From positions 1 through 64,000 of the forward strand of contig JAGHTW010000054.1 of NCBI GenBank assembly GCA_018065145.1: a stretch of 64,000 bases of DNA. Direction: 5' to 3'. Source of the stretch: Candidatus Prevotella equi (GTDB lineage Bacteria; Bacteroidota; Bacteroidia; Bacteroidales; Bacteroidaceae). This document shows, one piece after another, positions 1 to 64,000 of the stretch. Within the stretch, counting starts at the first letter, position 1. Each line of letters opens with the position of its first letter. The translations under genes were made by a program, and so were the position numbers. The notes beneath the pieces are model-generated. The model saw only the letters and a list, made by a program, of their open reading frames with translations, made no database searches and was not told the origin of the DNA.

Positions 1-201
1 CTAACCTCTGTCTATCGCTCTGTCTCTCGCTATGGCTCTGCCTATGGCTATGCCTAGGCCGACGGCTAGGGCTCAGGCGAGGGCTATGGCTCTGGCGATG
101 GCTATGGCGATGGCTATGGCTCTGGCTCTGGCTCTGGCTATGGCTCTGGCGATGGCTATGGCGATGGCTATGGCTATGGCTCTGGCGATGGCTATGGCAT
201 A
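1..201 (+). repeat. Degenerate 6/12-bp tandem repeat (GGCTMTGGCKMT) encoding Gly-[Tyr/Ser/Asp] dipeptides
   Basis: Runs of ggctatggctctggcgatggc; frame 1 reads GSGEGYGSGDGYGDGYGSGSGSGYG... and continues into the ORF at 223-660. Confidence 0.9.
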
Positions 202-660
202 AAAGAGTTTAATCACCAGAAGGTGTATATAGTTGACGATACACCTACACTCATTGATAGCGTGCATGGCAACTATGCAATAGGCAAGAGACTTAATAGT
301 GACCTCACAACGACACCATGCTACATAGCAAAGGTAGGCGACTTCTTCGCTCATGGCGAAACGCTGAAAGATGCACTCGCTGACGCACAGAAGAAGTATG
401 AGGACAACAAACCTATTGAAGAACGAATAGCAGACTTCAAGAAGCAATATCCATCGCTTGACAGTGTAGCAGAGCACAGTGACTTGTATCATTGGCATAA
501 CAAGCTCACAGGCTCATGCACCTTCGGACGTGTTGCTTTCGCAAGAGACCATGACCTTGACAAGGACAACGGCACAATGACGATTCAGGAGTTCATCAAC
601 CTCACTCGCAATGCCTACGGTGGTGACATCATCAGACAGTTAGAAAAATCATACAAGTAA
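70..660 (+). CDS. Gly-rich repeat protein with conserved C-terminal domain (DUF7666-like), possibly 5'-truncated
   Basis: Frame 1 is open from 70 to 660; C-terminus KVYIVDDTPTLIDSVHGNYAIGKRLNSDLTTTPCYIAKVGDFFAHG resembles a phage/prophage family preceded by YGSG repeats; in-frame TAG at 55 and 67. Confidence 0.6.
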   Translation, partial: GSGEGYGSGDGYGDGYGSGSGSGYGSGDGYGDGYGYGSGDGYGIKEFNHQKVYIVDDTPTLIDSVHGNYAIGKRLNSDLTTTPCYIAKVGDFFAHGETLKDALADAQKKYEDNKPIEERIADFKKQYPSLDSVAEHSDLYHWHNKLTGSCTFGRVAFARDHDLDKDNGTMTIQEFINLTRNAYGGDIIRQLEKSYK

Positions 661-712
661 TACCTTCTCCCCATGTTGGGTTACTGGCATGGGGAGATAA
701 AAAGACAAACGT

Positions 713-892
713 ATGAAACCATTAAGAAGATTACTCTACCTGCTTTTTGCATTATTCGGCTCATGTGTGTTTGCTGCGTCAATAATGTTTTTAGCACCAT
801 TGCAATTTCTGTTTACAGGCAAGACTACATGGATAGATGATATCTGCGATTGGATTGATAATATTGCAAACAAAATAAATCCCGACAAATGA
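713..892 (+). CDS. Small membrane protein (59 aa, below ORF-track cutoff)
   Basis: ATG at 713: MKPLRRLLYLLFALFGSCVFAASIMFLAPLQFLF...; stop overlaps the next ORF. Confidence 0.55.
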   Translation: MKPLRRLLYLLFALFGSCVFAASIMFLAPLQFLFTGKTTWIDDICDWIDNIANKINPDK

Positions 893-1083
893 GTTATATA
901 GTATTTTCAAGGATAAATCCATTCTGTAACAGGGATGTTCATTTCGTTATTGACTGTTCATTAGACTACAAAAGTATGAATATTTATCAACTTTACGACA
1001 ATAGCGTAGATGCAAATTTTAACAGAAAAGCATCAGCAAGAATCGCTATAAAACTTAACTTAAAGAATAAACAAAGATTATGA
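889..1083 (+). CDS. Hypothetical protein
   Basis: ORF in a tightly packed + strand operon with overlapping start/stop. Confidence 0.5.
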   Translation: MSYIVFSRINPFCNRDVHFVIDCSLDYKSMNIYQLYDNSVDANFNRKASARIAIKLNLKNKQRL

Positions 1084-1265
1084 GTACCGAAGATAAAGAA
1101 ATGATATTGGAATGGTTTCAAACCATTCACGACAACCTTGATAAGCATTTTCCTACAAGACTCAATGAGAAACTTGTAGGTCAAAGAGGTATCGAACTTG
1201 ATAGTGTAAATGATGAAATCGCACGTTGTGAAAGATGTATTCAATATATTAAAGAATTTATGTAA
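1080..1265 (+). CDS. Hypothetical protein
   Basis: ATGA overlap with the preceding gene. Confidence 0.55.
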   Translation: MSTEDKEMILEWFQTIHDNLDKHFPTRLNEKLVGQRGIELDSVNDEIARCERCIQYIKEFM

Positions 1266-1639
1266 TGGAAAAATATAAAATATACTGCACAGAAGAGCAG
1301 ACACGCAAGGCTTTTGAACTTGGTGTTCTGATAGAAACGTTGCCACATTCTTTTTCTTTGCCCAAAGAGACTTTAGATAAATGTAAATTTGTTGATATAA
1401 CAAATGCTTATCTGAAAATTCCTACCGCAGAGCAACTCATTGAACGGTTGGAATCTAAAAAAGAAATACACGAGATTGAAATAGCAACTGTCGACGATGA
1501 ATATGGTCAAGGATGGTATTATTGTGTTTTTGATAAAGACATCTGTAATGTTAGATTTGACAGAGATTTTTCTTCTCAAAAGGAAGCAACGCTCGCTGCA
1601 ATAGACGCAGCGTTGGAGTATTTAACGAATAAGAAATAA
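1265..1639 (+). CDS. Hypothetical protein
   Basis: ORF, operon context. Confidence 0.55.
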   Translation: MEKYKIYCTEEQTRKAFELGVLIETLPHSFSLPKETLDKCKFVDITNAYLKIPTAEQLIERLESKKEIHEIEIATVDDEYGQGWYYCVFDKDICNVRFDRDFSSQKEATLAAIDAALEYLTNKK

Positions 1640-1847
1640 CAACTATGGCAAGCATTCAACGGACAAGGCTTTAGCGCATGAACTCAAAACCGATAGTAGG
1701 AGATTATCACATTGCTATCATAGGAACGTCACCCTATGCTACAATGTTAAAACTACCAAGGGTAATTGTTCTGACTACGATGGTTAGTAGGTAACAAGGC
1801 GGTGGGATGCGAGTGGTTAGAGTGCTTGCTTTATTTTGATAACAACT

Positions 1848-2105
1848 ATGGCAAAGACTATTGAAGAAAGAGCAGATGAATTTGCTGAGCGTGAATACAT
1901 CAACGACCAGTACGAGAAAGAACGTATATCATTTGGTTACTATCATGGTGCAATTGAACAGCGGAAGAGAGATATTGAGCTGTTTGGTGAGTGGTTGGAA
2001 GAGCATGTAATGGACTATGTTTCGTATGACCATTTGAATGGTATAGATATAGACTACAGCAATATCACGAAAGGACTGCGTAAAGCACTGGAGGAAGAAC
2101 GATGA
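1848..2105 (+). CDS. Hypothetical protein
   Basis: ORF; internal ATG (MAKTIEERADEF) preferred as start. Confidence 0.55.
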   Translation: MAKTIEERADEFAEREYINDQYEKERISFGYYHGAIEQRKRDIELFGEWLEEHVMDYVSYDHLNGIDIDYSNITKGLRKALEEER

Positions 2106-2428
2106 TTTTATCTGGCATTAAGCAAATATATTTCGGTAACAAACCAATAGTAGAAGCAGAAACTTGCACAATATCCTGTGATACATCGAGTGAGGGTAGC
2201 AAGGATTGGAGCAGTATCGTGCCTATGTCATTTACCGCAACAATAGAGAACCCTATATATCTTCTCGCTTTCAGACTGCGGTATGGTGTCTCCGACTGGC
2301 TTGAATGGCGCGATGGATTATTCAAAAGATTTTGGTATGAATATGTACCAAGACCTGTATGGCAATCCGTAGAAGAAGATATAGCACGATACGAAGAATT
2401 ATATTCAAAGCAAATGAACAATGGATAA
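2102..2428 (+). CDS. Hypothetical protein
   Basis: ATGA overlap with upstream gene. Confidence 0.55.
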   Translation: MILSGIKQIYFGNKPIVEAETCTISCDTSSEGSKDWSSIVPMSFTATIENPIYLLAFRLRYGVSDWLEWRDGLFKRFWYEYVPRPVWQSVEEDIARYEELYSKQMNNG

Positions 2429-4520
2429 ACTACTCAACATAGAAGAAATCAGAAAATGGCATAGTGTGTTCAAGCCTAATGGAGAACTCTTTGAGATACG
2501 CATATTGGGCGATAAGACGTATAGCGGTTATTTCTTCGATATAGAGAAAGCCTTACCGCTTATGAGCCGTTTTGACGTAGGACATAATCAGTTCTACTTT
2601 ACCGTCAACGCAATCAATCCTGCGTGCGCCAGTCGTGCGCAGTTTGAGAGTTTTCAGATAGTCAAGGGTAGTTCCACAAGTGACAACGACATCGTAAGGC
2701 GTAACTGGCTTCCGATAGATATTGATGTAGAGAAACCTGCAAATGTCAGTTCATCAAACGAAGAAAAAGAATATGCACATCAAAAAGCGTTGTCTATCTA
2801 TAAACTGTTGCGTAAGTACGATTTTCCAGAAGCAGTTGTGTGCGACTCGTCTTCGGGCTACCACATGTATTTCCCGATTGATATGCCAAACGATAGTGAC
2901 ACCAAGAAATTGATAGAAACTTTCTATACGGCATTATCGAACATTTTTACCGATGAAAGGGTTAAAATAGATAGAGTGATAGCGAATGCCGCACGTATCA
3001 TGAGATTGTATGGCACATGGGGCAGGAAAGGACGTGACAGCGAAGAAAGACCGCATAGATTGGCAAGAATACTCCTTACACCGAAGGAAAACAAGATTCT
3101 GACAAAAGAGGTTATAATGTCTTTTTCTTCTAAGTTTTCAATGGAGGAAGAAAAGAAACAAGCACCCCGACAGCGCGATTATCGTGGCGGTAACGAAGAC
3201 TTTGACCTCCGAAAGTTCCTCGTAGAGAACGGTATCAAAGTTGCTCGTGAATTACCTTTTGATAACGGCGGTACTAAGTTCGTACTTGAAGAGTGTCCAT
3301 TTAACCCAGAGCATAAAGCCCCAGATAGTGCGATATTCCTCTTCAGTAGCGGTGCAATCAGTTTCAAGTGCCTTCATAACACCTGTGCCGACCACGACTG
3401 GCGCGAGTTAAGACTCATGTTCGACCCTCATGCCTATGACCGCGAAAACAATCAGCAACAATATCAGCAGAGAGGTTATCAGCAACCACTACCACAGAAG
3501 CCAAAGTACCAAATCAAGGAAGAAAATCCAGAGTTGGGTAAGAAGTGGTTTTGTATGTCTGACATCAAGAAGTTAGACCTTTCTGAGATTAAGACCGTCA
3601 AGACAGGCTTTGACGAACTTGACAGAGCAATCGTAGGTCTCGCAGAGGGCGAGGTCTCTATTTTGTCTGGTAGCAACTCTTCGGGTAAGAGTTCTTGGAT
3701 AAACTCTCTCTGTCTGAATATAATCAACCAAGGTGGTAGGTGTGCTCTGTGGAGTGGCGAATTACGTCCAGACATATTGAAGACGTGGATTCAACTCGTA
3801 GCCGCAGGAAAACGCAATCTGAGACCGTCAAAAGTTGAGGGCAAGTATTATGTCCCAACGCCAGTTGCCGAACGCATAGACCAGTGGTTAGATGGCAATC
3901 TGTTTATCTATAACAACGAATATAGTTCCAAGTGGGAGCAGGTCTTTAACGATATGCAGGAGCTGCTTAAAATGGGTGTAGGTCTCTTTGTACTTGACAA
4001 CCTCTTCTCTCTGGACATAGACGTTCTCAGTGGCGACAAGAACAACAAGCAGAAGGAACTCATATTGCAGATATGCCAGTTTGCCAAGAAGAACCACGTC
4101 CATATTATTCTCGTCGCCCACCCCCGAAAGGTTTGTACGTTCCTCCGCAAGAACGATATTAGCGGTAGCTCCGACCTCACGAATGCTGTCGATAACGTCT
4201 TCATTGCCCATCGTGTCAACAATGATTTTATGAAGGGTGGCGCAGACTTCCTTGGTGCGAATACCATTGCGCAGTATGCAGGTTACGGAAACGTCATAGA
4301 GGTAGCCAAGAACCGTATGTACGGCGTTGTAGACCGAATGTTCGGAATGTACTACGAGATAGAGAGCCGACGCTTTCTTAATGCGCAAGAAGAAGACATC
4401 GTGTATAGTTGGGAGGACACGGCACAACAGACCTCTTTCGTAGTGAACAACGAACCTACTGTAAGCGAGGAAGAATACGAGAATGGCGTTGATGCAAATG
4501 GTAATATCGTACCATTTTAG
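2421..4520 (+). CDS. Primase-helicase fusion: N-terminal primase-like region, C-terminal RecA/DnaB-like ATPase
   Basis: Walker A-like GSNSSGKSSW, SILSGSNSSGKSSWINSLCLNI, VLDNLFSLDID, and an N-terminal primase-like segment (WLPIDIDVEKP, SSSGYHMYFPID). Confidence 0.8.
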   Translation: MDKLLNIEEIRKWHSVFKPNGELFEIRILGDKTYSGYFFDIEKALPLMSRFDVGHNQFYFTVNAINPACASRAQFESFQIVKGSSTSDNDIVRRNWLPIDIDVEKPANVSSSNEEKEYAHQKALSIYKLLRKYDFPEAVVCDSSSGYHMYFPIDMPNDSDTKKLIETFYTALSNIFTDERVKIDRVIANAARIMRLYGTWGRKGRDSEERPHRLARILLTPKENKILTKEVIMSFSSKFSMEEEKKQAPRQRDYRGGNEDFDLRKFLVENGIKVARELPFDNGGTKFVLEECPFNPEHKAPDSAIFLFSSGAISFKCLHNTCADHDWRELRLMFDPHAYDRENNQQQYQQRGYQQPLPQKPKYQIKEENPELGKKWFCMSDIKKLDLSEIKTVKTGFDELDRAIVGLAEGEVSILSGSNSSGKSSWINSLCLNIINQGGRCALWSGELRPDILKTWIQLVAAGKRNLRPSKVEGKYYVPTPVAERIDQWLDGNLFIYNNEYSSKWEQVFNDMQELLKMGVGLFVLDNLFSLDIDVLSGDKNNKQKELILQICQFAKKNHVHIILVAHPRKVCTFLRKNDISGSSDLTNAVDNVFIAHRVNNDFMKGGADFLGANTIAQYAGYGNVIEVAKNRMYGVVDRMFGMYYEIESRRFLNAQEEDIVYSWEDTAQQTSFVVNNEPTVSEEEYENGVDANGNIVPF

Positions 4521-4538
4521 CAAAAATATCAAAAAAAA

Positions 4539-4570
4539 TTTGGCAGATTGATAAAAAGTTAATACCTTTG
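4539..4570 (+). promoter_or_regulatory. Bacteroidetes-type promoter TTTG-N20-TACCTTTG
   Basis: TTTG 4539-4542, TACCTTTG 4563-4570; ATG of the next gene at 4576. Confidence 0.65.
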
Positions 4571-4575
4571 TACCC

Positions 4576-5043
4576 ATGATAGAAATTGACGAACTGAAAC
4601 ATAGAGTAGAAGCGCATGGCATGATGTGTGAGAGATATGGCAATATCTGGAATAGTTGCCAGTCTCGCAAGCAGCTTTTTGATATGGCGGCAAGTGTCCA
4701 AGGCAGTGAAACGCTGTGTCGTGCCATTGCTGAAGGTTGGGGGCTTGATGTCGGTTATATCTCTGATAAATTCAGGCACTACATCAACGATAGATACATA
4801 TCGGAGCAGGACGGTTATACGTCAAAATTGTATGCTGATTTCTGTGAGCCAATGATAGCGGACACAACTCTTGTGATTATCATAGGTTGCAACAGTTCTA
4901 TCGAAATCCCCGACAATACAGTCTGCGAGGTCAAACTTGTAAATAGTAGTGTTACGTTTACAGGTGACGGTATCTGTAACGTGAAAACCTATGGGGATTG
5001 TTCTGTTATTTATAAAGACAACGTAAGACACCATGAGTTATAA
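4576..5043 (+). CDS. Hypothetical protein
   Basis: 155-aa ORF directly after a promoter. Confidence 0.6.
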   Translation: MIEIDELKHRVEAHGMMCERYGNIWNSCQSRKQLFDMAASVQGSETLCRAIAEGWGLDVGYISDKFRHYINDRYISEQDGYTSKLYADFCEPMIADTTLVIIIGCNSSIEIPDNTVCEVKLVNSSVTFTGDGICNVKTYGDCSVIYKDNVRHHEL

Positions 5044-5542
5044 CTTCTATATACAGCGATATCCGAAGACGTATTTTGATTCTTCAAAGAATGACTTTGT
5101 TACTGATGATGGTGATAAAGTGCGTTTGGATTTGGAGGAGGTATTCAAATGTAAGTACGTCCGAATGGGGGGTATAAGTGAGAACGGTAAAGCGAAGAAT
5201 ATCTACACCGAGTCTTATGCGGAGACAGAAGAACTCCGTATGCACATACCAAAGGATATTCTCTACGAGAACACCGACCTTGCTCTAACGTTGATATTTC
5301 TGCCAACGTCTTCTTCGGAAGACGACATACAGACAGCCGAACGTAATTTCTTCGATTTTATTTCTGGACGTAAGGTAGAATACGTTGACACCTTTAGAAA
5401 CAGATATGTCACAATGTTGCTCATAAACAAGCCAGAAGTAGTCGGAGAAGTCCTATATGGTGGCAGTAGGTACAGAGAGGTCAAATATACTTTCAAGAAT
5501 ATCTACGGTAGGAGTTTTGCTGAATCACAAATAAAAAAATAG
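5033..5542 (+). CDS. Hypothetical protein
   Basis: 169-aa ORF, operon context. Confidence 0.6.
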   Translation: MSYNFYIQRYPKTYFDSSKNDFVTDDGDKVRLDLEEVFKCKYVRMGGISENGKAKNIYTESYAETEELRMHIPKDILYENTDLALTLIFLPTSSSEDDIQTAERNFFDFISGRKVEYVDTFRNRYVTMLLINKPEVVGEVLYGGSRYREVKYTFKNIYGRSFAESQIKK

Positions 5543-5544
5543 AT

Positions 5545-6114
5545 ATGACACAAAAAACAGAATTGATTTTTTACGTAACACTGATAGTAACTCTAATAGG
5601 ATTGATATGTGGATGTTTATATGCAGGTTATAGGCTTCATGATGTACTCCATCCTTACGAGGAAGTATACACTGACACCGTAGAAGTAGTAACTACAACA
5701 ACAAAGATAGATACGGTTTATCAGTACAGACCTCAATATTGCGCTAAAAAAGTCATAGATACAGTCTACATTCCTTGCAAAGAAGATGTCTGTGAGATAC
5801 CAATGGAACAGGTTGAATACATGGACAGTCTGTATCATTTGTGGATTAGCGGATATAAGCCTACGCTTGATAGCATCAAGATTTGCAAATGGACTGATTA
5901 TGTTGAGCGTATCAGAACCGTCACGAACACCAAGATTGTTCGTGACACAAAGGGGCAAGTGTTTGCTGGAATAGGAGTTCAGAAATATCAGAAATCTTAT
6001 GTTCCAAGTATCAATGTATATTACTCTAAGAAAGACTTTCTTATAGGCGTAACGGCAGGCTTGTTCGATAACAAGCCCATATATGGCGTAAATGTAAATT
6101 ATAAGTTAAGATAA
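5545..6114 (+). CDS. Membrane-anchored hypothetical protein
   Basis: N-terminal TM segment (LIFYVTLIVTLIGLICGCLYAGY). Confidence 0.6.
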   Translation: MTQKTELIFYVTLIVTLIGLICGCLYAGYRLHDVLHPYEEVYTDTVEVVTTTTKIDTVYQYRPQYCAKKVIDTVYIPCKEDVCEIPMEQVEYMDSLYHLWISGYKPTLDSIKICKWTDYVERIRTVTNTKIVRDTKGQVFAGIGVQKYQKSYVPSINVYYSKKDFLIGVTAGLFDNKPIYGVNVNYKLR

Positions 6115-6116
6115 AA

Positions 6117-6695
6117 ATGTTAGAAAAAAACTCACTTGATGAAGTTCTGGGTTACACCAAGTGTACCGAACTTCCAAAACCACTTAAAAAGACCGATGTG
6201 TTTGTGAGGGGCATTGCTCTGGTTCGCAAACTCAACAACCGCGAGTCTTACTGTATCGTGGTTAATGACGGCACTGGCAAACCACTCGTAAAGAAGACCT
6301 TTGGCAGTATTTCTGTTATCAAAGAGGTTCTGGAAATCTATCCCCTTTCCACGCTTGCAGCAAGCGTTGTTCCAGATTTTCGCAAGAAACAGGACGTAAT
6401 AGATTTTCTTGTTCGTTGCGGAGAGAATAGGGAAAACGTTGAGAAGATGTTTGAGAGTGGTGATGCCGACGTTAAGGCTAAGATTAAGAGTCTTGTCTAC
6501 AAGTATTGCATTAACCATCAACTCAGACGTGAACAGCAGGAGGCAAAGTTGAATGCTAAGCCATTACCAGAATCTCCAGCCGCAGTAGAAAACAAAGAAA
6601 CCAAAAACGAAGAAAACAATGAAAGAGAACAAGAAACCAAAGAGCCTACAGGAGAAACTGGAGGAGAAGAAAAAGCAACTGGTAGCGATTTCTAA
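6117..6695 (+). CDS. Hypothetical protein with charged C-terminal tail
   Basis: 192-aa ORF. Confidence 0.55.
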   Translation: MLEKNSLDEVLGYTKCTELPKPLKKTDVFVRGIALVRKLNNRESYCIVVNDGTGKPLVKKTFGSISVIKEVLEIYPLSTLAASVVPDFRKKQDVIDFLVRCGENRENVEKMFESGDADVKAKIKSLVYKYCINHQLRREQQEAKLNAKPLPESPAAVENKETKNEENNEREQETKEPTGETGGEEKATGSDF

Positions 6696-7239
6696 GGATG
6701 CTCACTTTGCTAAGTCGTTAATCGAAGACCTGCTTAGTCTTCAGTCGCAGAAATGTATCGAACCTACGGAACTTCACGTGCCCGTGTCTGATGTCATAGA
6801 CACTCTCGATTTAGACGCGGTGTCGTTTAAGGTCTGCAAGACAGGCATATTATTCCATGCCAAGTCTGGTTATACCGCATGGATTGAACCACGATGTCGG
6901 GCGTTATTCGGCGAACTCTTTGAAATACTTAAAGCCAAGAAAGAACTTCTCGAAAAGTCGCCAGAGGAAATCAAGGAAATGGACGAAGACGAGGTTGATA
7001 TGCGTGAACAGTATTTCAGTGCGTGGGTTCACACACTTGAAATGCCTGTGGCTTCTTCTATCAGTCCTGCGATTTTGTTTACGGTTGCGTCTGCGTTCCT
7101 CAAAGTATTCGGCGAGGAAAGTGAAAGAATGCTTAACCAACCTTTGAAGGAAGAGACGGCAGAAGACCTTATAGCCAATGACGACGCTCAGAAGCAAGAG
7201 GCAGTGCTCGACGCTATGGCAGAGCAACTTAATGAATAG
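6619..7239 (+). CDS. Hypothetical protein
   Basis: 206-aa ORF overlapping the previous one by 77 nt. Confidence 0.5.
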   Translation: MKENKKPKSLQEKLEEKKKQLVAISKDAHFAKSLIEDLLSLQSQKCIEPTELHVPVSDVIDTLDLDAVSFKVCKTGILFHAKSGYTAWIEPRCRALFGELFEILKAKKELLEKSPEEIKEMDEDEVDMREQYFSAWVHTLEMPVASSISPAILFTVASAFLKVFGEESERMLNQPLKEETAEDLIANDDAQKQEAVLDAMAEQLNE

Positions 7240-7314
7240 TCTTCTTTTTGTGTAGTGCATATATAGGGGAGAGACGTGATGTATTTCTCGTCTTTCCCTC
7301 CTTTATTTTGAGAT

Positions 7315-7452
7315 ATGGCAAAGCGAGGAATTAGAATTAGGGCGACGGCAAAACATCGTCCAGTCAAACCGAAATTGAGTAGTGGTAGAGGTGGATTTAA
7401 CACCTTCAAACTCGCACAAATGCAGAGCAAACGAATAAAAAACAATGGATAA
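7315..7452 (+). CDS. Small basic protein (45 aa)
   Basis: ATG 7315: MAKRGIRIRATAKHRPVKPKLSSGRGGFNTFKLAQMQSKRIKNNG; overlaps next start. Confidence 0.5.
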   Translation: MAKRGIRIRATAKHRPVKPKLSSGRGGFNTFKLAQMQSKRIKNNG

Positions 7453-7831
7453 ACTACTATTAAGGCTCACGATAATATACACAGCAATATATTTCTTGGC
7501 TGTATTCGTTTTGGCTTATAACGGTATAGCGTATTTCAACGATTTTTACATAGTGTTATTCGAGATATGCGCTTGTAACATGATGTCCAGTCAAGGCAAG
7601 TATCATTGTAGGTATATGAAATATACCGCTTATGGTGTTACATTTGGAGATACTATAACCAGACTTGATAACTGTTACGATTGGCTTCCAATAGAAATGT
7701 TACTTTTATTGGTTACTTCAGTAGTATCATTAGGGGTTGCAACATCTTTTACGCTTGCACTCCGACACTTCTATAAAGTCAAACAATTAAAACGCAGAAA
7801 AGATGAACTTCACAGAGGAAGAACAGAGTAA
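7445..7831 (+). CDS. Membrane protein
   Basis: Multiple hydrophobic segments. Confidence 0.55.
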   Translation: MDKLLLRLTIIYTAIYFLAVFVLAYNGIAYFNDFYIVLFEICACNMMSSQGKYHCRYMKYTAYGVTFGDTITRLDNCYDWLPIEMLLLLVTSVVSLGVATSFTLALRHFYKVKQLKRRKDELHRGRTE

Positions 7832-8183
7832 ATTAGACCGACTGCCTTTGGTTTTCAAGTTGGCAATCAACGCCTTGCTCGACGCAGTTAGACGTATATT
7901 GGACGGCGATTGTAACGAAAACGCGATAACCGACACAATGGCAACACTTAATAACAACTCACAGGGTAGGTACGCCGACGAAGACCTTGTCAACTACGAG
8001 GAAGCCGCAAGAATACTTGGTATAAGTGCTACCAATAGAATGAAGTTGAAGCTGTTGCTCGACATGAATAATATCGAACAAGTTACACTTCACAACCAGA
8101 AAGTAGGCTTCAAAAGGTCTGAAATTATGGCTCTGAGGTCAAAAATGTACGATAAACGTAAGAAAAAGCGTAAAAAACTTTGA
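7803..8183 (+). CDS. Putative DNA-binding (HTH/MerR-like) protein
   Basis: DLVNYEEAARILGISATNRMKLKLLLDMNNIEQVTLHNQKVGFKRSEIMAL resembles an excisionase/HTH motif. Confidence 0.45.
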   Translation: MNFTEEEQSKLDRLPLVFKLAINALLDAVRRILDGDCNENAITDTMATLNNNSQGRYADEDLVNYEEAARILGISATNRMKLKLLLDMNNIEQVTLHNQKVGFKRSEIMALRSKMYDKRKKKRKKL

Positions 8184-8209
8184 TAATCAAAAGATTTTGA
8201 TTATATTTG
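8179..8209 (+). promoter_or_regulatory. Promoter TTTG-N19-TATATTTG with a 10-bp inverted repeat in the spacer
   Basis: TTTG 8179-8182; ATAATCAAAA-GA-TTTTGATTAT 8183-8204; TATATTTG 8202-8209. Confidence 0.6.
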
Positions 8210-8230
8210 CAACCAAAATACATTACAGCA

Positions 8231-8518
8231 ATGAAAGAACTCGAATTTACAAAAGACAAAAAAAGAAACGTCTGGGTTGCTACTGCTGAAGTAGCAGCTG
8301 ATTTCGGTATTAAGGTAAAACGAACAATACCAAGTAGGCTTGTTATTAGTGTGTCAATGACCGAACCAGAAGACGAGGACGACTACGACGCTGCTTGGGA
8401 CAAAACTGAACCAGCAGTGTTCAGCCATGATTTTGACTCAAAGGTCTACCCTAAGTATCTCAAAATCGAAAGTTACTCTGAGGTCGTCAAAGGTTTCATT
8501 AAAGAAGTGGAGGATTAA
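8231..8518 (+). CDS. Hypothetical protein
   Basis: ORF with ATG at 8231, upstream of the DGR target. Confidence 0.5.
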   Translation: MKELEFTKDKKRNVWVATAEVAADFGIKVKRTIPSRLVISVSMTEPEDEDDYDAAWDKTEPAVFSHDFDSKVYPKYLKIESYSEVVKGFIKEVED

Positions 8519-8520
8519 CA

Positions 8521-8679
8521 ATGCTGCAAAGTCCGTTAAATTACAGTCCGCTAAATTGGTCTCACCTTGACTACGACAGTGAATTTAGCGGAAACATAGA
8601 TACCACAGGCGGCGATGAAATAGAATGGTTTACACTCGACCAGAGCCGACTTGATAGCGACGCAAAACTTAAATTGTAA
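8521..8679 (+). CDS. Small hypothetical protein (52 aa)
   Basis: ATG 8521: MLQSPLNYSPLNWSHLDYDSEFSGNIDTTGG... Confidence 0.4.
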   Translation: MLQSPLNYSPLNWSHLDYDSEFSGNIDTTGGDEIEWFTLDQSRLDSDAKLKL

Positions 8680-8684
8680 CTTAT

Positions 8685-10541
8685 ATGGAAAAAATGAAAA
8701 AATTTGCATACAAGGAGAAACTGACATCTACCAAACTCAACAAAATGGTCGACGCAGTAAATGCGAAGCCAGATGTCGTGTTTCTCAACGAGTATGAGGC
8801 AGGAGGTAAGGTATTGCCGACACTGAAAGCGAAATTCCTGTATTTTGACGAGGAAATGGGCGACGGTGAGACTTATATGACACACGGTCGTACTATCTAC
8901 GATATTCACAACGAAATCGCAGAAACACCAAAGTATTACCATGTCTTCTGTTGCGCCCACGACAAGGAGCAGAGTGGTGACGGTAATGGCTACATCTACA
9001 TCGTCTACGACGACACGCTTAACTACGTCCGTACATACCGTATTGAGCAAGGTATTGGGGAAATTCCTATGGTAATCCTCAGAGCGTTCGGAGAAGATAA
9101 CGCTTTCTCCGACCTCTCCAACCTTTCGGCAGAAGGAGAGGAGAAGATAAAGGACTTGATTGGTGATATTGCTTTCAAAGAGGAGCGTATCGAAATATCT
9201 CTTTCTACTGATTTCGGCGTAATAAATTGGTTGGGCAAGAATGTTAAAATAACAGTAGGTTCAACGGAGAAAATTCGTCCACTTGATGCACATGGTCATT
9301 TAGTGCTATGGGTAAGATTTGGCGAGACTTATACAATCACGTTCCCAGAGGTTGAAGGATATAATGCTGTTGACCCTGTTTCGTACACAGCCGAAGAATA
9401 CGTCAGAGTTGTTGCTGCTCACTACAGAAAGCATTACGACGACCTGCGTGATGTAGCACGTTCCTTTGTGGTAGAAGCAAGTCCTAACCCAGAGATTGAG
9501 GTTACAGGCAGTGAGGAGGTGATTGACCGCATACTCTCGCATGGTGCATACGTCATTGACGAGACGAACAAGAAGTACGCTCGCTTGTCAGAGACTGACA
9601 GCAACACCTTTGAGGATGGAACACCTTGGAATGGCATCTACGGCAACGCTTTCCGCTATCTGCCACAGATATACGTTCTTCGTGACAAGGACTACACCGA
9701 TGGTGGCACGAAGTATTGGGTTAGCGATAAGCCGATAGGCGATGTAGAGCCACTGCCAGAGTCATGGATTGGCATGTATAAGGGCAGTTACATGGATAAC
9801 GTGCTGCGCTCTATCCCTAACGTAATGACGCAAGAGACTCAAACGATGTCGCAATTCTGGAATGCAGCGCAGCGTTTAGGTGCTGACTATGGTCTTGTAA
9901 ACTATTTCGACCATCAGAAGCTCAACGCTCTGCATCTTGCGAAGTTCGGTAATATGAATAGCGATGTTACTGTAGGTGAAGGCTTGTGCAACGCTGGTCA
10001 AGGATATTGGAATCACCGAACAGGCACAACGGCAGCACTTGGCAACGGAACAGGCACTGCGCCATATCTCAACACATCATTCCGAATGGTTAGGCTCTTC
10101 GGCATTGAAGACCTATTCGGCACAACGTGGGAGTTCAGACCAAACATTCGCTTCGATGGTGGCAACGCCATTGTCTATGATGGCAACGTCGTAAGCAATT
10201 CAGCACAGGGCAAGCGTATCTTTGGAAGATTGCAGACTGCGAGTCAACAGTACATAATGAATATGGCTCTTGGTGACGATTTCGACTTGGTGGCTGTTAA
10301 TGCAAATGGTGCAAGTGCAAGTACATACTGGTGTGACGGAACATGGGCTGCAAGTACAGGACAGATCCTTCGCGTTGGCGGTGACTCGATTCGCGGTTCG
10401 ATTTGCGGTCTCTCGTGCTCGGAATCGGATGGCGTGTTCTCGCTCTCGTCTGCGTCTGTCGGTGCTCGCTTGGCTTTCAAAGGCGATATAAACGACTACG
10501 AACTCGTAAGCGGTGCAGAATTGGCGGCACTTCATTCATAA
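8685..10541 (+). CDS. DGR variable protein (C-type-lectin/FGE-like C-terminus), putative receptor-binding or tail protein
   Basis: C-terminal RLFGIEDLFGTTWEFRPNI...YWCDGTWAAS...GSICGLSCSESDGVFSLSSASVGARLAF, with VR at the C-terminus matching a nearby TR and adjacent RT. Confidence 0.88.
   Translation: MEKMKKFAYKEKLTSTKLNKMVDAVNAKPDVVFLNEYEAGGKVLPTLKAKFLYFDEEMGDGETYMTHGRTIYDIHNEIAETPKYYHVFCCAHDKEQSGDGNGYIYIVYDDTLNYVRTYRIEQGIGEIPMVILRAFGEDNAFSDLSNLSAEGEEKIKDLIGDIAFKEERIEISLSTDFGVINWLGKNVKITVGSTEKIRPLDAHGHLVLWVRFGETYTITFPEVEGYNAVDPVSYTAEEYVRVVAAHYRKHYDDLRDVARSFVVEASPNPEIEVTGSEEVIDRILSHGAYVIDETNKKYARLSETDSNTFEDGTPWNGIYGNAFRYLPQIYVLRDKDYTDGGTKYWVSDKPIGDVEPLPESWIGMYKGSYMDNVLRSIPNVMTQETQTMSQFWNAAQRLGADYGLVNYFDHQKLNALHLAKFGNMNSDVTVGEGLCNAGQGYWNHRTGTTAALGNGTGTAPYLNTSFRMVRLFGIEDLFGTTWEFRPNIRFDGGNAIVYDGNVVSNSAQGKRIFGRLQTASQQYIMNMALGDDFDLVAVNANGASASTYWCDGTWAASTGQILRVGGDSIRGSICGLSCSESDGVFSLSSASVGARLAFKGDINDYELVSGAELAALHS
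10366..10480 (+). repeat. DGR variable repeat (VR)
   Basis: 115-nt ungapped match to 10601-10715 with 18 mismatches, 15 at TR adenines. Confidence 0.95.
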
Positions 10542-10600
10542 GGTGTTTAATTATGCAAAATAATAATCATATCATTTAATAATAGGCAGAAGAGTGTAGC

Positions 10601-10715
10601 TCCTTCACGTTGGCGGTAACTCGAATAACGGTTCGATTTGCGGTCTCTCGTGCACGTACTCGAATACCGTGTTCTCGCACTCGTATGCGAATATCGGTGC
10701 TCGCTTAACTTTCAA
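10601..10715 (+). repeat. DGR template repeat (TR)
   Basis: tccttcacgttggcggtaactcgaataacgg...tcgcttaactttcaa; adenine-specific differences to VR, 235 nt downstream of VR. Confidence 0.95.
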
Positions 10716-10866
10716 CATATTTACAAGTTGAGTACACTCTTTTTTGCCTTCTGCTACTTCTCTACTTTGTGTAGGAATGTCAGAAAACATAGGACAAGCC
10801 TGTTTATAGGCATTGCGTAAGTAAGTGTTACAGCCGAAAGCCCGATAGTCCAAGCAAACGAAAGCC

Positions 10867-12204
10867 ATGCGTGGAAAGAACAGAAAGATAACACTCGCAC
10901 AGGTATATGACATCAACAATGTCAGAGCTGCTGATTTAGAAGCGAGGAAAGGCAAGGCACAGAACTATGGTGTAAGGAAATTCGACAGGAACAAGGAAAG
11001 TAATCTGATTGCTATTTCCGAAGCCATAAAGAACGGTACTTTCAAGACAATGCAACCAGTCTTTGAAGAGCGATACTGCGACAAGAAGGTACGTGTGCTT
11101 TCAAAAGTACATTATCCTTATCATGTGGCACATCATGCGTTAATGCGCGTTATAATGCCAGTTCTTGAAAAAGGCTATTACTACGAGAGTGCTGCAAGCA
11201 TTAAAGCCAGAGGTATTCATTACAGTGTAAAACATGTGCGTAAATGGATAGATTTGCATAGGTCACAGGCTTTATGGTGGGCGCAGGTTGACTTTAAGAA
11301 GTTCTATCATCACATCAACCGCCAGAAACTCTACGACCGCCTTTGTAAGACGTTCAACGATGAAGGTATAAGGTGGATGCTCCATGATATAATATGGGCG
11401 TTAGGAGAACACAATGGTATAGAACCGTCCGATGGGACTGAGGGCGTTGGTATAGGACTGTACCCTATACAACCTCTTGTTAATTTCTATACAGGAGATA
11501 TGGTGCGAGACGTTAACAGTATCAAAGGAATAAGACTGTTTGTGTATTGCGACAATAATCTTATATTGGGTACTTCTCCTGATTCTGTATGGGAAGCAGT
11601 AAACAGGATAAGATTTTGGGCAGACAATATACTGCGTCAACCTATTCACGATAATATAGGAGTCCAGAGGCTTGATGAAGTCCATCCAGTAGATTACTGC
11701 GGTTATCTATTCTTTCGTGAGCATACGCTTATAAGAAAATCCACGAAATACAAATTCAAGAAGAGATACAAAAAGACTATTAATGACGAAGTTAAGCATA
11801 GACAGGTGTTGGCATCGTATAAAGGTTGGCTTGAACACTGCAATGGTTTAACTCTTTGGCAGAAAGTTACTGGTATGAAACGATTTAGCGAATTAGGAAT
11901 ACAGCGTGGCACTATGCTACGTGACGGAAAGAAATTCTTTGACGTACCTTCGGTATCTGCGTCATTTCTTGTTGACAGAGATATAATAGTGAAAGACTTC
12001 GCTGAAAATTGCGACACTGGAAATGGTAAAGGACGAATGTATGTATTGGTGGAAGAGAACGGAAAAGAAATGAAGTTCTGTACTAACAATCCACGCTTAA
12101 AAGATACACTAAAACAAGTACAAGAACTTGGAGAATTACCTTTCAAGGCGACATTTCACGTTCGTAATACGCAAGGTGGAAGACCAGATTATTATTTTGA
12201 ATAA
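10867..12204 (+). CDS. DGR reverse transcriptase
   Basis: RT motifs VDFKKFYHHI, GLYPIQPLVNF (DGR-style Q motif), FVYCDNNLIL, DYCGYLFFREHTLIRKSTKYKFKKR; adjacent to TR. Confidence 0.92.
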   Translation: MRGKNRKITLAQVYDINNVRAADLEARKGKAQNYGVRKFDRNKESNLIAISEAIKNGTFKTMQPVFEERYCDKKVRVLSKVHYPYHVAHHALMRVIMPVLEKGYYYESAASIKARGIHYSVKHVRKWIDLHRSQALWWAQVDFKKFYHHINRQKLYDRLCKTFNDEGIRWMLHDIIWALGEHNGIEPSDGTEGVGIGLYPIQPLVNFYTGDMVRDVNSIKGIRLFVYCDNNLILGTSPDSVWEAVNRIRFWADNILRQPIHDNIGVQRLDEVHPVDYCGYLFFREHTLIRKSTKYKFKKRYKKTINDEVKHRQVLASYKGWLEHCNGLTLWQKVTGMKRFSELGIQRGTMLRDGKKFFDVPSVSASFLVDRDIIVKDFAENCDTGNGKGRMYVLVEENGKEMKFCTNNPRLKDTLKQVQELGELPFKATFHVRNTQGGRPDYYFE

Positions 12205-12206
12205 TT

Positions 12207-12530
12207 ATGACAGGAACATCAACGAAACCAGTTCCATTCGTTCAGAACGAAGGGCTGACAACAACAATCTCATTTAACGAGAATATTATTACAGAAAAAG
12301 ACGGTCAGAAGACTTACGAGTATGAGACGGTCATAGTGAACAACCCTTTAACCTATGGTGGCATTGTGTCTACTATTGTACGTGACAAGTACAGTGGGGA
12401 CGATGTAGAGGCAATCATCCTCAATGGCACTGACACCGCAGAGCATAAGGCAGAGTACGAGGCACTACAGAAGTGGCGCAAGACAGCGAAAGAGATAGCG
12501 CATAAGATATTAGAGAACGAAGCAGAGTAA
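12207..12530 (+). CDS. Hypothetical protein downstream of DGR RT
   Basis: 107-aa ORF. Confidence 0.6.
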   Translation: MTGTSTKPVPFVQNEGLTTTISFNENIITEKDGQKTYEYETVIVNNPLTYGGIVSTIVRDKYSGDDVEAIILNGTDTAEHKAEYEALQKWRKTAKEIAHKILENEAE

Positions 12531-12679
12531 TGACTCAACAAGAACACGACATATTAGTTGAGAACAATATGCTGTTAAAGGCTATCTACCAGAAGTTATT
12601 GGAGAACGAAAGCAATGACTTCCAGACAAATGTAGCCGCTAATATATTCGCAGATATGCTATATGGCAAGAGACAATAA
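12530..12679 (+). CDS. Small hypothetical protein (49 aa)
   Basis: TAATG overlap start: MTQQEHDILVENNMLLKAIYQKLLENESNDFQTNVAANIFADMLYGKRQ. Confidence 0.55.
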   Translation: MTQQEHDILVENNMLLKAIYQKLLENESNDFQTNVAANIFADMLYGKRQ

Positions 12680-13058
12680 CACAAACAACAACTCACAGAC
12701 CCCCGACGGCAGATGTGTAACGGTTAAGACACTGAAGTTCCTACCAGTGGTAGCAACGCTTATGTCAGTCGTCCACGTTGCATTCCTGCTGATGGGTGTC
12801 AACGAGGTCTATACGGAGATAGCAGTTGTCTGTGGCGGCTTCTATGTCGTACATAGGTTCTCGCATACCCTGCATTTCTGCGTTCTGCATAAATTGCTCA
12901 CATATTATTCCTACGCTATGATGTGCTGTGTATGGTGGCAGAGACACGGCTTCGGCTTCGGGGAATACCTTGAAATCGCCCGTGGTGTAATGTTTTTTGT
13001 TGGTCTCATTCTCTTGTTTCTCCTCGCATTAAAACGGCTCTATGAGTTAAGAAAGTAA
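12663..13058 (+). CDS. Membrane protein, possible holin-like
   Basis: Several hydrophobic helices (FLPVVATLMSVVHVAFLLM, GVMFFVGLILLFLLAL). Confidence 0.5.
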   Translation: MARDNNTNNNSQTPDGRCVTVKTLKFLPVVATLMSVVHVAFLLMGVNEVYTEIAVVCGGFYVVHRFSHTLHFCVLHKLLTYYSYAMMCCVWWQRHGFGFGEYLEIARGVMFFVGLILLFLLALKRLYELRK

Positions 13059-13064
13059 AAAAAG

Positions 13065-13107
13065 TCCCCGATTTCCTTTGCGGTTTCGGGGATTTTTTGT
13101 ACCTTTG
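13065..13107 (+). promoter_or_regulatory. Composite intrinsic terminator and promoter (TTTG-N19-TACCTTTG)
   Basis: tccccga(13065-71)...tcgggga(13086-92) stem + T-run; TTTG 13077-80 in apical loop; TACCTTTG 13100-13107. Confidence 0.7.
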
Positions 13108-13140
13108 CACCAAACAATATCTATTTTGAAAATGAATGTT

Positions 13141-16100
13141 ATGAAGATATACACGCTCAACGAGGAGAACGGCATAAGTACCCCATTTCCAAACGAATAC
13201 GAACAGGCAGAGTTCGACGACTACGAATACACCGCTGCGAGAATGGGCGGTGCGCCCTCTATTACGGCTAAAATCAAGCACAGGCTATGTCTTGACGACC
13301 TCTGGACGGAGAAGCAGTACGTAGAGTTCCGTGGCTGCAAGTATTTCGTCAGAGACACGCCAAGCAGTTCAAAGGATAACAACGACACAAGGTATGAGCA
13401 CGACATTACGTTCCTCCATGAGCGTTTTGTCTTGGAGAACGTGTATATGCTCGACAGCGTCTTCACAGACGAGGAACACCCCGACGCACAGCCAGAGACG
13501 GACAAGTATGTCAGCAACAGCACCAAGGTCATATTTTGGGGCGATATACATGAGTTCGTAGGACGCTTCAATGCGTGTCTCCATGCCGCAGGTCTTGGAG
13601 GTTCGGAGAAAAGCGGCGGCTTCTACGTTGTAGTTGACGAGGGCGTGACATCGGAGGAGACCTTGGTAGCCTTTGAGGATAAGTTCTTCAGTGAAGCCCT
13701 ACAGGAGATTTTCAATACGTTCAAACTGCCATACTATTGGGTGGGTAACTGCTGTCATATCGGTCTTGCGCCAGAGGAACTTTCGGAGGTCTTTGAGTAT
13801 GGTAGGGACTATGCGCTTCTGTCAATAGAGAAGCAGAATACTAATCAAGGATATTGCAATCGTGCTACTGGCGTAGGTAGCAGCGATAATATTCCGTATT
13901 ACTACCCTAACGTACAAGCACCTGATGCAACAATTCCTCATGCTGTAGAGGGTAATAAAGGCATTACCGACGACAGACAACTCTCTCTTGTTGCAGACGA
14001 AAACGCAAGGAAGAGGTGGAATGATATGGATAGCGTTGCGGACAATGAAAGACCGTGGAAAAACAGAGGTTTGGTGTATATCGCAGGTTCTTCTCAAGGT
14101 TTGAATTTTAATGATACGTGGTCTGTATATGACGATGTTGATGCGTATTCAATTCCTATAGGTCATACAACCAATGTGTTTCTTAGCGGAAAATCTACTG
14201 CGAATGACTTAGTCAAAAGGAAATGGTGGGAAAAAGTTACTAAAAAGATTTACGACTATGACCAAAGCGAATTTGCAAAAAAAATGACACCGAAATCCTT
14301 TTACGGTAAGACTATATATGGTTGGTCGGTATGGCAAAATCATTTTTTACCTATTTGGAATGTTGAGTATTCTGGTGATTTTGGCAAAAACGAATTTGAT
14401 TGGGTCGTAGGGTCTAATATATGGTCTTTGGTGAGGTTTGCTATTCCGTTTAAGTTTACAGATTCCAAGGGCGGTTCAAGAGTGTCCGTCGAATTGCAGG
14501 TGATGTTGTTTGAGACAAGTTGGGATGGTACCTTAGAAAAATACAAGCCACAAGCATTGTCTGTAGACAGCGTTACTATTTCTCCAGATGTGCAAGGTCA
14601 AGCAGCTTTGCAAATAGTATCTTTTAATCCAAAAGACGATAATGGCAGATATATTTTGACTTTTGATGTCTATGATGTAATTCGTTCTACGGAGACAACA
14701 TACCAATTAAACATTTCTCTGAACAATGAAACAGGGAAACTCGAAGAATATCAAAACGGACTGTATCTCTATCGTGCTGCGGTGTTTGATATAAAACAGG
14801 CTTCTTCGCCAAGTGGATGGTATAAAGAACCTCTATCTAATTTGAATGAGCGTTTTTATCATAGAGACCTTTCATATTGGGGCGTTGAGTCTACGCAGAC
14901 CCCAACAAACGGCGATAGGATTGTAAGGATGTTCAACAAATCTGTTAATGACAAGATTATTCCTGTCAGCACAAACCTTATGCCGACCATATATAGGGAA
15001 ACATCTGGAGAAAAAGTTTTTTACAATGCACTTAATGAGGATAGGCTGACAGTAGATGAAGAATATAAAGTTTATTCTAATTTTTACAAGGACGAACACG
15101 GCAACTCTTTAGAGTTTGAGCACGAGTTCGTGGCTGACAACCAGCGAGAGGCAAAGTATACGTTTGACGATATTAAGCCGACGATAAAAGGAATGGTCAG
15201 CACAACTCGCGTGGACGGTAAGAACATACCGATGAATACATTCATTGACGTTGCGTATGACTATGCAGATAATGATTATTTGAATGTAGAGGGTGACGAT
15301 GAAGACGCAGAGTTTGCTCATTCTTATTTCTTCGTTAAACTGCCGAAAACAAAAACAAAAACAACTGGTAGGAGTTTCAATCTTTTCGCAAGTGCTGACG
15401 AGAATGGTAATGACATGGTTTTTTCTGTGACAAGCGGAAGTTGTGGTGGCTGCAACTTTAAGGTCATGGTTGACGAGAAAACCAAGTCTAAAAACCCTGT
15501 GTTGGTAGGTGCAGATGGTGAATTGCTGCGTGACCCAAAGACAGGTAATGTGTTACTTGTAGGTAGCAAGGCTGCAAGTGGATATACGTACCAAGACCGT
15601 CAGCAGAATACAGAGACCAATGAGGTTTGGATTGCGTTGAAAAAAGAGACGGACACCTATGGTATTATTATGCCTAACGCTTCTTCCGAATTAAGGGTAA
15701 AAAAGCATGATACGTTCGTAATACTTAATATACACCTTCCTCTTGTTTATATAGAAGATGCGGAAGACAGATTGTCGAAGGCTATCATAGCGCAGATGCA
15801 GAAAGATAATTCCGAGCGTTTTTCTTTCAATATTTCCTTTAGTAGAGTGTATATGGAAGAGAACCCGATTATTGCACGGTCTTTGACGGAAAACGCAAAG
15901 ATATACGTGAGGTATAACGGTCTCTCTATTGCTTTGTATGTCAATAATTACTCGTTCAAGATGTCAAGTGGTAGTCCTCTACCTGAGATTTCTGTTGACT
16001 TGAATGATGAAATAGCAATCGGTAGTACCTATTCACAAAATAGACAAGGAGATATTTCTGAACCCATTTCTTCTATCATGGGTGGAGGTGGCGGTCAATT

Positions 16101-17484
16101 TTTACCTGTTATAACATCCACGGATAAAGTCACCAATCCATCTGACGGCAACGTCTTTTCTTCTTTGTATTCCTACTTGAATTTCTTATCCAAGAAAAAA
16201 GACGACAACGTAGAGGGAAACGTCCATTTTCACAGAGGAATAAAAGTAGATGAACTTATAACCACCCAAAATTTGAGGTCTCAAAATATAGAAGTGGGAG
16301 ATTTCTTGCGCGGTATGACAGGTGCTAACCGTGGATTGCGTATGACGGAAGACGGAGACATATTCGCCAAGAATTTGTTCTTGGAAGAGGGTATGTCTGT
16401 CCCATCACTCAAAATGAATCGTGCTATGGGAATACTTGGTTATTTCATAGTTTCGATTGCTGGGGGAAAAGTCAAAGAAGTACAAAAGGATGCCTTAAGA
16501 AACGAACAAAAAGAAGTCTTATACCAGCAGGTCGACCAAAATGGTGAAAAGAAGTATGACGGAAATGGTAATCCTTTGACTACCACTATCCCTACTGATT
16601 TTCCGTTGTATGCTAATTCTGGATGGGTTACACTCGACTTAGAGAATGGCGAACTTGGTGCAGTTGAGGTTGGCGATATGTTGTTGGGCTTCTGGCATGG
16701 GTCATACGACAATAATACCATTAACGCAGACGGAGTCACAGAAGACGGTGATTTAGTTCGTAACGGCGATATAATGATAGGCGGCTTTCAAAGTATTTAC
16801 TTTTATGTAGATGAAGTTGATGAAGAAATTTATAACAATGGACGTTTTCATTATACACTGCGATGTGAAAAAGACGCTTCGTGGAGATTTGCTTATCATC
16901 CGCAACCAGAACTGAATTTCTACGGGTTTGGAAACCAAATCCTACAGAAAAAAGACCGCCAGAGCATTACAATTATGTCTCGTGAATATACTGTTCGTCT
17001 GATAAACAAGAGCACTTGGACTTATGACGAGAATAATATCATAGAGATACATGGAAAACTTGATGGTTTCTCCATGTTTGCAGTGAACGACCAAGGCGAG
17101 ACCTACGTCAAGCGTTTCACTGGTTATGGCAATGTCATGGGTAACGCTTACATATTCGGACAAATAGACCAGTTCGAGAGAGTGGCTTACAAAATGGAGA
17201 TAGATACAGGCGGTGACACTTTCATCGGTGTCGGCGAGACCAAGACACTGAAATTCTCAGTGGTAAACGGCTACGGGGTAGAACAAACGCCGAAAAAATG
17301 GTCTGTGACAAGAAGTAGCAGCAAGCCAAACGATGATAGGGCTTGGAACTCTCAACACAAGTCTTTCTCTGGCACTCTTGAACTTACGCTCGAAAACGAC
17401 TTCTATGGCATAGACAGAGCCACGTTTACAGTGGTAGCGACGATGTCGGACGAAAGAACGGCAGAAATGATTGTCAATTTGTAA
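13141..17484 (+). CDS. Large tail/baseplate-associated protein (Tal-like minor structural protein)
   Basis: ~1450 aa, first gene of a tail-fibre-like module; start MKIYTLNEENG preferred. Confidence 0.55.
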   Translation: MKIYTLNEENGISTPFPNEYEQAEFDDYEYTAARMGGAPSITAKIKHRLCLDDLWTEKQYVEFRGCKYFVRDTPSSSKDNNDTRYEHDITFLHERFVLENVYMLDSVFTDEEHPDAQPETDKYVSNSTKVIFWGDIHEFVGRFNACLHAAGLGGSEKSGGFYVVVDEGVTSEETLVAFEDKFFSEALQEIFNTFKLPYYWVGNCCHIGLAPEELSEVFEYGRDYALLSIEKQNTNQGYCNRATGVGSSDNIPYYYPNVQAPDATIPHAVEGNKGITDDRQLSLVADENARKRWNDMDSVADNERPWKNRGLVYIAGSSQGLNFNDTWSVYDDVDAYSIPIGHTTNVFLSGKSTANDLVKRKWWEKVTKKIYDYDQSEFAKKMTPKSFYGKTIYGWSVWQNHFLPIWNVEYSGDFGKNEFDWVVGSNIWSLVRFAIPFKFTDSKGGSRVSVELQVMLFETSWDGTLEKYKPQALSVDSVTISPDVQGQAALQIVSFNPKDDNGRYILTFDVYDVIRSTETTYQLNISLNNETGKLEEYQNGLYLYRAAVFDIKQASSPSGWYKEPLSNLNERFYHRDLSYWGVESTQTPTNGDRIVRMFNKSVNDKIIPVSTNLMPTIYRETSGEKVFYNALNEDRLTVDEEYKVYSNFYKDEHGNSLEFEHEFVADNQREAKYTFDDIKPTIKGMVSTTRVDGKNIPMNTFIDVAYDYADNDYLNVEGDDEDAEFAHSYFFVKLPKTKTKTTGRSFNLFASADENGNDMVFSVTSGSCGGCNFKVMVDEKTKSKNPVLVGADGELLRDPKTGNVLLVGSKAASGYTYQDRQQNTETNEVWIALKKETDTYGIIMPNASSELRVKKHDTFVILNIHLPLVYIEDAEDRLSKAIIAQMQKDNSERFSFNISFSRVYMEENPIIARSLTENAKIYVRYNGLSIALYVNNYSFKMSSGSPLPEISVDLNDEIAIGSTYSQNRQGDISEPISSIMGGGGGQFLPVITSTDKVTNPSDGNVFSSLYSYLNFLSKKKDDNVEGNVHFHRGIKVDELITTQNLRSQNIEVGDFLRGMTGANRGLRMTEDGDIFAKNLFLEEGMSVPSLKMNRAMGILGYFIVSIAGGKVKEVQKDALRNEQKEVLYQQVDQNGEKKYDGNGNPLTTTIPTDFPLYANSGWVTLDLENGELGAVEVGDMLLGFWHGSYDNNTINADGVTEDGDLVRNGDIMIGGFQSIYFYVDEVDEEIYNNGRFHYTLRCEKDASWRFAYHPQPELNFYGFGNQILQKKDRQSITIMSREYTVRLINKSTWTYDENNIIEIHGKLDGFSMFAVNDQGETYVKRFTGYGNVMGNAYIFGQIDQFERVAYKMEIDTGGDTFIGVGETKTLKFSVVNGYGVEQTPKKWSVTRSSSKPNDDRAWNSQHKSFSGTLELTLENDFYGIDRATFTVVATMSDERTAEMIVNL

Positions 17485-17498
17485 AACTAAAATAAAAA

Positions 17499-18896
17499 AT
17501 GGGTAAAACGATTTTATTACGTAGATTGTATAGTCCAGCAACTATTTCTTCATCTTACGAAATAGACGCAGGTACTTTGACGAGGGTGTATGGTGAGGGC
17601 TACGTGTTCGATAGGCATGATTGGGAATTAGTTGTATTCCCTCTTTTCTATGCGTCTTCTGCGGACGGAACGCTAAAGAACAAATTAATCAACAGAGAAT
17701 TGTCTAAGGTGAAATTGATGTACGCCATAGGCAACACAAACAGATGGTATGACATAACAGAAGTTCCGAAGTTTTCAGAACTCGACTACTGGATTGACGA
17801 CACCGAAAGCGATACTTGCGGAGCTTTTATGTTCTGCGGTAAGACAACGGTGGGGCAGCAGATGCTTTTGAAGGTTACAGCAGAATGGGTTGACAAACGT
17901 GATAACAAACTCTACAAAGTGGAGACGGAAGACATAAGTATTGTTACGATTGAAGAAATGGAAGACGAAAAACGCTTCTTTATTACTGAAGGAACTAACA
18001 ATATCGAATACAATCCTTTTATTTCCCGTGGAGGTGCTGTTCAGAGTTTTTCCGTAGGTCTGCATAGTGGTGCGAAGAAAAAGAATCTCAGAGAAGAGAT
18101 TGAAAGCGGTAGACTGAGACTCGCTGTAACAGATGTAGACAACAACAATCTGTTTGACAAGAAACCGATTGTAATGAATGTCCTTGATGCAAGCATATCA
18201 TATAATCCGATGTACAGGTATTCGTATATGCTTGGCGACATTGTGGGAACTAACGATGAAATAAAGAAAAATTCGCAGGGATATGTTATAGCACCTAATG
18301 GAGCACAGTTAAACGTTGATTTCGTATCAATCGAAGGATATGCCCGTTTTGTGTTACAAGGCGGCAGCAGCATAGATGTCTTTCCAGATGGTAATGGAAA
18401 ATGTACATATTATCTCGAAAATTTTGACGTATTGCAGACTGTCACTATTTATGGCTTTGAAACAAGCAGCATAATAAATCTGAATTTTATTGGAAGTTCT
18501 GACTACTTGTCTGTCAATGTAAACTGCGGAACAGAAATTAAGGATTTCTTTTGTTTCGTACAATTAAAGAAAAAAGACACCATTCTTGACACATTACCTG
18601 TATCTATGAAACGTGTAGAGCCAGTGTTTGACGTAGTGATGGAAAACAATGCACCTCTGGAGACAGGCGTGAGAAAAATACCGTATAGCATATACGTTGA
18701 CGGTAACAAGGTTGACAATCCGACAAAATACTTTAACGTATCTTTTTCCTGCGTTAAAGAAAAGGCGACGGGGTTATTTGTCCCCAGTATTTTGACTGCA
18801 ACAAATGATAGTTATCTGGAGATAACTATTGACGACGAAGACGTTGCGCTCGAATTGACAGACTCTACAACATACAAAAAACATATTAACGATTAA
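17499..18896 (+). CDS. Putative tail/baseplate structural protein
   Basis: 465-aa ORF in tail module. Confidence 0.45.
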   Translation: MGKTILLRRLYSPATISSSYEIDAGTLTRVYGEGYVFDRHDWELVVFPLFYASSADGTLKNKLINRELSKVKLMYAIGNTNRWYDITEVPKFSELDYWIDDTESDTCGAFMFCGKTTVGQQMLLKVTAEWVDKRDNKLYKVETEDISIVTIEEMEDEKRFFITEGTNNIEYNPFISRGGAVQSFSVGLHSGAKKKNLREEIESGRLRLAVTDVDNNNLFDKKPIVMNVLDASISYNPMYRYSYMLGDIVGTNDEIKKNSQGYVIAPNGAQLNVDFVSIEGYARFVLQGGSSIDVFPDGNGKCTYYLENFDVLQTVTIYGFETSSIINLNFIGSSDYLSVNVNCGTEIKDFFCFVQLKKKDTILDTLPVSMKRVEPVFDVVMENNAPLETGVRKIPYSIYVDGNKVDNPTKYFNVSFSCVKEKATGLFVPSILTATNDSYLEITIDDEDVALELTDSTTYKKHIND

Positions 18897-18901
18897 AAGA
18901 T

Positions 18902-19912
18902 ATGGCAACAACAACAGGAACGTGTACCATTACACGATTAAGAAATGGCGATACCATATACGCCACACTCAAATTTAACAGGGCAACAAATGTCAGTTAT
19001 GAAGGAAGCATTATTACAGGCGGATTCAGTGAGAAGCCGCTTGTTGTAGAACCGCTTTTCGCCAGTGCCAGCGGCAGTGTCGTTACATTAAAGACGGGAG
19101 TGTGGAAATGTGACGATGTGGACATTTCTGAATTATCAATAGGCAAGGTCGACGCAGGTGGCATTCTCACGATTTTTTCCAATGATTTCATGGATGCGTC
19201 TGAACCTCGCAATCACAGATTCGCATTTCAAGGAACAGTCGTACTTGGAGGAATAGAACATACAATTACCAAGACTTTTGAAGTTACGATGATTAGTTCT
19301 GGCGGCAATTCTTTTTGGGGAAGTATCATACCCGACGGCTCAACCATATTAAGCGATAGCAATCCAGATGTCACACTTAAAGCTTCTTTGACAAAAGGAG
19401 GTGAAGAGGTTTCTGACGCGGATTATTACGTAAAGTGGTATAACAATGATATGGAAGTTCACACAGGTAACAGACTTACGGTTGAGAGAAAAGACGTTAA
19501 TGGTGCTGCACTCTTCCGATGTGAGTTCTATTCTACAGATGGCGACCATTTGCTTGAAGCGGATGGTATAAGTGTGCTTGATGTTGCAGACGATTACCAG
19601 ATTGTCCTTAACACCGAATATCAAGTCAGCATAAACGGAGAAGTCGTGATAACTCCTCAGTTGTATAGTGCAAGCAAAGAGGATTTCGTAAGTTACGGGG
19701 TGTCTTGGAGTGCGAAAGTCAAGAACAACTACACGCTTGCTGACGTGCCGTCAACTGTTGGACATTGGAACGTTGACTCTGGAACAGGAAAGTTCACGAT
19801 GAACGAAAAGGATATGTATTATACCCCAGCGTTAGACGACCCTAATTACGGATTGTCCAAAAGCACACCTATAGAATATAATCCAATCGTGATATTCACA
19901 GCAACAATTTAG
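18902..19912 (+). CDS. Putative tail structural protein
   Basis: N-terminal MATTTGTCTITR shared with the next ORF (MAQTTGTTTITR). Confidence 0.5.
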   Translation: MATTTGTCTITRLRNGDTIYATLKFNRATNVSYEGSIITGGFSEKPLVVEPLFASASGSVVTLKTGVWKCDDVDISELSIGKVDAGGILTIFSNDFMDASEPRNHRFAFQGTVVLGGIEHTITKTFEVTMISSGGNSFWGSIIPDGSTILSDSNPDVTLKASLTKGGEEVSDADYYVKWYNNDMEVHTGNRLTVERKDVNGAALFRCEFYSTDGDHLLEADGISVLDVADDYQIVLNTEYQVSINGEVVITPQLYSASKEDFVSYGVSWSAKVKNNYTLADVPSTVGHWNVDSGTGKFTMNEKDMYYTPALDDPNYGLSKSTPIEYNPIVIFTATI

Positions 19913-19916
19913 TCTC

Positions 19917-21227
19917 ATGGCACAGACAACAGGAACAACGACGATAACACGTAAGCCGAAGGACGGTAAAAGTCCTGTGGCTTACGAGATAGTACCCGAC
20001 AGGACACTATATACAAGTGGAGAAACCGCAGTATTACCTTTCAAGGTGTACAAGATTGTCGGTGAAGAGAGAACTCTGCTTCACGAAGAGATAGAGAGAG
20101 GAATATATACTCTGGTGTCTCTTTCTTCTGGTGACGTTGCGTATGACAAAGATACTGACAACTATATCCTAAATGAACAGTACAAATTTGCTTACGGTGA
20201 CAACTGTACGGTAAAACTCTATAATAGTGAGCATACTGAAATCGCTACATTCACTTGGGGGTTCACAAAAGAGGGAGCAGACGGCAAGCAAGGTGCTACG
20301 TTCTCAATCCGTAAATGGGAGGACGTGAGAATTGGCGATAGATTCCGTGTAGAGAGTGCGGAGGACGGAGTTCTTATCTCTGACATCGTGATATACAAAG
20401 ACACAGAAACTGGCGTAACATCAAAGTGGATATGTAAGAAAGCGTTTACGGTCACAGAAACAACGAGAGACGATACGCATATATCACTCGCCGATGCAAA
20501 CCCTACAAAGACTGGCTCTGCGTACTGGAAGCCTTTCAATAACTTTCACAATGTTGCTACTGACCTCGTCCTCGCCGACAAGGCTATCATTGACAATCTC
20601 CTGCTGAATAATATGAAAGCCTACCCGAAGATAGACGGAGAGTGGGATACGGATAATCCTACGGTGGAGATTGACGGTAATAGTGGAGAGATAAGACTCA
20701 AAGGCGAATTAATAGTTAAAGTATTCAGAAATACTATAGGCAATGTTAAAACTGAGGGCAATGTTAATATAATAGATTTGGAATCGGGGGGAAATGTTTT
20801 TTTTACAGACAAATTACAAAATTACATACCTCTTGCAAAAAAATTTGAAGGCGTAGAAATTACTATAATAGGGAACAATAATGTAGTAATCCACTCTTAT
20901 TCTGAATCCGACGATGTTCCTTTTGCTTCTACAACATATTTTAAGGAGCATTTTTTGTTTTTCGATGCTTTTTGGAGTTTAGGCAATACAATAGTAAAAC
21001 TGATGTCAGTTAGAATTGAACATAATGAAGGAGACCCAGATAGCGATTGGAAATGGATGATAGTATCAATAGGTGGACCTGTAGTCGTAGAATCACCTGT
21101 TAGTAGAATGAAATATAATGGTGTTTATGTAAGAAAAACCAACTCGTTAGCTATACGGCTTGAAGCGGATGGAGCTTGCGAATATGGTAGTAATGGCAAA
21201 CAACGTATAAGTATAGAACCTATATAA
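19917..21227 (+). CDS. Putative tail fibre/baseplate protein
   Basis: 436-aa ORF with TTGTTTITRKPKDGKSPV N-terminus; Ig-like/BppU-like placement. Confidence 0.5.
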   Translation: MAQTTGTTTITRKPKDGKSPVAYEIVPDRTLYTSGETAVLPFKVYKIVGEERTLLHEEIERGIYTLVSLSSGDVAYDKDTDNYILNEQYKFAYGDNCTVKLYNSEHTEIATFTWGFTKEGADGKQGATFSIRKWEDVRIGDRFRVESAEDGVLISDIVIYKDTETGVTSKWICKKAFTVTETTRDDTHISLADANPTKTGSAYWKPFNNFHNVATDLVLADKAIIDNLLLNNMKAYPKIDGEWDTDNPTVEIDGNSGEIRLKGELIVKVFRNTIGNVKTEGNVNIIDLESGGNVFFTDKLQNYIPLAKKFEGVEITIIGNNNVVIHSYSESDDVPFASTTYFKEHFLFFDAFWSLGNTIVKLMSVRIEHNEGDPDSDWKWMIVSIGGPVVVESPVSRMKYNGVYVRKTNSLAIRLEADGACEYGSNGKQRISIEPI

Positions 21228-21266
21228 GTATTATTACACAATTACAATAACAATGCTTTATTTTTT

Positions 21267-21308
21267 CGGACATTTCTTTGGAGGTGTCCGATTTTTTTTG
21301 TAACTTTG
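21267..21308 (+). promoter_or_regulatory. Composite intrinsic terminator and promoter (TTTG-N20-TAACTTTG) upstream of terL
   Basis: cggacatttc-TTTG-gaggtgtccg hairpin + T8; TAACTTTG 21301-21308. Confidence 0.75.
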
Positions 21309-21335
21309 CACGCAAAGTTAGTTATATAATATATA

Positions 21336-21407
21336 AAAGACGGAGATAGTTGGGAGTAATTAACCCAGCGACAAGAGGTTTGTTCTCGTTCCCTCTTCTC
21401 CGTCTTT
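21336..21407 (+). promoter_or_regulatory. Structured 5' leader (three-way-junction-like) before terL
   Basis: P1 aaagacggag/ctccgtcttt, P2 ttggg/cccag, P3 aagagg/cctctt. Confidence 0.5.
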
Positions 21408-21416
21408 AACTTAATT

Positions 21417-23024
21417 ATGAGAAGAATACGAGATATGGCAGAAGAGAAAATCATACAACCGCAAAAAGGAGGTCAGGACTACTTCGTTCGGACTAACGTA
21501 GACGTGGCTATATACGGCGGCGTGCTCGCGGCTGGAAAGACGTTCGCTTCCATTCTTGCTGTTGCTGAACCTGCGAAAGACCCTAAATTCCGTGCAACTT
21601 TCTTCCGTAGAACATTTGGTCAGCTGAAGCAAGCAGGCGGTATTGTGGACGACTTTAAGAATGCCTACGGAAAAGAGATAAGCATGACTATCTCAGAAGC
21701 CCCACGTGCAACATTCAGTAGTGGTGCTTATGCGGAAATGCAACAGATACAGGACGAAAACCCGAAGAAAGTCATAGAGAAATTCAAGGGTCTTCAGTCC
21801 GACGCAATATTCTTTGACGAGTTGACTGGTTTCGAGTGGTTCACGTTCACTTATCTTATGTCTCGTTGCCGTGGTAAGGGTAAGTGGAGTGGCAAGGTAA
21901 GAGCGACTACCAACCCCTCAAAGCGTCATTGGCTCAGAACATTTCTTGATTGGTATATCAGACCCGACGGTACGATTGACCCTGCTAAGAGTGGTTGGGT
22001 GAGATATTTCTATATTTACGGAGACAAGGTAAGTGAAGTTGCTTGGGGTGACACAAAGGAAGAGGTTTACGAGAAATGCAAGATTGCCATTGACCGCAAA
22101 CTGGCATCGTTCAACGGAAAGTTTACCTACAAGGATTTGATTAAATCATTTACCTTTATTCTTGGAAACCTTGCAGAGAACTCCGCACTGACAGACGGTA
22201 ACGCAGGTTATGCAGGTAATGTAGCGGCGACTGGTGGTAAGATGTCAGACGCTTTGCTCAGTGGTAACTGGAATGTAGATGTTGACCTTGACGAAGATGC
22301 TCCTATATCAAGTGTAGCTGCTAACAGCGTATTTACCGCCGACCCTCAGATGAACAACGACAGGTGGATTACCTCAGACCTTGCAGACACGGGTACTGAT
22401 AACTTCTTGGCTATTGCGTGGAATGGTTTTCATATAATGGATATCCTTATTCTTACAAGAACTACCCCACGTCAGAACGCCGAACACTTGAAGATATTTG
22501 CTCAGAAGCACGATGTGGCAGACGACCATATAATCTACGATGCCATCCGAGGAACGTATATCAACGACTACATAGAAGACGCTGTGCCATTTGTTAGTTA
22601 TCGTGCTCCTATGGGAATGTACGCAAGACTTGCTTACAACCTAAAAGCTGAGTGTTACCTACGTCTGGTAAAGATGATAACTGATGGCAGACTAAGCATG
22701 AACGAAGTCGTAGCAGCGAGCCGATATATTCATGCGAAACTCAATCAGAATGTAATGATTGCAACGGAGTTCGTTGAAGAATGTGGTGTAGTGCGTTTCA
22801 AGGATATGCCGTCGGGTAAGAAGCAGTTGCTTTCCAAGAAAGAAATGAACGCAATGCTTGGTAAGGGTCGTTCAATGGACTTGCTTGACCCTATTGCTAT
22901 GCGAATGCTTCCAGTGCTTGACGTACCTTATGGCGATGAACTCACATTTGGCTTAACAAATATGTTTGAGGACGAGAAAGAGGAGGAAGACGAGAATATA
23001 TACGAAGATAACTTTTGGGCATAA
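21417..23024 (+). CDS. terL: Terminase large subunit
   Basis: Large ATPase/nuclease terminase-like: GGVLAAGKTFASILAV, DAIFFDELTGFEWFTF, TNPSKRHWL, nuclease-like C-terminus. Confidence 0.8.
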   Translation: MRRIRDMAEEKIIQPQKGGQDYFVRTNVDVAIYGGVLAAGKTFASILAVAEPAKDPKFRATFFRRTFGQLKQAGGIVDDFKNAYGKEISMTISEAPRATFSSGAYAEMQQIQDENPKKVIEKFKGLQSDAIFFDELTGFEWFTFTYLMSRCRGKGKWSGKVRATTNPSKRHWLRTFLDWYIRPDGTIDPAKSGWVRYFYIYGDKVSEVAWGDTKEEVYEKCKIAIDRKLASFNGKFTYKDLIKSFTFILGNLAENSALTDGNAGYAGNVAATGGKMSDALLSGNWNVDVDLDEDAPISSVAANSVFTADPQMNNDRWITSDLADTGTDNFLAIAWNGFHIMDILILTRTTPRQNAEHLKIFAQKHDVADDHIIYDAIRGTYINDYIEDAVPFVSYRAPMGMYARLAYNLKAECYLRLVKMITDGRLSMNEVVAASRYIHAKLNQNVMIATEFVEECGVVRFKDMPSGKKQLLSKKEMNAMLGKGRSMDLLDPIAMRMLPVLDVPYGDELTFGLTNMFEDEKEEEDENIYEDNFWA

Positions 23025-23025
23025 T

Positions 23026-23598
23026 ATGATTACACAAGAAGAAATAAAAGCATGTAAAAACTATTGCGCAGAGCATGGTTTTCGCATAGACGACAAGGAG
23101 ATAGCCTATCTTTTTGTCAACAGAGAGTTACGCAATCCAGTGGTGGCTTACAAGATGGTTATCCGTGAGGGTCTATCAGACGAACTCATAGAAAAGTACG
23201 ACAAGTCTCCACGTCTTGCTTGTCTACGCCAGTATATGAACGATAACTGGTCAAAGCGCAAGACAGAAGAGCGTGTTGCAACGGTTGCAGGGAACATAAG
23301 TTTTGAAGAAAACCGTGACGCTCTGGTCGGTATGTTGGCAGACATAGAGACAATGATGAACGCCAATCAGATTGAGAAGAAAGATGCGATGAAGATGATG
23401 ACTGACATTCGTATCAAACTCAACGATAAGTTCAATATGAAAGAACAACAGGTCGAACAGCGTATCATTGTGCAGCCTAAGTTCAATCATATATGCGAAC
23501 ATACTCACAAGGAATGTTGGTTGCAAACGAGGCAGTATGCAATGGAACACTGGCACTTAGTACCCGACCCTAATTACCACGAGGAAGAAACTAATTAG
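23026..23598 (+). CDS. Hypothetical protein between terminase and portal
   Basis: ORF; start MITQEEIKACKNYC preferred. Confidence 0.5.
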   Translation: MITQEEIKACKNYCAEHGFRIDDKEIAYLFVNRELRNPVVAYKMVIREGLSDELIEKYDKSPRLACLRQYMNDNWSKRKTEERVATVAGNISFEENRDALVGMLADIETMMNANQIEKKDAMKMMTDIRIKLNDKFNMKEQQVEQRIIVQPKFNHICEHTHKECWLQTRQYAMEHWHLVPDPNYHEEETN

Positions 23599-23619
23599 TA
23601 AATCTTAAAATATTTTGTC

Positions 23620-25164
23620 ATGACAAGAAAAGAAATTGTAACCGCATTACTTGCAGACCCCGACAAGTTGCTCTCGAAGAAGCCATTCTTCCGAGAACTT
23701 GATGTGCGTACTCCAAGTATGACCTCCGACGTAGAGGTGGGGCAGAAACTACGTGTTAAACTGCCGTCTATCAGATATACGGTGGTAGACCAGTCTCAGT
23801 ACCTCAAAGAACTTGACCCTTACAGTCACAGTGTCTTATTTGATACAAACATACCATCGGTTTGTGTCAAGACACAGAACAACGGCTATCAAGAGATTAA
23901 GGAGGTGAGGATGGCTTTGCCGTACCAAGAGACCATTCGTGATAAGCACGTTCTGCATTTGTGCGCCAATTCTATGCAGCACACTTTGCTTGATAGTGAA
24001 CCCTCCGACGTTGTAGCCAAGGATTTCGATACTATCAAGAAGTATTGGGAACTCCGAAATATGGAGGGATTAAAGACTCAAATGGTCAGTGCCCAGAAAT
24101 CTGTCGGCGATGCAGGTATGTTGTTCTATTTAGACCACAAAAACGAGGTACACGCAAGAATACTTCAGTACCCCGAATACACTATCATAACCCACAAGGA
24201 CGACAATGGAGACCATTGCCTTGAATGCGTGTATTACAGCGATGGAGAGCACGAATACGTTGACTGTTATGACGACAACTATTTCTACCGACTGACAACA
24301 GACGACAGTCAAGGCGTTCACGACCCTCAGACAGGTTGGTCTTACCTGCCGCCTGTTAAGCATGGCTTCTCTGAAATCCCACTTATTACCAAGCGTGGCA
24401 GCGTGGCATGGGACAGAGTGCAGACTCTCATAGAAATGTTCGAGACGCTTTACAATATATTCTATGTCATTCAGAAGCGTCATGGTTGGGGCATTCTTTA
24501 CGTCAAGGGTAAGTTTACCGATACCGCCAAGAAAATCGCAGGTTCGGTTATTCTCAACGACAAGTCAATGAACGACAAATCAGACGCTAAGTTCCTCACA
24601 GCACCTACCCCCGACGGTACGATACAAACGCTTGAAAAAATGTTCGACGAAATACAGATAGGAGGAGGTGCAACCATACTTTTGCCAAAGGACATCAAGG
24701 CAAGCGGAGATATATCTGGTATTGCCATACAAATGACACAGAGCCGAGATATTGAGACTGCATTGGACGGCGTAACAGAGTGGCAGAATGTCGCTAACAA
24801 GATGATGCGATTATTCAAGGAAGGACTTGGTCGGGAATTTGTTTTGAAAGGCGAAGACCAAACAGCACTTACTCGTTTTGTCAAAATGCCGATATGCAGT
24901 AAGTTCCGTATTTGGAAACCATTCTCCGAGAGCGAGTACAATCAAATGCTTGGAACACTCAAAGGCGCAGGTCTTCTCTCTACCAAGACAGGCATTGAAC
25001 TAAATACGGTTTCTGCGCCAGACGAGTTAAAGCGTGTCAATAAAGAGACAGAAGAGACGTTCCAGACAACACTTAAACAGCAGGAAGCCACAAAGAAGAT
25101 GGAGGCGAAATACGCTACCCAGAATACAACTACATCTACAAGTTCAACCTCTAAGAAAGAATAA
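23620..25164 (+). CDS. Portal protein
   Basis: 514 aa, position directly after TerL, SPP1-like portal composition (DKHVLHLCANSM..., SGIAIQMTQSRDIETALDGVTEWQ). Confidence 0.75.
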   Translation: MTRKEIVTALLADPDKLLSKKPFFRELDVRTPSMTSDVEVGQKLRVKLPSIRYTVVDQSQYLKELDPYSHSVLFDTNIPSVCVKTQNNGYQEIKEVRMALPYQETIRDKHVLHLCANSMQHTLLDSEPSDVVAKDFDTIKKYWELRNMEGLKTQMVSAQKSVGDAGMLFYLDHKNEVHARILQYPEYTIITHKDDNGDHCLECVYYSDGEHEYVDCYDDNYFYRLTTDDSQGVHDPQTGWSYLPPVKHGFSEIPLITKRGSVAWDRVQTLIEMFETLYNIFYVIQKRHGWGILYVKGKFTDTAKKIAGSVILNDKSMNDKSDAKFLTAPTPDGTIQTLEKMFDEIQIGGGATILLPKDIKASGDISGIAIQMTQSRDIETALDGVTEWQNVANKMMRLFKEGLGREFVLKGEDQTALTRFVKMPICSKFRIWKPFSESEYNQMLGTLKGAGLLSTKTGIELNTVSAPDELKRVNKETEETFQTTLKQQEATKKMEAKYATQNTTTSTSSTSKKE

Positions 25165-25167
25165 GCC

Positions 25168-25572
25168 ATGTTAGAGAATTTAGATTTGACTGCAATCGTG
25201 GCTTCTATTGTAAGTCTGATTGGCGGTGGTTGGCTGTTTAATCTTTATTCTGCCCGACCACGGAAGACGAGTATCGAATTGGAGAATGTTGGTAAGGCTA
25301 TGGACGAAATGAATGGTGTCATTGCTACGATGAAAGAAAGTAGTCGCACATATCGCGAAGACACTGACAGAACAATCCGAGGTCTTAACGCCAAAGTTGA
25401 AAATCTCGAAAAGGCTATCAAGGTAAAAGACGAAGCAATTTATTCTGCCTACGATTGCCCTTTTCCTCAAAAAACCTCAGAATGTGTCGTTCTGAGAGTG
25501 TATAAACAATGTAAAAGTTGCACAGTAGATACAGAAGTAATAAAAGATGAAGATAACGAAGGAAATGATTAA
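25168..25572 (+). CDS. Membrane-anchored coiled-coil protein (holin/spanin-like candidate)
   Basis: N-terminal TM, central coiled coil, Cys-rich C-terminus; overlaps endolysin. Confidence 0.5.
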   Translation: MLENLDLTAIVASIVSLIGGGWLFNLYSARPRKTSIELENVGKAMDEMNGVIATMKESSRTYREDTDRTIRGLNAKVENLEKAIKVKDEAIYSAYDCPFPQKTSECVVLRVYKQCKSCTVDTEVIKDEDNEGND

Positions 25573-26134
25573 GGCTGTTATGCCTAATGCTGAACGTAAT
25601 ATCAAGGCTAATCCTCACACCAAGGGGGAGAGCCTTGATAGGTTTGTAGATATTCTTAATCAGTATGGAACGACTTTCGGTTTAACAACACCGATGCGTT
25701 GGGCTTACTTTCTCGCCCAGATAGCACATGAAAGTCTGGAACTCCGATATACTGAGGAAATTGCGAGTGGTGCTGCCTATGACACAGGTTCTCTGGCGGT
25801 ACGCCTTGGCAACACGCCTCAGAAAGACGGTGACGGACAGAAGTACAAAGGACGTGGTTATATACAGATTACAGGTATGTCGAATTATGCTGCTTATGGT
25901 CTGTATCTAAAACAGCATGGCATTAATGTTGATTTGTTAAAGAAACCCGAACTCCTTGCGCAGATAATAGGCGCGACAAAATCTGCGATGTGGTTCTTCT
26001 GGAAGAACGACCTAAATAGGTACGCGGACAGTGCTGATTTCCGAACACTTACACGTAAGGTCAACGGTGGTTATAATGGTTGGGAAAGTCGTTGCAAATA
26101 CCGTGACAGAGCGTTAAAAGCACTCGTAAAATAA
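25547..26134 (+). CDS. GH19 (chitinase-class I)-like endolysin
   Basis: TPMRWAYFLAQIAHESLELRYTEE...GDGQKYKGRGYIQITGMSNYAAYG. Confidence 0.88.
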   Translation: MKITKEMIKAVMPNAERNIKANPHTKGESLDRFVDILNQYGTTFGLTTPMRWAYFLAQIAHESLELRYTEEIASGAAYDTGSLAVRLGNTPQKDGDGQKYKGRGYIQITGMSNYAAYGLYLKQHGINVDLLKKPELLAQIIGATKSAMWFFWKNDLNRYADSADFRTLTRKVNGGYNGWESRCKYRDRALKALVK

Positions 26135-26172
26135 CTTTTTCGTACTTAAAAGTGATTTTTTTGTAAAAAAAT

Positions 26173-26203
26173 TTTGTAGATTGCATATTTTTCGGTAAAT
26201 TTG
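26173..26203 (+). promoter_or_regulatory. Promoter TTTG-N19-TAAATTTG upstream of capsid module
   Basis: TTTG 26173-26176; TAAATTTG 26196-26203. Confidence 0.65.
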
Positions 26204-26236
26204 CACCGACACTTTCAAAATAATATATAGTTAAAC

Positions 26237-26905
26237 ATGAAGTTTACAAAAGAACAGGCTTTTGAAATCCTCAGAAGCTTTCTGACAAATGGCGGCAAGA
26301 AGACCTTGCGCATGTCAGAGAAAAGTATGAATGCGCAATTAGACACCCTAATTCCGCTTGTAGCTAACGACGAAATGGAGTTGAATAACTTCGTGGAGAA
26401 GGTGAAGCCCACTTTTACTACGATGAACAGCAACGCTGAGAAAGACAATTCCGACTTCATCAAGCAGTGGGAGAAAGACCATCCAAGTCCTAACCCAGAC
26501 CCAGACCCTAATCCAAATCCAAATCCGAAGCCAAATGAGCCTAACCCTGAGTATAAGGCTCTCCTCGACCGCTTGGAGAAACTGGAAAAGGAAAACAACG
26601 AGGTTAAGGCACAGCGTGAAATCGCTGACAAGCGTTCCGAACTCGTGGCAAAGATGAAGGAAAAAGGTATCACTGATACCGAGTGGATTGACTCTTTCCT
26701 CTCCGAGGTCAGTATAACTGCTGACATTGATGTAGATGCAAAGGCAGATTCATTCCTTAAAATCTACAACAAGACACTTGCAGGTGGCGACCCTCCAACT
26801 CCAAGACAGCCAAACGCGCCACAGCCAACCGACAACCCTCTCAAAGCGGCTTCTGATTTCGCTAAGGCACAGCGTGAGGCTCGTGAAAAGTTAGCAGAAC
26901 TCTAA
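26237..26905 (+). CDS. Putative capsid scaffold protein with Pro/Asn linker
   Basis: Acidic/coiled-coil protein immediately before capsid genes, PNPDPDPNPNPNPKPNEPNP linker. Confidence 0.6.
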   Translation: MKFTKEQAFEILRSFLTNGGKKTLRMSEKSMNAQLDTLIPLVANDEMELNNFVEKVKPTFTTMNSNAEKDNSDFIKQWEKDHPSPNPDPDPNPNPNPKPNEPNPEYKALLDRLEKLEKENNEVKAQREIADKRSELVAKMKEKGITDTEWIDSFLSEVSITADIDVDAKADSFLKIYNKTLAGGDPPTPRQPNAPQPTDNPLKAASDFAKAQREAREKLAEL

Positions 26906-26932
26906 TCGCAAACTTTTATCAAAAACAAAACA

Positions 26933-27667
26933 ATGGCAACAAAAGACAATTACACAGGCTATTTTGCAGGACGTACACTCGTCCAGCAGCGCGGTTCTAT
27001 TGGCGGCGCACGTAGCGTATTCGTAAAGTTGCAGGGTAACAAGAACGAACTCGTGTTCCCTACTTTTGGCGGTCAGATTAAGAACCCATTTAAGGGTAGA
27101 GCAAAGCTCTACGCTGGCGACCTTTGCGAGTATCGTACTAACGACAACGGCGTTAAGCCAGAGATTTTCATTCTGAAGACCTATGAGGTCGTTTCCGCTT
27201 CTGGTAAGACCGTTAAGATTGTTCGCGACGGCTATCGCCACATTCCTTTCGTTGGTGACATCCTTGGTGTTGCGCCAGAGACTATCGGTGGTGCAATGAC
27301 TGCTGCAACCGTTGTTGGTGTAAAGGCAACCTCTGACGCATGGGAACTCACTCTTGACACAACACTGACAGCAGCACAGGGCGATGTCCTTGTAGAGGCA
27401 GACAAGGCTGGCGAGGGAGCTAAGATGCTCGTCGGCAACATCAATACCGTATGTTCTTGCGACTACGACATGCTCTACGAGCCAGTAGCAGAAACAAACC
27501 TCACTGAGGAGAATGCTGACTACGAGAACGCTCGCTATTTCTTCACTCCTTGCCTTGGCGGTCTTATGTACACGCACAAGATGTCGCCAATACCAGCATG
27601 TATCAAGGCTCTTAACACTTCAAAGGTTAACGGCTGGTTCAAGGTTGGCGCATGGGGTAACTTCTAA
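26933..27667 (+). CDS. Putative head decoration/structural protein
   Basis: Position between scaffold and capsid genes. Confidence 0.5.
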   Translation: MATKDNYTGYFAGRTLVQQRGSIGGARSVFVKLQGNKNELVFPTFGGQIKNPFKGRAKLYAGDLCEYRTNDNGVKPEIFILKTYEVVSASGKTVKIVRDGYRHIPFVGDILGVAPETIGGAMTAATVVGVKATSDAWELTLDTTLTAAQGDVLVEADKAGEGAKMLVGNINTVCSCDYDMLYEPVAETNLTEENADYENARYFFTPCLGGLMYTHKMSPIPACIKALNTSKVNGWFKVGAWGNF

Positions 27668-27688
27668 TCCTTAAAAACAGATTAAGAA

Positions 27689-28843
27689 ATGAAGTACGAT
27701 TTCCAAAATTCAACCTATTCAAAGCTTTGGGATTCCAAGGAGGGTGGTGCTCTCCTTACCTATCTCCTCAACGACCCAGAGCTGATTCGCAGTAATCACA
27801 ATTTCTGGAGACAGAAGTTTACTGTCGACCCTAATATCACTCCAACAGCTGCAGACGGTACTGCAACCTTTACCTCTCGCCTTCGTAAGCTTGAGTCTGG
27901 TTCACTACTCCACATGAGAGCACCTATGGGCGATACAATCGTTCGCGATAAGCAGGGCGTTGAGTTCTATACTGGTATAGTTCCAGATTTTATCTCTGAT
28001 GGCTTCCGTGAGCAGGCTATGGAGCGTGAGTACAAGGAACAGCAGTTCGTTGAGAACTTCGGTAACGACGCTATGATTATCGCTCAGTTCGCCAACGAGG
28101 TACAGGCTCTTGTTGACAGTGCCGACCAGACCCTCTCTAATATGGGCGCACAGGTAATGACCAAGGGACACATCTACTACAACTTCGGACAGGGTATCAC
28201 AGGCGGTCTCTACAAGGCTGAGATTCCTGCTGAGAACTTTATTACCGCAGGTGCGAAGGTTTGGGCAGACCCAGACTGTAAACTCCTCGACCAGATGCGT
28301 GAGATTGAGAACAAGTTCAAGGAGGCGTGGGGTCTTGAGTTCCCAATGCAGTGGGAAGTTCCTTACGACATGTGGCACAATGTCATTCTGAAGAACAATC
28401 AGATTCGCACATGGGTGCTTGAAAACCGCAAGCTCAACAATCAGGTTGTCGTTGACGATATGGTTGTTACCGAGGCAATGGTTAAGGAGTATATCGGCAC
28501 ATTCGAGGGTGTATCTCCTATCGTAGTTATCGAGGAGAAGCAGAAGGACGAGGGCGTTACCGTACACGGCTGGAAACAGAATATAGCCGTTCTCCGTCCA
28601 CGCGGTTATGCAGGTGTTATTCGCCACACTACTATCCTCGACCAGAAGATGTACCAGAAGTACGGTTCAAACCTTATTTCTCGCGTCTTCGCAAAGACCC
28701 TTAACGGTCTCTGTACCGTTGAGAACATTACTCTGAACAATGGTAACATGAAGGAATGGCAGACACATCTTATGATGTCCGCTATACCGTCTCTGGACGA
28801 GTTCCTCTGGCATGTGATTTGTGATACAACCACTGCGGACTAA
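27689..28843 (+). CDS. Major capsid protein
   Basis: 384 aa, position in head module, downstream of scaffold. Confidence 0.7.
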   Translation: MKYDFQNSTYSKLWDSKEGGALLTYLLNDPELIRSNHNFWRQKFTVDPNITPTAADGTATFTSRLRKLESGSLLHMRAPMGDTIVRDKQGVEFYTGIVPDFISDGFREQAMEREYKEQQFVENFGNDAMIIAQFANEVQALVDSADQTLSNMGAQVMTKGHIYYNFGQGITGGLYKAEIPAENFITAGAKVWADPDCKLLDQMREIENKFKEAWGLEFPMQWEVPYDMWHNVILKNNQIRTWVLENRKLNNQVVVDDMVVTEAMVKEYIGTFEGVSPIVVIEEKQKDEGVTVHGWKQNIAVLRPRGYAGVIRHTTILDQKMYQKYGSNLISRVFAKTLNGLCTVENITLNNGNMKEWQTHLMMSAIPSLDEFLWHVICDTTTAD

Positions 28844-29616
28844 TCCGTAATATCCACTTGATACTCCATGAGGGCTTGGTATACTCTCTGAGTTATCTTT
28901 CCCTCTTGGAAGTATTGGGTAGCGAGTTCTTTGACATATATTTCTTTCGCACTTTTGTAGGCTTGAAATGCTTCTTCGGGAGTATCAAAAAATCCCAAAT
29001 GCACATTACGCAATTTGTGGATAGTTGCAGAATATTTTCCCGAACGCTTGATATAGCAAACGCCGATAGGTTGTTTCCCTCTGTCGTTTTGTCTTTTCGT
29101 GAAGAGCGTGTTTATTTCTGGTGGAACTAAGCAACAGGTCTCTGGAGAATAGACTTTGTTGTTTTTGACAAGAATATCTTTATCAAGATGATAATCTGGA
29201 TAGTTAAAACTTTCGTACCAACGCTTAAAGTTGCTAAAAACTAACCATTCTTTGCAACACAAACAGTTTGTGTATGTAGGGCTTTCTTTCTTGTATTTTT
29301 CGTCAAAACATCGAGCGAGCATGTTTCTCCAATGAATGTAAGCGTTTGTGTGGCTATCTCCGTCGCAATCGTTGTGGGCAACTCCGAAAATGAGTTTAGA
29401 CCTTGATTCTTCTTTTGCGCACTTACTACAACCCCTACCATTAAGATGGCTATATGCTTTCTGCAAGAAATCGCCATGTTTGGAACACGTTATAGTTATA
29501 TAGTCGTGCATTTTAGTATACACAACCTTGGAATAGTCATACTTATCGCCATGTATTTCACGAGCCTTAGCGACAAATTGCTCAGTAGTAAGCTTTTTTG
29601 GCATATCTGCTAACAT
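28840..29616 (-). CDS. Homing-endonuclease-like protein: zinc-ribbon DUF723-like + AP2/HNH-like
   Basis: HGDKYDYSKVVYTKMHDYITITCSKHGDFLQKAYSHLNGRGCSKC; C-terminal AP2-like GVCYIKRSGKYSATIHKLRNVHLGFFDTPEEAFQAY; antisense within head operon. Confidence 0.8.
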   Translation of the reverse strand: MLADMPKKLTTEQFVAKAREIHGDKYDYSKVVYTKMHDYITITCSKHGDFLQKAYSHLNGRGCSKCAKEESRSKLIFGVAHNDCDGDSHTNAYIHWRNMLARCFDEKYKKESPTYTNCLCCKEWLVFSNFKRWYESFNYPDYHLDKDILVKNNKVYSPETCCLVPPEINTLFTKRQNDRGKQPIGVCYIKRSGKYSATIHKLRNVHLGFFDTPEEAFQAYKSAKEIYVKELATQYFQEGKITQRVYQALMEYQVDITD

Positions 29617-29774
29617 TTTAATGACGCTAACAAAAAGAAAAAAGGGAAGGGCTGTTAGCTTACCCTTATCAGTGGCTCATGACTTCCACCTATCCCGACT
29701 GCAAAAGTACGAAGAATAATTTGAATAAGAGCAAAACTATATAAACATTTAATACTTTTTAACCATACAAGACA

Positions 29775-30134
29775 ATGGCAGCATTTGACATTATAAGATA
29801 TATGAGTTCTCTTACGGGTTACGTTTTTGACGAAGCCGTATTGGAGCGCATAGCCTTGGAGAGGGGTGTGTCAGAAGTTACAGACTTTGCGCAACTCACT
29901 CAAAGGGACAAAGACTTATGTTTGGCAGACATGCTATTAGTCTTGTTCACATCGCCGAGCATAACTGCAAGTATATCTAAGAAGCACGGTCAATTCTCAC
30001 AAAGCATTGGAAGTCAGACAATCTACAATAAAGAACATATATATGACCTCATGATGCGCCTCTACAAGAAATGGGGAGAAGAAATCGCAGACGACCTTGA
30101 AGGCATGGGCGGTGTTGAATGGATACCGATGTAG
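29775..30134 (+). CDS. Putative head-tail connector protein
   Basis: 119-aa ORF in head-completion position. Confidence 0.5.
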   Translation: MAAFDIIRYMSSLTGYVFDEAVLERIALERGVSEVTDFAQLTQRDKDLCLADMLLVLFTSPSITASISKKHGQFSQSIGSQTIYNKEHIYDLMMRLYKKWGEEIADDLEGMGGVEWIPM

Positions 30135-30138
30135 CACT

Positions 30139-30573
30139 ATGACAGTAGATAGAAGATTACTCGAAGAATATCCGTTTGACGGAGTTTTCTACGAATATCG
30201 CACAGACACTTCTGAAGGTCTTCTCAACCAGAAGACGGAAGAGGTAGAGGTACTACGAACTAAGTGCGACATTCAGCAGACCTCGCAGATAGGCAATGCA
30301 GGATTTCTCGCGAGTTCCTATACGATATATTTCCCCTTGGAGTCCAATGACTCGCTGTTAGGCTCACCAAGCGATGAAGCCGACGGCGGTATAGGGGAAG
30401 TTCCGAGTGACAAAGAACTTGTTGACGACAAGGCTTTCAAACCTATTGCGATAAAGCGTGGAATGTATTTCAGAGGTACTATATATGGTTACGAGGTAAA
30501 TGGAAAAGTAATCGGTGTCGCGCCATCAATGCTTGGTGGGTGCGCCTGTCAAATCAAGGACTTGGATGAGTAG
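30139..30573 (+). CDS. Putative head-tail joining protein
   Basis: ORF with ATG at 30139. Confidence 0.5.
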   Translation: MTVDRRLLEEYPFDGVFYEYRTDTSEGLLNQKTEEVEVLRTKCDIQQTSQIGNAGFLASSYTIYFPLESNDSLLGSPSDEADGGIGEVPSDKELVDDKAFKPIAIKRGMYFRGTIYGYEVNGKVIGVAPSMLGGCACQIKDLDE

Positions 30574-31252
30574 GAACTATGTTAACATATCTGGTTCTAT
30601 CAGTCGTAAGGGACGCAGCGGACTTTTTAGTAAAAGAATGCTTGAAGCCGCAGAAGCACATAGGGACAAAATTCTAAAAAAACTTATAGAAGACGGTAAA
30701 GACTTATGTCGTGAAGCGGAAAGAACCAAGAACACAAAGAACCAAACAGGAGCACAAAGAGACGCTTATTTCTACGTGGTGTGTTACAGTGGTGCTATAC
30801 GTGCAGTTGGTAACGCTTATGGTAGTGGCGATGAAGCTCCGAGCTCTGGCGGTGTTCATAAGGGACTTGAAGGTACTTGGTGGTCGGATGGTTCTGGTGT
30901 TGATTGGTGGGTGGATTTCGCAGAATCTCTTGGCAAGTTAATGCGCAGTGTTCCGAGTAAAGCCCGAACGTCAGTTGCAAAATTCGACTTGTTCATTCTG
31001 AACGCCGCCTACTATACGACTTGGCTCGAAGATGGCTCTTATGCTATTGGTCTGGCAAAAATATTCGGACATCCTATAAACGTCAAGCATTGGCAGGTTA
31101 TCTCTCAGATAGAAGGTAGTTGTCGTGCAGTCGCAAGCAAGTACGGCAAGAACTCGAAAGTTACAAAGGTGGGAATCCATGGTGAACCTATGAGACCTGC
31201 CAACGGCTTCAGCAGAGGAAGTTTCAACACGAACGGAGGTGATTTAGTATAA
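30566..31252 (+). CDS. Putative tail completion/neck protein
   Basis: ATG (MSRNYVNISG) overlapping the previous stop. Confidence 0.5.
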   Translation: MSRNYVNISGSISRKGRSGLFSKRMLEAAEAHRDKILKKLIEDGKDLCREAERTKNTKNQTGAQRDAYFYVVCYSGAIRAVGNAYGSGDEAPSSGGVHKGLEGTWWSDGSGVDWWVDFAESLGKLMRSVPSKARTSVAKFDLFILNAAYYTTWLEDGSYAIGLAKIFGHPINVKHWQVISQIEGSCRAVASKYGKNSKVTKVGIHGEPMRPANGFSRGSFNTNGGDLV

Positions 31253-31259
31253 TTATCAC

Positions 31260-31652
31260 ATGACACAGAAATGGCTTAACATATCATATATTGAAGACTT
31301 CTTCTACACTTTGTTTCAGAACAAGGCGTTGGGAGAGGTCAACGTCGGTGACAAATTGCCAGACACTCTGTCCAAGAACGTCAGTCGTATGACGTTAATC
31401 AGTTGTGGTAATATGCGAGACCTTCACGCTTATGGCAGTGGCTCTGTCCTCGTATTCCTCTTCTGTAAATCTGACGGCAAAGGCAAGAAGAATGTCCCTG
31501 CGATGGCAGAAATGGAGGAGACCGTAAGACAACTCGTCGACGCTTGTAGACATGAGCACTACAATATCGAAAGAGGTTCTACTTATACCAATTACGATTC
31601 TAACTATGACATGCACTGCAACATTGTGCAGGTAAATATAACAATTATTTAA
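31260..31652 (+). CDS. Putative tail terminator protein
   Basis: 130-aa ORF immediately before the major tail protein. Confidence 0.5.
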   Translation: MTQKWLNISYIEDFFYTLFQNKALGEVNVGDKLPDTLSKNVSRMTLISCGNMRDLHAYGSGSVLVFLFCKSDGKGKKNVPAMAEMEETVRQLVDACRHEHYNIERGSTYTNYDSNYDMHCNIVQVNITII

Positions 31653-31686
31653 TTCATTCATAAACTTCAAAAAAAACTTAAAAACT

Positions 31687-32277
31687 ATGGCAAACATTAA
31701 GTCAATGATTGGAAAGGACAAGGTTCTTTCAGGTGTAGAGCGTATCGTATTTGTACCTTGGGAGCAGGACGAGGACACTGGTGATTGGGCAAAGGCTGAT
31801 TCTGGTTTCGCTCTTGACAGCATCGTCGCAGACACCACTACTATTTCGCAGGACGAGGCAGAGACCAATGCTATCGACTGTGAGACACGTGACGAGCCAA
31901 TCGTGGAGAACATCACTCTTGGTTCTTACCAGTTCTCTTGTGAGTCTGCGAGTGTCGCCCCAGAAATCCTTGAGCACTGTCTTGGTTTCACTGTTGTTAA
32001 GGACAGTGGTGGCAAGCTTACCGCCGCTTATGCACCTGCAACCTATCAGGAGCGTTGGGCAGAGGTTGAGATTATGTTCAAGCAGGGCTACTCTATGGTT
32101 CTTCCTAAGATTAAGCTCTCTTCTAACATCGACGGCTCTTCTCTGAAGACTGGTGTTCCTCGCGGTATTATCTCTGGTACAGCCTACACTACACAGGTGA
32201 AGGGTGCAGACGACAAGACCTATGAGACCCCATTCTACATGAGTGGCACGCCAGTTAACACTATTGCAACTGCATAA
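31687..32277 (+). CDS. Putative major tail protein
   Basis: 196 aa, position before tail chaperones. Confidence 0.6.
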   Translation: MANIKSMIGKDKVLSGVERIVFVPWEQDEDTGDWAKADSGFALDSIVADTTTISQDEAETNAIDCETRDEPIVENITLGSYQFSCESASVAPEILEHCLGFTVVKDSGGKLTAAYAPATYQERWAEVEIMFKQGYSMVLPKIKLSSNIDGSSLKTGVPRGIISGTAYTTQVKGADDKTYETPFYMSGTPVNTIATA

Positions 32278-32342
32278 TTTCCTTTCCGCGTACAACATAA
32301 GGGTGGTGGTATAATGCCACTACCCTTTATTTTTTTAGATAT

Positions 32343-32849
32343 ATGAACAAAGAACCGAAGTATAAATCAATATACGAGTCTGTATCTGACGAGGCTATGG
32401 AGCGTCTGATAGACGTTATGAACGACACCCCTACCCTTGTAAAATTGGCAGATGCAGATTGGGAGGTAACGGCATTAAAACCAGCCGTTATGAATTTGAT
32501 AGCCAAGGAAGCCTGTACTATCAACAAGGTAGAGAACGCTTCTATGGGCGATGTCTTGAAGAGTTTTGACGGCAATCTACCTTCTGTTGTAAGGATTATT
32601 ACCCTTGCTCTTCTCAACGATAAGGAGCGCATTGCCAGAGACTACGACAAGGTCTATGACACTCTGATGTGGGAGTCTGAAATGAAGGATTGGGGAAAGT
32701 TGTTATTCGAGGTCTTGAATTTGCTCGATGTCGGCTTTTTTTTTCAGATTACCGATGCAACACAGACGTTTCGCCAGATGTCCCTTCAAAGAAAGACGAC
32801 GATGGAAGAAGCAAGGAAATTATCGCAAGGACAGAATGGGGGCAAATGA
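32343..32849 (+). CDS. Tail assembly chaperone (gpG-like)
   Basis: Position between tail tube and tape measure; T9 slippery run at its 3' end. Confidence 0.65.
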   Translation: MNKEPKYKSIYESVSDEAMERLIDVMNDTPTLVKLADADWEVTALKPAVMNLIAKEACTINKVENASMGDVLKSFDGNLPSVVRIITLALLNDKERIARDYDKVYDTLMWESEMKDWGKLLFEVLNLLDVGFFFQITDATQTFRQMSLQRKTTMEEARKLSQGQNGGK

Positions 32850-33061
32850 TAGACTTCTTACGTGCTAACCCTTATGTTAGCCGTGAAGACTATCTCTGGA
32901 AGTGGACAGTACCCCAGATAAAACTTGCGAGTTACGATTATTCCCACGTGGAATATCTTACCGAGGAACAGGCAAAGGCAGACAAGCAGAAAGATAGCAC
33001 TGTTGTTATTGAGCACGTTATGGAGTATATGACCGACCTTGGTGTTCCTGTTTTCAATTAG
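32343..33061 (+). CDS. Tail assembly chaperone -1 frameshift product (gpGT-like)
   Basis: T9 run 32736-32744; -1 frame continues as ...FFSDYRCNTDVSPDV...GVPVFN to 33061. Confidence 0.65.
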
Positions 33062-33087
33062 AAACAACTTAAATCACAATATATAAT

Positions 33088-36000
33088 ATGGCACAAGCGG
33101 ATATAGATGGATTTAGAATCAACATTGACGACACACTTGCGAGTGACATTCAGAAAGTGGATAAGGCACTTGCAGGCATCGCAGCGTCTGGCGAAAAAGC
33201 TGCGACAGCGATTAACTCTTTTGCACATGCAGTTAATGGTATAGACCTAAACACTATCCAAAATACCAAAAATTTAGCAACGGCATTTGGCGATATAAAA
33301 TCCTCTTTGGATGGTATGAAGAAAAAAACACTTTCGGATATGGCTACCAGCCTTTCAAGCATATCCAAAAGTATGAATACGATGCAATCTGACAAACTGC
33401 GCACTATGTTTAGCGATGCCGAGTCTCCTGCTGCAAAGATTTTCGAGTTGGTAAACAATATGGCTGTTGTTATCAATGGATTACAATCGCGGTCTTTGAG
33501 TAAAGCCTTATCAGAAGTTGCAAATACACCTATTGATAGCGAGGGTAAACAAAAAGGCAGTAGAAATACAGTACCCTTAAAAGGTAAATTTGAGAGTGAT
33601 TCTGATTTTAACAGTCAGATGGAGACTCTAAGGCGTAAAATTGTAGAGTATTTTCAATCTCATCCAATTCCAGTTAAACTTGACGATAGGGTTAATCTTG
33701 AAGGGTTTGTGCAAGTTCGCAAAGACCTTGAAAAGATGTTTAAGAACATATCGGTTACATTAAAAACGACGGAAATAGGCGAAAAAGGAACAAGAAAAAC
33801 TAAAGAAAAGACCGCAACGAGTGTAGAAAATGTTCCTGTTGTTGATAATGCCGATAAAAAGGCACTTGACGAAGTAAATGAAAAACTTCGTACCCAGATT
33901 GCTTTGCTTAGAGAAAAGCGTAACGCTATGCAAGGCAGTATTAGGTCAACAGGTACGGGAGATTTTTTTATACAAGGTGACATTGATTCTATTACGAAGA
34001 AAATAGAGGAATTATACAAAGCACGTCACGAACTTCTTACAAAAATACGTGGTGTGTCTTACGATGAATCTATCGCGAAGGCTAATCAGACCGAACTTGA
34101 ACTTATTAAGAATATAGAAAAAGAAGGTACGGCTCGTCAGCAGAATATCGCTTGGCTTACTCAAATGAGAAGTCTTCTCGAAAATATTCTTACAAGGGGT
34201 CAGGGTGTTGATATGTTCTCTGGTATGCAGCAACATATTGTTGATGCTCGTGGTGAACTCGAAAAGTTGCTCAAAGAACAGAGGACTACTACCGAACAAA
34301 AAAACGACAGATGGTACAAAGAGGGCGTACAATACTATGACAACCTTGCAAAATCACGACAGAAAACTGACGAGGAGTTGGACAAAGCATTAGCAAAAGC
34401 AGATGCAAATAGAGAAAAACGCTCAGAAGACCTGTACTACGCCGAAATGCAACGCTTAAAGAGTCTGTACGCCGAGCGTCTTCGCCTCGAAAAGGAGTTA
34501 CAGACTCTGTCAAACAAGGAAACTCTGAGCAAGAAGACTGAGGGTAAAACTCCTGCTTTGACACAAGATGAAATTGCACTCACACAAAAACTCCGTGAGC
34601 AGATTGCGTACAACAGGTCTCAAATTGCAGAAGTTATAAGTATCTATGGTAGACAGGAAGATGTAGCACGTGCATATTATTCCTACGAAGTAGGTGCGCT
34701 GCGTCAGAAGATAGAACTTACGGAAAAATACAACAAGTTACTGGAAAAGGCAACTACACCAAAAACGACTACTACGTCTACTGACACCTCCAACAAGGAG
34801 GTAGATATGCAGCGTCTAAAGAAGTTGTACTCCGACCGTCTGCGCCTTGAAAAAGAACTCGCAGGTCTCAACAATAAGCAAGACCTCAGTGTGAAGACCA
34901 ATGGTCAGACTCCTGCTTTGACACAGGAAGAGATAAATCTGCAAGAAAAGTTGAAGGCACAGTTAAGTGCTACACGTAACGAGATAGCACAAATCATAGG
35001 AGAGTACGGCAGACAAAAAAGCGTCGCAAAAACGTATCACTCCTATGAGATAGAGGCGTTACGTCAGAAAATCGCTTTATCCGAAAAGTATAACTCTACC
35101 TTAGCAAAGGCACAGAGTGGTACTTCTGCGCCTACTATATCTCCTATTCAAGCGCAGATTAACGAACTTAATGCGGCTGCAACCACAAAACTCACTTCGT
35201 TGCAGCAGGAAATGAATCAGTATTCTGCAAGTATTACTCTGTTAAGTTCTAAAATAGCAGAGTTACAGGCTCAAACTTCATTCTTCGAGCAGAAGAACAG
35301 AGAGGAGTACGACAAGACCAATGCCAAGATAAGGGAGAACGAAGAACTTCTTCAACTTGCTAAACAACAGATAGCAGAATATCAGGCGAAGATGTCCGCA
35401 AGTTCTGATAAGTTTGAACGTGCTGCATACCAGTCTGGTATTGAGGGTTGGACAAAAGGTATACAGAGAATTGAGGCAGAGAACAAGACTCTCATTGAAA
35501 AACTCAATACTATTGCAACTAACGACCAGCAAGCAAGGCAGAATGCTATTTCTCAAATGCAAGGTCAGATAGCAGGTGAAAATCTTCTTTATCAAACAAC
35601 GCTTGACCAGATTGAAAAAGTCAAGAAAGAGAATGACGATATGATTGCTCGTTTGAAGCGCATAGAGGAAATCAAAGGTCTCCTTAAAGAAGTTGAAGAC
35701 GAGTATCGAAAACTTGTTCTCTTGGGCGAAGCAGTCAACTCTGAGGGTAAAACATCCGCAGAAGCAAAAGCACTTATAGAGCGTAAGCAAGGCTATGAGC
35801 AGGAACTTGGCTTGTTACAGCGTAATATTGCCGAAGCCGAGAAGATGGCACAGGCAGAGGAGTTGACCAATGCTCAAATAAAGCAGATGCAGAACGAGTA
35901 CGCTCGTCTTCTTGTGGAGATTGACAAAGTAACCGCTTCTCGTCAGAAAATGAGAGACCTTCGTGATTCCTCAGAGTGGGGTAGCGAAATCCGAAGCAAA

Positions 36001-39000
36001 ATGATTTCTGGTATTAGCAACGCCAATACTGAGTTGGATAAACTTGAAGAGCGTAAAAAATATATCGAAGAAAAACTTGAAGACGAACTCGACAAAATCA
36101 AAGCAACTCATGAGCGCAAGCGTGCCGAGCAGTCATTAAAGGACTTTGAAGACGCTGAGAAAAAGAAGACCGAAGCCGCAAAGAAAGCCGCAAGGGAGCG
36201 TGCTGATGAAGAGAAGCGTCAGTCTCAAGCAAAGAGTGATTGGCTTAAAAAGCAAGCAGAATACACCGAGCAGTACCGACAGACATCGTTAGGTGCTTCT
36301 CTCTTTGGAAAATCCGCGCTTACTTCTGGTACTTATAACGACACAACAAAAGCCCTGAAGTATTTGCAGACTGCGATGGCAAATGTCAAGCCAAATACCG
36401 AGGAATGGAATAAGATGAACACTATTTATCAGCAGTTAAAAAGGAATGCTGATGAATATCGCAAGGCTATGGAGGGCGTTAAGACACAGTCTCTAAACCT
36501 TATACCTACCCTCAACAACCTCGCTATGCAGGTAGGTCTTGTATTCAGTGTCCAACAGGTTAGACAATGGATAAAGCACATGGCAGAGGTTCGTGCTCAG
36601 TTCGAGTTGCAGAATATTGCATTGCAGAGTATTCTTGCTAACAAGGCAGAGGGTGATAGAATATTCTCACAGGTACAGCAACTTGCGTTGAAGAGTCCAT
36701 TCTCTATTATGCAGTTGACTACCTACACCAAACAGATGGCTGCATACCAGATTGAGTCTGAAAAACTCGTAGACACAACTAAGAGGTTGGCTGATGTATC
36801 AGCAGGACTTGGCGTAGATATGGGTCGTCTCATCCTTGCATACGGACAGGTAAAATCTGCTAACTACCTCAGAGCCACTGAGGTTCGTCAGTTTACCGAG
36901 GCTGGACTCAATATCTCGCAGGAACTCGCAAAATACTTCTCTGAACTCAAAGGCGAAATGGTATCTGTTGCAGATGTTACAGATATGATTACCAAACGTA
37001 TGGTTATGTTCGAGGACGTAGAAGAAGTATTCCGTAGAATAACAAGTGCAGGCGGTATGTTCTATAACATGCAGGAGAAGCAAGCCGAGGGACTTGCAGG
37101 TCAGATACAGCGTATCTCCGACGCTTATGCTATGGCTCTAAATGATATTGGAAAGTCAAATCAGGGCTTGTTGTCATTAGTTCTTACTTTAGCGCGAGTA
37201 TTGCTGAACAACTGGCGTATTCTCGAAAATATGGGTATAGGTGTAGCAGCAGCGTTCGCTACGTATGCAGTAAAAGCAACACTGGCGGCACGTGCAAACA
37301 ACACATTTAATGCAAGTGCGACTGGTGTCGTTGGTTCTATATTCAAGATGAAGACAGCGTTGGTTTCAGTAGGTAATTTTATAAAGAATAATTGGTCGTT
37401 AGTTGTTGTGGCAGGTGTTACTGCTGCTGCGGCGGCTTTATGGGATTTCGGAAAATCTATTTATCAAATAGAAAAAAGATATTCTGATTTCAACTCTGGA
37501 ATTGCTTCACAAAGCGAAGCATTTAATAAAATACGTTATAATATAGAGACCAATAATAGTCTTATAAATATATACGGAAATTACTTAAAAGATGCAAGCA
37601 AAGGCACATCCGAATACTCTTCTGCTCTGTTAAAAATGCAAAAGGCTGTTGCGTCTAATAATACTTCCGTACAGGAATTGATAAATAAATTCCCATTTCT
37701 CCGAAGCCAAATAGAGCAGTCCAAGGATGGCATTATAGACCTTGTTAAAGTGCAAGAGGCTTTCAATGAAATGCAAGGTCTTCAGCAGTATATTAACACA
37801 AAACAAGATGATAGTCATTTCTTTTCTGATGATATTATCGAAGATATGCAGGAATACTCCGAGTATATGGACAAGTTGAACGCAAAACTTGTAGACCATC
37901 GCGCGGAAATATCTGCAACAGTTGTAGAAATGCAACAGTGGGCAGCAGAACAAAAAAACATTGGTGTAAATGGTGACGATGCTCAAGAAGTACAAAAACT
38001 GGCTACTTTGTGGGGTGATGTCGTAACTTATATCAACCGAGCAAAGGAGGCTGGTGCTTCAAATACTGAAATATATAGTCATATATATAACGAATATGTA
38101 AAAATAAACAAAGAGGTAGAGAACTACGCAAAAAAACAAGGGGGTATAAATTCTGAATTGAGCAGATATTCCTCCGAGTTGATTGAACAGTTACTCGAAA
38201 TGTCTAACGCCTATAAGGAAACGATACAAGGTGGAACTTCTATACTTGACTGGCAAAATCACGTTTCAGAAGTAGACAAAGAAGTAAATAAACTCTTTGA
38301 TAGCATAGCCACGTATTACGGAACAACTACCGACAAATTAAAGAAACTTACGGACGACCAGAAAAAAATGGCGACCGAAGCTGCCCGTCACTGGTTTCAA
38401 GAGCATAAACTTGCACTTGATGATTACCAAGTCGAATTACTTAACAGAAAATGGCAGATTACGGTAGGTGTCAAGTTTAAGGAGGATGACGTGTCTGGCG
38501 ATTTGGACTTTTTGCAGAAGCAGATAAACAATTACGTTAGTTCTCATAGTCTACTATCTGTAGATGCATCTTTCAATCTGCGAGACAAAGAGAAATCAGA
38601 CGATTATTTCAAGCGTCTTAATGCTAATGTCAAAGACTTGGAGCAACAAATAAATTCTACCAGTCGTGCAACTGCGCAATTAAACGAAGGCATAAGCAAT
38701 AAGGAAAAAGTAAAAGAGTTACAGAAGCAGAAAGATGAAACTATTGCCTTACTGAAGTATTTTGGTCAGTACGAAGATAAGACAAAAGGCGGTGATAAGA
38801 CCGAGGAACTTATGCGCAAGCGTATCGACCTTATCAAGAAAGCCAACTCCGAGTACGAGAAGATGTCCAAGGAAATGGATAAGGTCAACGCTCGTAATAG
38901 GGTACTGAATGCTTTTGTCAAAGAAGCCAAGACCTTGGGTATTGAGGACATCTTTAAGGCTGATATGTTCGACGACAAATCTACACTTTCTGCTATGCAG

Positions 39001-41445
39001 AAGGTAGAGCAGAGATTTGCGGCTACTCTTGCTAACCAGAAGTACATCGGTGCAAAGCGTTACGTCGAAGAGCAGATAGGCGAAGCCGAACTCAATGTAT
39101 TCGTAAGTGTCAACAAAGAAAGTCGTGAGCGTGTAAAGCGTGAAATGGACGAAATGTTTGGCAGTTATGAACTCTTTGTCGAACTTGATAAGATGGGTGT
39201 AAAGACAGATGTTGCACAGGCGTTGTTTGGTAATCTTACCAATAGTCTGGACGCGGTCGAGTCTTCTTGGAAGCAGAAGTTTGTCTCAATGATGGACGAA
39301 CAATATCGTCAGATGGACGCAAACTTTGTAGGTTTCAAATCTTACGAGGAAGCCAAGCAGAAAGTAGCAGAGGACAATCTAAACGAGAACTTAAAACTTG
39401 CTGAGGATATGGAAAAGAAGATAACCGATGCAAGGAACAAGGAGTTGCAGACACGTCTGAAGGACTACACCAAGTATCTCAAATCTGCGTATTCCGAAGC
39501 TGTAAACGTAGAGGTAAATGCCTATAAGGAACTCGCACAGCAGGAAACCGATAGAGAAGCACTCGTATTGAAAGTCAAAGTTAATCCAGAACTCTCTCAA
39601 ACAGAGAAAGATGCTGCTATTAAGAATATCAACGCGCAGTTTGCTTCTATGCGTCTGGCATTGCAGAAAGAGACTAACAACAAACTTGGAGAAATCAAGT
39701 TTAAGGAGTTCAAGGAAAACCCTATCTTTGTAGAGTTGTTCGGCGACCTTGATACTTTGGGTAAGAAAGTCATTGATATGCTTATCAAGAAAATTCACGA
39801 CTTGAAGTCTGAGATTGGTTCTTTAGACCCTAAGCTTATCAAGGAACTCACTCAGTACGAGACAAAGTTGTTCGAGGCAAGAGCCGAGAAGAATCCTTTT
39901 GGAGAGTATATTTCTGCGCTTAAAGAGATTCATAAGTTGCACAAACAAGGTCTTAACAAGGAAAAACTCGAAGAGCAACTTATCTCACAGGAAGCCGAGA
40001 GGCAAGCAGCACAAGACCAATACAATATGTATTCAAAAATGCTCGCTATCAAGGAAGGTCTTATTAAGGTTGACGGCAAACTCTCTACTGAAGAACAAGC
40101 CATACTGAAATATTCATCTGAAAAGATACAAAAGTATCTGAATACGGCTGAAGAAACACTAAATACTAAGACAGGTTTAGTCCAGAAGACCCAAGACCAA
40201 CTTAGTGCATACGAAAAAGCAGTAATCGCCGCTAATAAAGCGTCTAAAAGATTGCAAGATATTTCGCAGTTGACGAGTGGTGCTTTTGGTGCTCTCAATG
40301 AGGGAATAAGGCTGTTTGGCGGTAGTCTTAGTGATGCCGACCAAGCATGGATGGATTTTGCCGAACAGGCAATCTCTTCTACCATTCAGTTGATAGCCCA
40401 AATGGTACTACTTGGTGTTGCTGTAAACGAGGCAGCTGGTATCATAGGTATCATTGCAACCGCCTTAACCGTTGTTGCAGGTCTTTTTAAGGCTATTTTT
40501 AACGCACATGAGGCTAAATTGCAAGAACAGATTGAGGATATGCAAAGACAAGTTGACAAGTTGCAACGCTCATTTGACGACCTCAAAGATTCTATTGACA
40601 ATGCTTTTAGCAGTGCCGCTTTAAGTGCTGGTATGGATGCTGCAATACGCAACCTTGAAGAACAGAATAGGCAATATGAGCGTATGATACGTCTCGAAAG
40701 AGAGAAAAAGGACGCAGATGAAGACAAGATACAGGGATATTTGAATGCTATTGATGACAACAAGAAGAAGATGAAAGAACTTCAAGAAGATTACATCACG
40801 AACCTTGGAGGCTTCGGTAGCGGCTCTGATGTTGCACAAGCGGCTCAATCATTTGTAGACGCTTGGACGGATGCGTTCGGGGAAACAGCGGAGGGTTTAT
40901 CTGGATTGCAAGATACTTTTGATGATTATATCAAGAATATAATGAAGAAACAGGCATATCTAAAAGCTGCTGAGTTCTGGATTAAGCCTCTTACTGATAA
41001 GATAAACAGTGCTTTCAATAAGTATGGCGGTGTGGATTTCAATCAACTCAAAGCAACCTACGAGGAGTTCAAAAACAATGGTATGATTCAAATGGACGCT
41101 TTTATGGAGGACTTCACGAAGATGTTTGAGGATTTATTCGGAATGTCATGGGGTGACAGTGCAAGTCAACTTAGTGGTTTGGCAGCTGGCATACAAGGCG
41201 TAACAGAGGAGACAGCACAGGTGCTTGAAGCCTTGCTTAACTCTATGAGGTTCTATGTTGCAGATAGCAACAAGGATTTGAAGACTATAATGCTTACGCT
41301 CACCAATCCTCCGTCAGACAATGTCTTCCTGTCAGAGTTGAAGGCGCAGACGGCTCAACTGGAAATGCTTAACAAGACACTTAACGGACTTGTAAGAGCA
41401 GGTCACAGAATGGGTGGACACGGTCTTAAAGTATTCACGAATTAG
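33088..41445 (+). CDS. Tape measure protein
   Basis: 2785 aa, long coiled coils, hydrophobic segments, after tail chaperones. Confidence 0.92.
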   Translation: MAQADIDGFRINIDDTLASDIQKVDKALAGIAASGEKAATAINSFAHAVNGIDLNTIQNTKNLATAFGDIKSSLDGMKKKTLSDMATSLSSISKSMNTMQSDKLRTMFSDAESPAAKIFELVNNMAVVINGLQSRSLSKALSEVANTPIDSEGKQKGSRNTVPLKGKFESDSDFNSQMETLRRKIVEYFQSHPIPVKLDDRVNLEGFVQVRKDLEKMFKNISVTLKTTEIGEKGTRKTKEKTATSVENVPVVDNADKKALDEVNEKLRTQIALLREKRNAMQGSIRSTGTGDFFIQGDIDSITKKIEELYKARHELLTKIRGVSYDESIAKANQTELELIKNIEKEGTARQQNIAWLTQMRSLLENILTRGQGVDMFSGMQQHIVDARGELEKLLKEQRTTTEQKNDRWYKEGVQYYDNLAKSRQKTDEELDKALAKADANREKRSEDLYYAEMQRLKSLYAERLRLEKELQTLSNKETLSKKTEGKTPALTQDEIALTQKLREQIAYNRSQIAEVISIYGRQEDVARAYYSYEVGALRQKIELTEKYNKLLEKATTPKTTTTSTDTSNKEVDMQRLKKLYSDRLRLEKELAGLNNKQDLSVKTNGQTPALTQEEINLQEKLKAQLSATRNEIAQIIGEYGRQKSVAKTYHSYEIEALRQKIALSEKYNSTLAKAQSGTSAPTISPIQAQINELNAAATTKLTSLQQEMNQYSASITLLSSKIAELQAQTSFFEQKNREEYDKTNAKIRENEELLQLAKQQIAEYQAKMSASSDKFERAAYQSGIEGWTKGIQRIEAENKTLIEKLNTIATNDQQARQNAISQMQGQIAGENLLYQTTLDQIEKVKKENDDMIARLKRIEEIKGLLKEVEDEYRKLVLLGEAVNSEGKTSAEAKALIERKQGYEQELGLLQRNIAEAEKMAQAEELTNAQIKQMQNEYARLLVEIDKVTASRQKMRDLRDSSEWGSEIRSKMISGISNANTELDKLEERKKYIEEKLEDELDKIKATHERKRAEQSLKDFEDAEKKKTEAAKKAARERADEEKRQSQAKSDWLKKQAEYTEQYRQTSLGASLFGKSALTSGTYNDTTKALKYLQTAMANVKPNTEEWNKMNTIYQQLKRNADEYRKAMEGVKTQSLNLIPTLNNLAMQVGLVFSVQQVRQWIKHMAEVRAQFELQNIALQSILANKAEGDRIFSQVQQLALKSPFSIMQLTTYTKQMAAYQIESEKLVDTTKRLADVSAGLGVDMGRLILAYGQVKSANYLRATEVRQFTEAGLNISQELAKYFSELKGEMVSVADVTDMITKRMVMFEDVEEVFRRITSAGGMFYNMQEKQAEGLAGQIQRISDAYAMALNDIGKSNQGLLSLVLTLARVLLNNWRILENMGIGVAAAFATYAVKATLAARANNTFNASATGVVGSIFKMKTALVSVGNFIKNNWSLVVVAGVTAAAAALWDFGKSIYQIEKRYSDFNSGIASQSEAFNKIRYNIETNNSLINIYGNYLKDASKGTSEYSSALLKMQKAVASNNTSVQELINKFPFLRSQIEQSKDGIIDLVKVQEAFNEMQGLQQYINTKQDDSHFFSDDIIEDMQEYSEYMDKLNAKLVDHRAEISATVVEMQQWAAEQKNIGVNGDDAQEVQKLATLWGDVVTYINRAKEAGASNTEIYSHIYNEYVKINKEVENYAKKQGGINSELSRYSSELIEQLLEMSNAYKETIQGGTSILDWQNHVSEVDKEVNKLFDSIATYYGTTTDKLKKLTDDQKKMATEAARHWFQEHKLALDDYQVELLNRKWQITVGVKFKEDDVSGDLDFLQKQINNYVSSHSLLSVDASFNLRDKEKSDDYFKRLNANVKDLEQQINSTSRATAQLNEGISNKEKVKELQKQKDETIALLKYFGQYEDKTKGGDKTEELMRKRIDLIKKANSEYEKMSKEMDKVNARNRVLNAFVKEAKTLGIEDIFKADMFDDKSTLSAMQKVEQRFAATLANQKYIGAKRYVEEQIGEAELNVFVSVNKESRERVKREMDEMFGSYELFVELDKMGVKTDVAQALFGNLTNSLDAVESSWKQKFVSMMDEQYRQMDANFVGFKSYEEAKQKVAEDNLNENLKLAEDMEKKITDARNKELQTRLKDYTKYLKSAYSEAVNVEVNAYKELAQQETDREALVLKVKVNPELSQTEKDAAIKNINAQFASMRLALQKETNNKLGEIKFKEFKENPIFVELFGDLDTLGKKVIDMLIKKIHDLKSEIGSLDPKLIKELTQYETKLFEARAEKNPFGEYISALKEIHKLHKQGLNKEKLEEQLISQEAERQAAQDQYNMYSKMLAIKEGLIKVDGKLSTEEQAILKYSSEKIQKYLNTAEETLNTKTGLVQKTQDQLSAYEKAVIAANKASKRLQDISQLTSGAFGALNEGIRLFGGSLSDADQAWMDFAEQAISSTIQLIAQMVLLGVAVNEAAGIIGIIATALTVVAGLFKAIFNAHEAKLQEQIEDMQRQVDKLQRSFDDLKDSIDNAFSSAALSAGMDAAIRNLEEQNRQYERMIRLEREKKDADEDKIQGYLNAIDDNKKKMKELQEDYITNLGGFGSGSDVAQAAQSFVDAWTDAFGETAEGLSGLQDTFDDYIKNIMKKQAYLKAAEFWIKPLTDKINSAFNKYGGVDFNQLKATYEEFKNNGMIQMDAFMEDFTKMFEDLFGMSWGDSASQLSGLAAGIQGVTEETAQVLEALLNSMRFYVADSNKDLKTIMLTLTNPPSDNVFLSELKAQTAQLEMLNKTLNGLVRAGHRMGGHGLKVFTN

Positions 41446-41464
41446 TTCTTTTTCATATATCTCA

Positions 41465-41505
41465 AATCCGACGTATTGCGAAAGTGGTGCGTCGGATTGC
41501 TTTTC
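41465..41505 (+). terminator. Putative intrinsic terminator after tape measure gene
   Basis: aatccgacg...cgtcggatt followed by gcttttc. Confidence 0.55.
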
Positions 41506-41641
41506 TACACGTGGTGGTATATCTAACTATCTGAAAAACATACCGAAAATATTTTTTAATACTCCATAGTTTTACCCCTTATATAGTAGTAATTTTGTGG
41601 CACGGTTGATATTGACCGAATTACTAAATCCAATTAAAACT

Positions 41642-42598
41642 ATGGACAGAACTTTAGTCTACGACAGTGGTAGCAACGAAAAGTGTGGTTGCTCTCCACT
41701 TGAAGCAGTTGCTCTTGGCAACGGCGGCTTCGGAGGCATGAACTCTATGCTTCCAGCAATGATGATGGGTGGCTGTAACGGTGGTTTCGGAGGAGGTATG
41801 TGGAATAACCCGATTTGGGCTATAGTATTCCTTGCATTCCTTCGTAACGGTGGTCTGTGGGGTAATGGTGATGGTAACGGCAACTGCGGTTGCGGTATAC
41901 AGAGCCAGCTTTCTCAGATTCAGGAGACCCTTACAACCCAGAACGGCAATCAGATGTTGATGTCTGCAATCACTGGCAACGCTACTTCTATTAAGGAGCT
42001 TGCAAGCACAATCAACTGCGACTTCAACGCTGTACAGACAGCAATCAACGGTGTGCAGTCTGCTATCTGCAACCTTGGTAGCAAGAACGACATGAATGCT
42101 ATGCAGATTGTCAATGCTATCAACGGAGGTAACGCCGCACTTGCTAATCAGCTCTCTTCTTGCTGCTGTGACGTAAAGCAGCTCGTTACAAACCAAGGCT
42201 ACGAGAATCGTCTGGCAACTTTACAGCAGACAAACGCAATCCAGAACGGCTTTGCACAGGTAGGTTATGCAGCAGCAGAGCAGACTTGCGCTATCAAGCA
42301 GAACACTACCGACAACACAAGTCGTATTCTCGCAAAACTCGACGCTATTGAGGATTCTCGCAAAGACCGTGAGATTGCTTCGCTTACTGCGGCTCTCACA
42401 GCTGCTAACTCTCGTGCGGAGCGTGCTGCCGAACTTGCACCTATCAACAAGGCTCTTGCTGATATAGCTTGCAAACAACCTTCAACAGTAACCACTGCGT
42501 ATTCGCCATTTGTTGCTGTACCTAACTGTGTTGCGTATAATGCAGGTCTCTACGGCGCAGGTCAGTTCGGACTTGGTGGTAGCGGTATCTTTGGCTAA
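41642..42598 (+). CDS. Gly/Asn/Cys-rich phage protein
   Basis: GNGGFGGMNSMLPAMMMGGCNGGFGGG, SSCCCDVKQL. Confidence 0.6.
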   Translation: MDRTLVYDSGSNEKCGCSPLEAVALGNGGFGGMNSMLPAMMMGGCNGGFGGGMWNNPIWAIVFLAFLRNGGLWGNGDGNGNCGCGIQSQLSQIQETLTTQNGNQMLMSAITGNATSIKELASTINCDFNAVQTAINGVQSAICNLGSKNDMNAMQIVNAINGGNAALANQLSSCCCDVKQLVTNQGYENRLATLQQTNAIQNGFAQVGYAAAEQTCAIKQNTTDNTSRILAKLDAIEDSRKDREIASLTAALTAANSRAERAAELAPINKALADIACKQPSTVTTAYSPFVAVPNCVAYNAGLYGAGQFGLGGSGIFG

Positions 42599-42600
42599 TC

Positions 42601-42671
42601 GTGATATTAAGAGTTTTATGACTTACTGAGGGATTTTTTCTTTTCAGTAAGTCACAACTCTTATCAATCAC
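42601..42671 (+). promoter_or_regulatory. Long intergenic stem-loop
   Basis: GTGAT/ATCAC, AAGAGTT/AACTCTT and TGACTTACTGA/TCAGTAAGTCA stacked stems. Confidence 0.7.
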
Positions 42672-42694
42672 ACAAATAATAGGAGGATAAAAAT

Positions 42695-43096
42695 ATGGCT
42701 TACAGACGTATTTTACCGTTTAACCGATTTGGACTGTTCGGCTTGGAGACTATTGGCGCAAAAGTAGAGAACAACGCTCTTATTTTTGAGTTTGAAAATC
42801 ATCCATACGTAAACGCTCCGTTCAACGGACTGCTTCTTATTCATTTCAAGAGTCCTGTACCTGCGACAACGACGGCTACTATGCCAGTGTACTTTGAGAC
42901 AAGCGGCTTAGCAGGTTCTCGTAGGGCAGTAACAAAGGCAGGTGGTGTCCCAATGACAGCAGCAGACATTACGATTCCAAGTTACAATCTCTTCTTCTAC
43001 GACTTTAGCACAGGCGTACTGGAGGGAATAGCAGGAGTACAACCAGATGCACCTGTAACGGTTGCACAGCGAACGGTTACACAATCAAACAAGTAA
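42695..43096 (+). CDS. Hypothetical structural-module protein
   Basis: 133-aa ORF. Confidence 0.5.
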   Translation: MAYRRILPFNRFGLFGLETIGAKVENNALIFEFENHPYVNAPFNGLLLIHFKSPVPATTTATMPVYFETSGLAGSRRAVTKAGGVPMTAADITIPSYNLFFYDFSTGVLEGIAGVQPDAPVTVAQRTVTQSNK

Positions 43097-43125
43097 TTCA
43101 ATTTTAATTATTAACTTTTCTTCGT

Positions 43126-43647
43126 ATGTTCGGACAACTAAGAGCAAATAATCCATTGTATATCTTAAACAGACAGGGTACACCAAGTCTGGAAATAGGA
43201 ACAGTAGTAAGTGTCACAGCCCCTATGCCACAACTCAGTGCGATAGGACAGCCGACGATGTACACCGTAGACGTTACGGCACGTATAGGCGACCAGAACG
43301 TAACCTATCAGAAGTTACCTGCCAACCTTGACATCGCTGACTTTGCAGGAAATGGAAATGTCGTGATTGCGTCACAGCGTTCTGCGATGAATGCCGAATT
43401 GCAGTCTATGCGTCAACGCAGTGTTGACATTGTGAAGAGTGTAGACTATCACAATGGCATTATTCAGACCATCGACAAAATCATTCAAGACCTCAACCCA
43501 GAGGAAGCTGAAAAAGTTGCGCAGCAACAAGAGATAAACACCTTGAAGAATCAGATGTCACAGATGTCACAGAATATGGCAGAAATGATGAAGATAAACA
43601 AGGAGTTGATGGAACAACTCAAGGCTGAACGAGGTGCGAAGAAATAA
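43126..43647 (+). CDS. Hypothetical protein with C-terminal coiled coil
   Basis: 173-aa ORF. Confidence 0.5.
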   Translation: MFGQLRANNPLYILNRQGTPSLEIGTVVSVTAPMPQLSAIGQPTMYTVDVTARIGDQNVTYQKLPANLDIADFAGNGNVVIASQRSAMNAELQSMRQRSVDIVKSVDYHNGIIQTIDKIIQDLNPEEAEKVAQQQEINTLKNQMSQMSQNMAEMMKINKELMEQLKAERGAKK

Positions 43648-43662
43648 AAAAAAGTTTCAGAT

Positions 43663-43956
43663 ATGAGAATTTGGGAAGTATTTGATTCTCCATACGACGA
43701 GCGTCGTGGTGGAGGTCGTCGTGGAGGTTCTTACAATCAGCACGACAGCAAGGTCTCAGAGGCTTACGAGTGCGGAATTGAGGATGGCTACCGCGAGGCA
43801 ATGAAGCACGTCTACGGCGAACGCTCTATTCATCGTAGCGGTGTAGGTCTTGGAAGAGAGGTCTACATGCGTGGCGGTGACGAAATGTGGGGTGACGAGG
43901 ACGACGAAATGTACAATATGCGTCGTCGTAGGGACAGCCGTGGCAGATTTATGTAA
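43663..43956 (+). CDS. Small Arg/Gly-rich protein
   Basis: DERRGGGRRGGSYNQHDS. Confidence 0.45.
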   Translation: MRIWEVFDSPYDERRGGGRRGGSYNQHDSKVSEAYECGIEDGYREAMKHVYGERSIHRSGVGLGREVYMRGGDEMWGDEDDEMYNMRRRRDSRGRFM

Positions 43957-44006
43957 TATTTGCCCCGTTTTCGCCCCTCTGAGCGATTTTTACCTTTGGG
44001 GTGGGC

Positions 44007-44040
44007 AGTTGTTCCACCCCATTTATTTTAACGTCTTAAA
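44007..44040 (+). terminator. Putative terminator hairpin
   Basis: ggggtgg-gcagttgtt-ccacccc followed by AT-rich tract (coordinates approximate). Confidence 0.45.
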
Positions 44041-44049
44041 CAAGGAAAA

Positions 44050-44478
44050 ATGAAAGAAAATCTTTTAATGTTCGACGGCATTCCAACGGAAGCCAAGAAA
44101 TATCTGGCGAATTATGGCTTTTGCTTTAACAAGAAAGCCTGTGATTTTGCTGTTTCCATGATGAAGAAATCCGAGGACGGTTCTTCTGATAAAAAGAAGA
44201 TGAAATCCATAGACCCTATGACGAAGTCAGAGGTAATGGAACTTCTGAAGAAGCATGGTGTTACACTTGAACACGACTGTATGTATGATTCGACATACGT
44301 TGCCAACATGCTTATGGCAGATATGTACAAGTCTGGTATTCCAGACGAGGCGCACCTTGCTCTTGCAATCAAGGACGTAATCGACGACGTGGATGCCAAG
44401 GAGGGTTCGATATTCGTCAAGTGGTATGCTTGCTGCTTGTATAATGGTTGTCCTATTGACTGGAGTGAACTGATATGA
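44050..44478 (+). CDS. Hypothetical protein
   Basis: 142-aa ORF. Confidence 0.5.
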   Translation: MKENLLMFDGIPTEAKKYLANYGFCFNKKACDFAVSMMKKSEDGSSDKKKMKSIDPMTKSEVMELLKKHGVTLEHDCMYDSTYVANMLMADMYKSGIPDEAHLALAIKDVIDDVDAKEGSIFVKWYACCLYNGCPIDWSELI

Positions 44479-44876
44479 TAAAACAGAACATTTATATACC
44501 AGAAATCGGCTGGAGACTTAGGATTTTCTATTGTCCTAAGCCCAGCCAATCTCGTTACGTTTTAGACCAGCTTTTCAAGGCTGGCTGTGTTGGCAGCAAT
44601 TATTGCCGTGCTACATCGTTACTGAAAAGCGGAGCGTTCAATACAGGTCTCACCTATACCAACAAAGAGGAACGCCAGACTATTATGGTAATAGGTAGGT
44701 CTTCCGACATCGCGGAGTTTCTAAACACTATGACACACGAGGTAAACCACTTTGTTGAGCACGTTATGGAACGCCTTGGTATCGAAGGCGGCGACGAAGA
44801 CGAAGCCTACTTTACGGGCGAACTCTACGAACTTATTTTTCGTGACGCTGTCGCAAGCGTTCTTCCTTTGCTCTAA
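44475..44876 (+). CDS. Putative zinc metallopeptidase-like protein (HExxH)
   Basis: NTMTHEVNHFVEHVMERLG. Confidence 0.55.
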   Translation: MIKQNIYIPEIGWRLRIFYCPKPSQSRYVLDQLFKAGCVGSNYCRATSLLKSGAFNTGLTYTNKEERQTIMVIGRSSDIAEFLNTMTHEVNHFVEHVMERLGIEGGDEDEAYFTGELYELIFRDAVASVLPLL

Positions 44877-45417
44877 GTCGTTCTTGTGTGTGAATAAACG
44901 AACGGATGTAAGGTAGAGCTGCGTCCACTACTTTGTCGGAATACTTGCAGTAGATGTCCTTGTTTTTATCGTTGGAAGCATTGAGAATCATACCTACTTG
45001 CGTCTTTACTTCTGCGCCGAGTTGCTTAAGATTTTGGTAGGTGTCTATACTTGAGTCTGGGAAGTATTTATTGACTACACTCTCCACATCTAAGATAAAG
45101 TTGTCAACGATGTCACACATGAAGACAACGCCATGCAGTCTGACTTGAAGATACTCTCTGTCTTCTTCTGTCATTCTCTGCATAAGGTCGTGCAGCGTGG
45201 TTTTTTCTTCTTCGATACTCTGCAAATAGTTTGCGATGCTGTCGTCTTCAAGTTTGTCAAGAATGTCTTGCATTTTGCGTGCGCCAGACAAATTATTTTT
45301 CTTCCTATATTCCTTGAGTCGTTGCTCGTAGTATATCCACTTTTGGTTTTTGTGTAGTATTGCAAGAATTTTGTTTCTTACTTCGAGTGGTAGTTCTGCC
45401 ATAATATTACTCTCCAT
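44833..45417 (-). CDS. Hypothetical coiled-coil protein
   Basis: 194-aa ORF, convergent overlap with 44475-44876. Confidence 0.55.
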   Translation of the reverse strand: MESNIMAELPLEVRNKILAILHKNQKWIYYEQRLKEYRKKNNLSGARKMQDILDKLEDDSIANYLQSIEEEKTTLHDLMQRMTEEDREYLQVRLHGVVFMCDIVDNFILDVESVVNKYFPDSSIDTYQNLKQLGAEVKTQVGMILNASNDKNKDIYCKYSDKVVDAALPYIRSFIHTQERLRAKEERLRQRHEK

Positions 45418-45928
45418 TCATTTTGCCGTAGCCGCCTTTACGTTCGGTTTCTTCGAGTTCTTCGACTTCTTCAAAGATGGTGTCAATACGGAAACCAAAA
45501 TTGAGTTGTCCGATTGCTTGTCCACGATGAACGTACAAATCCAAGTATTTTACACGCTCGTCTCTTACGTGAACGATAGCACCGATAGCGTCAGTATAGT
45601 CGCTGTCTATTAGACCTAATATGAGGTCTGCGTCCAATCTATACTCCTTGCCGTCCTTGTCGTAAGCCAGTATTCCCTTTGCTGCATAACCTGCGCGAGT
45701 TCGTGAGTCGAGATACAAATACTCTGGCATAGACATAGCGATGTCAAGAGGTAATATCTGTCTTCCAAATTCGAGTTTGTAATCACGAGGCAGTTTCGCG
45801 TCGTAGGCTGCTGAACCTTTGGTTATGCGCTCTGGAATAAATGCTTCCTCTGATAACTTCTTGATTTTTACAATGTGTTTTGTGAGTAAAATCCTCATTA
45901 AAAAAACACCAAATTCTTCTGGTTTCAT
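45407..45928 (-). CDS. dUTPase-like protein
   Basis: GSAAYDAKLP, DSRTRAGYAAKGI, GLIDSDYTDAIGAIV, RGQAIGQLNF. Confidence 0.8.
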   Translation of the reverse strand: MKPEEFGVFLMRILLTKHIVKIKKLSEEAFIPERITKGSAAYDAKLPRDYKLEFGRQILPLDIAMSMPEYLYLDSRTRAGYAAKGILAYDKDGKEYRLDADLILGLIDSDYTDAIGAIVHVRDERVKYLDLYVHRGQAIGQLNFGFRIDTIFEEVEELEETERKGGYGKMNGE

Positions 45929-45929
45929 T

Positions 45930-46133
45930 TTACCTATTTTTTAATTGTTCGACTAATTCGTTTAGTTTTTCTTCAGATGTAGCACATACACGCATTTTAT
46001 TAACCGTTGTGCAAACCATAGGCATTTCTGCTTCTATTTTTTTGCATTTCTTCAATGCGCGTAATGCTTTTTCGTGTTCGTAGTTCCTCTCTTCCGAGAT
46101 AGTACGTTTTACTTGTATTGGTGTGTATGCCAT
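45930..46133 (-). CDS. Hypothetical protein
   Basis: 67-aa ORF. Confidence 0.4.
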   Translation of the reverse strand: MAYTPIQVKRTISEERNYEHEKALRALKKCKKIEAEMPMVCTTVNKMRVCATSEEKLNELVEQLKNR

Positions 46134-46135
46134 AG

Positions 46136-46660
46136 TTACAGATTTTTACGTCTTGCGTATTCCGACATAAGGGTTGCATCAACCTTGTTGTCGTCAATAT
46201 TCTTACAACGCTCATTGCGTCTAAAATCTATTGTAGGGAATAGACGTTTGGCAGTATTGATAGATGTTTTCTTGGTGTTGACCGTCTGTTTTGTGACCCA
46301 CATTCCTTTCTTGTCTTGTACCATCTTACTATCGTATTCCTTGTCTGAAGCCTCCCATATAGTCTGCCATTTTTTAGGCAGAACCAATGTATAGGGAATA
46401 TTGAACGCGCAGAGCATTCCGATAAGGAAACCTTTATTTTCTCCGAATGCAAATGTTGCGGTTGAAGCCGAACCGTGTATGGCTCGCACGTCTTCAATTA
46501 CGCAAGCAATGTCTTCATACTTTTCTCTGAGGGTTCGGAACACATTTGCTATCTGGTAGTAATCCATTTCACAGATGTAATACCATTCCCATTTGCCGTC
46601 GCATTGACATGCAATACAGCCGCGATTTCCTACGTCTACGCCTAAATATGCTTTATTCAT
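46136..46660 (-). CDS. RuvC-like Holliday junction resolvase
   Basis: YLGVDVGNRGCIA, ACVIEDVRAIHG...FGENKGFLIGML, DDNKVDATLMSEYARR. Confidence 0.75.
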   Translation of the reverse strand: MNKAYLGVDVGNRGCIACQCDGKWEWYYICEMDYYQIANVFRTLREKYEDIACVIEDVRAIHGSASTATFAFGENKGFLIGMLCAFNIPYTLVLPKKWQTIWEASDKEYDSKMVQDKKGMWVTKQTVNTKKTSINTAKRLFPTIDFRRNERCKNIDDNKVDATLMSEYARRKNL

Positions 46661-47052
46661 AATAATGATATTTGTTGTGGTTTATGTTCTGTTTTATCTA
46701 CAAACATGCGCTTGAAGACCGCAGTAAGGACTGGTACGCAAATGCTATTCCCTGCCATTTTGTAATGTTGTCCTCTTGCGATGTCAGTTGCAAGCAATTT
46801 GTCTATATAGTCTTCGGGAACTCCCATAAATCGGTAGCACTCCCTATTTGTGAGTTTTCTAATCCTCACATTTTTCATTTTTGATTTATCTAACTTTTCC
46901 ATAGGTTCGCATTCCATTATGCAAGGCGCACGCAATCCGTCTTTTGTTTTACGGAGAAAGTTTGCCAGACCTTGCTTGTAATAATTGGCTTTAAGGGTCG
47001 GTAAAATTACCCCCCCCATTCCTGCACCGTTAATTATTATCCGTTTCTTCAT
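46657..47052 (-). CDS. C5 DNA methyltransferase C-terminal fragment (motifs IX-X) with recognition-like module
   Basis: RIRKLTNRECYRFMGVPEDY, YKMAGNSICVPVLTAVFKRMF; module LPTLKANYYKQGLANFL. Confidence 0.75.
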   Translation of the reverse strand: MKKRIIINGAGMGGVILPTLKANYYKQGLANFLRKTKDGLRAPCIMECEPMEKLDKSKMKNVRIRKLTNRECYRFMGVPEDYIDKLLATDIARGQHYKMAGNSICVPVLTAVFKRMFVDKTEHKPQQISLL

Positions 47053-47200
47053 AGTCGCATTCTAAAACGTATTGAACAGCTGTACCAAAACTACCGCCAG
47101 TAAACGTAGTGAGGCAGTTTACACTTTTGACAGGATGCCTATTAACAACCTTTCCTTTTTGGTCTCTTGACCAACCGAGTATTATTTTCTTCTTCATCAT
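47030..47200 (-). CDS. Recognition-like module ORF of the split C5 methyltransferase (56 aa, absent from ORF track)
   Basis: MMKKKIILGWSRDQKGKVVNRHPVKSVNCLTTFTGGSFGTAVQYVLECDYEETDNN, starts inside previous ORF and ends inside next ORF. Confidence 0.55.
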   Translation of the reverse strand: MMKKKIILGWSRDQKGKVVNRHPVKSVNCLTTFTGGSFGTAVQYVLECDYEETDNN

Positions 47201-47348
47201 AGTCATATTCTATTACGCAAGGTAGTGCATAACCGTTTTGGTAAACGCAGAAATCCATAAAACTCCCTTTGTTGTAACACGCTTTTAGCGTAGGTATAGA
47301 GCCTTTATGTATTTTTCTCTTATACCACAAGTTCTTGCCATACTTCAT
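47142..47348 (-). CDS. Recognition-like module ORF of the split C5 methyltransferase
   Basis: MKYGKNLWYKRKIHKGSIPTLKACYNKGSFMDFCVYQNGYALPCVIEYDYDEEE. Confidence 0.55.
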   Translation of the reverse strand: MKYGKNLWYKRKIHKGSIPTLKACYNKGSFMDFCVYQNGYALPCVIEYDYDEEENNTRLVKRPKRKGC

Positions 47349-47991
47349 CTACTTTTTGTTGGTTGAGGTAATACGTTTCGTCGTCAGTGTCTTCGAGATA
47401 ATCAACACCTTCACATTGCAGTTCCGTAAGTTGCGGAAACTCAAACTCTGGGTCTGGGTCGTCTTCTGTGCAAAGAATTGAGACCATTATTACACGTTCG
47501 CGATGTTGTGGTACTCCATAGTATTCGGCATTCATTATCTGATAGAAGTTCTTGTAGCCAAAGTCTTCAAGGGTCTTGCACCACTTATCAAAGACTTCCT
47601 TATGTCTTTTACCGAGGAGGTTGCGAACATTTTCCATAAGTAGATACTTTGGACGTTTGATGTCAATTACTCTTCTGCATTCCCATAAGAGAGAACTTGC
47701 TGTGCCACTGCCTTCTACTGCACCTGCCTGTGTACCAGCTGTGCTGATATTTGTGCATGGGAACGAGTAAGTTAGTAAATTGATACCAAAATCTGTATTG
47801 TTCCAGTCAATTCTTGATACATCACCAAGATTACGGTCTGCCCACTGAGGGTAGAGTGCATTATGCGCTTTTATCGCATGTTTGTCTATCTCTGCCCACG
47901 CAACCAACTCGTAGTCAATGCCTACTTGGTCGAGGGCGATACATTGTGAGTCGTAGCCCGAAAACAAAGTACATACTTTTAGTTTGTTCAT
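47320..47991 (-). CDS. C5 DNA methyltransferase N-terminal fragment (motifs I-VIII)
   Basis: KVCTLFSGYDS, YSFPCTNIS, LLMENVRNLL, YGVPQHRERVIMVSI. Confidence 0.85.
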   Translation of the reverse strand: MNKLKVCTLFSGYDSQCIALDQVGIDYELVAWAEIDKHAIKAHNALYPQWADRNLGDVSRIDWNNTDFGINLLTYSFPCTNISTAGTQAGAVEGSGTASSLLWECRRVIDIKRPKYLLMENVRNLLGKRHKEVFDKWCKTLEDFGYKNFYQIMNAEYYGVPQHRERVIMVSILCTEDDPDPEFEFPQLTELQCEGVDYLEDTDDETYYLNQQKVDEVWQELVV

Positions 47992-48335
47992 TTCCTTTTC
48001 TCTATTTTATGTAGTGTATCTTGAATGTCCTTCAGTTGTTTGTATTGTTTGTATTGTGTGGAAACAATATTAAGAATTTGTTTCTGAATGTCTGTAGTTC
48101 TCTTGAGCATTACATCTTTGTAAGTCCTATTGTCCTCCTCCATTGCGTATATTAAGTCCGCATTAGTCTGGAGTTGCGTAATTTGGCTGTTTACTTCTTT
48201 GAACTTATTCTCTGCCCAATTATTACTTTTGTCCATGAATTTCTTGGACTGAATGTACTGGATTATTCTGATAAAGTCGAAGAATATCGCAATCGCAAGT
48301 GCGAGGATTAGGAGTGTAGATAGAATTGTATTCAT
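47988..48335 (-). CDS. Membrane-anchored coiled-coil protein
   Basis: N-terminal TM MNTILSTLLILALAIAIFFDFI. Confidence 0.55.
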   Translation of the reverse strand: MNTILSTLLILALAIAIFFDFIRIIQYIQSKKFMDKSNNWAENKFKEVNSQITQLQTNADLIYAMEEDNRTYKDVMLKRTTDIQKQILNIVSTQYKQYKQLKDIQDTLHKIEKRK

Positions 48336-48682
48336 TGTTTTGGTAATTTTAATTGTTCAAGAAGTGCGGCACTTGCACCTAAGTTAATCTGATGTTTTTC
48401 TGCAATACCTGCAATACTTTGTAACTCCGATATTGCTTTACTCATTATAAATTCGGCTTCCGCTTTCAGTTGCTCTGCGAATGTTGCTCGTAGGTCTTCT
48501 TCGCCATAAGGCGTTCGTTCACGTGGAAAGTAGTATTCAATGCGCCATTTGCCTTTATACTCTTTGACGAAAACACGACTTACAGGCTCTGGGTGATGAA
48601 ACCAAATTCCTGCCCAACACCTGTACACCAAGTCACCTTTCTTGAAACGTGGAATTGGTTTATAATCGTAGTATATTGCCAT
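48332..48682 (-). CDS. Hypothetical protein
   Basis: 116-aa ORF, ATGA overlap. Confidence 0.5.
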   Translation of the reverse strand: MAIYYDYKPIPRFKKGDLVYRCWAGIWFHHPEPVSRVFVKEYKGKWRIEYYFPRERTPYGEEDLRATFAEQLKAEAEFIMSKAISELQSIAGIAEKHQINLGASAALLEQLKLPKQ

Positions 48683-48698
48683 GTTAAAAAATCTTTGT

Positions 48699-48887
48699 TT
48701 AGGTGATAGTCAGAGTTATGACTTCTTTCTCGTAGTCAAAGCATACTGTATGTACCAATGCGACAAAACCATCTGGTAATTTTACTCTATCACCTTCACG
48801 CGGAACTGGCATACCTTGCTTCAAGACGATATACTCTTGCACATCGTCTTCAAATATGCAAGTTGTATTTACAAATTTAAGTTTCAT
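48699..48887 (-). CDS. Hypothetical protein
   Basis: 62-aa ORF. Confidence 0.4.
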   Translation of the reverse strand: MKLKFVNTTCIFEDDVQEYIVLKQGMPVPREGDRVKLPDGFVALVHTVCFDYEKEVITLTIT

Positions 48888-48918
48888 AGTTAAAAATCTG
48901 ATTCGTTTAATTCTCTGT

Positions 48919-49263
48919 TTAACCCTTTGCTTCTTCGGGGAATACGAAATTACCCCGAAGGTCTACGTCTGGTCTTTTTTGTTTCAGAAAATCCTTTCCC
49001 TCATAAGTTGTTAAGTCAAAAGGTGCATCCTTTGACCAAGATATTTTGAAGAAGTGGAAATCTGCAAGATATGACACTCTGACTGTCCTGTATGATTTGT
49101 ATAGGAAACCCCTTATTATAGGAATAGGTTTCATTTGTCCTATATTCATACGTCGATGCGGATAGAACCATACGGCATAATTACCGATGAGATACCGACG
49201 GTCTCCTGCGTTGTTTGTTTCTAATAACTTAAACATATCAAAAATCCGATTCGTTAATTTCAT
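48919..49263 (-). CDS. Hypothetical protein
   Basis: 114-aa ORF. Confidence 0.45.
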   Translation of the reverse strand: MKLTNRIFDMFKLLETNNAGDRRYLIGNYAVWFYPHRRMNIGQMKPIPIIRGFLYKSYRTVRVSYLADFHFFKISWSKDAPFDLTTYEGKDFLKQKRPDVDLRGNFVFPEEAKG

Positions 49264-49964
49264 AAGTTTGTCCTTTTGTTGCGCAGAGAACCTTGGAGAC
49301 GCACAGTCCTCTTATAACTCCCTTTGCCCTGTTTATAAAACGCATTTCATTGCTCAGTCCATCACTAAGATGCAGGAGCAATACGAGTTTTGTTTTCTCA
49401 CAGACATTGTTGTAGAGGGCGTTCATACAATCATTGAGTTCGAGGTGATTTTCTGACTGGCTTCGGATATCCTTACCCTCTACCATTTTGTCAACTATTA
49501 TGTCTTCGCTGTAGTTGCACTCCATCATGATTACGTCACAACCTTTTACCCTATATTTGAAGTAGTTTAGGTCGGTGGCAAATAGTATTCTTTCGCCCGA
49601 CGGACAGTCAATGACGTATGCGTAGCAAGGCGCATTGTGAGGTACTTCGAGACACTGGACTTTGAACTTTCCGATAGAGTAGCGGAAGTTTAATGTAAGG
49701 AGATTGACGTATGGGTATTTATCTACTACGTTACGATTGCCGTACACAGGTATCTGATACTCTAATGCCTTGGGAACATAGGCTGCATGGTCTCCGTGGC
49801 GGTCGATGGCTGACCAAACAGCCAGCCACACTATACACCTCCCAATTTAGGACTGCAAGCACCTCTTGAAACTTACAGCCAAGTTCTACGATAAGTTTTT
49901 GCCCAAGACTTTCTATGACGTAGCAGTTACCCGATGAAGAACTGCCGATGCAATGGATTTTCAT
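49238..49964 (-). pseudogene. Metallo-beta-lactamase-fold hydrolase split into two frames
   Basis: ORF 49731-49964 MKIHCIGSSSSGNCYVIE...GCLVSH and ORF 49238-49831 RHGDHAAYVPKAL...; HxHxDH motif interrupted by 7 nt instead of 3. Confidence 0.7.
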
Positions 49965-49979
49965 ATTATTCGTCGTTTT

Positions 49980-50096
49980 TTAATTTACATTGACATCACA
50001 CCGCTTAAAACAATACATAGAGCCTACTCGCTCCGTATCTTTTGCGGTTCGCTCTTTCCAATAAAATGATAGGGTAAAATTTTCGTTCTTATTCAT
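49980..50096 (-). CDS. Micro-protein (38 aa), paralog of 50190-50312
   Basis: MNKNENFTLSFYWKERTAKDTERVGSMYCFKRCDVNVN. Confidence 0.55.
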   Translation of the reverse strand: MNKNENFTLSFYWKERTAKDTERVGSMYCFKRCDVNVN

Positions 50097-50189
50097 TGTC
50101 TATCCTCCAGTGCTTTAATTGTCAATTTCTACAAGAAATATAGTATGTAATTCATTAAATCATATAACGTATTTTTTTATATTCATTAA

Positions 50190-50312
50190 TTATGAATTAA
50201 AAGTGTTTACGGTACAATATTTGAAGCAATACATTGCCCCTACTCTTGTAGTATTTGTAAGTTCTCTTTCTCCCCAACCGAAACTGATAGTAAAATTTTC
50301 GTTCTTCTTCAT
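50190..50312 (-). CDS. Micro-protein (40 aa), paralog of 49980-50096
   Basis: MKKNENFTISFGWGERELTNTTRVGAMYCFKYCTVNTFNS. Confidence 0.55.
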   Translation of the reverse strand: MKKNENFTISFGWGERELTNTTRVGAMYCFKYCTVNTFNS

Positions 50313-50316
50313 AATT

Positions 50317-50733
50317 CTAAATATTTTTGCTAATAATTTCTTTAATTTCAATGTCATTTCTATGGTTGTACCCCTCGCACGCATTTTTTAACCAGTACAA
50401 GTCTTCTTCGTTTACTTCTTCAAAGTTTACATCTTGTGTATTTTGGAATGGTTGCTTAAACGAATTGAACTCATAATTATAAAAAACAACGGAATAGTGT
50501 TCTGCGCCATAAAAGTTGTTTCTTTCTTTTGTATGATATGCTCTTATTTTTACCTGCAAACAATACTTTCGTATTTGTCTGCATAATAAGACTGCAAACA
50601 TCCCACAACCTCCAAAATTTATTTCGTAAGGTTGACATAAGGGAATAATGGTTGAATTAACCCTATTTGCTATTCTTATTATAAGTTCTTCCTTCATTTC
50701 TGTCGCGTGATTATTATTCTTCTGTTTTACCAA
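50317..50733 (-). CDS. Hypothetical protein (transglutaminase-like composition)
   Basis: 138-aa ORF, GCGMFAVLLCRQIRKYC, EHYSVVFYNYEF. Confidence 0.4.
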   Translation of the reverse strand: MVKQKNNNHATEMKEELIIRIANRVNSTIIPLCQPYEINFGGCGMFAVLLCRQIRKYCLQVKIRAYHTKERNNFYGAEHYSVVFYNYEFNSFKQPFQNTQDVNFEEVNEEDLYWLKNACEGYNHRNDIEIKEIISKNI

Positions 50734-51082
50734 GTTTTACGTCTTCACAACCGCGTGCAATCCACTGCAAAAGATATGCCGCAGGTTCTGAGGTTGTTGC
50801 TGTTACTTCACAACCAATGTAGTCAAAAATGAACAATGCTGCATGTAAGGCTTCGTGGGCTACAACCTCCATAGTTATGGCTTTCTTGTTCGCAAAACGT
50901 ATTAGCACACATTTTTTGCCTTCTTTTGTTTGTGTATCGTATGTCCTCGCACGCACATCGTCTTCCAGTTGGCGATTACACAACTCGTCAAAATCGTCGT
51001 TGTGCCAATCCCTGCCCACCGCTATGCACAGTGGGCAAGGATATATGCCATTGTTATACTCAAAGTATTGTGTATTCTCCAT
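50714..51082 (-). CDS. Putative zinc-peptidase-like protein (HExxH)
   Basis: AITMEVVAHEALHAALFIFDYI. Confidence 0.55.
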   Translation of the reverse strand: MENTQYFEYNNGIYPCPLCIAVGRDWHNDDFDELCNRQLEDDVRARTYDTQTKEGKKCVLIRFANKKAITMEVVAHEALHAALFIFDYIGCEVTATTSEPAAYLLQWIARGCEDVKLGKTEE

Positions 51083-51948
51083 TAGAAGTCGCTGTCGTTA
51101 TTCTGTGTCTGAGCCTGTGCAGGTGCTTCTGGCGCAGGGTCGTTCTTGATTTCACCTGTTTCCGCGTCTACGTTTACAGGTGCTTCTGGAAGTGCTTCTG
51201 GAGCGTCTACAACCTCTTCATAGTCCGCTATCTCGTCGGTAGATTCTGGGGCGTTAGGGTCGTCAGAATTATCAGCAAACCTACTGTTTTCTGGGTGTGA
51301 ATTGACGAGCATATTACATACAGAGTTAATGATAGTCTTCTGCACCATACGTTCCTCGAACTGCTTGTGGACAGATTGGGTCTTACTTGAACTTTTAGAC
51401 CATGCCGCCAGTATTTGACGTTTGGTCATAATATGGAGTTCGTTGTGGCTGCCATCAAGGGTTGGGGCGTAGAGATAAGCACCCACAAAATCATTATCAA
51501 GGTTTTCGAGTTTTTGTTCATGCTTGACGAGTTTCTTTTCTCCTGTTGCTGGGTCTACTTCAAACAAAAACTCGTCTCCTTCGCGAACAACAACCGCACG
51601 CGGATTCCACTGAGGGTAGATACGTCGAGCCTCTTTTACACGACCAAAATACGAAGGGGTCATACATAGTTTGTTGCCTCTAACGACCATATAGCAAGAT
51701 TTATCTGCAACAGACAGACCTCTGAGACACATTTCAAAGAGTGCTGACTGAATACTTGCAGTAGTACAAACGTCAAGTGCTGGCTTACCGTCTTTGTCTT
51801 TTACCTCCTGTAAAGTAAGGAGTGATGCTTTTACTGCGTTGGTAACATTGTAACCCTCTGGGAGGCAAAGACCAACTTTTGACATGTCGTCAATGCGACT
51901 AAGTACCAAGTCGCCTACGTTTTTAGAACTTTGTTTTACGTCTGCCAT
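51082..51948 (-). CDS. recT: RecT-family ssDNA annealing protein
   Basis: SIQSALFEMCLRGLSVADKSCYMVVRGNKLCMTPSYFGRVKEARR. Confidence 0.75.
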   Translation of the reverse strand: MADVKQSSKNVGDLVLSRIDDMSKVGLCLPEGYNVTNAVKASLLTLQEVKDKDGKPALDVCTTASIQSALFEMCLRGLSVADKSCYMVVRGNKLCMTPSYFGRVKEARRIYPQWNPRAVVVREGDEFLFEVDPATGEKKLVKHEQKLENLDNDFVGAYLYAPTLDGSHNELHIMTKRQILAAWSKSSSKTQSVHKQFEERMVQKTIINSVCNMLVNSHPENSRFADNSDDPNAPESTDEIADYEEVVDAPEALPEAPVNVDAETGEIKNDPAPEAPAQAQTQNNDSDF

Positions 51949-51950
51949 AG

Positions 51951-52166
51951 TTATCCGTTGTTTGAAGGGTCTTCACTTACGTCAACCATACGGTCTGCGA
52001 TAGCGTATGCACGACTGGCGATACGAGTAGGGTCGACTCTTACGAAAGAGTAGTACGAAAATCCGAACATTCTCTTGATACGATTCCACAGTGTAATGTG
52101 AGTCTTGCATTCCTCCTTGAGGAGTACCTGCATTGCACAAAGTGCGAGGTTGTCTCTGTTTGTCAT
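51951..52166 (-). CDS. Hypothetical protein
   Basis: 71-aa ORF. Confidence 0.4.
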   Translation of the reverse strand: MTNRDNLALCAMQVLLKEECKTHITLWNRIKRMFGFSYYSFVRVDPTRIASRAYAIADRMVDVSEDPSNNG

Positions 52167-52195
52167 AATTGTTGTTTTTTTTTAGAGTTTATGAA

Positions 52196-52573
52196 TTAAA
52201 AATCACCATAAAGTATTTGGTCGAGTTTTTTAAGATTGCCGTCTCTGTGTTTCTCCTTTTTACGGAATACGCACTTCATAAATCCGAAGATATTACGTGG
52301 CTTATAGCCAAGTTCTATCAACTCTTTCTGTATCTCTTCCTTTGGACTTTGTACGAGATAATGGCTTTGTCCGAATTGACTTATTTTAGTAGGCATAGCC
52401 GAGGCATAGAAGAATATGCCACGGTTGCCTTTTTTCTTGGAGAGATACATACCATTGAGGCGCATAGGAATAACCAGACAGTCCTCCATTATTCCGTTGA
52501 CCTCACGCTTTTCAATTTCTGCGCCAAAGAAATCTGCGAAGTTCATCTTTAGGCTATATCCTATTGCGTCCAT
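52196..52573 (-). CDS. Hypothetical protein
   Basis: 125-aa ORF in recombination operon. Confidence 0.5.
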   Translation of the reverse strand: MDAIGYSLKMNFADFFGAEIEKREVNGIMEDCLVIPMRLNGMYLSKKKGNRGIFFYASAMPTKISQFGQSHYLVQSPKEEIQKELIELGYKPRNIFGFMKCVFRKKEKHRDGNLKKLDQILYGDF

Positions 52574-52574
52574 A

Positions 52575-54539
52575 TTACATTTCTGTTAGAGTTAAATCTG
52601 AGTTGTCTACTTTGAGGGCGATAATCTGGCGGTCAGATACAATCTCTCTGTCTGCGCTCACGCTTTCGTAGTCGTCTACGAAGAGAGGAAGGTTGAGACC
52701 ATAGAACTTACAGAAGGCATTGCTGACATCAACACCTGCGGTAATCGTGCCCTCCTTGTTGAGTGTAGCAGCCCGTCTACCGTCCATCGTGATTACGCAG
52801 TTAGGAGCAAGGCTACCGTCCTTCTTGACGGAGAACATAGACACGTGGCACTTGTCGAAGAAGTTGTTGACGCGCTTGCCTACAATATCGGCTTTCTCCT
52901 GTTCGTATGCCACAAGTTGCTGTTCAATCTTTTCGAGTGAAGCGCGTTCCTGCGCCATTGCCTTCATTTCTGCCTTTACTGCGTCAATTTGTTGTGTCTG
53001 TCGGGTATAGAGACCACGTTGACCTGCGACACGAATTACCTCGTCAATCTTTTCGTTGAGTTCCTTGATACGAGTGTCCTGTGCGGTTGTATCAATGGTA
53101 GGCAGTTCTGGCATAGTCTTTTGAGTATCTTCAATAGATTTCTGAATTTCGTGGCACTTGTCTGTGTTCTCGAAAGGAACAGTATCCATTATAGCCTTAT
53201 GAAGTTTCACGCGGACATCGTCTACGTTGACGTATGTATGTTGTTGCAGTCCTGCGTCCACATCCTTCTGAGCGAGTTCAATGTCAGCTTTGAGGGTTTC
53301 GATACTCTGTTTGAGTTGCAGTCCCTCATTCTTGTTATTCTCACGGTCACGCTCTTTCTGTGCATCGAACTTAGCCTTGTTTTCAGCTATCTTTTCCTCG
53401 CTGAGAGGAGCACCGCAATAAGAGCAGACATTGTCGGAGAACTCACGAGACTTAATTGCGATATTCTCAGTACGAAGTTCCTGTAATCTGACTTCCATTT
53501 TTTCCAAACGAGCCTTATTGCTTATAATAGACTGTTGTTTCTGTTCGTAGAGACGCTTGGAGGCAGCGTTTTCTCTTGCAAGAACATCGTTCTTTGCGTT
53601 GGCAGTTGCTATCTCGTTCTCCATACCCGAACGCAACTCCTGTTGCTTCTTATTGTAGGCAATCTTTGCTTCACGCAAGTCACGTTCAAGTTTTTCTATT
53701 TCCTTGTAGACTTCTTCACGCTTCTTTGCGATGTCTGCAATAGGTGCTTGCATATCACGGATTTCTGCCTGTACCTTGTCACGCTCTTCTTTGAGAGTGT
53801 TGAGTGCGAGTTCGGCATCTACAATACTTTTGAGGTCTATGAGGTTCTTCTGCAAGACCTCTAACTCTACGGTCTTCTCGCCCTTTGTATTCTCAGTACC
53901 CAAGGCTTTCTTTAATGGCAGGAGTAATGTCTTCAGACGTTCAAGGAGTTCTTCTGCGGTATACTTCTTGAACTGGTCGAAAAGTTCCGTGTAGTCGCCT
54001 GTGTAGTCGCTATCAGAGATTTTTCCTGCGATATTTGCGAGATACTTGCGCTGAACCTTCCAGTCCTCTACGAGATAGAGGAAGTGCTGAGTGTTAAGCA
54101 TACACTTGACCATATCAACAGGAGCAAGGTTGTCTTCTACCCACTTCTTGAACTCCGTTGCTGTGCGGTCAATGCCGTCAATGCTGAATGAGTAATCATC
54201 GGAGTTCTTGCGCTCGAACTCTTCCTTGCCACGTGGACGTGTCCAACCCATACGTGCGCTACGCTTTAACTCGTACTCCAAGTCGTCTATCTGGAGTACG
54301 GCAGATACTTCCGCAGGAATGGCTGTGTCGTGGGTGTATTCAACCGTTGTGTCGAAGAGATTGAAGTTAGCACGGTCTTCATCGTCATAGCCTGTGAGAA
54401 GCCACAGAAAGGCGTTCTTGACCGTTGATTTACCACAACGATTACGTCCAGACAATACATTCTTCTCGCCGAAGGCAAATTCAAAGGACTTGCTTCGGAA
54501 GTTCTGGACACTAATCTTTTTAAGAATTACTTTTTTCAT
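52575..54539 (-). CDS. SbcC/Rad50-like SMC ATPase
   Basis: LSGRNRCGKSTVKNAFLWLLTG, long coiled coils, hook-like CSYCGAPL. Confidence 0.85.
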   Translation of the reverse strand: MKKVILKKISVQNFRSKSFEFAFGEKNVLSGRNRCGKSTVKNAFLWLLTGYDDEDRANFNLFDTTVEYTHDTAIPAEVSAVLQIDDLEYELKRSARMGWTRPRGKEEFERKNSDDYSFSIDGIDRTATEFKKWVEDNLAPVDMVKCMLNTQHFLYLVEDWKVQRKYLANIAGKISDSDYTGDYTELFDQFKKYTAEELLERLKTLLLPLKKALGTENTKGEKTVELEVLQKNLIDLKSIVDAELALNTLKEERDKVQAEIRDMQAPIADIAKKREEVYKEIEKLERDLREAKIAYNKKQQELRSGMENEIATANAKNDVLARENAASKRLYEQKQQSIISNKARLEKMEVRLQELRTENIAIKSREFSDNVCSYCGAPLSEEKIAENKAKFDAQKERDRENNKNEGLQLKQSIETLKADIELAQKDVDAGLQQHTYVNVDDVRVKLHKAIMDTVPFENTDKCHEIQKSIEDTQKTMPELPTIDTTAQDTRIKELNEKIDEVIRVAGQRGLYTRQTQQIDAVKAEMKAMAQERASLEKIEQQLVAYEQEKADIVGKRVNNFFDKCHVSMFSVKKDGSLAPNCVITMDGRRAATLNKEGTITAGVDVSNAFCKFYGLNLPLFVDDYESVSADREIVSDRQIIALKVDNSDLTLTEM

Positions 54540-54543
54540 AGTG

Positions 54544-54575
54544 CAAAGTTACTAAAATTTTATGAATTATGCAAA
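54544..54575 (-). promoter_or_regulatory. Promoter TTTG-N20-TAACTTTG (minus strand)
   Basis: caaagtta 54544-54551, caaa 54572-54575 on plus; ATG of the SbcC-like gene at 54539. Confidence 0.65.
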
Positions 54576-55286
54576 TAATTTCTTACATTTCGCATACATA
54601 GCACGGAAGCGAGGTATATCGTATTCCATACCTGTAGCGGTCTTGATGTTGTTTCGGTTGAGTTCGTCTACGAATACCTGTGCGTCCTTTGCCTTGTAAG
54701 CACGTCCGTACATCTTTTCAAGGGTCTTGACGAACTGCCAGAAACGCTTGTTGTTTTCGTTTGACTTAGCGGCTTCTTTCTTTGCCTTGCAGGAAGCCGT
54801 GTTAGCCGCCTTACAAGCCACGGCACGAGTAGTACCCGTATTCTTGCCGTAGTTCTCACTCCAAGTCTCGCCACGGTCTTTCTTTGCTTTCAGAGCTGCC
54901 TTGGTACGTGAACTAATAAGTTCTCTTTCATACTGAGCAACAGAAGCAAAAACACCGAGTATCATTGTGTTTACAACTGGCATATCTACAAAGTGAATAT
55001 CAATACCAGTGTTAATAACCTTAAAGGTAAACTCGACATCGCGTGCCAATCTGTCTAATTTGTTTATAACCAGCGTATTACCCGTTTCTTTACAGTAATC
55101 TATTGCCGCCCACAAACCCTTACGTGTGCGAGATTTGCCACTTTCAATGTCTTGAAAGACTTTATCAACACTTCCGTTCTGAGAATTAATGTAATTAGTA
55201 CAAGCTGCAAGCTGACCTTCCAAGCCTAATTTTGAATCTCCTTGCTTGGTTGTACTAACACGAATGTAAATTGCGAATTTTTTCAT
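54567..55286 (-). CDS. Serine recombinase (resolvase/invertase family)
   Basis: MKKFAIYIRVSTTKQGDSKLGLEGQ, NKLDRLARDVEF, PVVNTMILGVFASVAQYERELISSRTKAALKAKK. Confidence 0.9.
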   Translation of the reverse strand: MKKFAIYIRVSTTKQGDSKLGLEGQLAACTNYINSQNGSVDKVFQDIESGKSRTRKGLWAAIDYCKETGNTLVINKLDRLARDVEFTFKVINTGIDIHFVDMPVVNTMILGVFASVAQYERELISSRTKAALKAKKDRGETWSENYGKNTGTTRAVACKAANTASCKAKKEAAKSNENNKRFWQFVKTLEKMYGRAYKAKDAQVFVDELNRNNIKTATGMEYDIPRFRAMYAKCKKLFA

Positions 55287-55390
55287 ACTAAAAAAATAAG
55301 GCAAGGTGTTCATTAAGGTCTCGCACACCTCAACTACTTACCATGCCCATTATGTTTCTGTTCGATAGGTGCGAGCTATCTTTATATTTG

Positions 55391-55464
55391 TATGGGAAGA
55401 GAGACTCGAACTCCCGACCACCTCAGCCCAAGTGAGGTACGCTAACCAACTGCGCTATTCCCAT
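55391..55464 (-). tRNA. tRNA-Pro (anticodon TGG)
   Basis: atgggaa/ttcccat acceptor, D and T arms, cctca-cttgggc-tgagg anticodon arm. Confidence 0.85.
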
Positions 55465-55471
55465 AAATAGT

Positions 55472-55543
55472 TGCGAAGGGGAGGCTCGAACTCCCGACCT
55501 CAAGGTTATGAACCTTGCGAGCTACCAACTGCTCTACCTCCGC
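55472..55543 (-). tRNA. tRNA-Met (anticodon CAT)
   Basis: gcggagg/ccttcgc acceptor, caagg-ttcataa-ccttg anticodon arm. Confidence 0.85.
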
Positions 55544-55550
55544 GATATTG

Positions 55551-55626
55551 CGCCCCTTGCAGGACTTGAACCTGCGCCATCCAGACAGATAACTGCCACG
55601 GCTCTAACCAACTGAGCTAAAGGGAC
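55551..55626 (-). tRNA. tRNA-like gene with unresolved anticodon arm
   Basis: gtccctt/aaggggc acceptor, gctc...gagc D arm, gcagg-ttcaagt-cctgc T arm, but no normal 5+7+5 anticodon arm. Confidence 0.6.
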
Positions 55627-55633
55627 TGGTGGG

Positions 55634-55709
55634 TGATGAGAGTTGGATTTGCACCAACGACCTTCGGAGTTACAATATCCGACGCTCTAACTAACTGAGC
55701 TATCTCAAA
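55634..55709 (-). tRNA. tRNA, probable Thr (TGT), with atypical anticodon loop
   Basis: D arm gctc...gagc, T arm gttgg-tgcaaat-ccaac, tcgga-tattgtaac-tccga. Confidence 0.6.
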
Positions 55710-55716
55710 ACCGATG

Positions 55717-55749
55717 CAAAGTTACGACTTTTTTTCTGATACCACCAAA
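55717..55749 (-). promoter_or_regulatory. Promoter TTTG-N21-TAACTTTG driving tRNA cluster
   Basis: caaagtta 55717-55724, caaa 55746-55749 on plus. Confidence 0.6.
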
Positions 55750-55763
55750 AAAGTTTATAACTC

Positions 55764-56069
55764 TTAACTTTCTTTAACGCTTTGTTTCTGGTATTCGATT
55801 TCTACCAGACCAAGCACGGCGTAAACAGCGGTGTCAAGTATAGTCTCTTCAATACCTTCGTCAGTAACCTGCAAATCGCCAGTTTTGGCAAAGGCGGTCA
55901 ACCTGTCAACTTTGTCACCTAAACGTATGGCGAGACTGGTCAAACCGAAGTTCTCAAAACCTTTCTCAAAACTTGATTTACCGTTCACGCTGTAATCGTG
56001 ATTTTTCTTCTTGTAGGTCTCAAACATCTTGCCCAAGATGTCGGCGAATATTTCTGGCTTTGTTTTCAT
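55764..56069 (-). CDS. DUF1599/Nmad1-like protein
   Basis: YKKKNHDYSVNGKSSFEKGFENFGLTSLAIRLGDKVDRLTAF...EETILDTAVYAVLGL. Confidence 0.6.
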   Translation of the reverse strand: MKTKPEIFADILGKMFETYKKKNHDYSVNGKSSFEKGFENFGLTSLAIRLGDKVDRLTAFAKTGDLQVTDEGIEETILDTAVYAVLGLVEIEYQKQSVKES

Positions 56070-56190
56070 AGTTATCGCAATCTGTTATGTTTTGATATTC
56101 AACGTATGCTTTCTTCGATGTGCAATACGCACCGCCGATACATTCACGTTTATGACGGCACGTATTGCATAATGAGTTGTTATGCTTCAT
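56020..56190 (-). CDS. Small Cys-rich protein
   Basis: MKHNNSLCNTCRHKRECIGGAYCTSKKAY. Confidence 0.5.
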   Translation of the reverse strand: MKHNNSLCNTCRHKRECIGGAYCTSKKAYVEYQNITDCDNYENKARNIRRHLGQDV

Positions 56191-56626
56191 GCTCGAATAC
56201 GTCAAGAATGTTAGTTTCTGAAATCTTGGCGATTTCAAAGTCCATCATGGTCTTATCATAGACTTCAGAGATATTTTTTCTGGCGTTCTCGAAGGTGTTA
56301 CTTTGAACGAGGTGATGGATAATGTTCTTCTTTTCCTTACCTGTCTTTTCGTCAACGGTGATTAAGTTTATTTTGGCGTGATACCACTTGTCGTCAGCAG
56401 GTTTCTCTGTGAAGAACACCTCACGGTAAGGTGCAATCTTTTCGGCTACGATGTCGAAATCTCCGTTGATAAATGCTGAAACTTCGTCCGTCACACATGC
56501 TTCGGCTTCGGAGAAACCGAGTGCGTCTACTACGAACTGTTCAGTTACTTTTTTGGTAGTGCCGTCCTCCGACATTTTATCGTAGCGCACTTTACACTCA
56601 AACCATTTAGAATTTAATGTCTTCAT
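56180..56626 (-). CDS. DUF4494-like protein
   Basis: NSKWFECKVRYDKMSEDGTTKKVTEQFVVDALGFSEAEA. Confidence 0.7.
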   Translation of the reverse strand: MKTLNSKWFECKVRYDKMSEDGTTKKVTEQFVVDALGFSEAEACVTDEVSAFINGDFDIVAEKIAPYREVFFTEKPADDKWYHAKINLITVDEKTGKEKKNIIHHLVQSNTFENARKNISEVYDKTMMDFEIAKISETNILDVFEHEA

Positions 56627-56646
56627 TGTACTTTTCTTTTATATGA

Positions 56647-57045
56647 TTAAAAAATGTCGTCGCTTGCTGGTTGGCTGGAACTAACAGAAGTTCCTTGATT
56701 AGACTGATTAGGGCTTTGATTCGAGGGGGGTGGTGCTGGCTGTGCCTGTTGCTGCTGTGCTGCATTAGCATCAACGTGTTCTACCTTCCACGCTGTGACA
56801 TTGTTGAAATACTTACCGTTATACTCACGGCACTCTATTTCAAGATGCGCTTCTACGAGGTCTCCGCTATGTATGGCGAACTCGTTAATCTTATCCTCGC
56901 CGAAGACGTTGAACAACACCTTTCTTGGGTATCTCTCTTCGGTCTGAATGATGTACTCGCGGCTCTTCCATTCCGTACCGCGTTGACTTACTCCAGAGCG
57001 TATAGGCAATGCCATAATCGCTCTACCTGTCACAATTAAATCCAT
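56647..57045 (-). CDS. ssb: Single-stranded DNA-binding protein (SSB-like)
   Basis: OB-fold-like N-terminus, Q/P-rich linker, acidic C-terminal tip ASDDIF. Confidence 0.75.
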   Translation of the reverse strand: MDLIVTGRAIMALPIRSGVSQRGTEWKSREYIIQTEERYPRKVLFNVFGEDKINEFAIHSGDLVEAHLEIECREYNGKYFNNVTAWKVEHVDANAAQQQQAQPAPPPSNQSPNQSNQGTSVSSSQPASDDIF

Positions 57046-57050
57046 TGTTG

Positions 57051-57578
57051 TTAATTTTTGTTGTCGTTATTGTTTTGGTAATTTTCTAATACTTTGTCTG
57101 CGAGTGTCCAGTAACGCATATTGCCAAGTCTTGCAATCTTTAACTGTTCTTCAATGTAGAGTTTATTGCTTTCCTTGTTTATACCTTTCAGCATAGAGAT
57201 AGACGGTGCTGGAGCGTACACTTGTATAAAACCTCCTTCAGAATATGTCAGCATTCCACATTTAGGCTTATTGCCGTGGAATGACCTCAGTATGGCTTCC
57301 CAACTTTTCTCTGCGATAGACTTTGGGACTGCGTAGTACATGTGCTCCACTTTGTTCTCGTAGTGGTTGGTTGTCTTTGCAAAGTCTGCCAAGAGGTCTT
57401 GATAACTTCTCTTGATTTCTATCTCTGTAAGGTAGCCTGACGGTGTCATAACAAGCAGGTCGGCTTCGTGGGTATTGAAGAACCCCCAAGACACGTTAGG
57501 CACAACGATGTTCTTGCGCCAACCAGAGTATGTTGCGAGATAAAATTCTATCTCATGTATATTCAGTTTGGTATCCAT
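57051..57578 (-). CDS. MmcB-like / PD-(D/E)XK nuclease-like protein
   Basis: HEADLLVMTPSGYLTEIEIKRSYQDLLADFAKT...HMYYAVPKSI. Confidence 0.6.
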   Translation of the reverse strand: MDTKLNIHEIEFYLATYSGWRKNIVVPNVSWGFFNTHEADLLVMTPSGYLTEIEIKRSYQDLLADFAKTTNHYENKVEHMYYAVPKSIAEKSWEAILRSFHGNKPKCGMLTYSEGGFIQVYAPAPSISMLKGINKESNKLYIEEQLKIARLGNMRYWTLADKVLENYQNNNDNKN

Positions 57579-57579
57579 A

Positions 57580-57798
57580 TCAAGAAAGGCTTTGAATAGC
57601 TGACTTACGGCATTCCTGCACAATTTTACATATATCTCCGTTCAACTGGTCTTGTCTTACAAGTGGGATATCCTTGTAGCAGATATAAAGTTGTCCGTTA
57701 AACTCTCTAACTTGAATACTGTCGTTGTATTCGCGCTTCTTGTCGTTTAGGTCGTTTTTGTTAACCCAATCGAGGTAGATTTTGATAGGATTTCTCAT
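57580..57798 (-). CDS. Hypothetical protein
   Basis: ORF, start MRNPIKIYLD preferred. Confidence 0.5.
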   Translation of the reverse strand: MRNPIKIYLDWVNKNDLNDKKREYNDSIQVREFNGQLYICYKDIPLVRQDQLNGDICKIVQECRKSAIQSLS

Positions 57799-57822
57799 TT
57801 TTTTCTTCTTTTTTTTGTGTAA

Positions 57823-57854
57823 AAGAAGACCGCAAGACAATCTTTACGGTCTTC
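57823..57854 (-). terminator. Leader hairpin/attenuator candidate between promoter and first gene
   Basis: gaagaccg...cggtcttc followed by TTCTTTT on minus strand. Confidence 0.45.
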
Positions 57855-57897
57855 TGCTAATTAACTTAATAACTTATTAAACTAACCTAAACATTTG

Positions 57898-57928
57898 CAA
57901 AGGTAGTAAAAGTTTTTTATACGGCAAA
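57898..57928 (-). promoter_or_regulatory. Promoter TTTG-N19-TACCTTTG (minus strand)
   Basis: caaaggta 57898-57905, caaa 57925-57928 on plus. Confidence 0.65.
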
Positions 57929-57933
57929 ATTTA

Positions 57934-58128
57934 TTAACTATTTTTTAGGATGTAACAATCCTTTTCCGCACCAAATGTGAGTAGAGAACCAGACGGCTCA
58001 CTGCGTACATCAATAACCATTATCTCATTAAAGAGGTCGTACTGAACTCTGTAGCGGCTCTCCTTGTAACAAACTATCTGCTTGTTATCAAGTGCTTCTT
58101 TGATTTCTTCTCTTGTCATACCTTCCAA
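57934..58128 (-). CDS. Hypothetical protein
   Basis: 64-aa ORF. Confidence 0.45.
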   Translation of the reverse strand: MEGMTREEIKEALDNKQIVCYKESRYRVQYDLFNEIMVIDVRSEPSGSLLTFGAEKDCYILKNS

Positions 58129-58670
58129 TATTCTTTAAGTTCATTCTGAAATGCTTCTGTTTTGTCGTAGCCACAACACTGTGCTTCTGGACATCGCCCA
58201 CGGTAGCAACACTCACGTCTCATAACGCTTGCAACCACAGGGTCTATTTCTTCAATAGCCTCCCTAATCTTATACCAAGCCAAGCGCGTCTCTGGGTGCG
58301 CTTTGTGGCACAATCTTTTGCGGCTAATATTAACGAGTGCCTGTGCGTTGGCAGAAAACTGTACTCCTACCAGTGCGTCCTGCTTTAACTCGCTTCTTGG
58401 AGTGCCAGACGTTGTACGGTCTTCTCTCTGGGTGGTTACGAATTTCTCAACACCCATAAAATGTCTTACGAGGTGCATGACTACGTAGTAGGGAACATCT
58501 GTCAACTGAATGTCGAACTCAAGCAGACGGAAAGGAGAATGTTCACTTAATGCAATCTTTTTCTTCCATTGGTCGGAGGGTTCGTGACCCAACTCTTCTT
58601 TGTGTGCGGTAAAACGTGCGGCATTTACTACACGTTCCCAACCTGTGATTTTTTTGACTTTTACTTTCAT
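58116..58670 (-). CDS. ThyX-like FAD-dependent thymidylate synthase
   Basis: YYVVMHLVRHFMGVEKFVTTQREDRTTSGTPRSELKQD. Confidence 0.65.
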   Translation of the reverse strand: MKVKVKKITGWERVVNAARFTAHKEELGHEPSDQWKKKIALSEHSPFRLLEFDIQLTDVPYYVVMHLVRHFMGVEKFVTTQREDRTTSGTPRSELKQDALVGVQFSANAQALVNISRKRLCHKAHPETRLAWYKIREAIEEIDPVVASVMRRECCYRGRCPEAQCCGYDKTEAFQNELKEYWKV

Positions 58671-58687
58671 AAGCGTTGTTTTCGTAT

Positions 58688-59488
58688 TTAATCGAATAAT
58701 GATATTTGAGATTCTTCTTTATGTATTCTTTCGCTTGCCTTGGAGAAATACTCTTGGTTCAACTCGAAGCCGATGTACTTGCGCTTCTCTCGTATGGCGG
58801 CTATGATTGTAGAACCACTACCCATCGTATTATCTAATACGACCTCGCCTTCATTAGTGTACGTTCTTATGAGCCAACGGAGTAAGTCTACGCTCTTCTG
58901 AGTTGGATGGAATACTTCTTTGCCGTGTTCTTTCTTGAAATGCAGTACGGAATGAGGAAATGATTTGCCAGTCGGCGGTACAACTTTGATACTGCTTTTG
59001 TCGTAGTCGTAAAGTTGTCCTACTTTGTTTCGCTTTATTTCTCCGTAGCACTGGTTGGTTTCCTTATGTACGCCGTTACCTGTGCTATGACTTTCTCCGT
59101 CACGCCACTGCGGATTGTAGGTAGGTTGACTGCGGTAGAACACCGCTATATCCTCATGGCTACGCATAGGCATACGATTGGCGTTGAGGAAGCCTGTGGC
59201 TCTGCTTTTCTCCCAGATAAGGTTGTACTTCCAGAGTTTAGGCTGTGACATCATGAGTTGCGCGGTAAACATTCCTTGGCAGAATAATACTATGGCTGCA
59301 TTAGGCTTTGCTATGCGTAGGTATTGCTCCCACAGAGGCTCAAAAGGGATTATTCTATCCCATTGAACGTGTTTGTTGTTCCGATGGAGCACAGAATATG
59401 GAGGGTCTGCTAATATCATGTCCACGCTTGCGTCTGGTATTTCTTTCATGAGTTCCAGACAATCACCTTGTTTGATGTAACTTTCCAT
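58688..59488 (-). CDS. DNA adenine/cytosine-N4 methyltransferase (DPPY)
   Basis: MILADPPYSVLHR, HPTQKSVDLLRWLIRTYTNEGEVVLDNTMGSGSTIIAA. Confidence 0.9.
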   Translation of the reverse strand: MESYIKQGDCLELMKEIPDASVDMILADPPYSVLHRNNKHVQWDRIIPFEPLWEQYLRIAKPNAAIVLFCQGMFTAQLMMSQPKLWKYNLIWEKSRATGFLNANRMPMRSHEDIAVFYRSQPTYNPQWRDGESHSTGNGVHKETNQCYGEIKRNKVGQLYDYDKSSIKVVPPTGKSFPHSVLHFKKEHGKEVFHPTQKSVDLLRWLIRTYTNEGEVVLDNTMGSGSTIIAAIREKRKYIGFELNQEYFSKASERIHKEESQISLFD

Positions 59489-59489
59489 A

Positions 59490-59630
59490 TTACGCCTCCT
59501 TTGCTTCTATTGTAGCCTTGCAGGGCATACATATCTTGATAGTTTCGAGTGCATCTTCAAAAGTCCTAAACGTCATGTTGTTCATCACTCCCTTGATTTG
59601 CACGATATACTTATATGATTTTATTGTCAT
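59490..59630 (-). CDS. Small hypothetical protein (46 aa)
   Basis: MTIKSYKYIVQIKGVMNNMTFRTFEDALETIKICMPCKATIEAKEA. Confidence 0.45.
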   Translation of the reverse strand: MTIKSYKYIVQIKGVMNNMTFRTFEDALETIKICMPCKATIEAKEA

Positions 59631-59757
59631 ATCTTTGTCTGTAAGTTTTCCAAGTTTTCAATCTTCTGTTAATCTCTGACAATATACGACTAAGATATTC
59701 GTCGTCGTATTCGAGGTCGATAACGTCAAGTACGCATATAAGTTCGTTCTTTGTCAT
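59611..59757 (-). CDS. Small hypothetical protein (48 aa)
   Basis: MTKNELICVLDVIDLEYDDEYLSRILSEINRRLKTWKTYRQRYDNKII. Confidence 0.45.
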   Translation of the reverse strand: MTKNELICVLDVIDLEYDDEYLSRILSEINRRLKTWKTYRQRYDNKII

Positions 59758-60038
59758 TGCTTGTCCTCCCATGCTTTACGATAACCTGCTTCGTAACCTC
59801 TATCAAAATAGTTTACGCCAATAGATATTGCTGCAAGTCTGTAAGGATTATTATGGTCTTTTTTTAATTTTGTTATATTCGCACGTATTCTATCCCTGTC
59901 AACAGGTTCTTCAAGTTTTTTCTTTAACTTTTTGTAGTTTGACTCCCACAGAGAGACCTGTGAGAGATAGCGCATGTGCAAAGCGTCTAATTCGTCTCGG
60001 AGTTGTTCATTTTCCGCTTCAAGTTCTTCTATTGTCAT
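59754..60038 (-). CDS. Coiled-coil hypothetical protein
   Basis: 94-aa ORF. Confidence 0.5.
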   Translation of the reverse strand: MTIEELEAENEQLRDELDALHMRYLSQVSLWESNYKKLKKKLEEPVDRDRIRANITKLKKDHNNPYRLAAISIGVNYFDRGYEAGYRKAWEDKQ

Positions 60039-60457
60039 TGTTTACCCTCCATTTCTCTAAGCGCGATGTCGCTTACATTGTCCATTATTATACCGTTGTT
60101 TCTTTTTGGAGTAAATATCACTTCTACGTCAAGGTGTCGTGTTATCTTTACCTCGTAGAATTTTTTAACAAACTCGTCATTTGCATAACCCTCAACGTAG
60201 GTTTCGTGCTTGATAGCGTGGTAGAGACTGTTGTCGTTGGTGCTGAGTCTAACCCTGCTTCTGGGGTCTACGTGGAACAACGCCGACCATGCACAGATTA
60301 ACTCTATCTCGTGGGCAGATTTGCGTGTGTTCGGGGCAAAATGTTTACTCTTGAGAACTGCCTCGTCTGGATTGCCGTTATATACAGCGTAGCAACCTCC
60401 TCCGTTACCTGTTTCTCGGTCAAAATGACCCTTTACATAGATTTCGTATTCGTTCAT
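60035..60457 (-). CDS. RNase H-fold-like protein
   Basis: IYVKGHFDRETGNGGGCYAVYNG...AHEIELICAWSAL...STNDNSLYHAI. Confidence 0.5.
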   Translation of the reverse strand: MNEYEIYVKGHFDRETGNGGGCYAVYNGNPDEAVLKSKHFAPNTRKSAHEIELICAWSALFHVDPRSRVRLSTNDNSLYHAIKHETYVEGYANDEFVKKFYEVKITRHLDVEVIFTPKRNNGIIMDNVSDIALREMEGKQ

Positions 60458-61425
60458 TGTTCAAAAAGATTTGTTTGTTGTATAAATTGCTCGTCTGGTA
60501 AAACTTTGCCAGTAACTGCTAACATCTTTCTTACGGCTTCCCTATATGTAACGCCATTATTGGTGTAATTCATTATGGCTTTGTAGTATTTAGGGTAGTA
60601 GTGATAAAGAAGGTCAAATCTTACATCGTCGTTGTGATACGCTCCCATAGCGCAACCGACACAACCTGTACGTTCTACGCAACCATAGTATATCTTTGGA
60701 ATTTCCACTTTGTACTTCTTTATGTAATCCCATATATCCTTGTCTGTCCATATTGACAAAGGCAGAGAACTTGACTTTTCTATCGTATCACCGAAGACAT
60801 TGCAACCACCGCGTCTGATATAAGTCTTTTCTCTCAACTGGCTTTCACTTGCCAATGTACCAAGAATAGGTGCAAGTCCATATTGCTTTGCTATACGATG
60901 TGACGGCTCTTTCTTCAATTTGTCGCAACACATATTACTTGTATGATACGGCTCGTCTATTAGGTATCTCCATCGTTTTGCAAGTTTGAACCTACTATCT
61001 GGATTTATAAGACCCAATGCTTTTTTAGACTTTATACAGTTTGGATTTATACGGATAGTATGCACATTTTCCCCCACCTCTTTGCTTACCAGAGGGAAAC
61101 CGTATTTTGCCCAGACTTGTTTCGGTGTTAGTAATGGTCTAATTATCAGTAGTTTACCCCCCCCTAATTCTATTTTCTTTTGTTGTTCTCTGGCAAAATA
61201 TACGAGGTCGGGGTACTCACAACCAGTATTTACGAACACACAAGTCACGTCTGGTTTTACTCTTCTTACGAGGTCTACCAATACACAAGAGTCTTTTCCC
61301 ATGCTCCAAGCCACATAAACCTTACCATTCATTCTTGCAATAAAGTTATCTATGACTTCCAGACTATGATATATTTTCTGGTCGAGCGTCCAATTTTGTC
61401 TTTCCTGTAATGTTTTTAAGTCCAT
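60454..61425 (-). CDS. PAPS reductase-like PP-loop protein
   Basis: VAWSMGKDSCVLVDLVRRV, FVNTGCEYPDLVYF, GCVERTGCVGCAMGAY. Confidence 0.85.
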   Translation of the reverse strand: MDLKTLQERQNWTLDQKIYHSLEVIDNFIARMNGKVYVAWSMGKDSCVLVDLVRRVKPDVTCVFVNTGCEYPDLVYFAREQQKKIELGGGKLLIIRPLLTPKQVWAKYGFPLVSKEVGENVHTIRINPNCIKSKKALGLINPDSRFKLAKRWRYLIDEPYHTSNMCCDKLKKEPSHRIAKQYGLAPILGTLASESQLREKTYIRRGGCNVFGDTIEKSSSLPLSIWTDKDIWDYIKKYKVEIPKIYYGCVERTGCVGCAMGAYHNDDVRFDLLYHYYPKYYKAIMNYTNNGVTYREAVRKMLAVTGKVLPDEQFIQQTNLFEQ

Positions 61426-61436
61426 ATTTCTTTATT

Positions 61437-62165
61437 TTAACAAAAGGCATTCATAACTCTATTTTCACACTCGCTTTGAGTATATGCTAAAACGTATCGT
61501 CTATTTCCTATACGATTGTAGTCACATTCTTCAAGCATATACAGAAAGTCTTCAATAGTATGTCCTTTACCAAGGGTTACTTTTAGTTCGATGATATTAT
61601 CAAATACAAAATACTCCCCTATAAAATGGTCGTATAGATATACTTTCTTGTCCATATCTATCCTATCCCATTTTACTCTGGTGACATTTTGGCGAATACC
61701 CTCCTGTACGTCATTGACTTGTGAAAGATATTTTTCACGAATGACATCAAAGTTTCTGTGCTTTTTCTTTCTCTTCATAGCACATTGAACCATTCTGTCT
61801 ATGATAAAGTCTTCTGATATTTCGTTCATCTGAAGAACTTCCTCGTTTGTAAAACGAGCGACATACATTTGTTTGTCGTGTATTATCTTTTCTTTTTCTC
61901 GGTCTATTTGTTGCTGTTCCGCAGTATTGTGTTCAGCACCGTCTATTTCGACGTATATTCGCAGTTTTGGAAGCCAAAAATCAAAGAAACACCACCTTGT
62001 ACCAAACTTGTAGTTTGTCTTCTCTCTCATAAAGTAGACATTCGCTTTTGTTAAAAGTTGGGCAAACTTTGTTTCTGCTTCACTCTTTTTGTTCTGGAGT
62101 TTCAATCTTAATTGATTCGTATTCTCCTTAATAAACTTTTCTGTACTTTTACTGTTATTTATCAT
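61437..62165 (-). CDS. DUF559/Vsr-like endonuclease domain with uncharacterised C-terminus
   Basis: SEAETKFAQLLTKANVYFMREKTNY...FDFWLPKLRIYVEIDGAEHN. Confidence 0.7.
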   Translation of the reverse strand: MINNSKSTEKFIKENTNQLRLKLQNKKSEAETKFAQLLTKANVYFMREKTNYKFGTRWCFFDFWLPKLRIYVEIDGAEHNTAEQQQIDREKEKIIHDKQMYVARFTNEEVLQMNEISEDFIIDRMVQCAMKRKKKHRNFDVIREKYLSQVNDVQEGIRQNVTRVKWDRIDMDKKVYLYDHFIGEYFVFDNIIELKVTLGKGHTIEDFLYMLEECDYNRIGNRRYVLAYTQSECENRVMNAFC

Positions 62166-62204
62166 ATTCTCTATATTTTAAGAAATAAAAACTGAAACAT
62201 CTAA

Positions 62205-62655
62205 GACTCGGTTGTAAAGACCCCTTAAGGCGATGAAAAATCGTCTTTTTTAACCTCAAAAGGTCTAAACTCTTTCTGACGACACCGTCGACTTCGGAGG
62301 GGACGACCACAAACTACTGCTTCTTCCCATAACGGCTTTGTTGTTAGCTCAACCTGTACACGCTTCCGTTCTTAACCTGCGTTGCCCTTGGTACAGTTCC
62401 CTGTAGGCTTCATCGTTTGCAGTCCCCAGTGGCTTCTTACTTCACGTTGACAAAAAGACTGCGATGGTCTAATGTGACGGTATTCTCCTTTGTTCCTTCT
62501 CCATTTCGCTCGGTTGGGACACAAAAAGAGAAGCCGTCTTCGGACAAGTAGCGGATTGTCTTCGGACGGCTTCGTATATGGATGTGCCTCTTATGTGGCT
62601 TCACCTTGTTTCTTAACCTATCTCGTGATTACGACCGCTACTCCGTATCATTTGA
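62205..62655 (-). ncRNA. Candidate large structured ncRNA
   Basis: ~450-nt ORF-poor segment behind promoter 62661-62691 (-); 44-nt hairpin at 62530-62573 with 9-bp outer stem, symmetric loop and inner stem. Confidence 0.45.
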
Positions 62656-62660
62656 CGGTG

Positions 62661-62691
62661 CAAAGTTACGACTTTATTTCTTGTCGTCAAA
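62661..62691 (-). promoter_or_regulatory. Promoter TTTG-N19-TAACTTTG driving candidate ncRNA
   Basis: caaagtta 62661-62668, caaa 62688-62691 on plus. Confidence 0.7.
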
Positions 62692-62737
62692 ATATTTTTA
62701 CAATTTTTAAGAAAAAAAAGTTTCTCGGTTATTAGCA

Positions 62738-62754
62738 CCCCTACATAGTAGGGG
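62738..62754. terminator. Stem-loop CCCCTAC-ATA-GTAGGGG
   Basis: Perfect 7-bp hairpin between 62759-63022 (-) and promoter. Confidence 0.5.
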
Positions 62755-62758
62755 CTGT

Positions 62759-63022
62759 TTATTCAATAAAATACGCTTCACAGGAAACGAGTTTACCTTT
62801 ATGACTGCGGACGTGCTTACGGAAGCCAATCTGTGTTCCAAGGAGGTAATTTTCTACGTTTCTCAAATCCTCTCTGATAAGATTGACGATTGCTCTGGTA
62901 TAGACTTTGTCTTTGCTGTGCTTACCACTGACGAACATAGTCATGCCGTCGTCGTCGTAGAGTTTTATGAGCATCAGTCTCGCGCCTTGCATTCTGTTGC
63001 TCCAATCATGTAGATTTTCCAT
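62759..63022 (-). CDS. Hypothetical protein
   Basis: 87-aa ORF. Confidence 0.5.
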   Translation of the reverse strand: MENLHDWSNRMQGARLMLIKLYDDDGMTMFVSGKHSKDKVYTRAIVNLIREDLRNVENYLLGTQIGFRKHVRSHKGKLVSCEAYFIE

Positions 63023-63881
63023 TTTCGTAATAATTTAAGTATCGTTTTAAGAATTTCATTGCCCTACTGCATTCCGACCTAACAGTAGAAGTTTTTGAGT
63101 TTGTTATTTTTGCTATTTCAGAGTGGCTGTAGCCTTCGATGTAGTGTCGGACGTAGTTTTGTCTCTTAGTGCCGTGTAAGACGGGTATGAGGTCTATTTC
63201 AAATCCTTTATCCTTTGAGTGGCATAAATCAGCATCATATACATTCATTTTTTTGTGGTCAAAGAAGTCATAAGAACGTCTGACCCCTTGCTTCTTCCAG
63301 AGTCCAACAAAGTTGTCGTCAAGATAGACGGTGGAATTATAACCTGTGGTGGTGAGATAAAGGAATACTTCAGACGTTATGTCTTTTGCGTCTTCAAAGT
63401 TTATTCCTGTACGCCATTGCAAGAAGTAGCATACCTTTCTGAAATTATCCTTGTAAACATCTGCAAGCAGGTTCATCCTGTCAACGTATTCTTGGTGGAA
63501 CACCTTCTCTGGTATATACAAGTTTGATAATATGCAGTTGTATTGATTACCGTCCTTGAATGAGGGTAGGATTTTATCTTGCCATGTCTTTACTACGAAT
63601 GCGTTATACATACAGAGGCACAGGTCTGTCTGGTGGTCTTTTGCATCTGAACTCCACCGCATAGACCATCCTCTTTTTAGCCTTATGTTCTTCTTCTGTC
63701 TGACAATGTACCTATCTCCGATTTTCTGTACTCCGAACGTGTGCCCTTTGTCGGATATGTAATACATAATGTTGCCGTTTACAGGAAGAGGAACGAGAGC
63801 CACATTTGACTGTGCTCTCAATTCCATTTCCTGTATTGCGTCAGGCAGAGTATCACTGAAGAAGCCATTGCCTATAACCAT
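63006..63881 (-). CDS. Sigma-70/ECF-like factor with N-terminal HNH/NUMOD-like region
   Basis: C-terminal sigma-like FEDAKDITSEVFLYL... and YVRHYIEGYSHSEIAKITNSKTSTVRSECSRAMKFLKRYL; N-terminus MYYISDKGHTFGV...DGNQYNCILSNLYIP. Confidence 0.6.
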   Translation of the reverse strand: MVIGNGFFSDTLPDAIQEMELRAQSNVALVPLPVNGNIMYYISDKGHTFGVQKIGDRYIVRQKKNIRLKRGWSMRWSSDAKDHQTDLCLCMYNAFVVKTWQDKILPSFKDGNQYNCILSNLYIPEKVFHQEYVDRMNLLADVYKDNFRKVCYFLQWRTGINFEDAKDITSEVFLYLTTTGYNSTVYLDDNFVGLWKKQGVRRSYDFFDHKKMNVYDADLCHSKDKGFEIDLIPVLHGTKRQNYVRHYIEGYSHSEIAKITNSKTSTVRSECSRAMKFLKRYLNYYENGKST

Positions 63882-64000
63882 TGCTTTACATACAATTTGA
63901 TGTTATACCTTTTCTTCATCAAGTCGTGAACCCATTGCGGACACTCCTTTGAGCCTTCAAGTTCCTTGACGTAACCTTTCAGTACAGAGGCAAATTCTGC
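63872..64000 (-). CDS. Partial ORF running off window end
   Basis: Minus frame ...AEFASVLKGYVKELEGSKECPQWVHDLMKKRYNIKLYVKQWL*. Confidence 0.5.
   Translation of the reverse strand, partial: AEFASVLKGYVKELEGSKECPQWVHDLMKKRYNIKLYVKQWL

Follow-up and report, generated by a model that had tools for sequence, protein, structure and literature searches.

A tailed phage of a gut bacterium, encoded in the window, the stretch of 64,000 bases analysed here (bases 1-64000 of a contig of 70,748 bases), carries a diversity-generating retroelement (DGR) whose reverse transcriptase (RT) has an asparagine in place of the second catalytic aspartate of motif 5. The cassette itself is almost certainly a DGR of ordinary kind and would alone be routine, because DGRs of Bacteroidales phages are common. 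What is new is the asparagine in the active site of the RT, while the DGR is of a familiar kind. From sequence comparison, the element is probably a working phage-borne DGR whose RT tolerates asparagine at the second position of the motif 5 aspartate pair. The YxDD aspartates are treated as invariant in RTs and replacing them is the standard dead control; motif-based searches for DGRs may also rely on them. If it is true that natural asparagine variants still show VR changes at adenines only, screens based on YxDD can miss real elements. Such variants are a ready-made comparison for the effect of the active site on adenine-directed errors and would, in that case, serve as a natural experiment on the carboxylates that a DGR RT requires for mutagenesis directed at adenines.

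The cassette and its phage

The structural genes of the phage include those for the large terminase subunit (21417-23024), the portal (23620-25164), the major head protein (27689-28843) and a tape-measure protein of 2785 aa (33088-41445). A serine recombinase with a Resolvase match (54567-55328) and, on the minus strand, a cluster of four tRNA genes (55390-55710; Pro, Met, Thr and a fourth for which an odd anticodon of two bases was called) were also found. By terminase and RT, the nearest named relatives are Bacteroides phages such as LoVEphage, with about 27-33% identity, the LoVEphage terminase being among the nearest named ones at 27%. No close DNA relative was found in the phage collection, and no direct terminal overlap was found between the ends of the 70.7-kb contig, which starts with low-complexity sequence made up of short repeats resembling GCTATG/GCTCTG (window 1-500). 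Two other RTs in DGR settings were observed in the same host assembly. One of them (L001, G000:C79) reads YVDD and has a bAvd-like neighbour that scores below the curated cut-off, and the other (L003, G000:C218) reads YCDD and has its own VR/TR pair and a DUF4376-like downstream gene.

All elements of the cassette lie on the + strand. The VR (10366..10480) occupies codons 561-599, at the 3' end of the target ORF, and the TR (10601..10715) is non-coding, between the target and RT ORFs and near the latter. The two segments are 115 nt each, are offset by 235 and align without gaps, with 18 mismatches of which 15 fall on the 22 adenines of the TR (hypergeometric p = 4.7e-11); the coordinates and the counts of mismatches and adenines given by the first-pass annotation were recovered exactly on realignment. 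From TR to VR, adenines are changed to G at eight sites, to T at four and to C at three. The three other mismatches are located at non-A bases of the TR, a T at 10657 and C at 10659 and 10667, and the changes are T to G, C to A and C to G. The columns 10657 and 10667 are occupied by A in 13/13 related TRs, so that 17 of the 18 mismatches fit adenine mutagenesis of an ancestral TR. To judge from the relatives, the VR bases at these two columns probably date from a time when A was still present in the TR.

In a scan of the window for copies of the TR, the next-best site matched 43/93 of its non-A bases, against 90/93 for the VR. Across the whole 3.45-Mb host assembly, the TR matched two sites only, the VR and the TR themselves, which indicates a single TR and a single VR; no second VR was found elsewhere in that assembly. 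The adenine bias claimed for this pair extends to related DGRs from viral contigs and Bacteroidales genomes, which have the order target-VR-TR-RT as well; in dozens of them with a recoverable VR/TR pair the mismatches are mostly or exclusively on TR adenines.

The target gene (8685..10541) encodes a phage tail protein of 618 aa (phrog_5302 tail protein, 2.2e-36). Its C-terminal 350 aa or so are related to DGR variable proteins, and at more than 20 loci a homolog of the target lies just upstream of a DGR RT. Searches of the target against Pfam and NCBIfam gave no family match. Against the PDB, the best match of the target family profile was a weak one (E 0.0021) to 5vf4, the structure of TaqVP, a DGR variable protein with an FGE-type CLec fold (PMC6328139). 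The same entry ranked 2 in a Foldseek search with an AF2 model of the target, a poor model with a pLDDT of 51. A CLec fold of the target is likely from these matches, and we infer for it a role in host recognition.

The RT is encoded by an intact ORF of 445 aa (10867..12204; PF00078 2.5e-7, phrog_1423 3.5e-57) that starts 151 bp past the TR, in agreement with the earlier placement of an RT immediately downstream. By sequence, its best match in the PDB is the DGR RT of phage BPP-1, 8ub7 (phmmer 1.1e-19, profile 4.9e-29). A good AF2 model of the protein (pLDDT 87) was matched by Foldseek to the fold of the same entry (2.1e-19, TM 0.89 over target, rmsd 2.7, 24% identity). In a tree that holds a single group II-type RT as outgroup, the window RT is placed apart from that outgroup and among RTs with an adjacent A-biased VR/TR. 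The A-biased VR/TR, the match to the BPP-1 RT and the same anatomy in relatives all support the first-pass assignment to DGRs. The RT ends in an extension of about 105 aa (about aa 340-445; phrog_19665) that is common to p00-type RTs.

Motif 4 reads GLYPIQP (11455..11475), with 'IQ' in place of the 'SQ' of the DGR signature. The pattern (I/V/L)GxxxSQ, which GLYPIQ departs from, was found in 90% of 155 DGR RTs and is usual and not strictly defining; exceptions, including VQ and AQ, are known with A-directed VRs (PMC3521204). 'IQ' is also present in motif 4 of nearly all of the related clade, the nearest relative (L037) having 'VQ'. Between the TR and the RT, a segment at 10810..10848 (GCATTGCGTAAGTAAG...GCCGAAAGCCCGATAG) consists of blocks conserved in ten related loci and probably belongs to the DGR RNA. 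Directly 3' of the RT, an ORF of 107 aa (12207..12530) has no significant Pfam match and is not Avd-like, and neither bAvd nor any other significant Pfam match was detected in the ORFs neighbouring the RT. An Avd-like accessory protein is common in DGRs without being universal. In L037, the gene 3' of the RT (L037:6335-7069) carries a CBM_5_12 carbohydrate-binding module; its counterpart in position in the window is shorter and lacks this module.

The xxDN motif in two RT lineages

Motif 5 of the window RT is encoded by TAT TGC GAC AAT (11545..11556) and reads Y-C-D-N (aa 227-230), a departure from YxDD in which Asn230 stands for the second catalytic aspartate. In the HMMER alignment, Asn230 is paired with the second aspartate of the YMDD motif of bRT. 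An earlier reading of the cassette had overlooked this motif. YxDD is the usual RT signature and not the definition of a DGR. Both motif 5 aspartates were reported to be 100% conserved in 155 DGR RTs (PMC3521204).

The nearest relative found, L037, has an RT that is 56% identical and is located on an independent IMG/VR contig, where motif 5 reads RYCDN. As YCDN recurs on this other contig, the motif is genuine and does not stem from misassembly. In L037, 16 of the 17 VR/TR mismatches fall on TR adenines. Comparison of the two RTs gave a pN of 0.31 and a pS of 0.90, a value at which synonymous sites are saturated; both ORFs are intact and the other motifs are kept. By these measures, the two RTs are under purifying selection which, together with the saturated pS, would mean that the RT was kept long after the change from Asp to Asn, if this change was inherited from the common ancestor. 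The next relative, L038 (52% identity), reads FCDD and all more distant members of the clade read YCDD.

Further YCDN RTs were searched for in viral_contigs (with the window and L037), in genome_contigs and in 398 genomes of the same genus, and only L037 and the window itself were recovered. Single-sequence scans and a pattern search with the VR/TR core did not reveal additional YCDN members either. A literature search, limited in reach, found no DGR RT with YCDN, YADN or FADN. In another DGR-associated RT (L024, G225:C35), motif 5 reads H-C-D-D for Y-C-D-D, and 18 of the 19 VR/TR mismatches are on adenines.

A second lineage of DGR RTs, of 554-555 aa, reads F-A-D-N and comprises six loci, three from the same genus (L028-L030) and three from viral contigs (L131-L133). 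In these six loci, 87/87 VR/TR mismatches are at adenines. Between L030 and L131, the TRs are identical while the VRs differ at 16/25 A sites and at 0/99 others, and the RTs show a divergence of about 1% at third codon positions. This VR pattern is the signature of recent activity. The dN/dS of RTs in this lineage is 0.04-0.07 (about 0.05). HMMER aligns FADN to the YMDD of bRT, and no intact YxDD is conserved in the lineage. Nevertheless, these RTs contain an insertion of about 55 residues with a second motif-like stretch, RYVTD (within 'RYVTDCLLTC'), which makes the identification of FADN as motif 5 less certain. In the RT tree, built with the motif columns left out, xxDN needs at least two origins. 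We lean towards the view that DGR RTs have, at least two times, swapped the second Asp of YxDD for Asn and still work as mutagenic polymerases, whose metal use, speed or fidelity may have changed.

Proposed activity of the YCDN enzyme and its alternatives

In the proposed mechanism, the RT would copy the TR RNA and misincorporate opposite adenines, and the mutated cDNA would take the place of the VR in the 3'-terminal part of the tail protein gene. The product of this gene, a CLec-like receptor-binding protein, would thereby be altered at its exposed tip. With YCDN, one metal-ligand carboxylate, that of the second Asp, would become an amide, and catalysis would depend on the motif A aspartate D142 and on the first motif 5 aspartate D229 as main metal ligands. 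The YCDN enzyme would then both polymerise and have done the mutagenesis itself, and there is a good probability that it is functional now or was so recently. In RNA-virus polymerases, substitutions of the second Asp reduce activity or affect the use of metals but are not always inactivating (PMC4634563, PMC3121795). Against this, other RTs require the aspartates of YMDD: the HIV-1 RT D185N+D186N is inactive (PMC5498913), although, being a double mutant, it is hardly informative on the second residue by itself.

The strongest alternative is a decaying DGR, in which the change from Asp to Asn inactivated the RT and the difference between VR and TR is a fossil of past activity. That the Asn sits at a catalytic position speaks for this, as does the state of the TR. 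The window TR has 22 adenines and related TRs have 26-31 (about 30); it is changed at 9/26 conserved A columns as compared with 7/68 other conserved columns (Fisher p 0.011). On this small sample, which provides a lead only, a mutated copy may have overwritten the TR, the VR may have converted it, or it may be drifting. The three mismatches at non-A bases, a count that exceeds that of most relatives, point the same way and, with the adenine loss, could mean a slow decay of the window DGR. Preferential adenine loss was not observed in the TRs of L037 and L038. Against decay, the TRs of relatives have A at two of the three positions with a non-A mismatch. The Asn is shared by L037, which at 56% RT identity and with saturated synonymous sites has intact ORFs and an A-directed VR, so that the RT appears to have been kept long, and the FADN DGRs show recent change at adenines only. 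A decayed DGR had been the first reading of YCDN; it was weakened by the finding of L037 with both YCDN and A-directed mismatches, and we now regard it as unlikely.

Alternatively, the canonical RT of another DGR in the cell could copy the window TR, leaving the YCDN RT with a structural or RNA-binding role. Candidates for such an enzyme do exist, as the host assembly encodes L001 (YVDD) and L003 (YCDD), both of them RTs in DGR settings. But a TR of its own, followed by a conserved spacer, lies beside the YCDN RT, which keeps motif A and the first motif 5 Asp, and the same pairing of RT and TR is present in L037 on another contig, which makes provision in trans quite improbable. Finally, the idea of a mere duplication in which the base bias of VR and TR arose by chance is refuted, with next to no probability left to it, by the p value of the adenine bias, the adjacent DGR-type RT and the same A-directed arrangement in dozens of relatives. 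A YCDN RT that does the mutagenesis itself is therefore preferred.

Comparison with known systems

Outside DGRs, a natural Asn for the second Asp of palm motif C is found in the polymerases of Birnaviridae (ADN) and Mononegavirales (GDNQ), in which activity is retained (PMC4634563, PMC3121795). These enzymes are RNA-dependent RNA polymerases of other systems and offer an analogy for catalysis only.

The DGR of Bordetella phage BPP-1 (Mtd/bRT/Avd; PDB 8ub7-8ubf) has the same order of target, VR, TR and RT on one strand as the window cassette, the same signature of A-directed mutagenesis, the same RT fold and a target at the tail tip. In BPP-1, the RT reads YMDD and SQ and Avd lies between VR and TR, whereas the RT of the window reads YCDN and IQ and has a C-terminal extension of about 105 aa, and no Avd was found with it. 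The Bacteroides phages p00/hankyphage and LoVEphage also carry Bacteroidales phage DGRs, with RTs that are 26-33% identical to that of the window and have a similar C-terminal extension, but these RTs read YCDD and SQ in contrast to YCDN and IQ.

Database records show the RT of LoVEphage broken up across reading frames. The RT of Phocaeicola phage PV4-TP1, of the LoVEphage group (L004:3860-5403), falls into two frames; the break is located between motifs 3 and 4, and motif 5 (HRYCDD) is encoded in another frame, yet 16 of 17 VR/TR mismatches are at adenines in this locus. A programmed frameshift, a sequencing error or a recent break could each account for this split.

The closest clade is formed by DGRs of viral contigs with an 'IQ' motif 4 (L037-L063, L095-L099, L117-L119). 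The window shares with them the order of the cassette, the TR sequence and the spacer blocks. At motif 5, all of these relatives except L037 read Y/F-C-D-D, where the window RT reads YCDN.

Follow-up and report, generated by a model that had tools for sequence, protein, structure and literature searches.

The stretch of DNA analyzed here (the window) is the first 64,000 bases (1-64000) of a phage contig of 70,748 bp that is part of a metagenome-assembled genome. A terminase, a portal, tail proteins, a primase-helicase, and a reverse transcriptase are encoded in it, which confirms a tailed phage, and its relatives are phages of Bacteroides, Phocaeicola, and Parabacteroides. Promoter type and relatives together point to a host among the Bacteroidales. 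A gap of 593 bp (62166-62758) separates a gene of 87 aa from a DUF559 nuclease gene; in and next to it, the following features are found, listed in the order of transcription:

62661-62691, minus strand: Bacteroidetes-type promoter TTTG-N19-TAACTTTG, an exact match to the pattern
62210-62660, minus strand: putative RNA gene of about 450 nt (no gene-like ORF, no Rfam family, homologues in four phages)
62627-62649, minus strand: hairpin H1, GAUACG(GAGUAGCGGU)CGUAAUC, with the kissing strand AGUAGCGG at 62635-62642
62530-62573, minus strand: hairpin H2, GAAGCCGUC-CGAAGACAAUCCGCUACUUGUCCGAA-GACGGCUUC, with the loop strand CCGCUACU at 62547-62554
62487-62527, minus strand: hairpin A (U-run stem, bulged G, 3-bp stem, inner pair, and loop GAGCGAA[AC]U at 62503-62511), from covariation and the covariance model R1
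62406-62420, minus strand: motif B, GCAAACGAUGAAGCC, whose CGAUG (62411-62415) can pair with CAUCG (62462-62466)
62218-62266, minus strand: 3' hairpin AGACCUUUUGAGG...CCUUAAGGGGUCU, the probable end of the RNA, as read from the sequence and a predicted fold
61437-62165, minus strand: gene for a DUF559 (PD-(D/E)XK) endonuclease-like protein of 242 aa (Pfam DUF559, E = 9e-8; PHROG homing endonuclease, E = 2.5e-6)

The RNA probably extends from about 62655-62660 to about 62210, both ends being estimates. A preliminary description of this DNA had drawn attention to the locus, and what it reported of the raw sequence holds. The minus-strand promoter that it called near-perfect fits the pattern exactly; the stretch that it regarded as the longest in the late half without a plausible ORF is the longest ORF-free gap there, with only short minus-strand ORFs (50-55 aa, starting with GTG or TTG); and its inverted repeat was found exactly at 62530-62573, where it forms H2. 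The GC content, described as raised, is 47.2% compared with 42.0% for the contig, a value reached by 8% of 450-bp windows, and it clearly exceeds that of the other intergenic gaps, the tRNA cluster excepted. The promoter pattern occurs at 11 sites in the window against 1.7 expected, a number that none of 100 shuffles reached. Among the sites in the contig, the closest match to the promoter of the RNA is that of the tRNA cluster (55717-55749), which is 92% identical over 26 bp.

All 4227 families of Rfam 15 were compared by cmscan with the window at the gathering threshold and with the locus at E up to 10. At the gathering threshold, the window contains only four tRNAs and no tmRNA, RNase P, 6S, intron, HEARO, or other family, in agreement with the earlier statement that hallmarks of tmRNA, RNase P, and 6S RNA are lacking. 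At E up to 10, the locus gives only two matches, to eukaryotic snoRNAs on the opposite strand and far below gathering. The fold energy is unremarkable compared with shuffles (z = -0.56 for the minus and -1.12 for the plus strand), and since fold energy alone is thus not special, structure can be established only by comparison with relatives.

The window has further features outside the locus. A diversity-generating retroelement (DGR) consists of repeats at 10363-10480 and 10598-10715 (plus strand) and a reverse transcriptase at 10867-12204; of the 118 positions of its template and variable repeat, 19 are different between the two, and 15 of these 19 fall on an A of the template, while the variable repeat forms the end of a tail protein gene (8685-10541). 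A comparison of the contig with itself excludes that the RNA locus is a DGR template or a repeat copied elsewhere in the contig. The contig starts with a tandem repeat (6-198) with copies of 85-115 bp that are 77-80% identical, and a cluster of four tRNAs (55390-55710, minus strand) comprises Pro, Met, Thr, and one with a two-base anticodon call (ARAGORN).

Homologues in related and distant phages

A blastn search of the locus against 50,697 phages and 100 related genomes returned chance fragments only, and a search of IMG/VR with its flanking proteins as bait gave no relatives. Relatives were gathered through alignments of TerL and primase; the terminase alignment led to 80 related contigs, many of the long ones being read whole. 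By-eye comparison with IMGVR_UViG_3300028533_000004 (G357) revealed, at the corresponding position of that phage, an ORF-free stretch behind a promoter that contains the motif ACCGAGCGAANTGGNNAA. This phage and the window also have in common motif B, about 100 nt beyond the first motif, and the pair of A and B occurs in no other of 21 phage records. Pattern scans for the loop together with motif B gave chance matches apart from G357.

In addition, a screen for two hairpins with complementary loops, in which the motif was left unused, was applied to 60 ORF-free regions behind promoters in 50 phage records. Dulem virus 40 (PP511379.1) ranked top in this screen, followed by G354 and the window. 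Its hairpin A was noticed only after the motif-free screen, so that it counts as independent support. A pattern derived from the window, G357, and Dulem virus 40 led to two further members in IMG/VR, G394 and G395, where the promoter lies 138-153 nt upstream of the motif; the other new pattern matches are without a promoter. There are five homologues, namely the window, G357, G394 (L372), Dulem virus 40 (L327), and G395 (L385), which is a small set, and three of them were found through the motif itself. The four outside the window are all likewise preceded by similar Bacteroidetes-type promoters.

With TerL identities to the window of 60% and 53%, G357 and G394 fall into the same phage family as the window, while Dulem virus 40 (27%) and G395 are distant and outside of it; no TerL was found in the 39.5 kb of G395, which has almost nothing in common with the window phage. 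In 2.2 Mb of phage DNA, the covariance model R1 recovers the five members and scores nothing else credibly. It matches the window, which is one of its building sequences, at E = 5e-11, and in about 1,190 genomes related at the level of genus, order, or phylum it finds only the locus of the window itself and weak chance matches. Three matches of 26-30 bits in genomes (L388, L389, and L390) were rejected: no such promoter was found with them, and L389 and L390 lie inside coding genes. In LoVEphage, whose terminase is 57% identical to that of Dulem virus 40, the best R1 score is 15.4 bits (E = 7.5), which is not credible. The RNA family is rare, phage-borne, and patchy.

The nearest phage by terminase (67%), G354, carries at 5952-5390 (minus strand; L152) a promoter, a kissing pair (p = 0.003), and a rightly placed U-run, and the R1 search recognized no hairpin A at this locus. 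Such a kissing architecture without hairpin A means that either the RNA evolves very fast or G354 carries something else. A similar stretch in G348 (67119-67708, or more narrowly 67148-67708, plus strand, the latter being L026 7148-7708) is promoter-led and ORF-free and has two hairpins with complementary loops (kissing p = 0.08). Since hairpin A is absent despite the homologue-like architecture, neither was accepted as a member, and these two candidate stretches are either divergent members or a different RNA. A motif common to the window and G348 (GCUAAC..GCC..GUUA) was dropped because it failed to generalize. Complementary stretches were also seen in promoter-led regions of G344, G383, and G391, and regions common to G376 and G391 were noted. 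G392 (24903, minus strand) and G393 (37290, plus strand) have in common a promoter-led ORF-free region of about 470-600 nt (L351 and L354), 83% identical over 170 nt, in which no similarity to the RNA of the window was detected.

Paired changes, loop complementarity, and coding potential

In all five homologues, the stem of hairpin A opens with the U-run, carries a bulged G at the same place, and continues through a 3-bp stem and an inner pair to the invariant 9-nt loop GAGCGAA[AC]U. In the alignment, where one N was inserted in the L385 loop to keep the columns in register, 7 of the 12 pairs are changed on both sides, and 98.3% of the cells are paired, compared with 77.1% in shuffles. The covariation score of 0.758 is attained by none of 500 shuffles and drops to 0.2 when the partner is slid by one column. 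For four of the five sequences, hairpin A is also the minimum-energy prediction when they are folded alone. These paired changes between copies show that the fold of hairpin A is kept by natural selection. A consistent pairing partner of the invariant loop was not found in the 3' part of the five RNAs.

Upstream of hairpin A, the loop strand of H2 in the window is complementary to the strand in H1, and a U-run lies directly 3' of H2. A 5' strand complementary to the H2 apical loop over 8 to 12 bp is present in all five homologues, with letters that differ each time: the strand reads AGUAGCGG in the window, UUAUCGCCACAA in G357, GUAGGAGC in Dulem virus 40, UGGAAAAU in G395, and, in G394, AACGAACUG plus AAGGCAC (by eye). 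H2 was picked by eye per sequence and is defined by its stem, so the test of the loop is separate from the stem. Compared with shuffles, the kissing pairing has p = 0.012 in the window, 0.0007 in G357, 0.008 in Dulem virus 40, 0.034 in G394, and 0.029 in G395, which combine to a Fisher p of 9e-7, and when all strands are tabulated against all loops, the own partner is best in four of five rows. H1 is a plausible hairpin in four of the five and weak in L385, where the 5' strand lies in no clear hairpin. The H2 loop of the homologues begins 76-104 nt downstream of the promoter, and the U-run follows immediately after H2, except that G357 has one additional hairpin between them. H2 and the U-run look like an intrinsic terminator, about 95-190 nt past the promoter, and could halt transcription at about 140 nt.

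The 250-300 nt from hairpin A to the 3' hairpin have diverged past alignment, with the exception of motif B in the window and G357. Outside of the window, motif B is found in G357 only, in the form GCAAACAACGAAGUC, with CGUUG/CAACG in place of CGAUG/CAUCG. In this 3' half, which spans over 250 nt, there is no helix for which every homologue gives support. Long hairpins near the 3' end can be made out by eye in the homologues too, and judged from promoter and 3' hairpin, the RNAs of the family are about 410-560 nt long.

The preliminary description had named two outcomes that would speak against an RNA, a lack of conservation or covariation in relatives and homologues that look like a decayed protein-coding gene, and both were examined. 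No conserved ORF exists among the five homologues, and the only significant peptide similarity, which is also the only conserved stop-free stretch, lies over hairpin A. One frame there gives a similar peptide around ER[TN] in all five, which would fit a remnant of, or an overlap with, a small protein gene, as would the GenBank record of Dulem virus 40, where three short hypothetical proteins (XCD03652, XCD03662, and XCD03685) overlie the RNA or its promoter (L327 27999-28522, minus strand; PP511379.1 64999-65522). However, this frame has 18 codons and no start in G357 and about 31 codons in G394, and the codons for Glu and Arg (GAG CGA) show no synonymous variation, which is the opposite of coding conservation; the base changes are compensatory instead. 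We therefore give hardly any credence to a protein gene, and the three Dulem virus 40 proteins are probably spurious. The structured phage RNA that had been proposed is supported by four homologues, by the compensatory pairs, and by a pairing of 5' strand and H2 loop that is kept with differing letters.

Relation to known RNAs and possible function

Promoter at the right distance, pairing of the 5' strand with the H2 loop, and hairpin A are found together in all five sequences, and no paper describing such an RNA family was found in searches of open-access PMC articles. By these features of its sequence, the locus is the founding member of an undescribed RNA family that is absent from Rfam. 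The preliminary description had mentioned ROOL and GOLLD and their occasional closeness to tRNAs, and neither kinship nor closeness is supported here. ROOL often occurs near tRNA islands, a frequent rather than a strict feature. The nearest tRNAs are about 7 kb away from the RNA in the window and in Dulem virus 40, and none were detected in G394 and G395. The ROOL and GOLLD models match neither the locus nor that of Dulem virus 40, even at E = 10, so that kinship is unsupported. ROOL is an RNA nanocage of phages and prophages, and GOLLD a 14-meric one (PMC12286853). The new RNA shares with ROOL that it is a large structured phage non-coding RNA with its own transcription unit, kissing-loop pairings, and a partly divergent sequence (PMC12286853). 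It differs from ROOL in that it has no model match, no adjacent tRNAs, and another conserved motif. GOLLD, too, is a large phage RNA that has kissing loops and is better conserved in one part, but many GOLLD RNAs exceed 800 nt and are conserved in their 3' region, whereas the new RNA has about 410-560 nt and is conserved in its 5' part (PMC12286853). As far as can be told, the new family resembles the large structured phage RNAs and belongs to none of their families.

Other systems offer partial parallels. The put RNA of phage HK022 is an antiterminator with two consecutive hairpins, and two successive hairpins also follow shortly after the phage promoter here. Unlike in put, they precede a U-run, have complementary loops, and are followed by about 300 nt more; homology was compared via Rfam only. 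The guide RNAs of IscB (HEARO) and TnpB are structured RNAs that adjoin a nuclease gene, as does the new RNA. The nucleases, however, are of unrelated kinds, one homologue is without any, and there is no Rfam match.

These neighboring genes bear on the function. Downstream of the RNA lies, in the window, the DUF559 gene, which probably encodes a homing-type nuclease and seems not to belong to the RNA, and, in G394, a gene for a DUF559 protein that is 39% identical (E = 2e-41). The next gene is an HNH nuclease in G357, an RNase H in G395, and an 88-aa protein without family in Dulem virus 40. The order is RNA-DUF559-PAPS reductase in the window and PAPS reductase-RNA-DUF559 in G394 (60454-62165, minus strand, and L372 2242-5014, minus strand, respectively), and that the three occur together in two phages could conceivably reflect a thiolation or DNA-modification island.

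We consider it fairly probable that the phage has here a free-standing gene whose product, about 450 nt long, is a structured non-coding RNA acting in trans. Such a structural RNA is suggested because the locus has its own promoter, is much longer than a leader, and has an invariant loop on a changing stem, and because the downstream genes differ (DUF559 twice, HNH, RNase H, and one without family). The host RNA polymerase would transcribe the RNA from its own Bacteroidetes promoter, and the 5' domain would fold through pairing of the 5' strand (in the H1 loop in most copies) with the apical loop of H2. Hairpin A would then offer its invariant loop as a docking site for a partner, either protein or RNA, while the divergent 3' half would close in a hairpin, either for protection or for termination. 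During infection, the RNA would serve in trans as a scaffold or structural element. Production of the full-length RNA, action in trans, and partner binding by the invariant loop are what we infer from these features.

The main doubt about action in trans comes from H2 and the U-run, and the best rival is a cis-acting leader of the attenuator or antiterminator type, which we regard as rather unlikely. Here, the 5' strand, H2, and the U-run would make up a terminator that the kissing pairing renders stronger or weaker, and hairpin A, whose stem is made from the U-run, would be the read-through form, thereby controlling the downstream nuclease gene. The placement of the U-run right after H2 (or, in G357, after the adjacent hairpin), at about 95-190 nt from the promoter in all five, is consistent with this, as are the double use of the U-run as 5' arm of hairpin A, a nuclease as the next same-strand gene in four of five cases, and the lack of an obvious Bacteroidetes promoter between the RNA and the nuclease gene in the window. 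It is countered by downstream genes that are non-homologous save for DUF559 in two, by the ORF-free distance of about 250-300 nt from hairpin A to the gene, which includes a separate 3' hairpin and is far beyond the needs of a leader, and by the geometry of hairpin A, whose 5' arm overlaps the U-run only and not H2, so that the hairpins are not mutually exclusive as in a classical attenuator. Hairpin A lies beyond the U-run and is under selection, which indicates that the read-through RNA matters whether the RNA acts in trans or as an attenuator.

With a stem that varies and a single-stranded loop that is strictly invariant, hairpin A has the look of a binding site for RNA or protein, and the RNA might accordingly be a decoy, sponge, or antisense RNA whose loop pairs with a conserved host RNA or which titrates a host protein or small RNA. 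As no consistent partner of the loop was found within the five RNAs, we hold this to be very unlikely. The DUF559 gene directly after the RNA in two phages and the HNH gene in a third could be read as a sign that the RNA serves the neighboring endonuclease as a guide or cofactor, like the RNAs of IscB and TnpB. Yet the nuclease folds are unrelated, Dulem virus 40 has no recognizable nuclease there, and a variable guide segment is not apparent, which makes this role highly improbable. Free-standing homing nucleases, among which DUF559 and small HNH proteins are typical, often settle beside conserved loci, and homing nucleases next to a conserved locus would fit unrelated nucleases at one place better than a guide RNA system.

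The loops of H1 and H2 could pair intramolecularly or between two molecules, and the sequence fits both. An unlikely extension is that the family represents, after ROOL and GOLLD, another class of self-assembling phage RNA, in which these loops would join copies into a type-specific RNA-only particle that displays the GAGCGAA loops to capture a host component. To our knowledge, ROOL, GOLLD, and similar large phage RNAs have no known function, and there are few points of comparison. An unrelated family from Bacteroidales phages, with an invariant loop and a self-matching pair of loops, would provide two small mutable handles on binding and assembly. Since Dulem virus 40 sits in GenBank with short proteins placed over its RNA, the family has probably been missed elsewhere.
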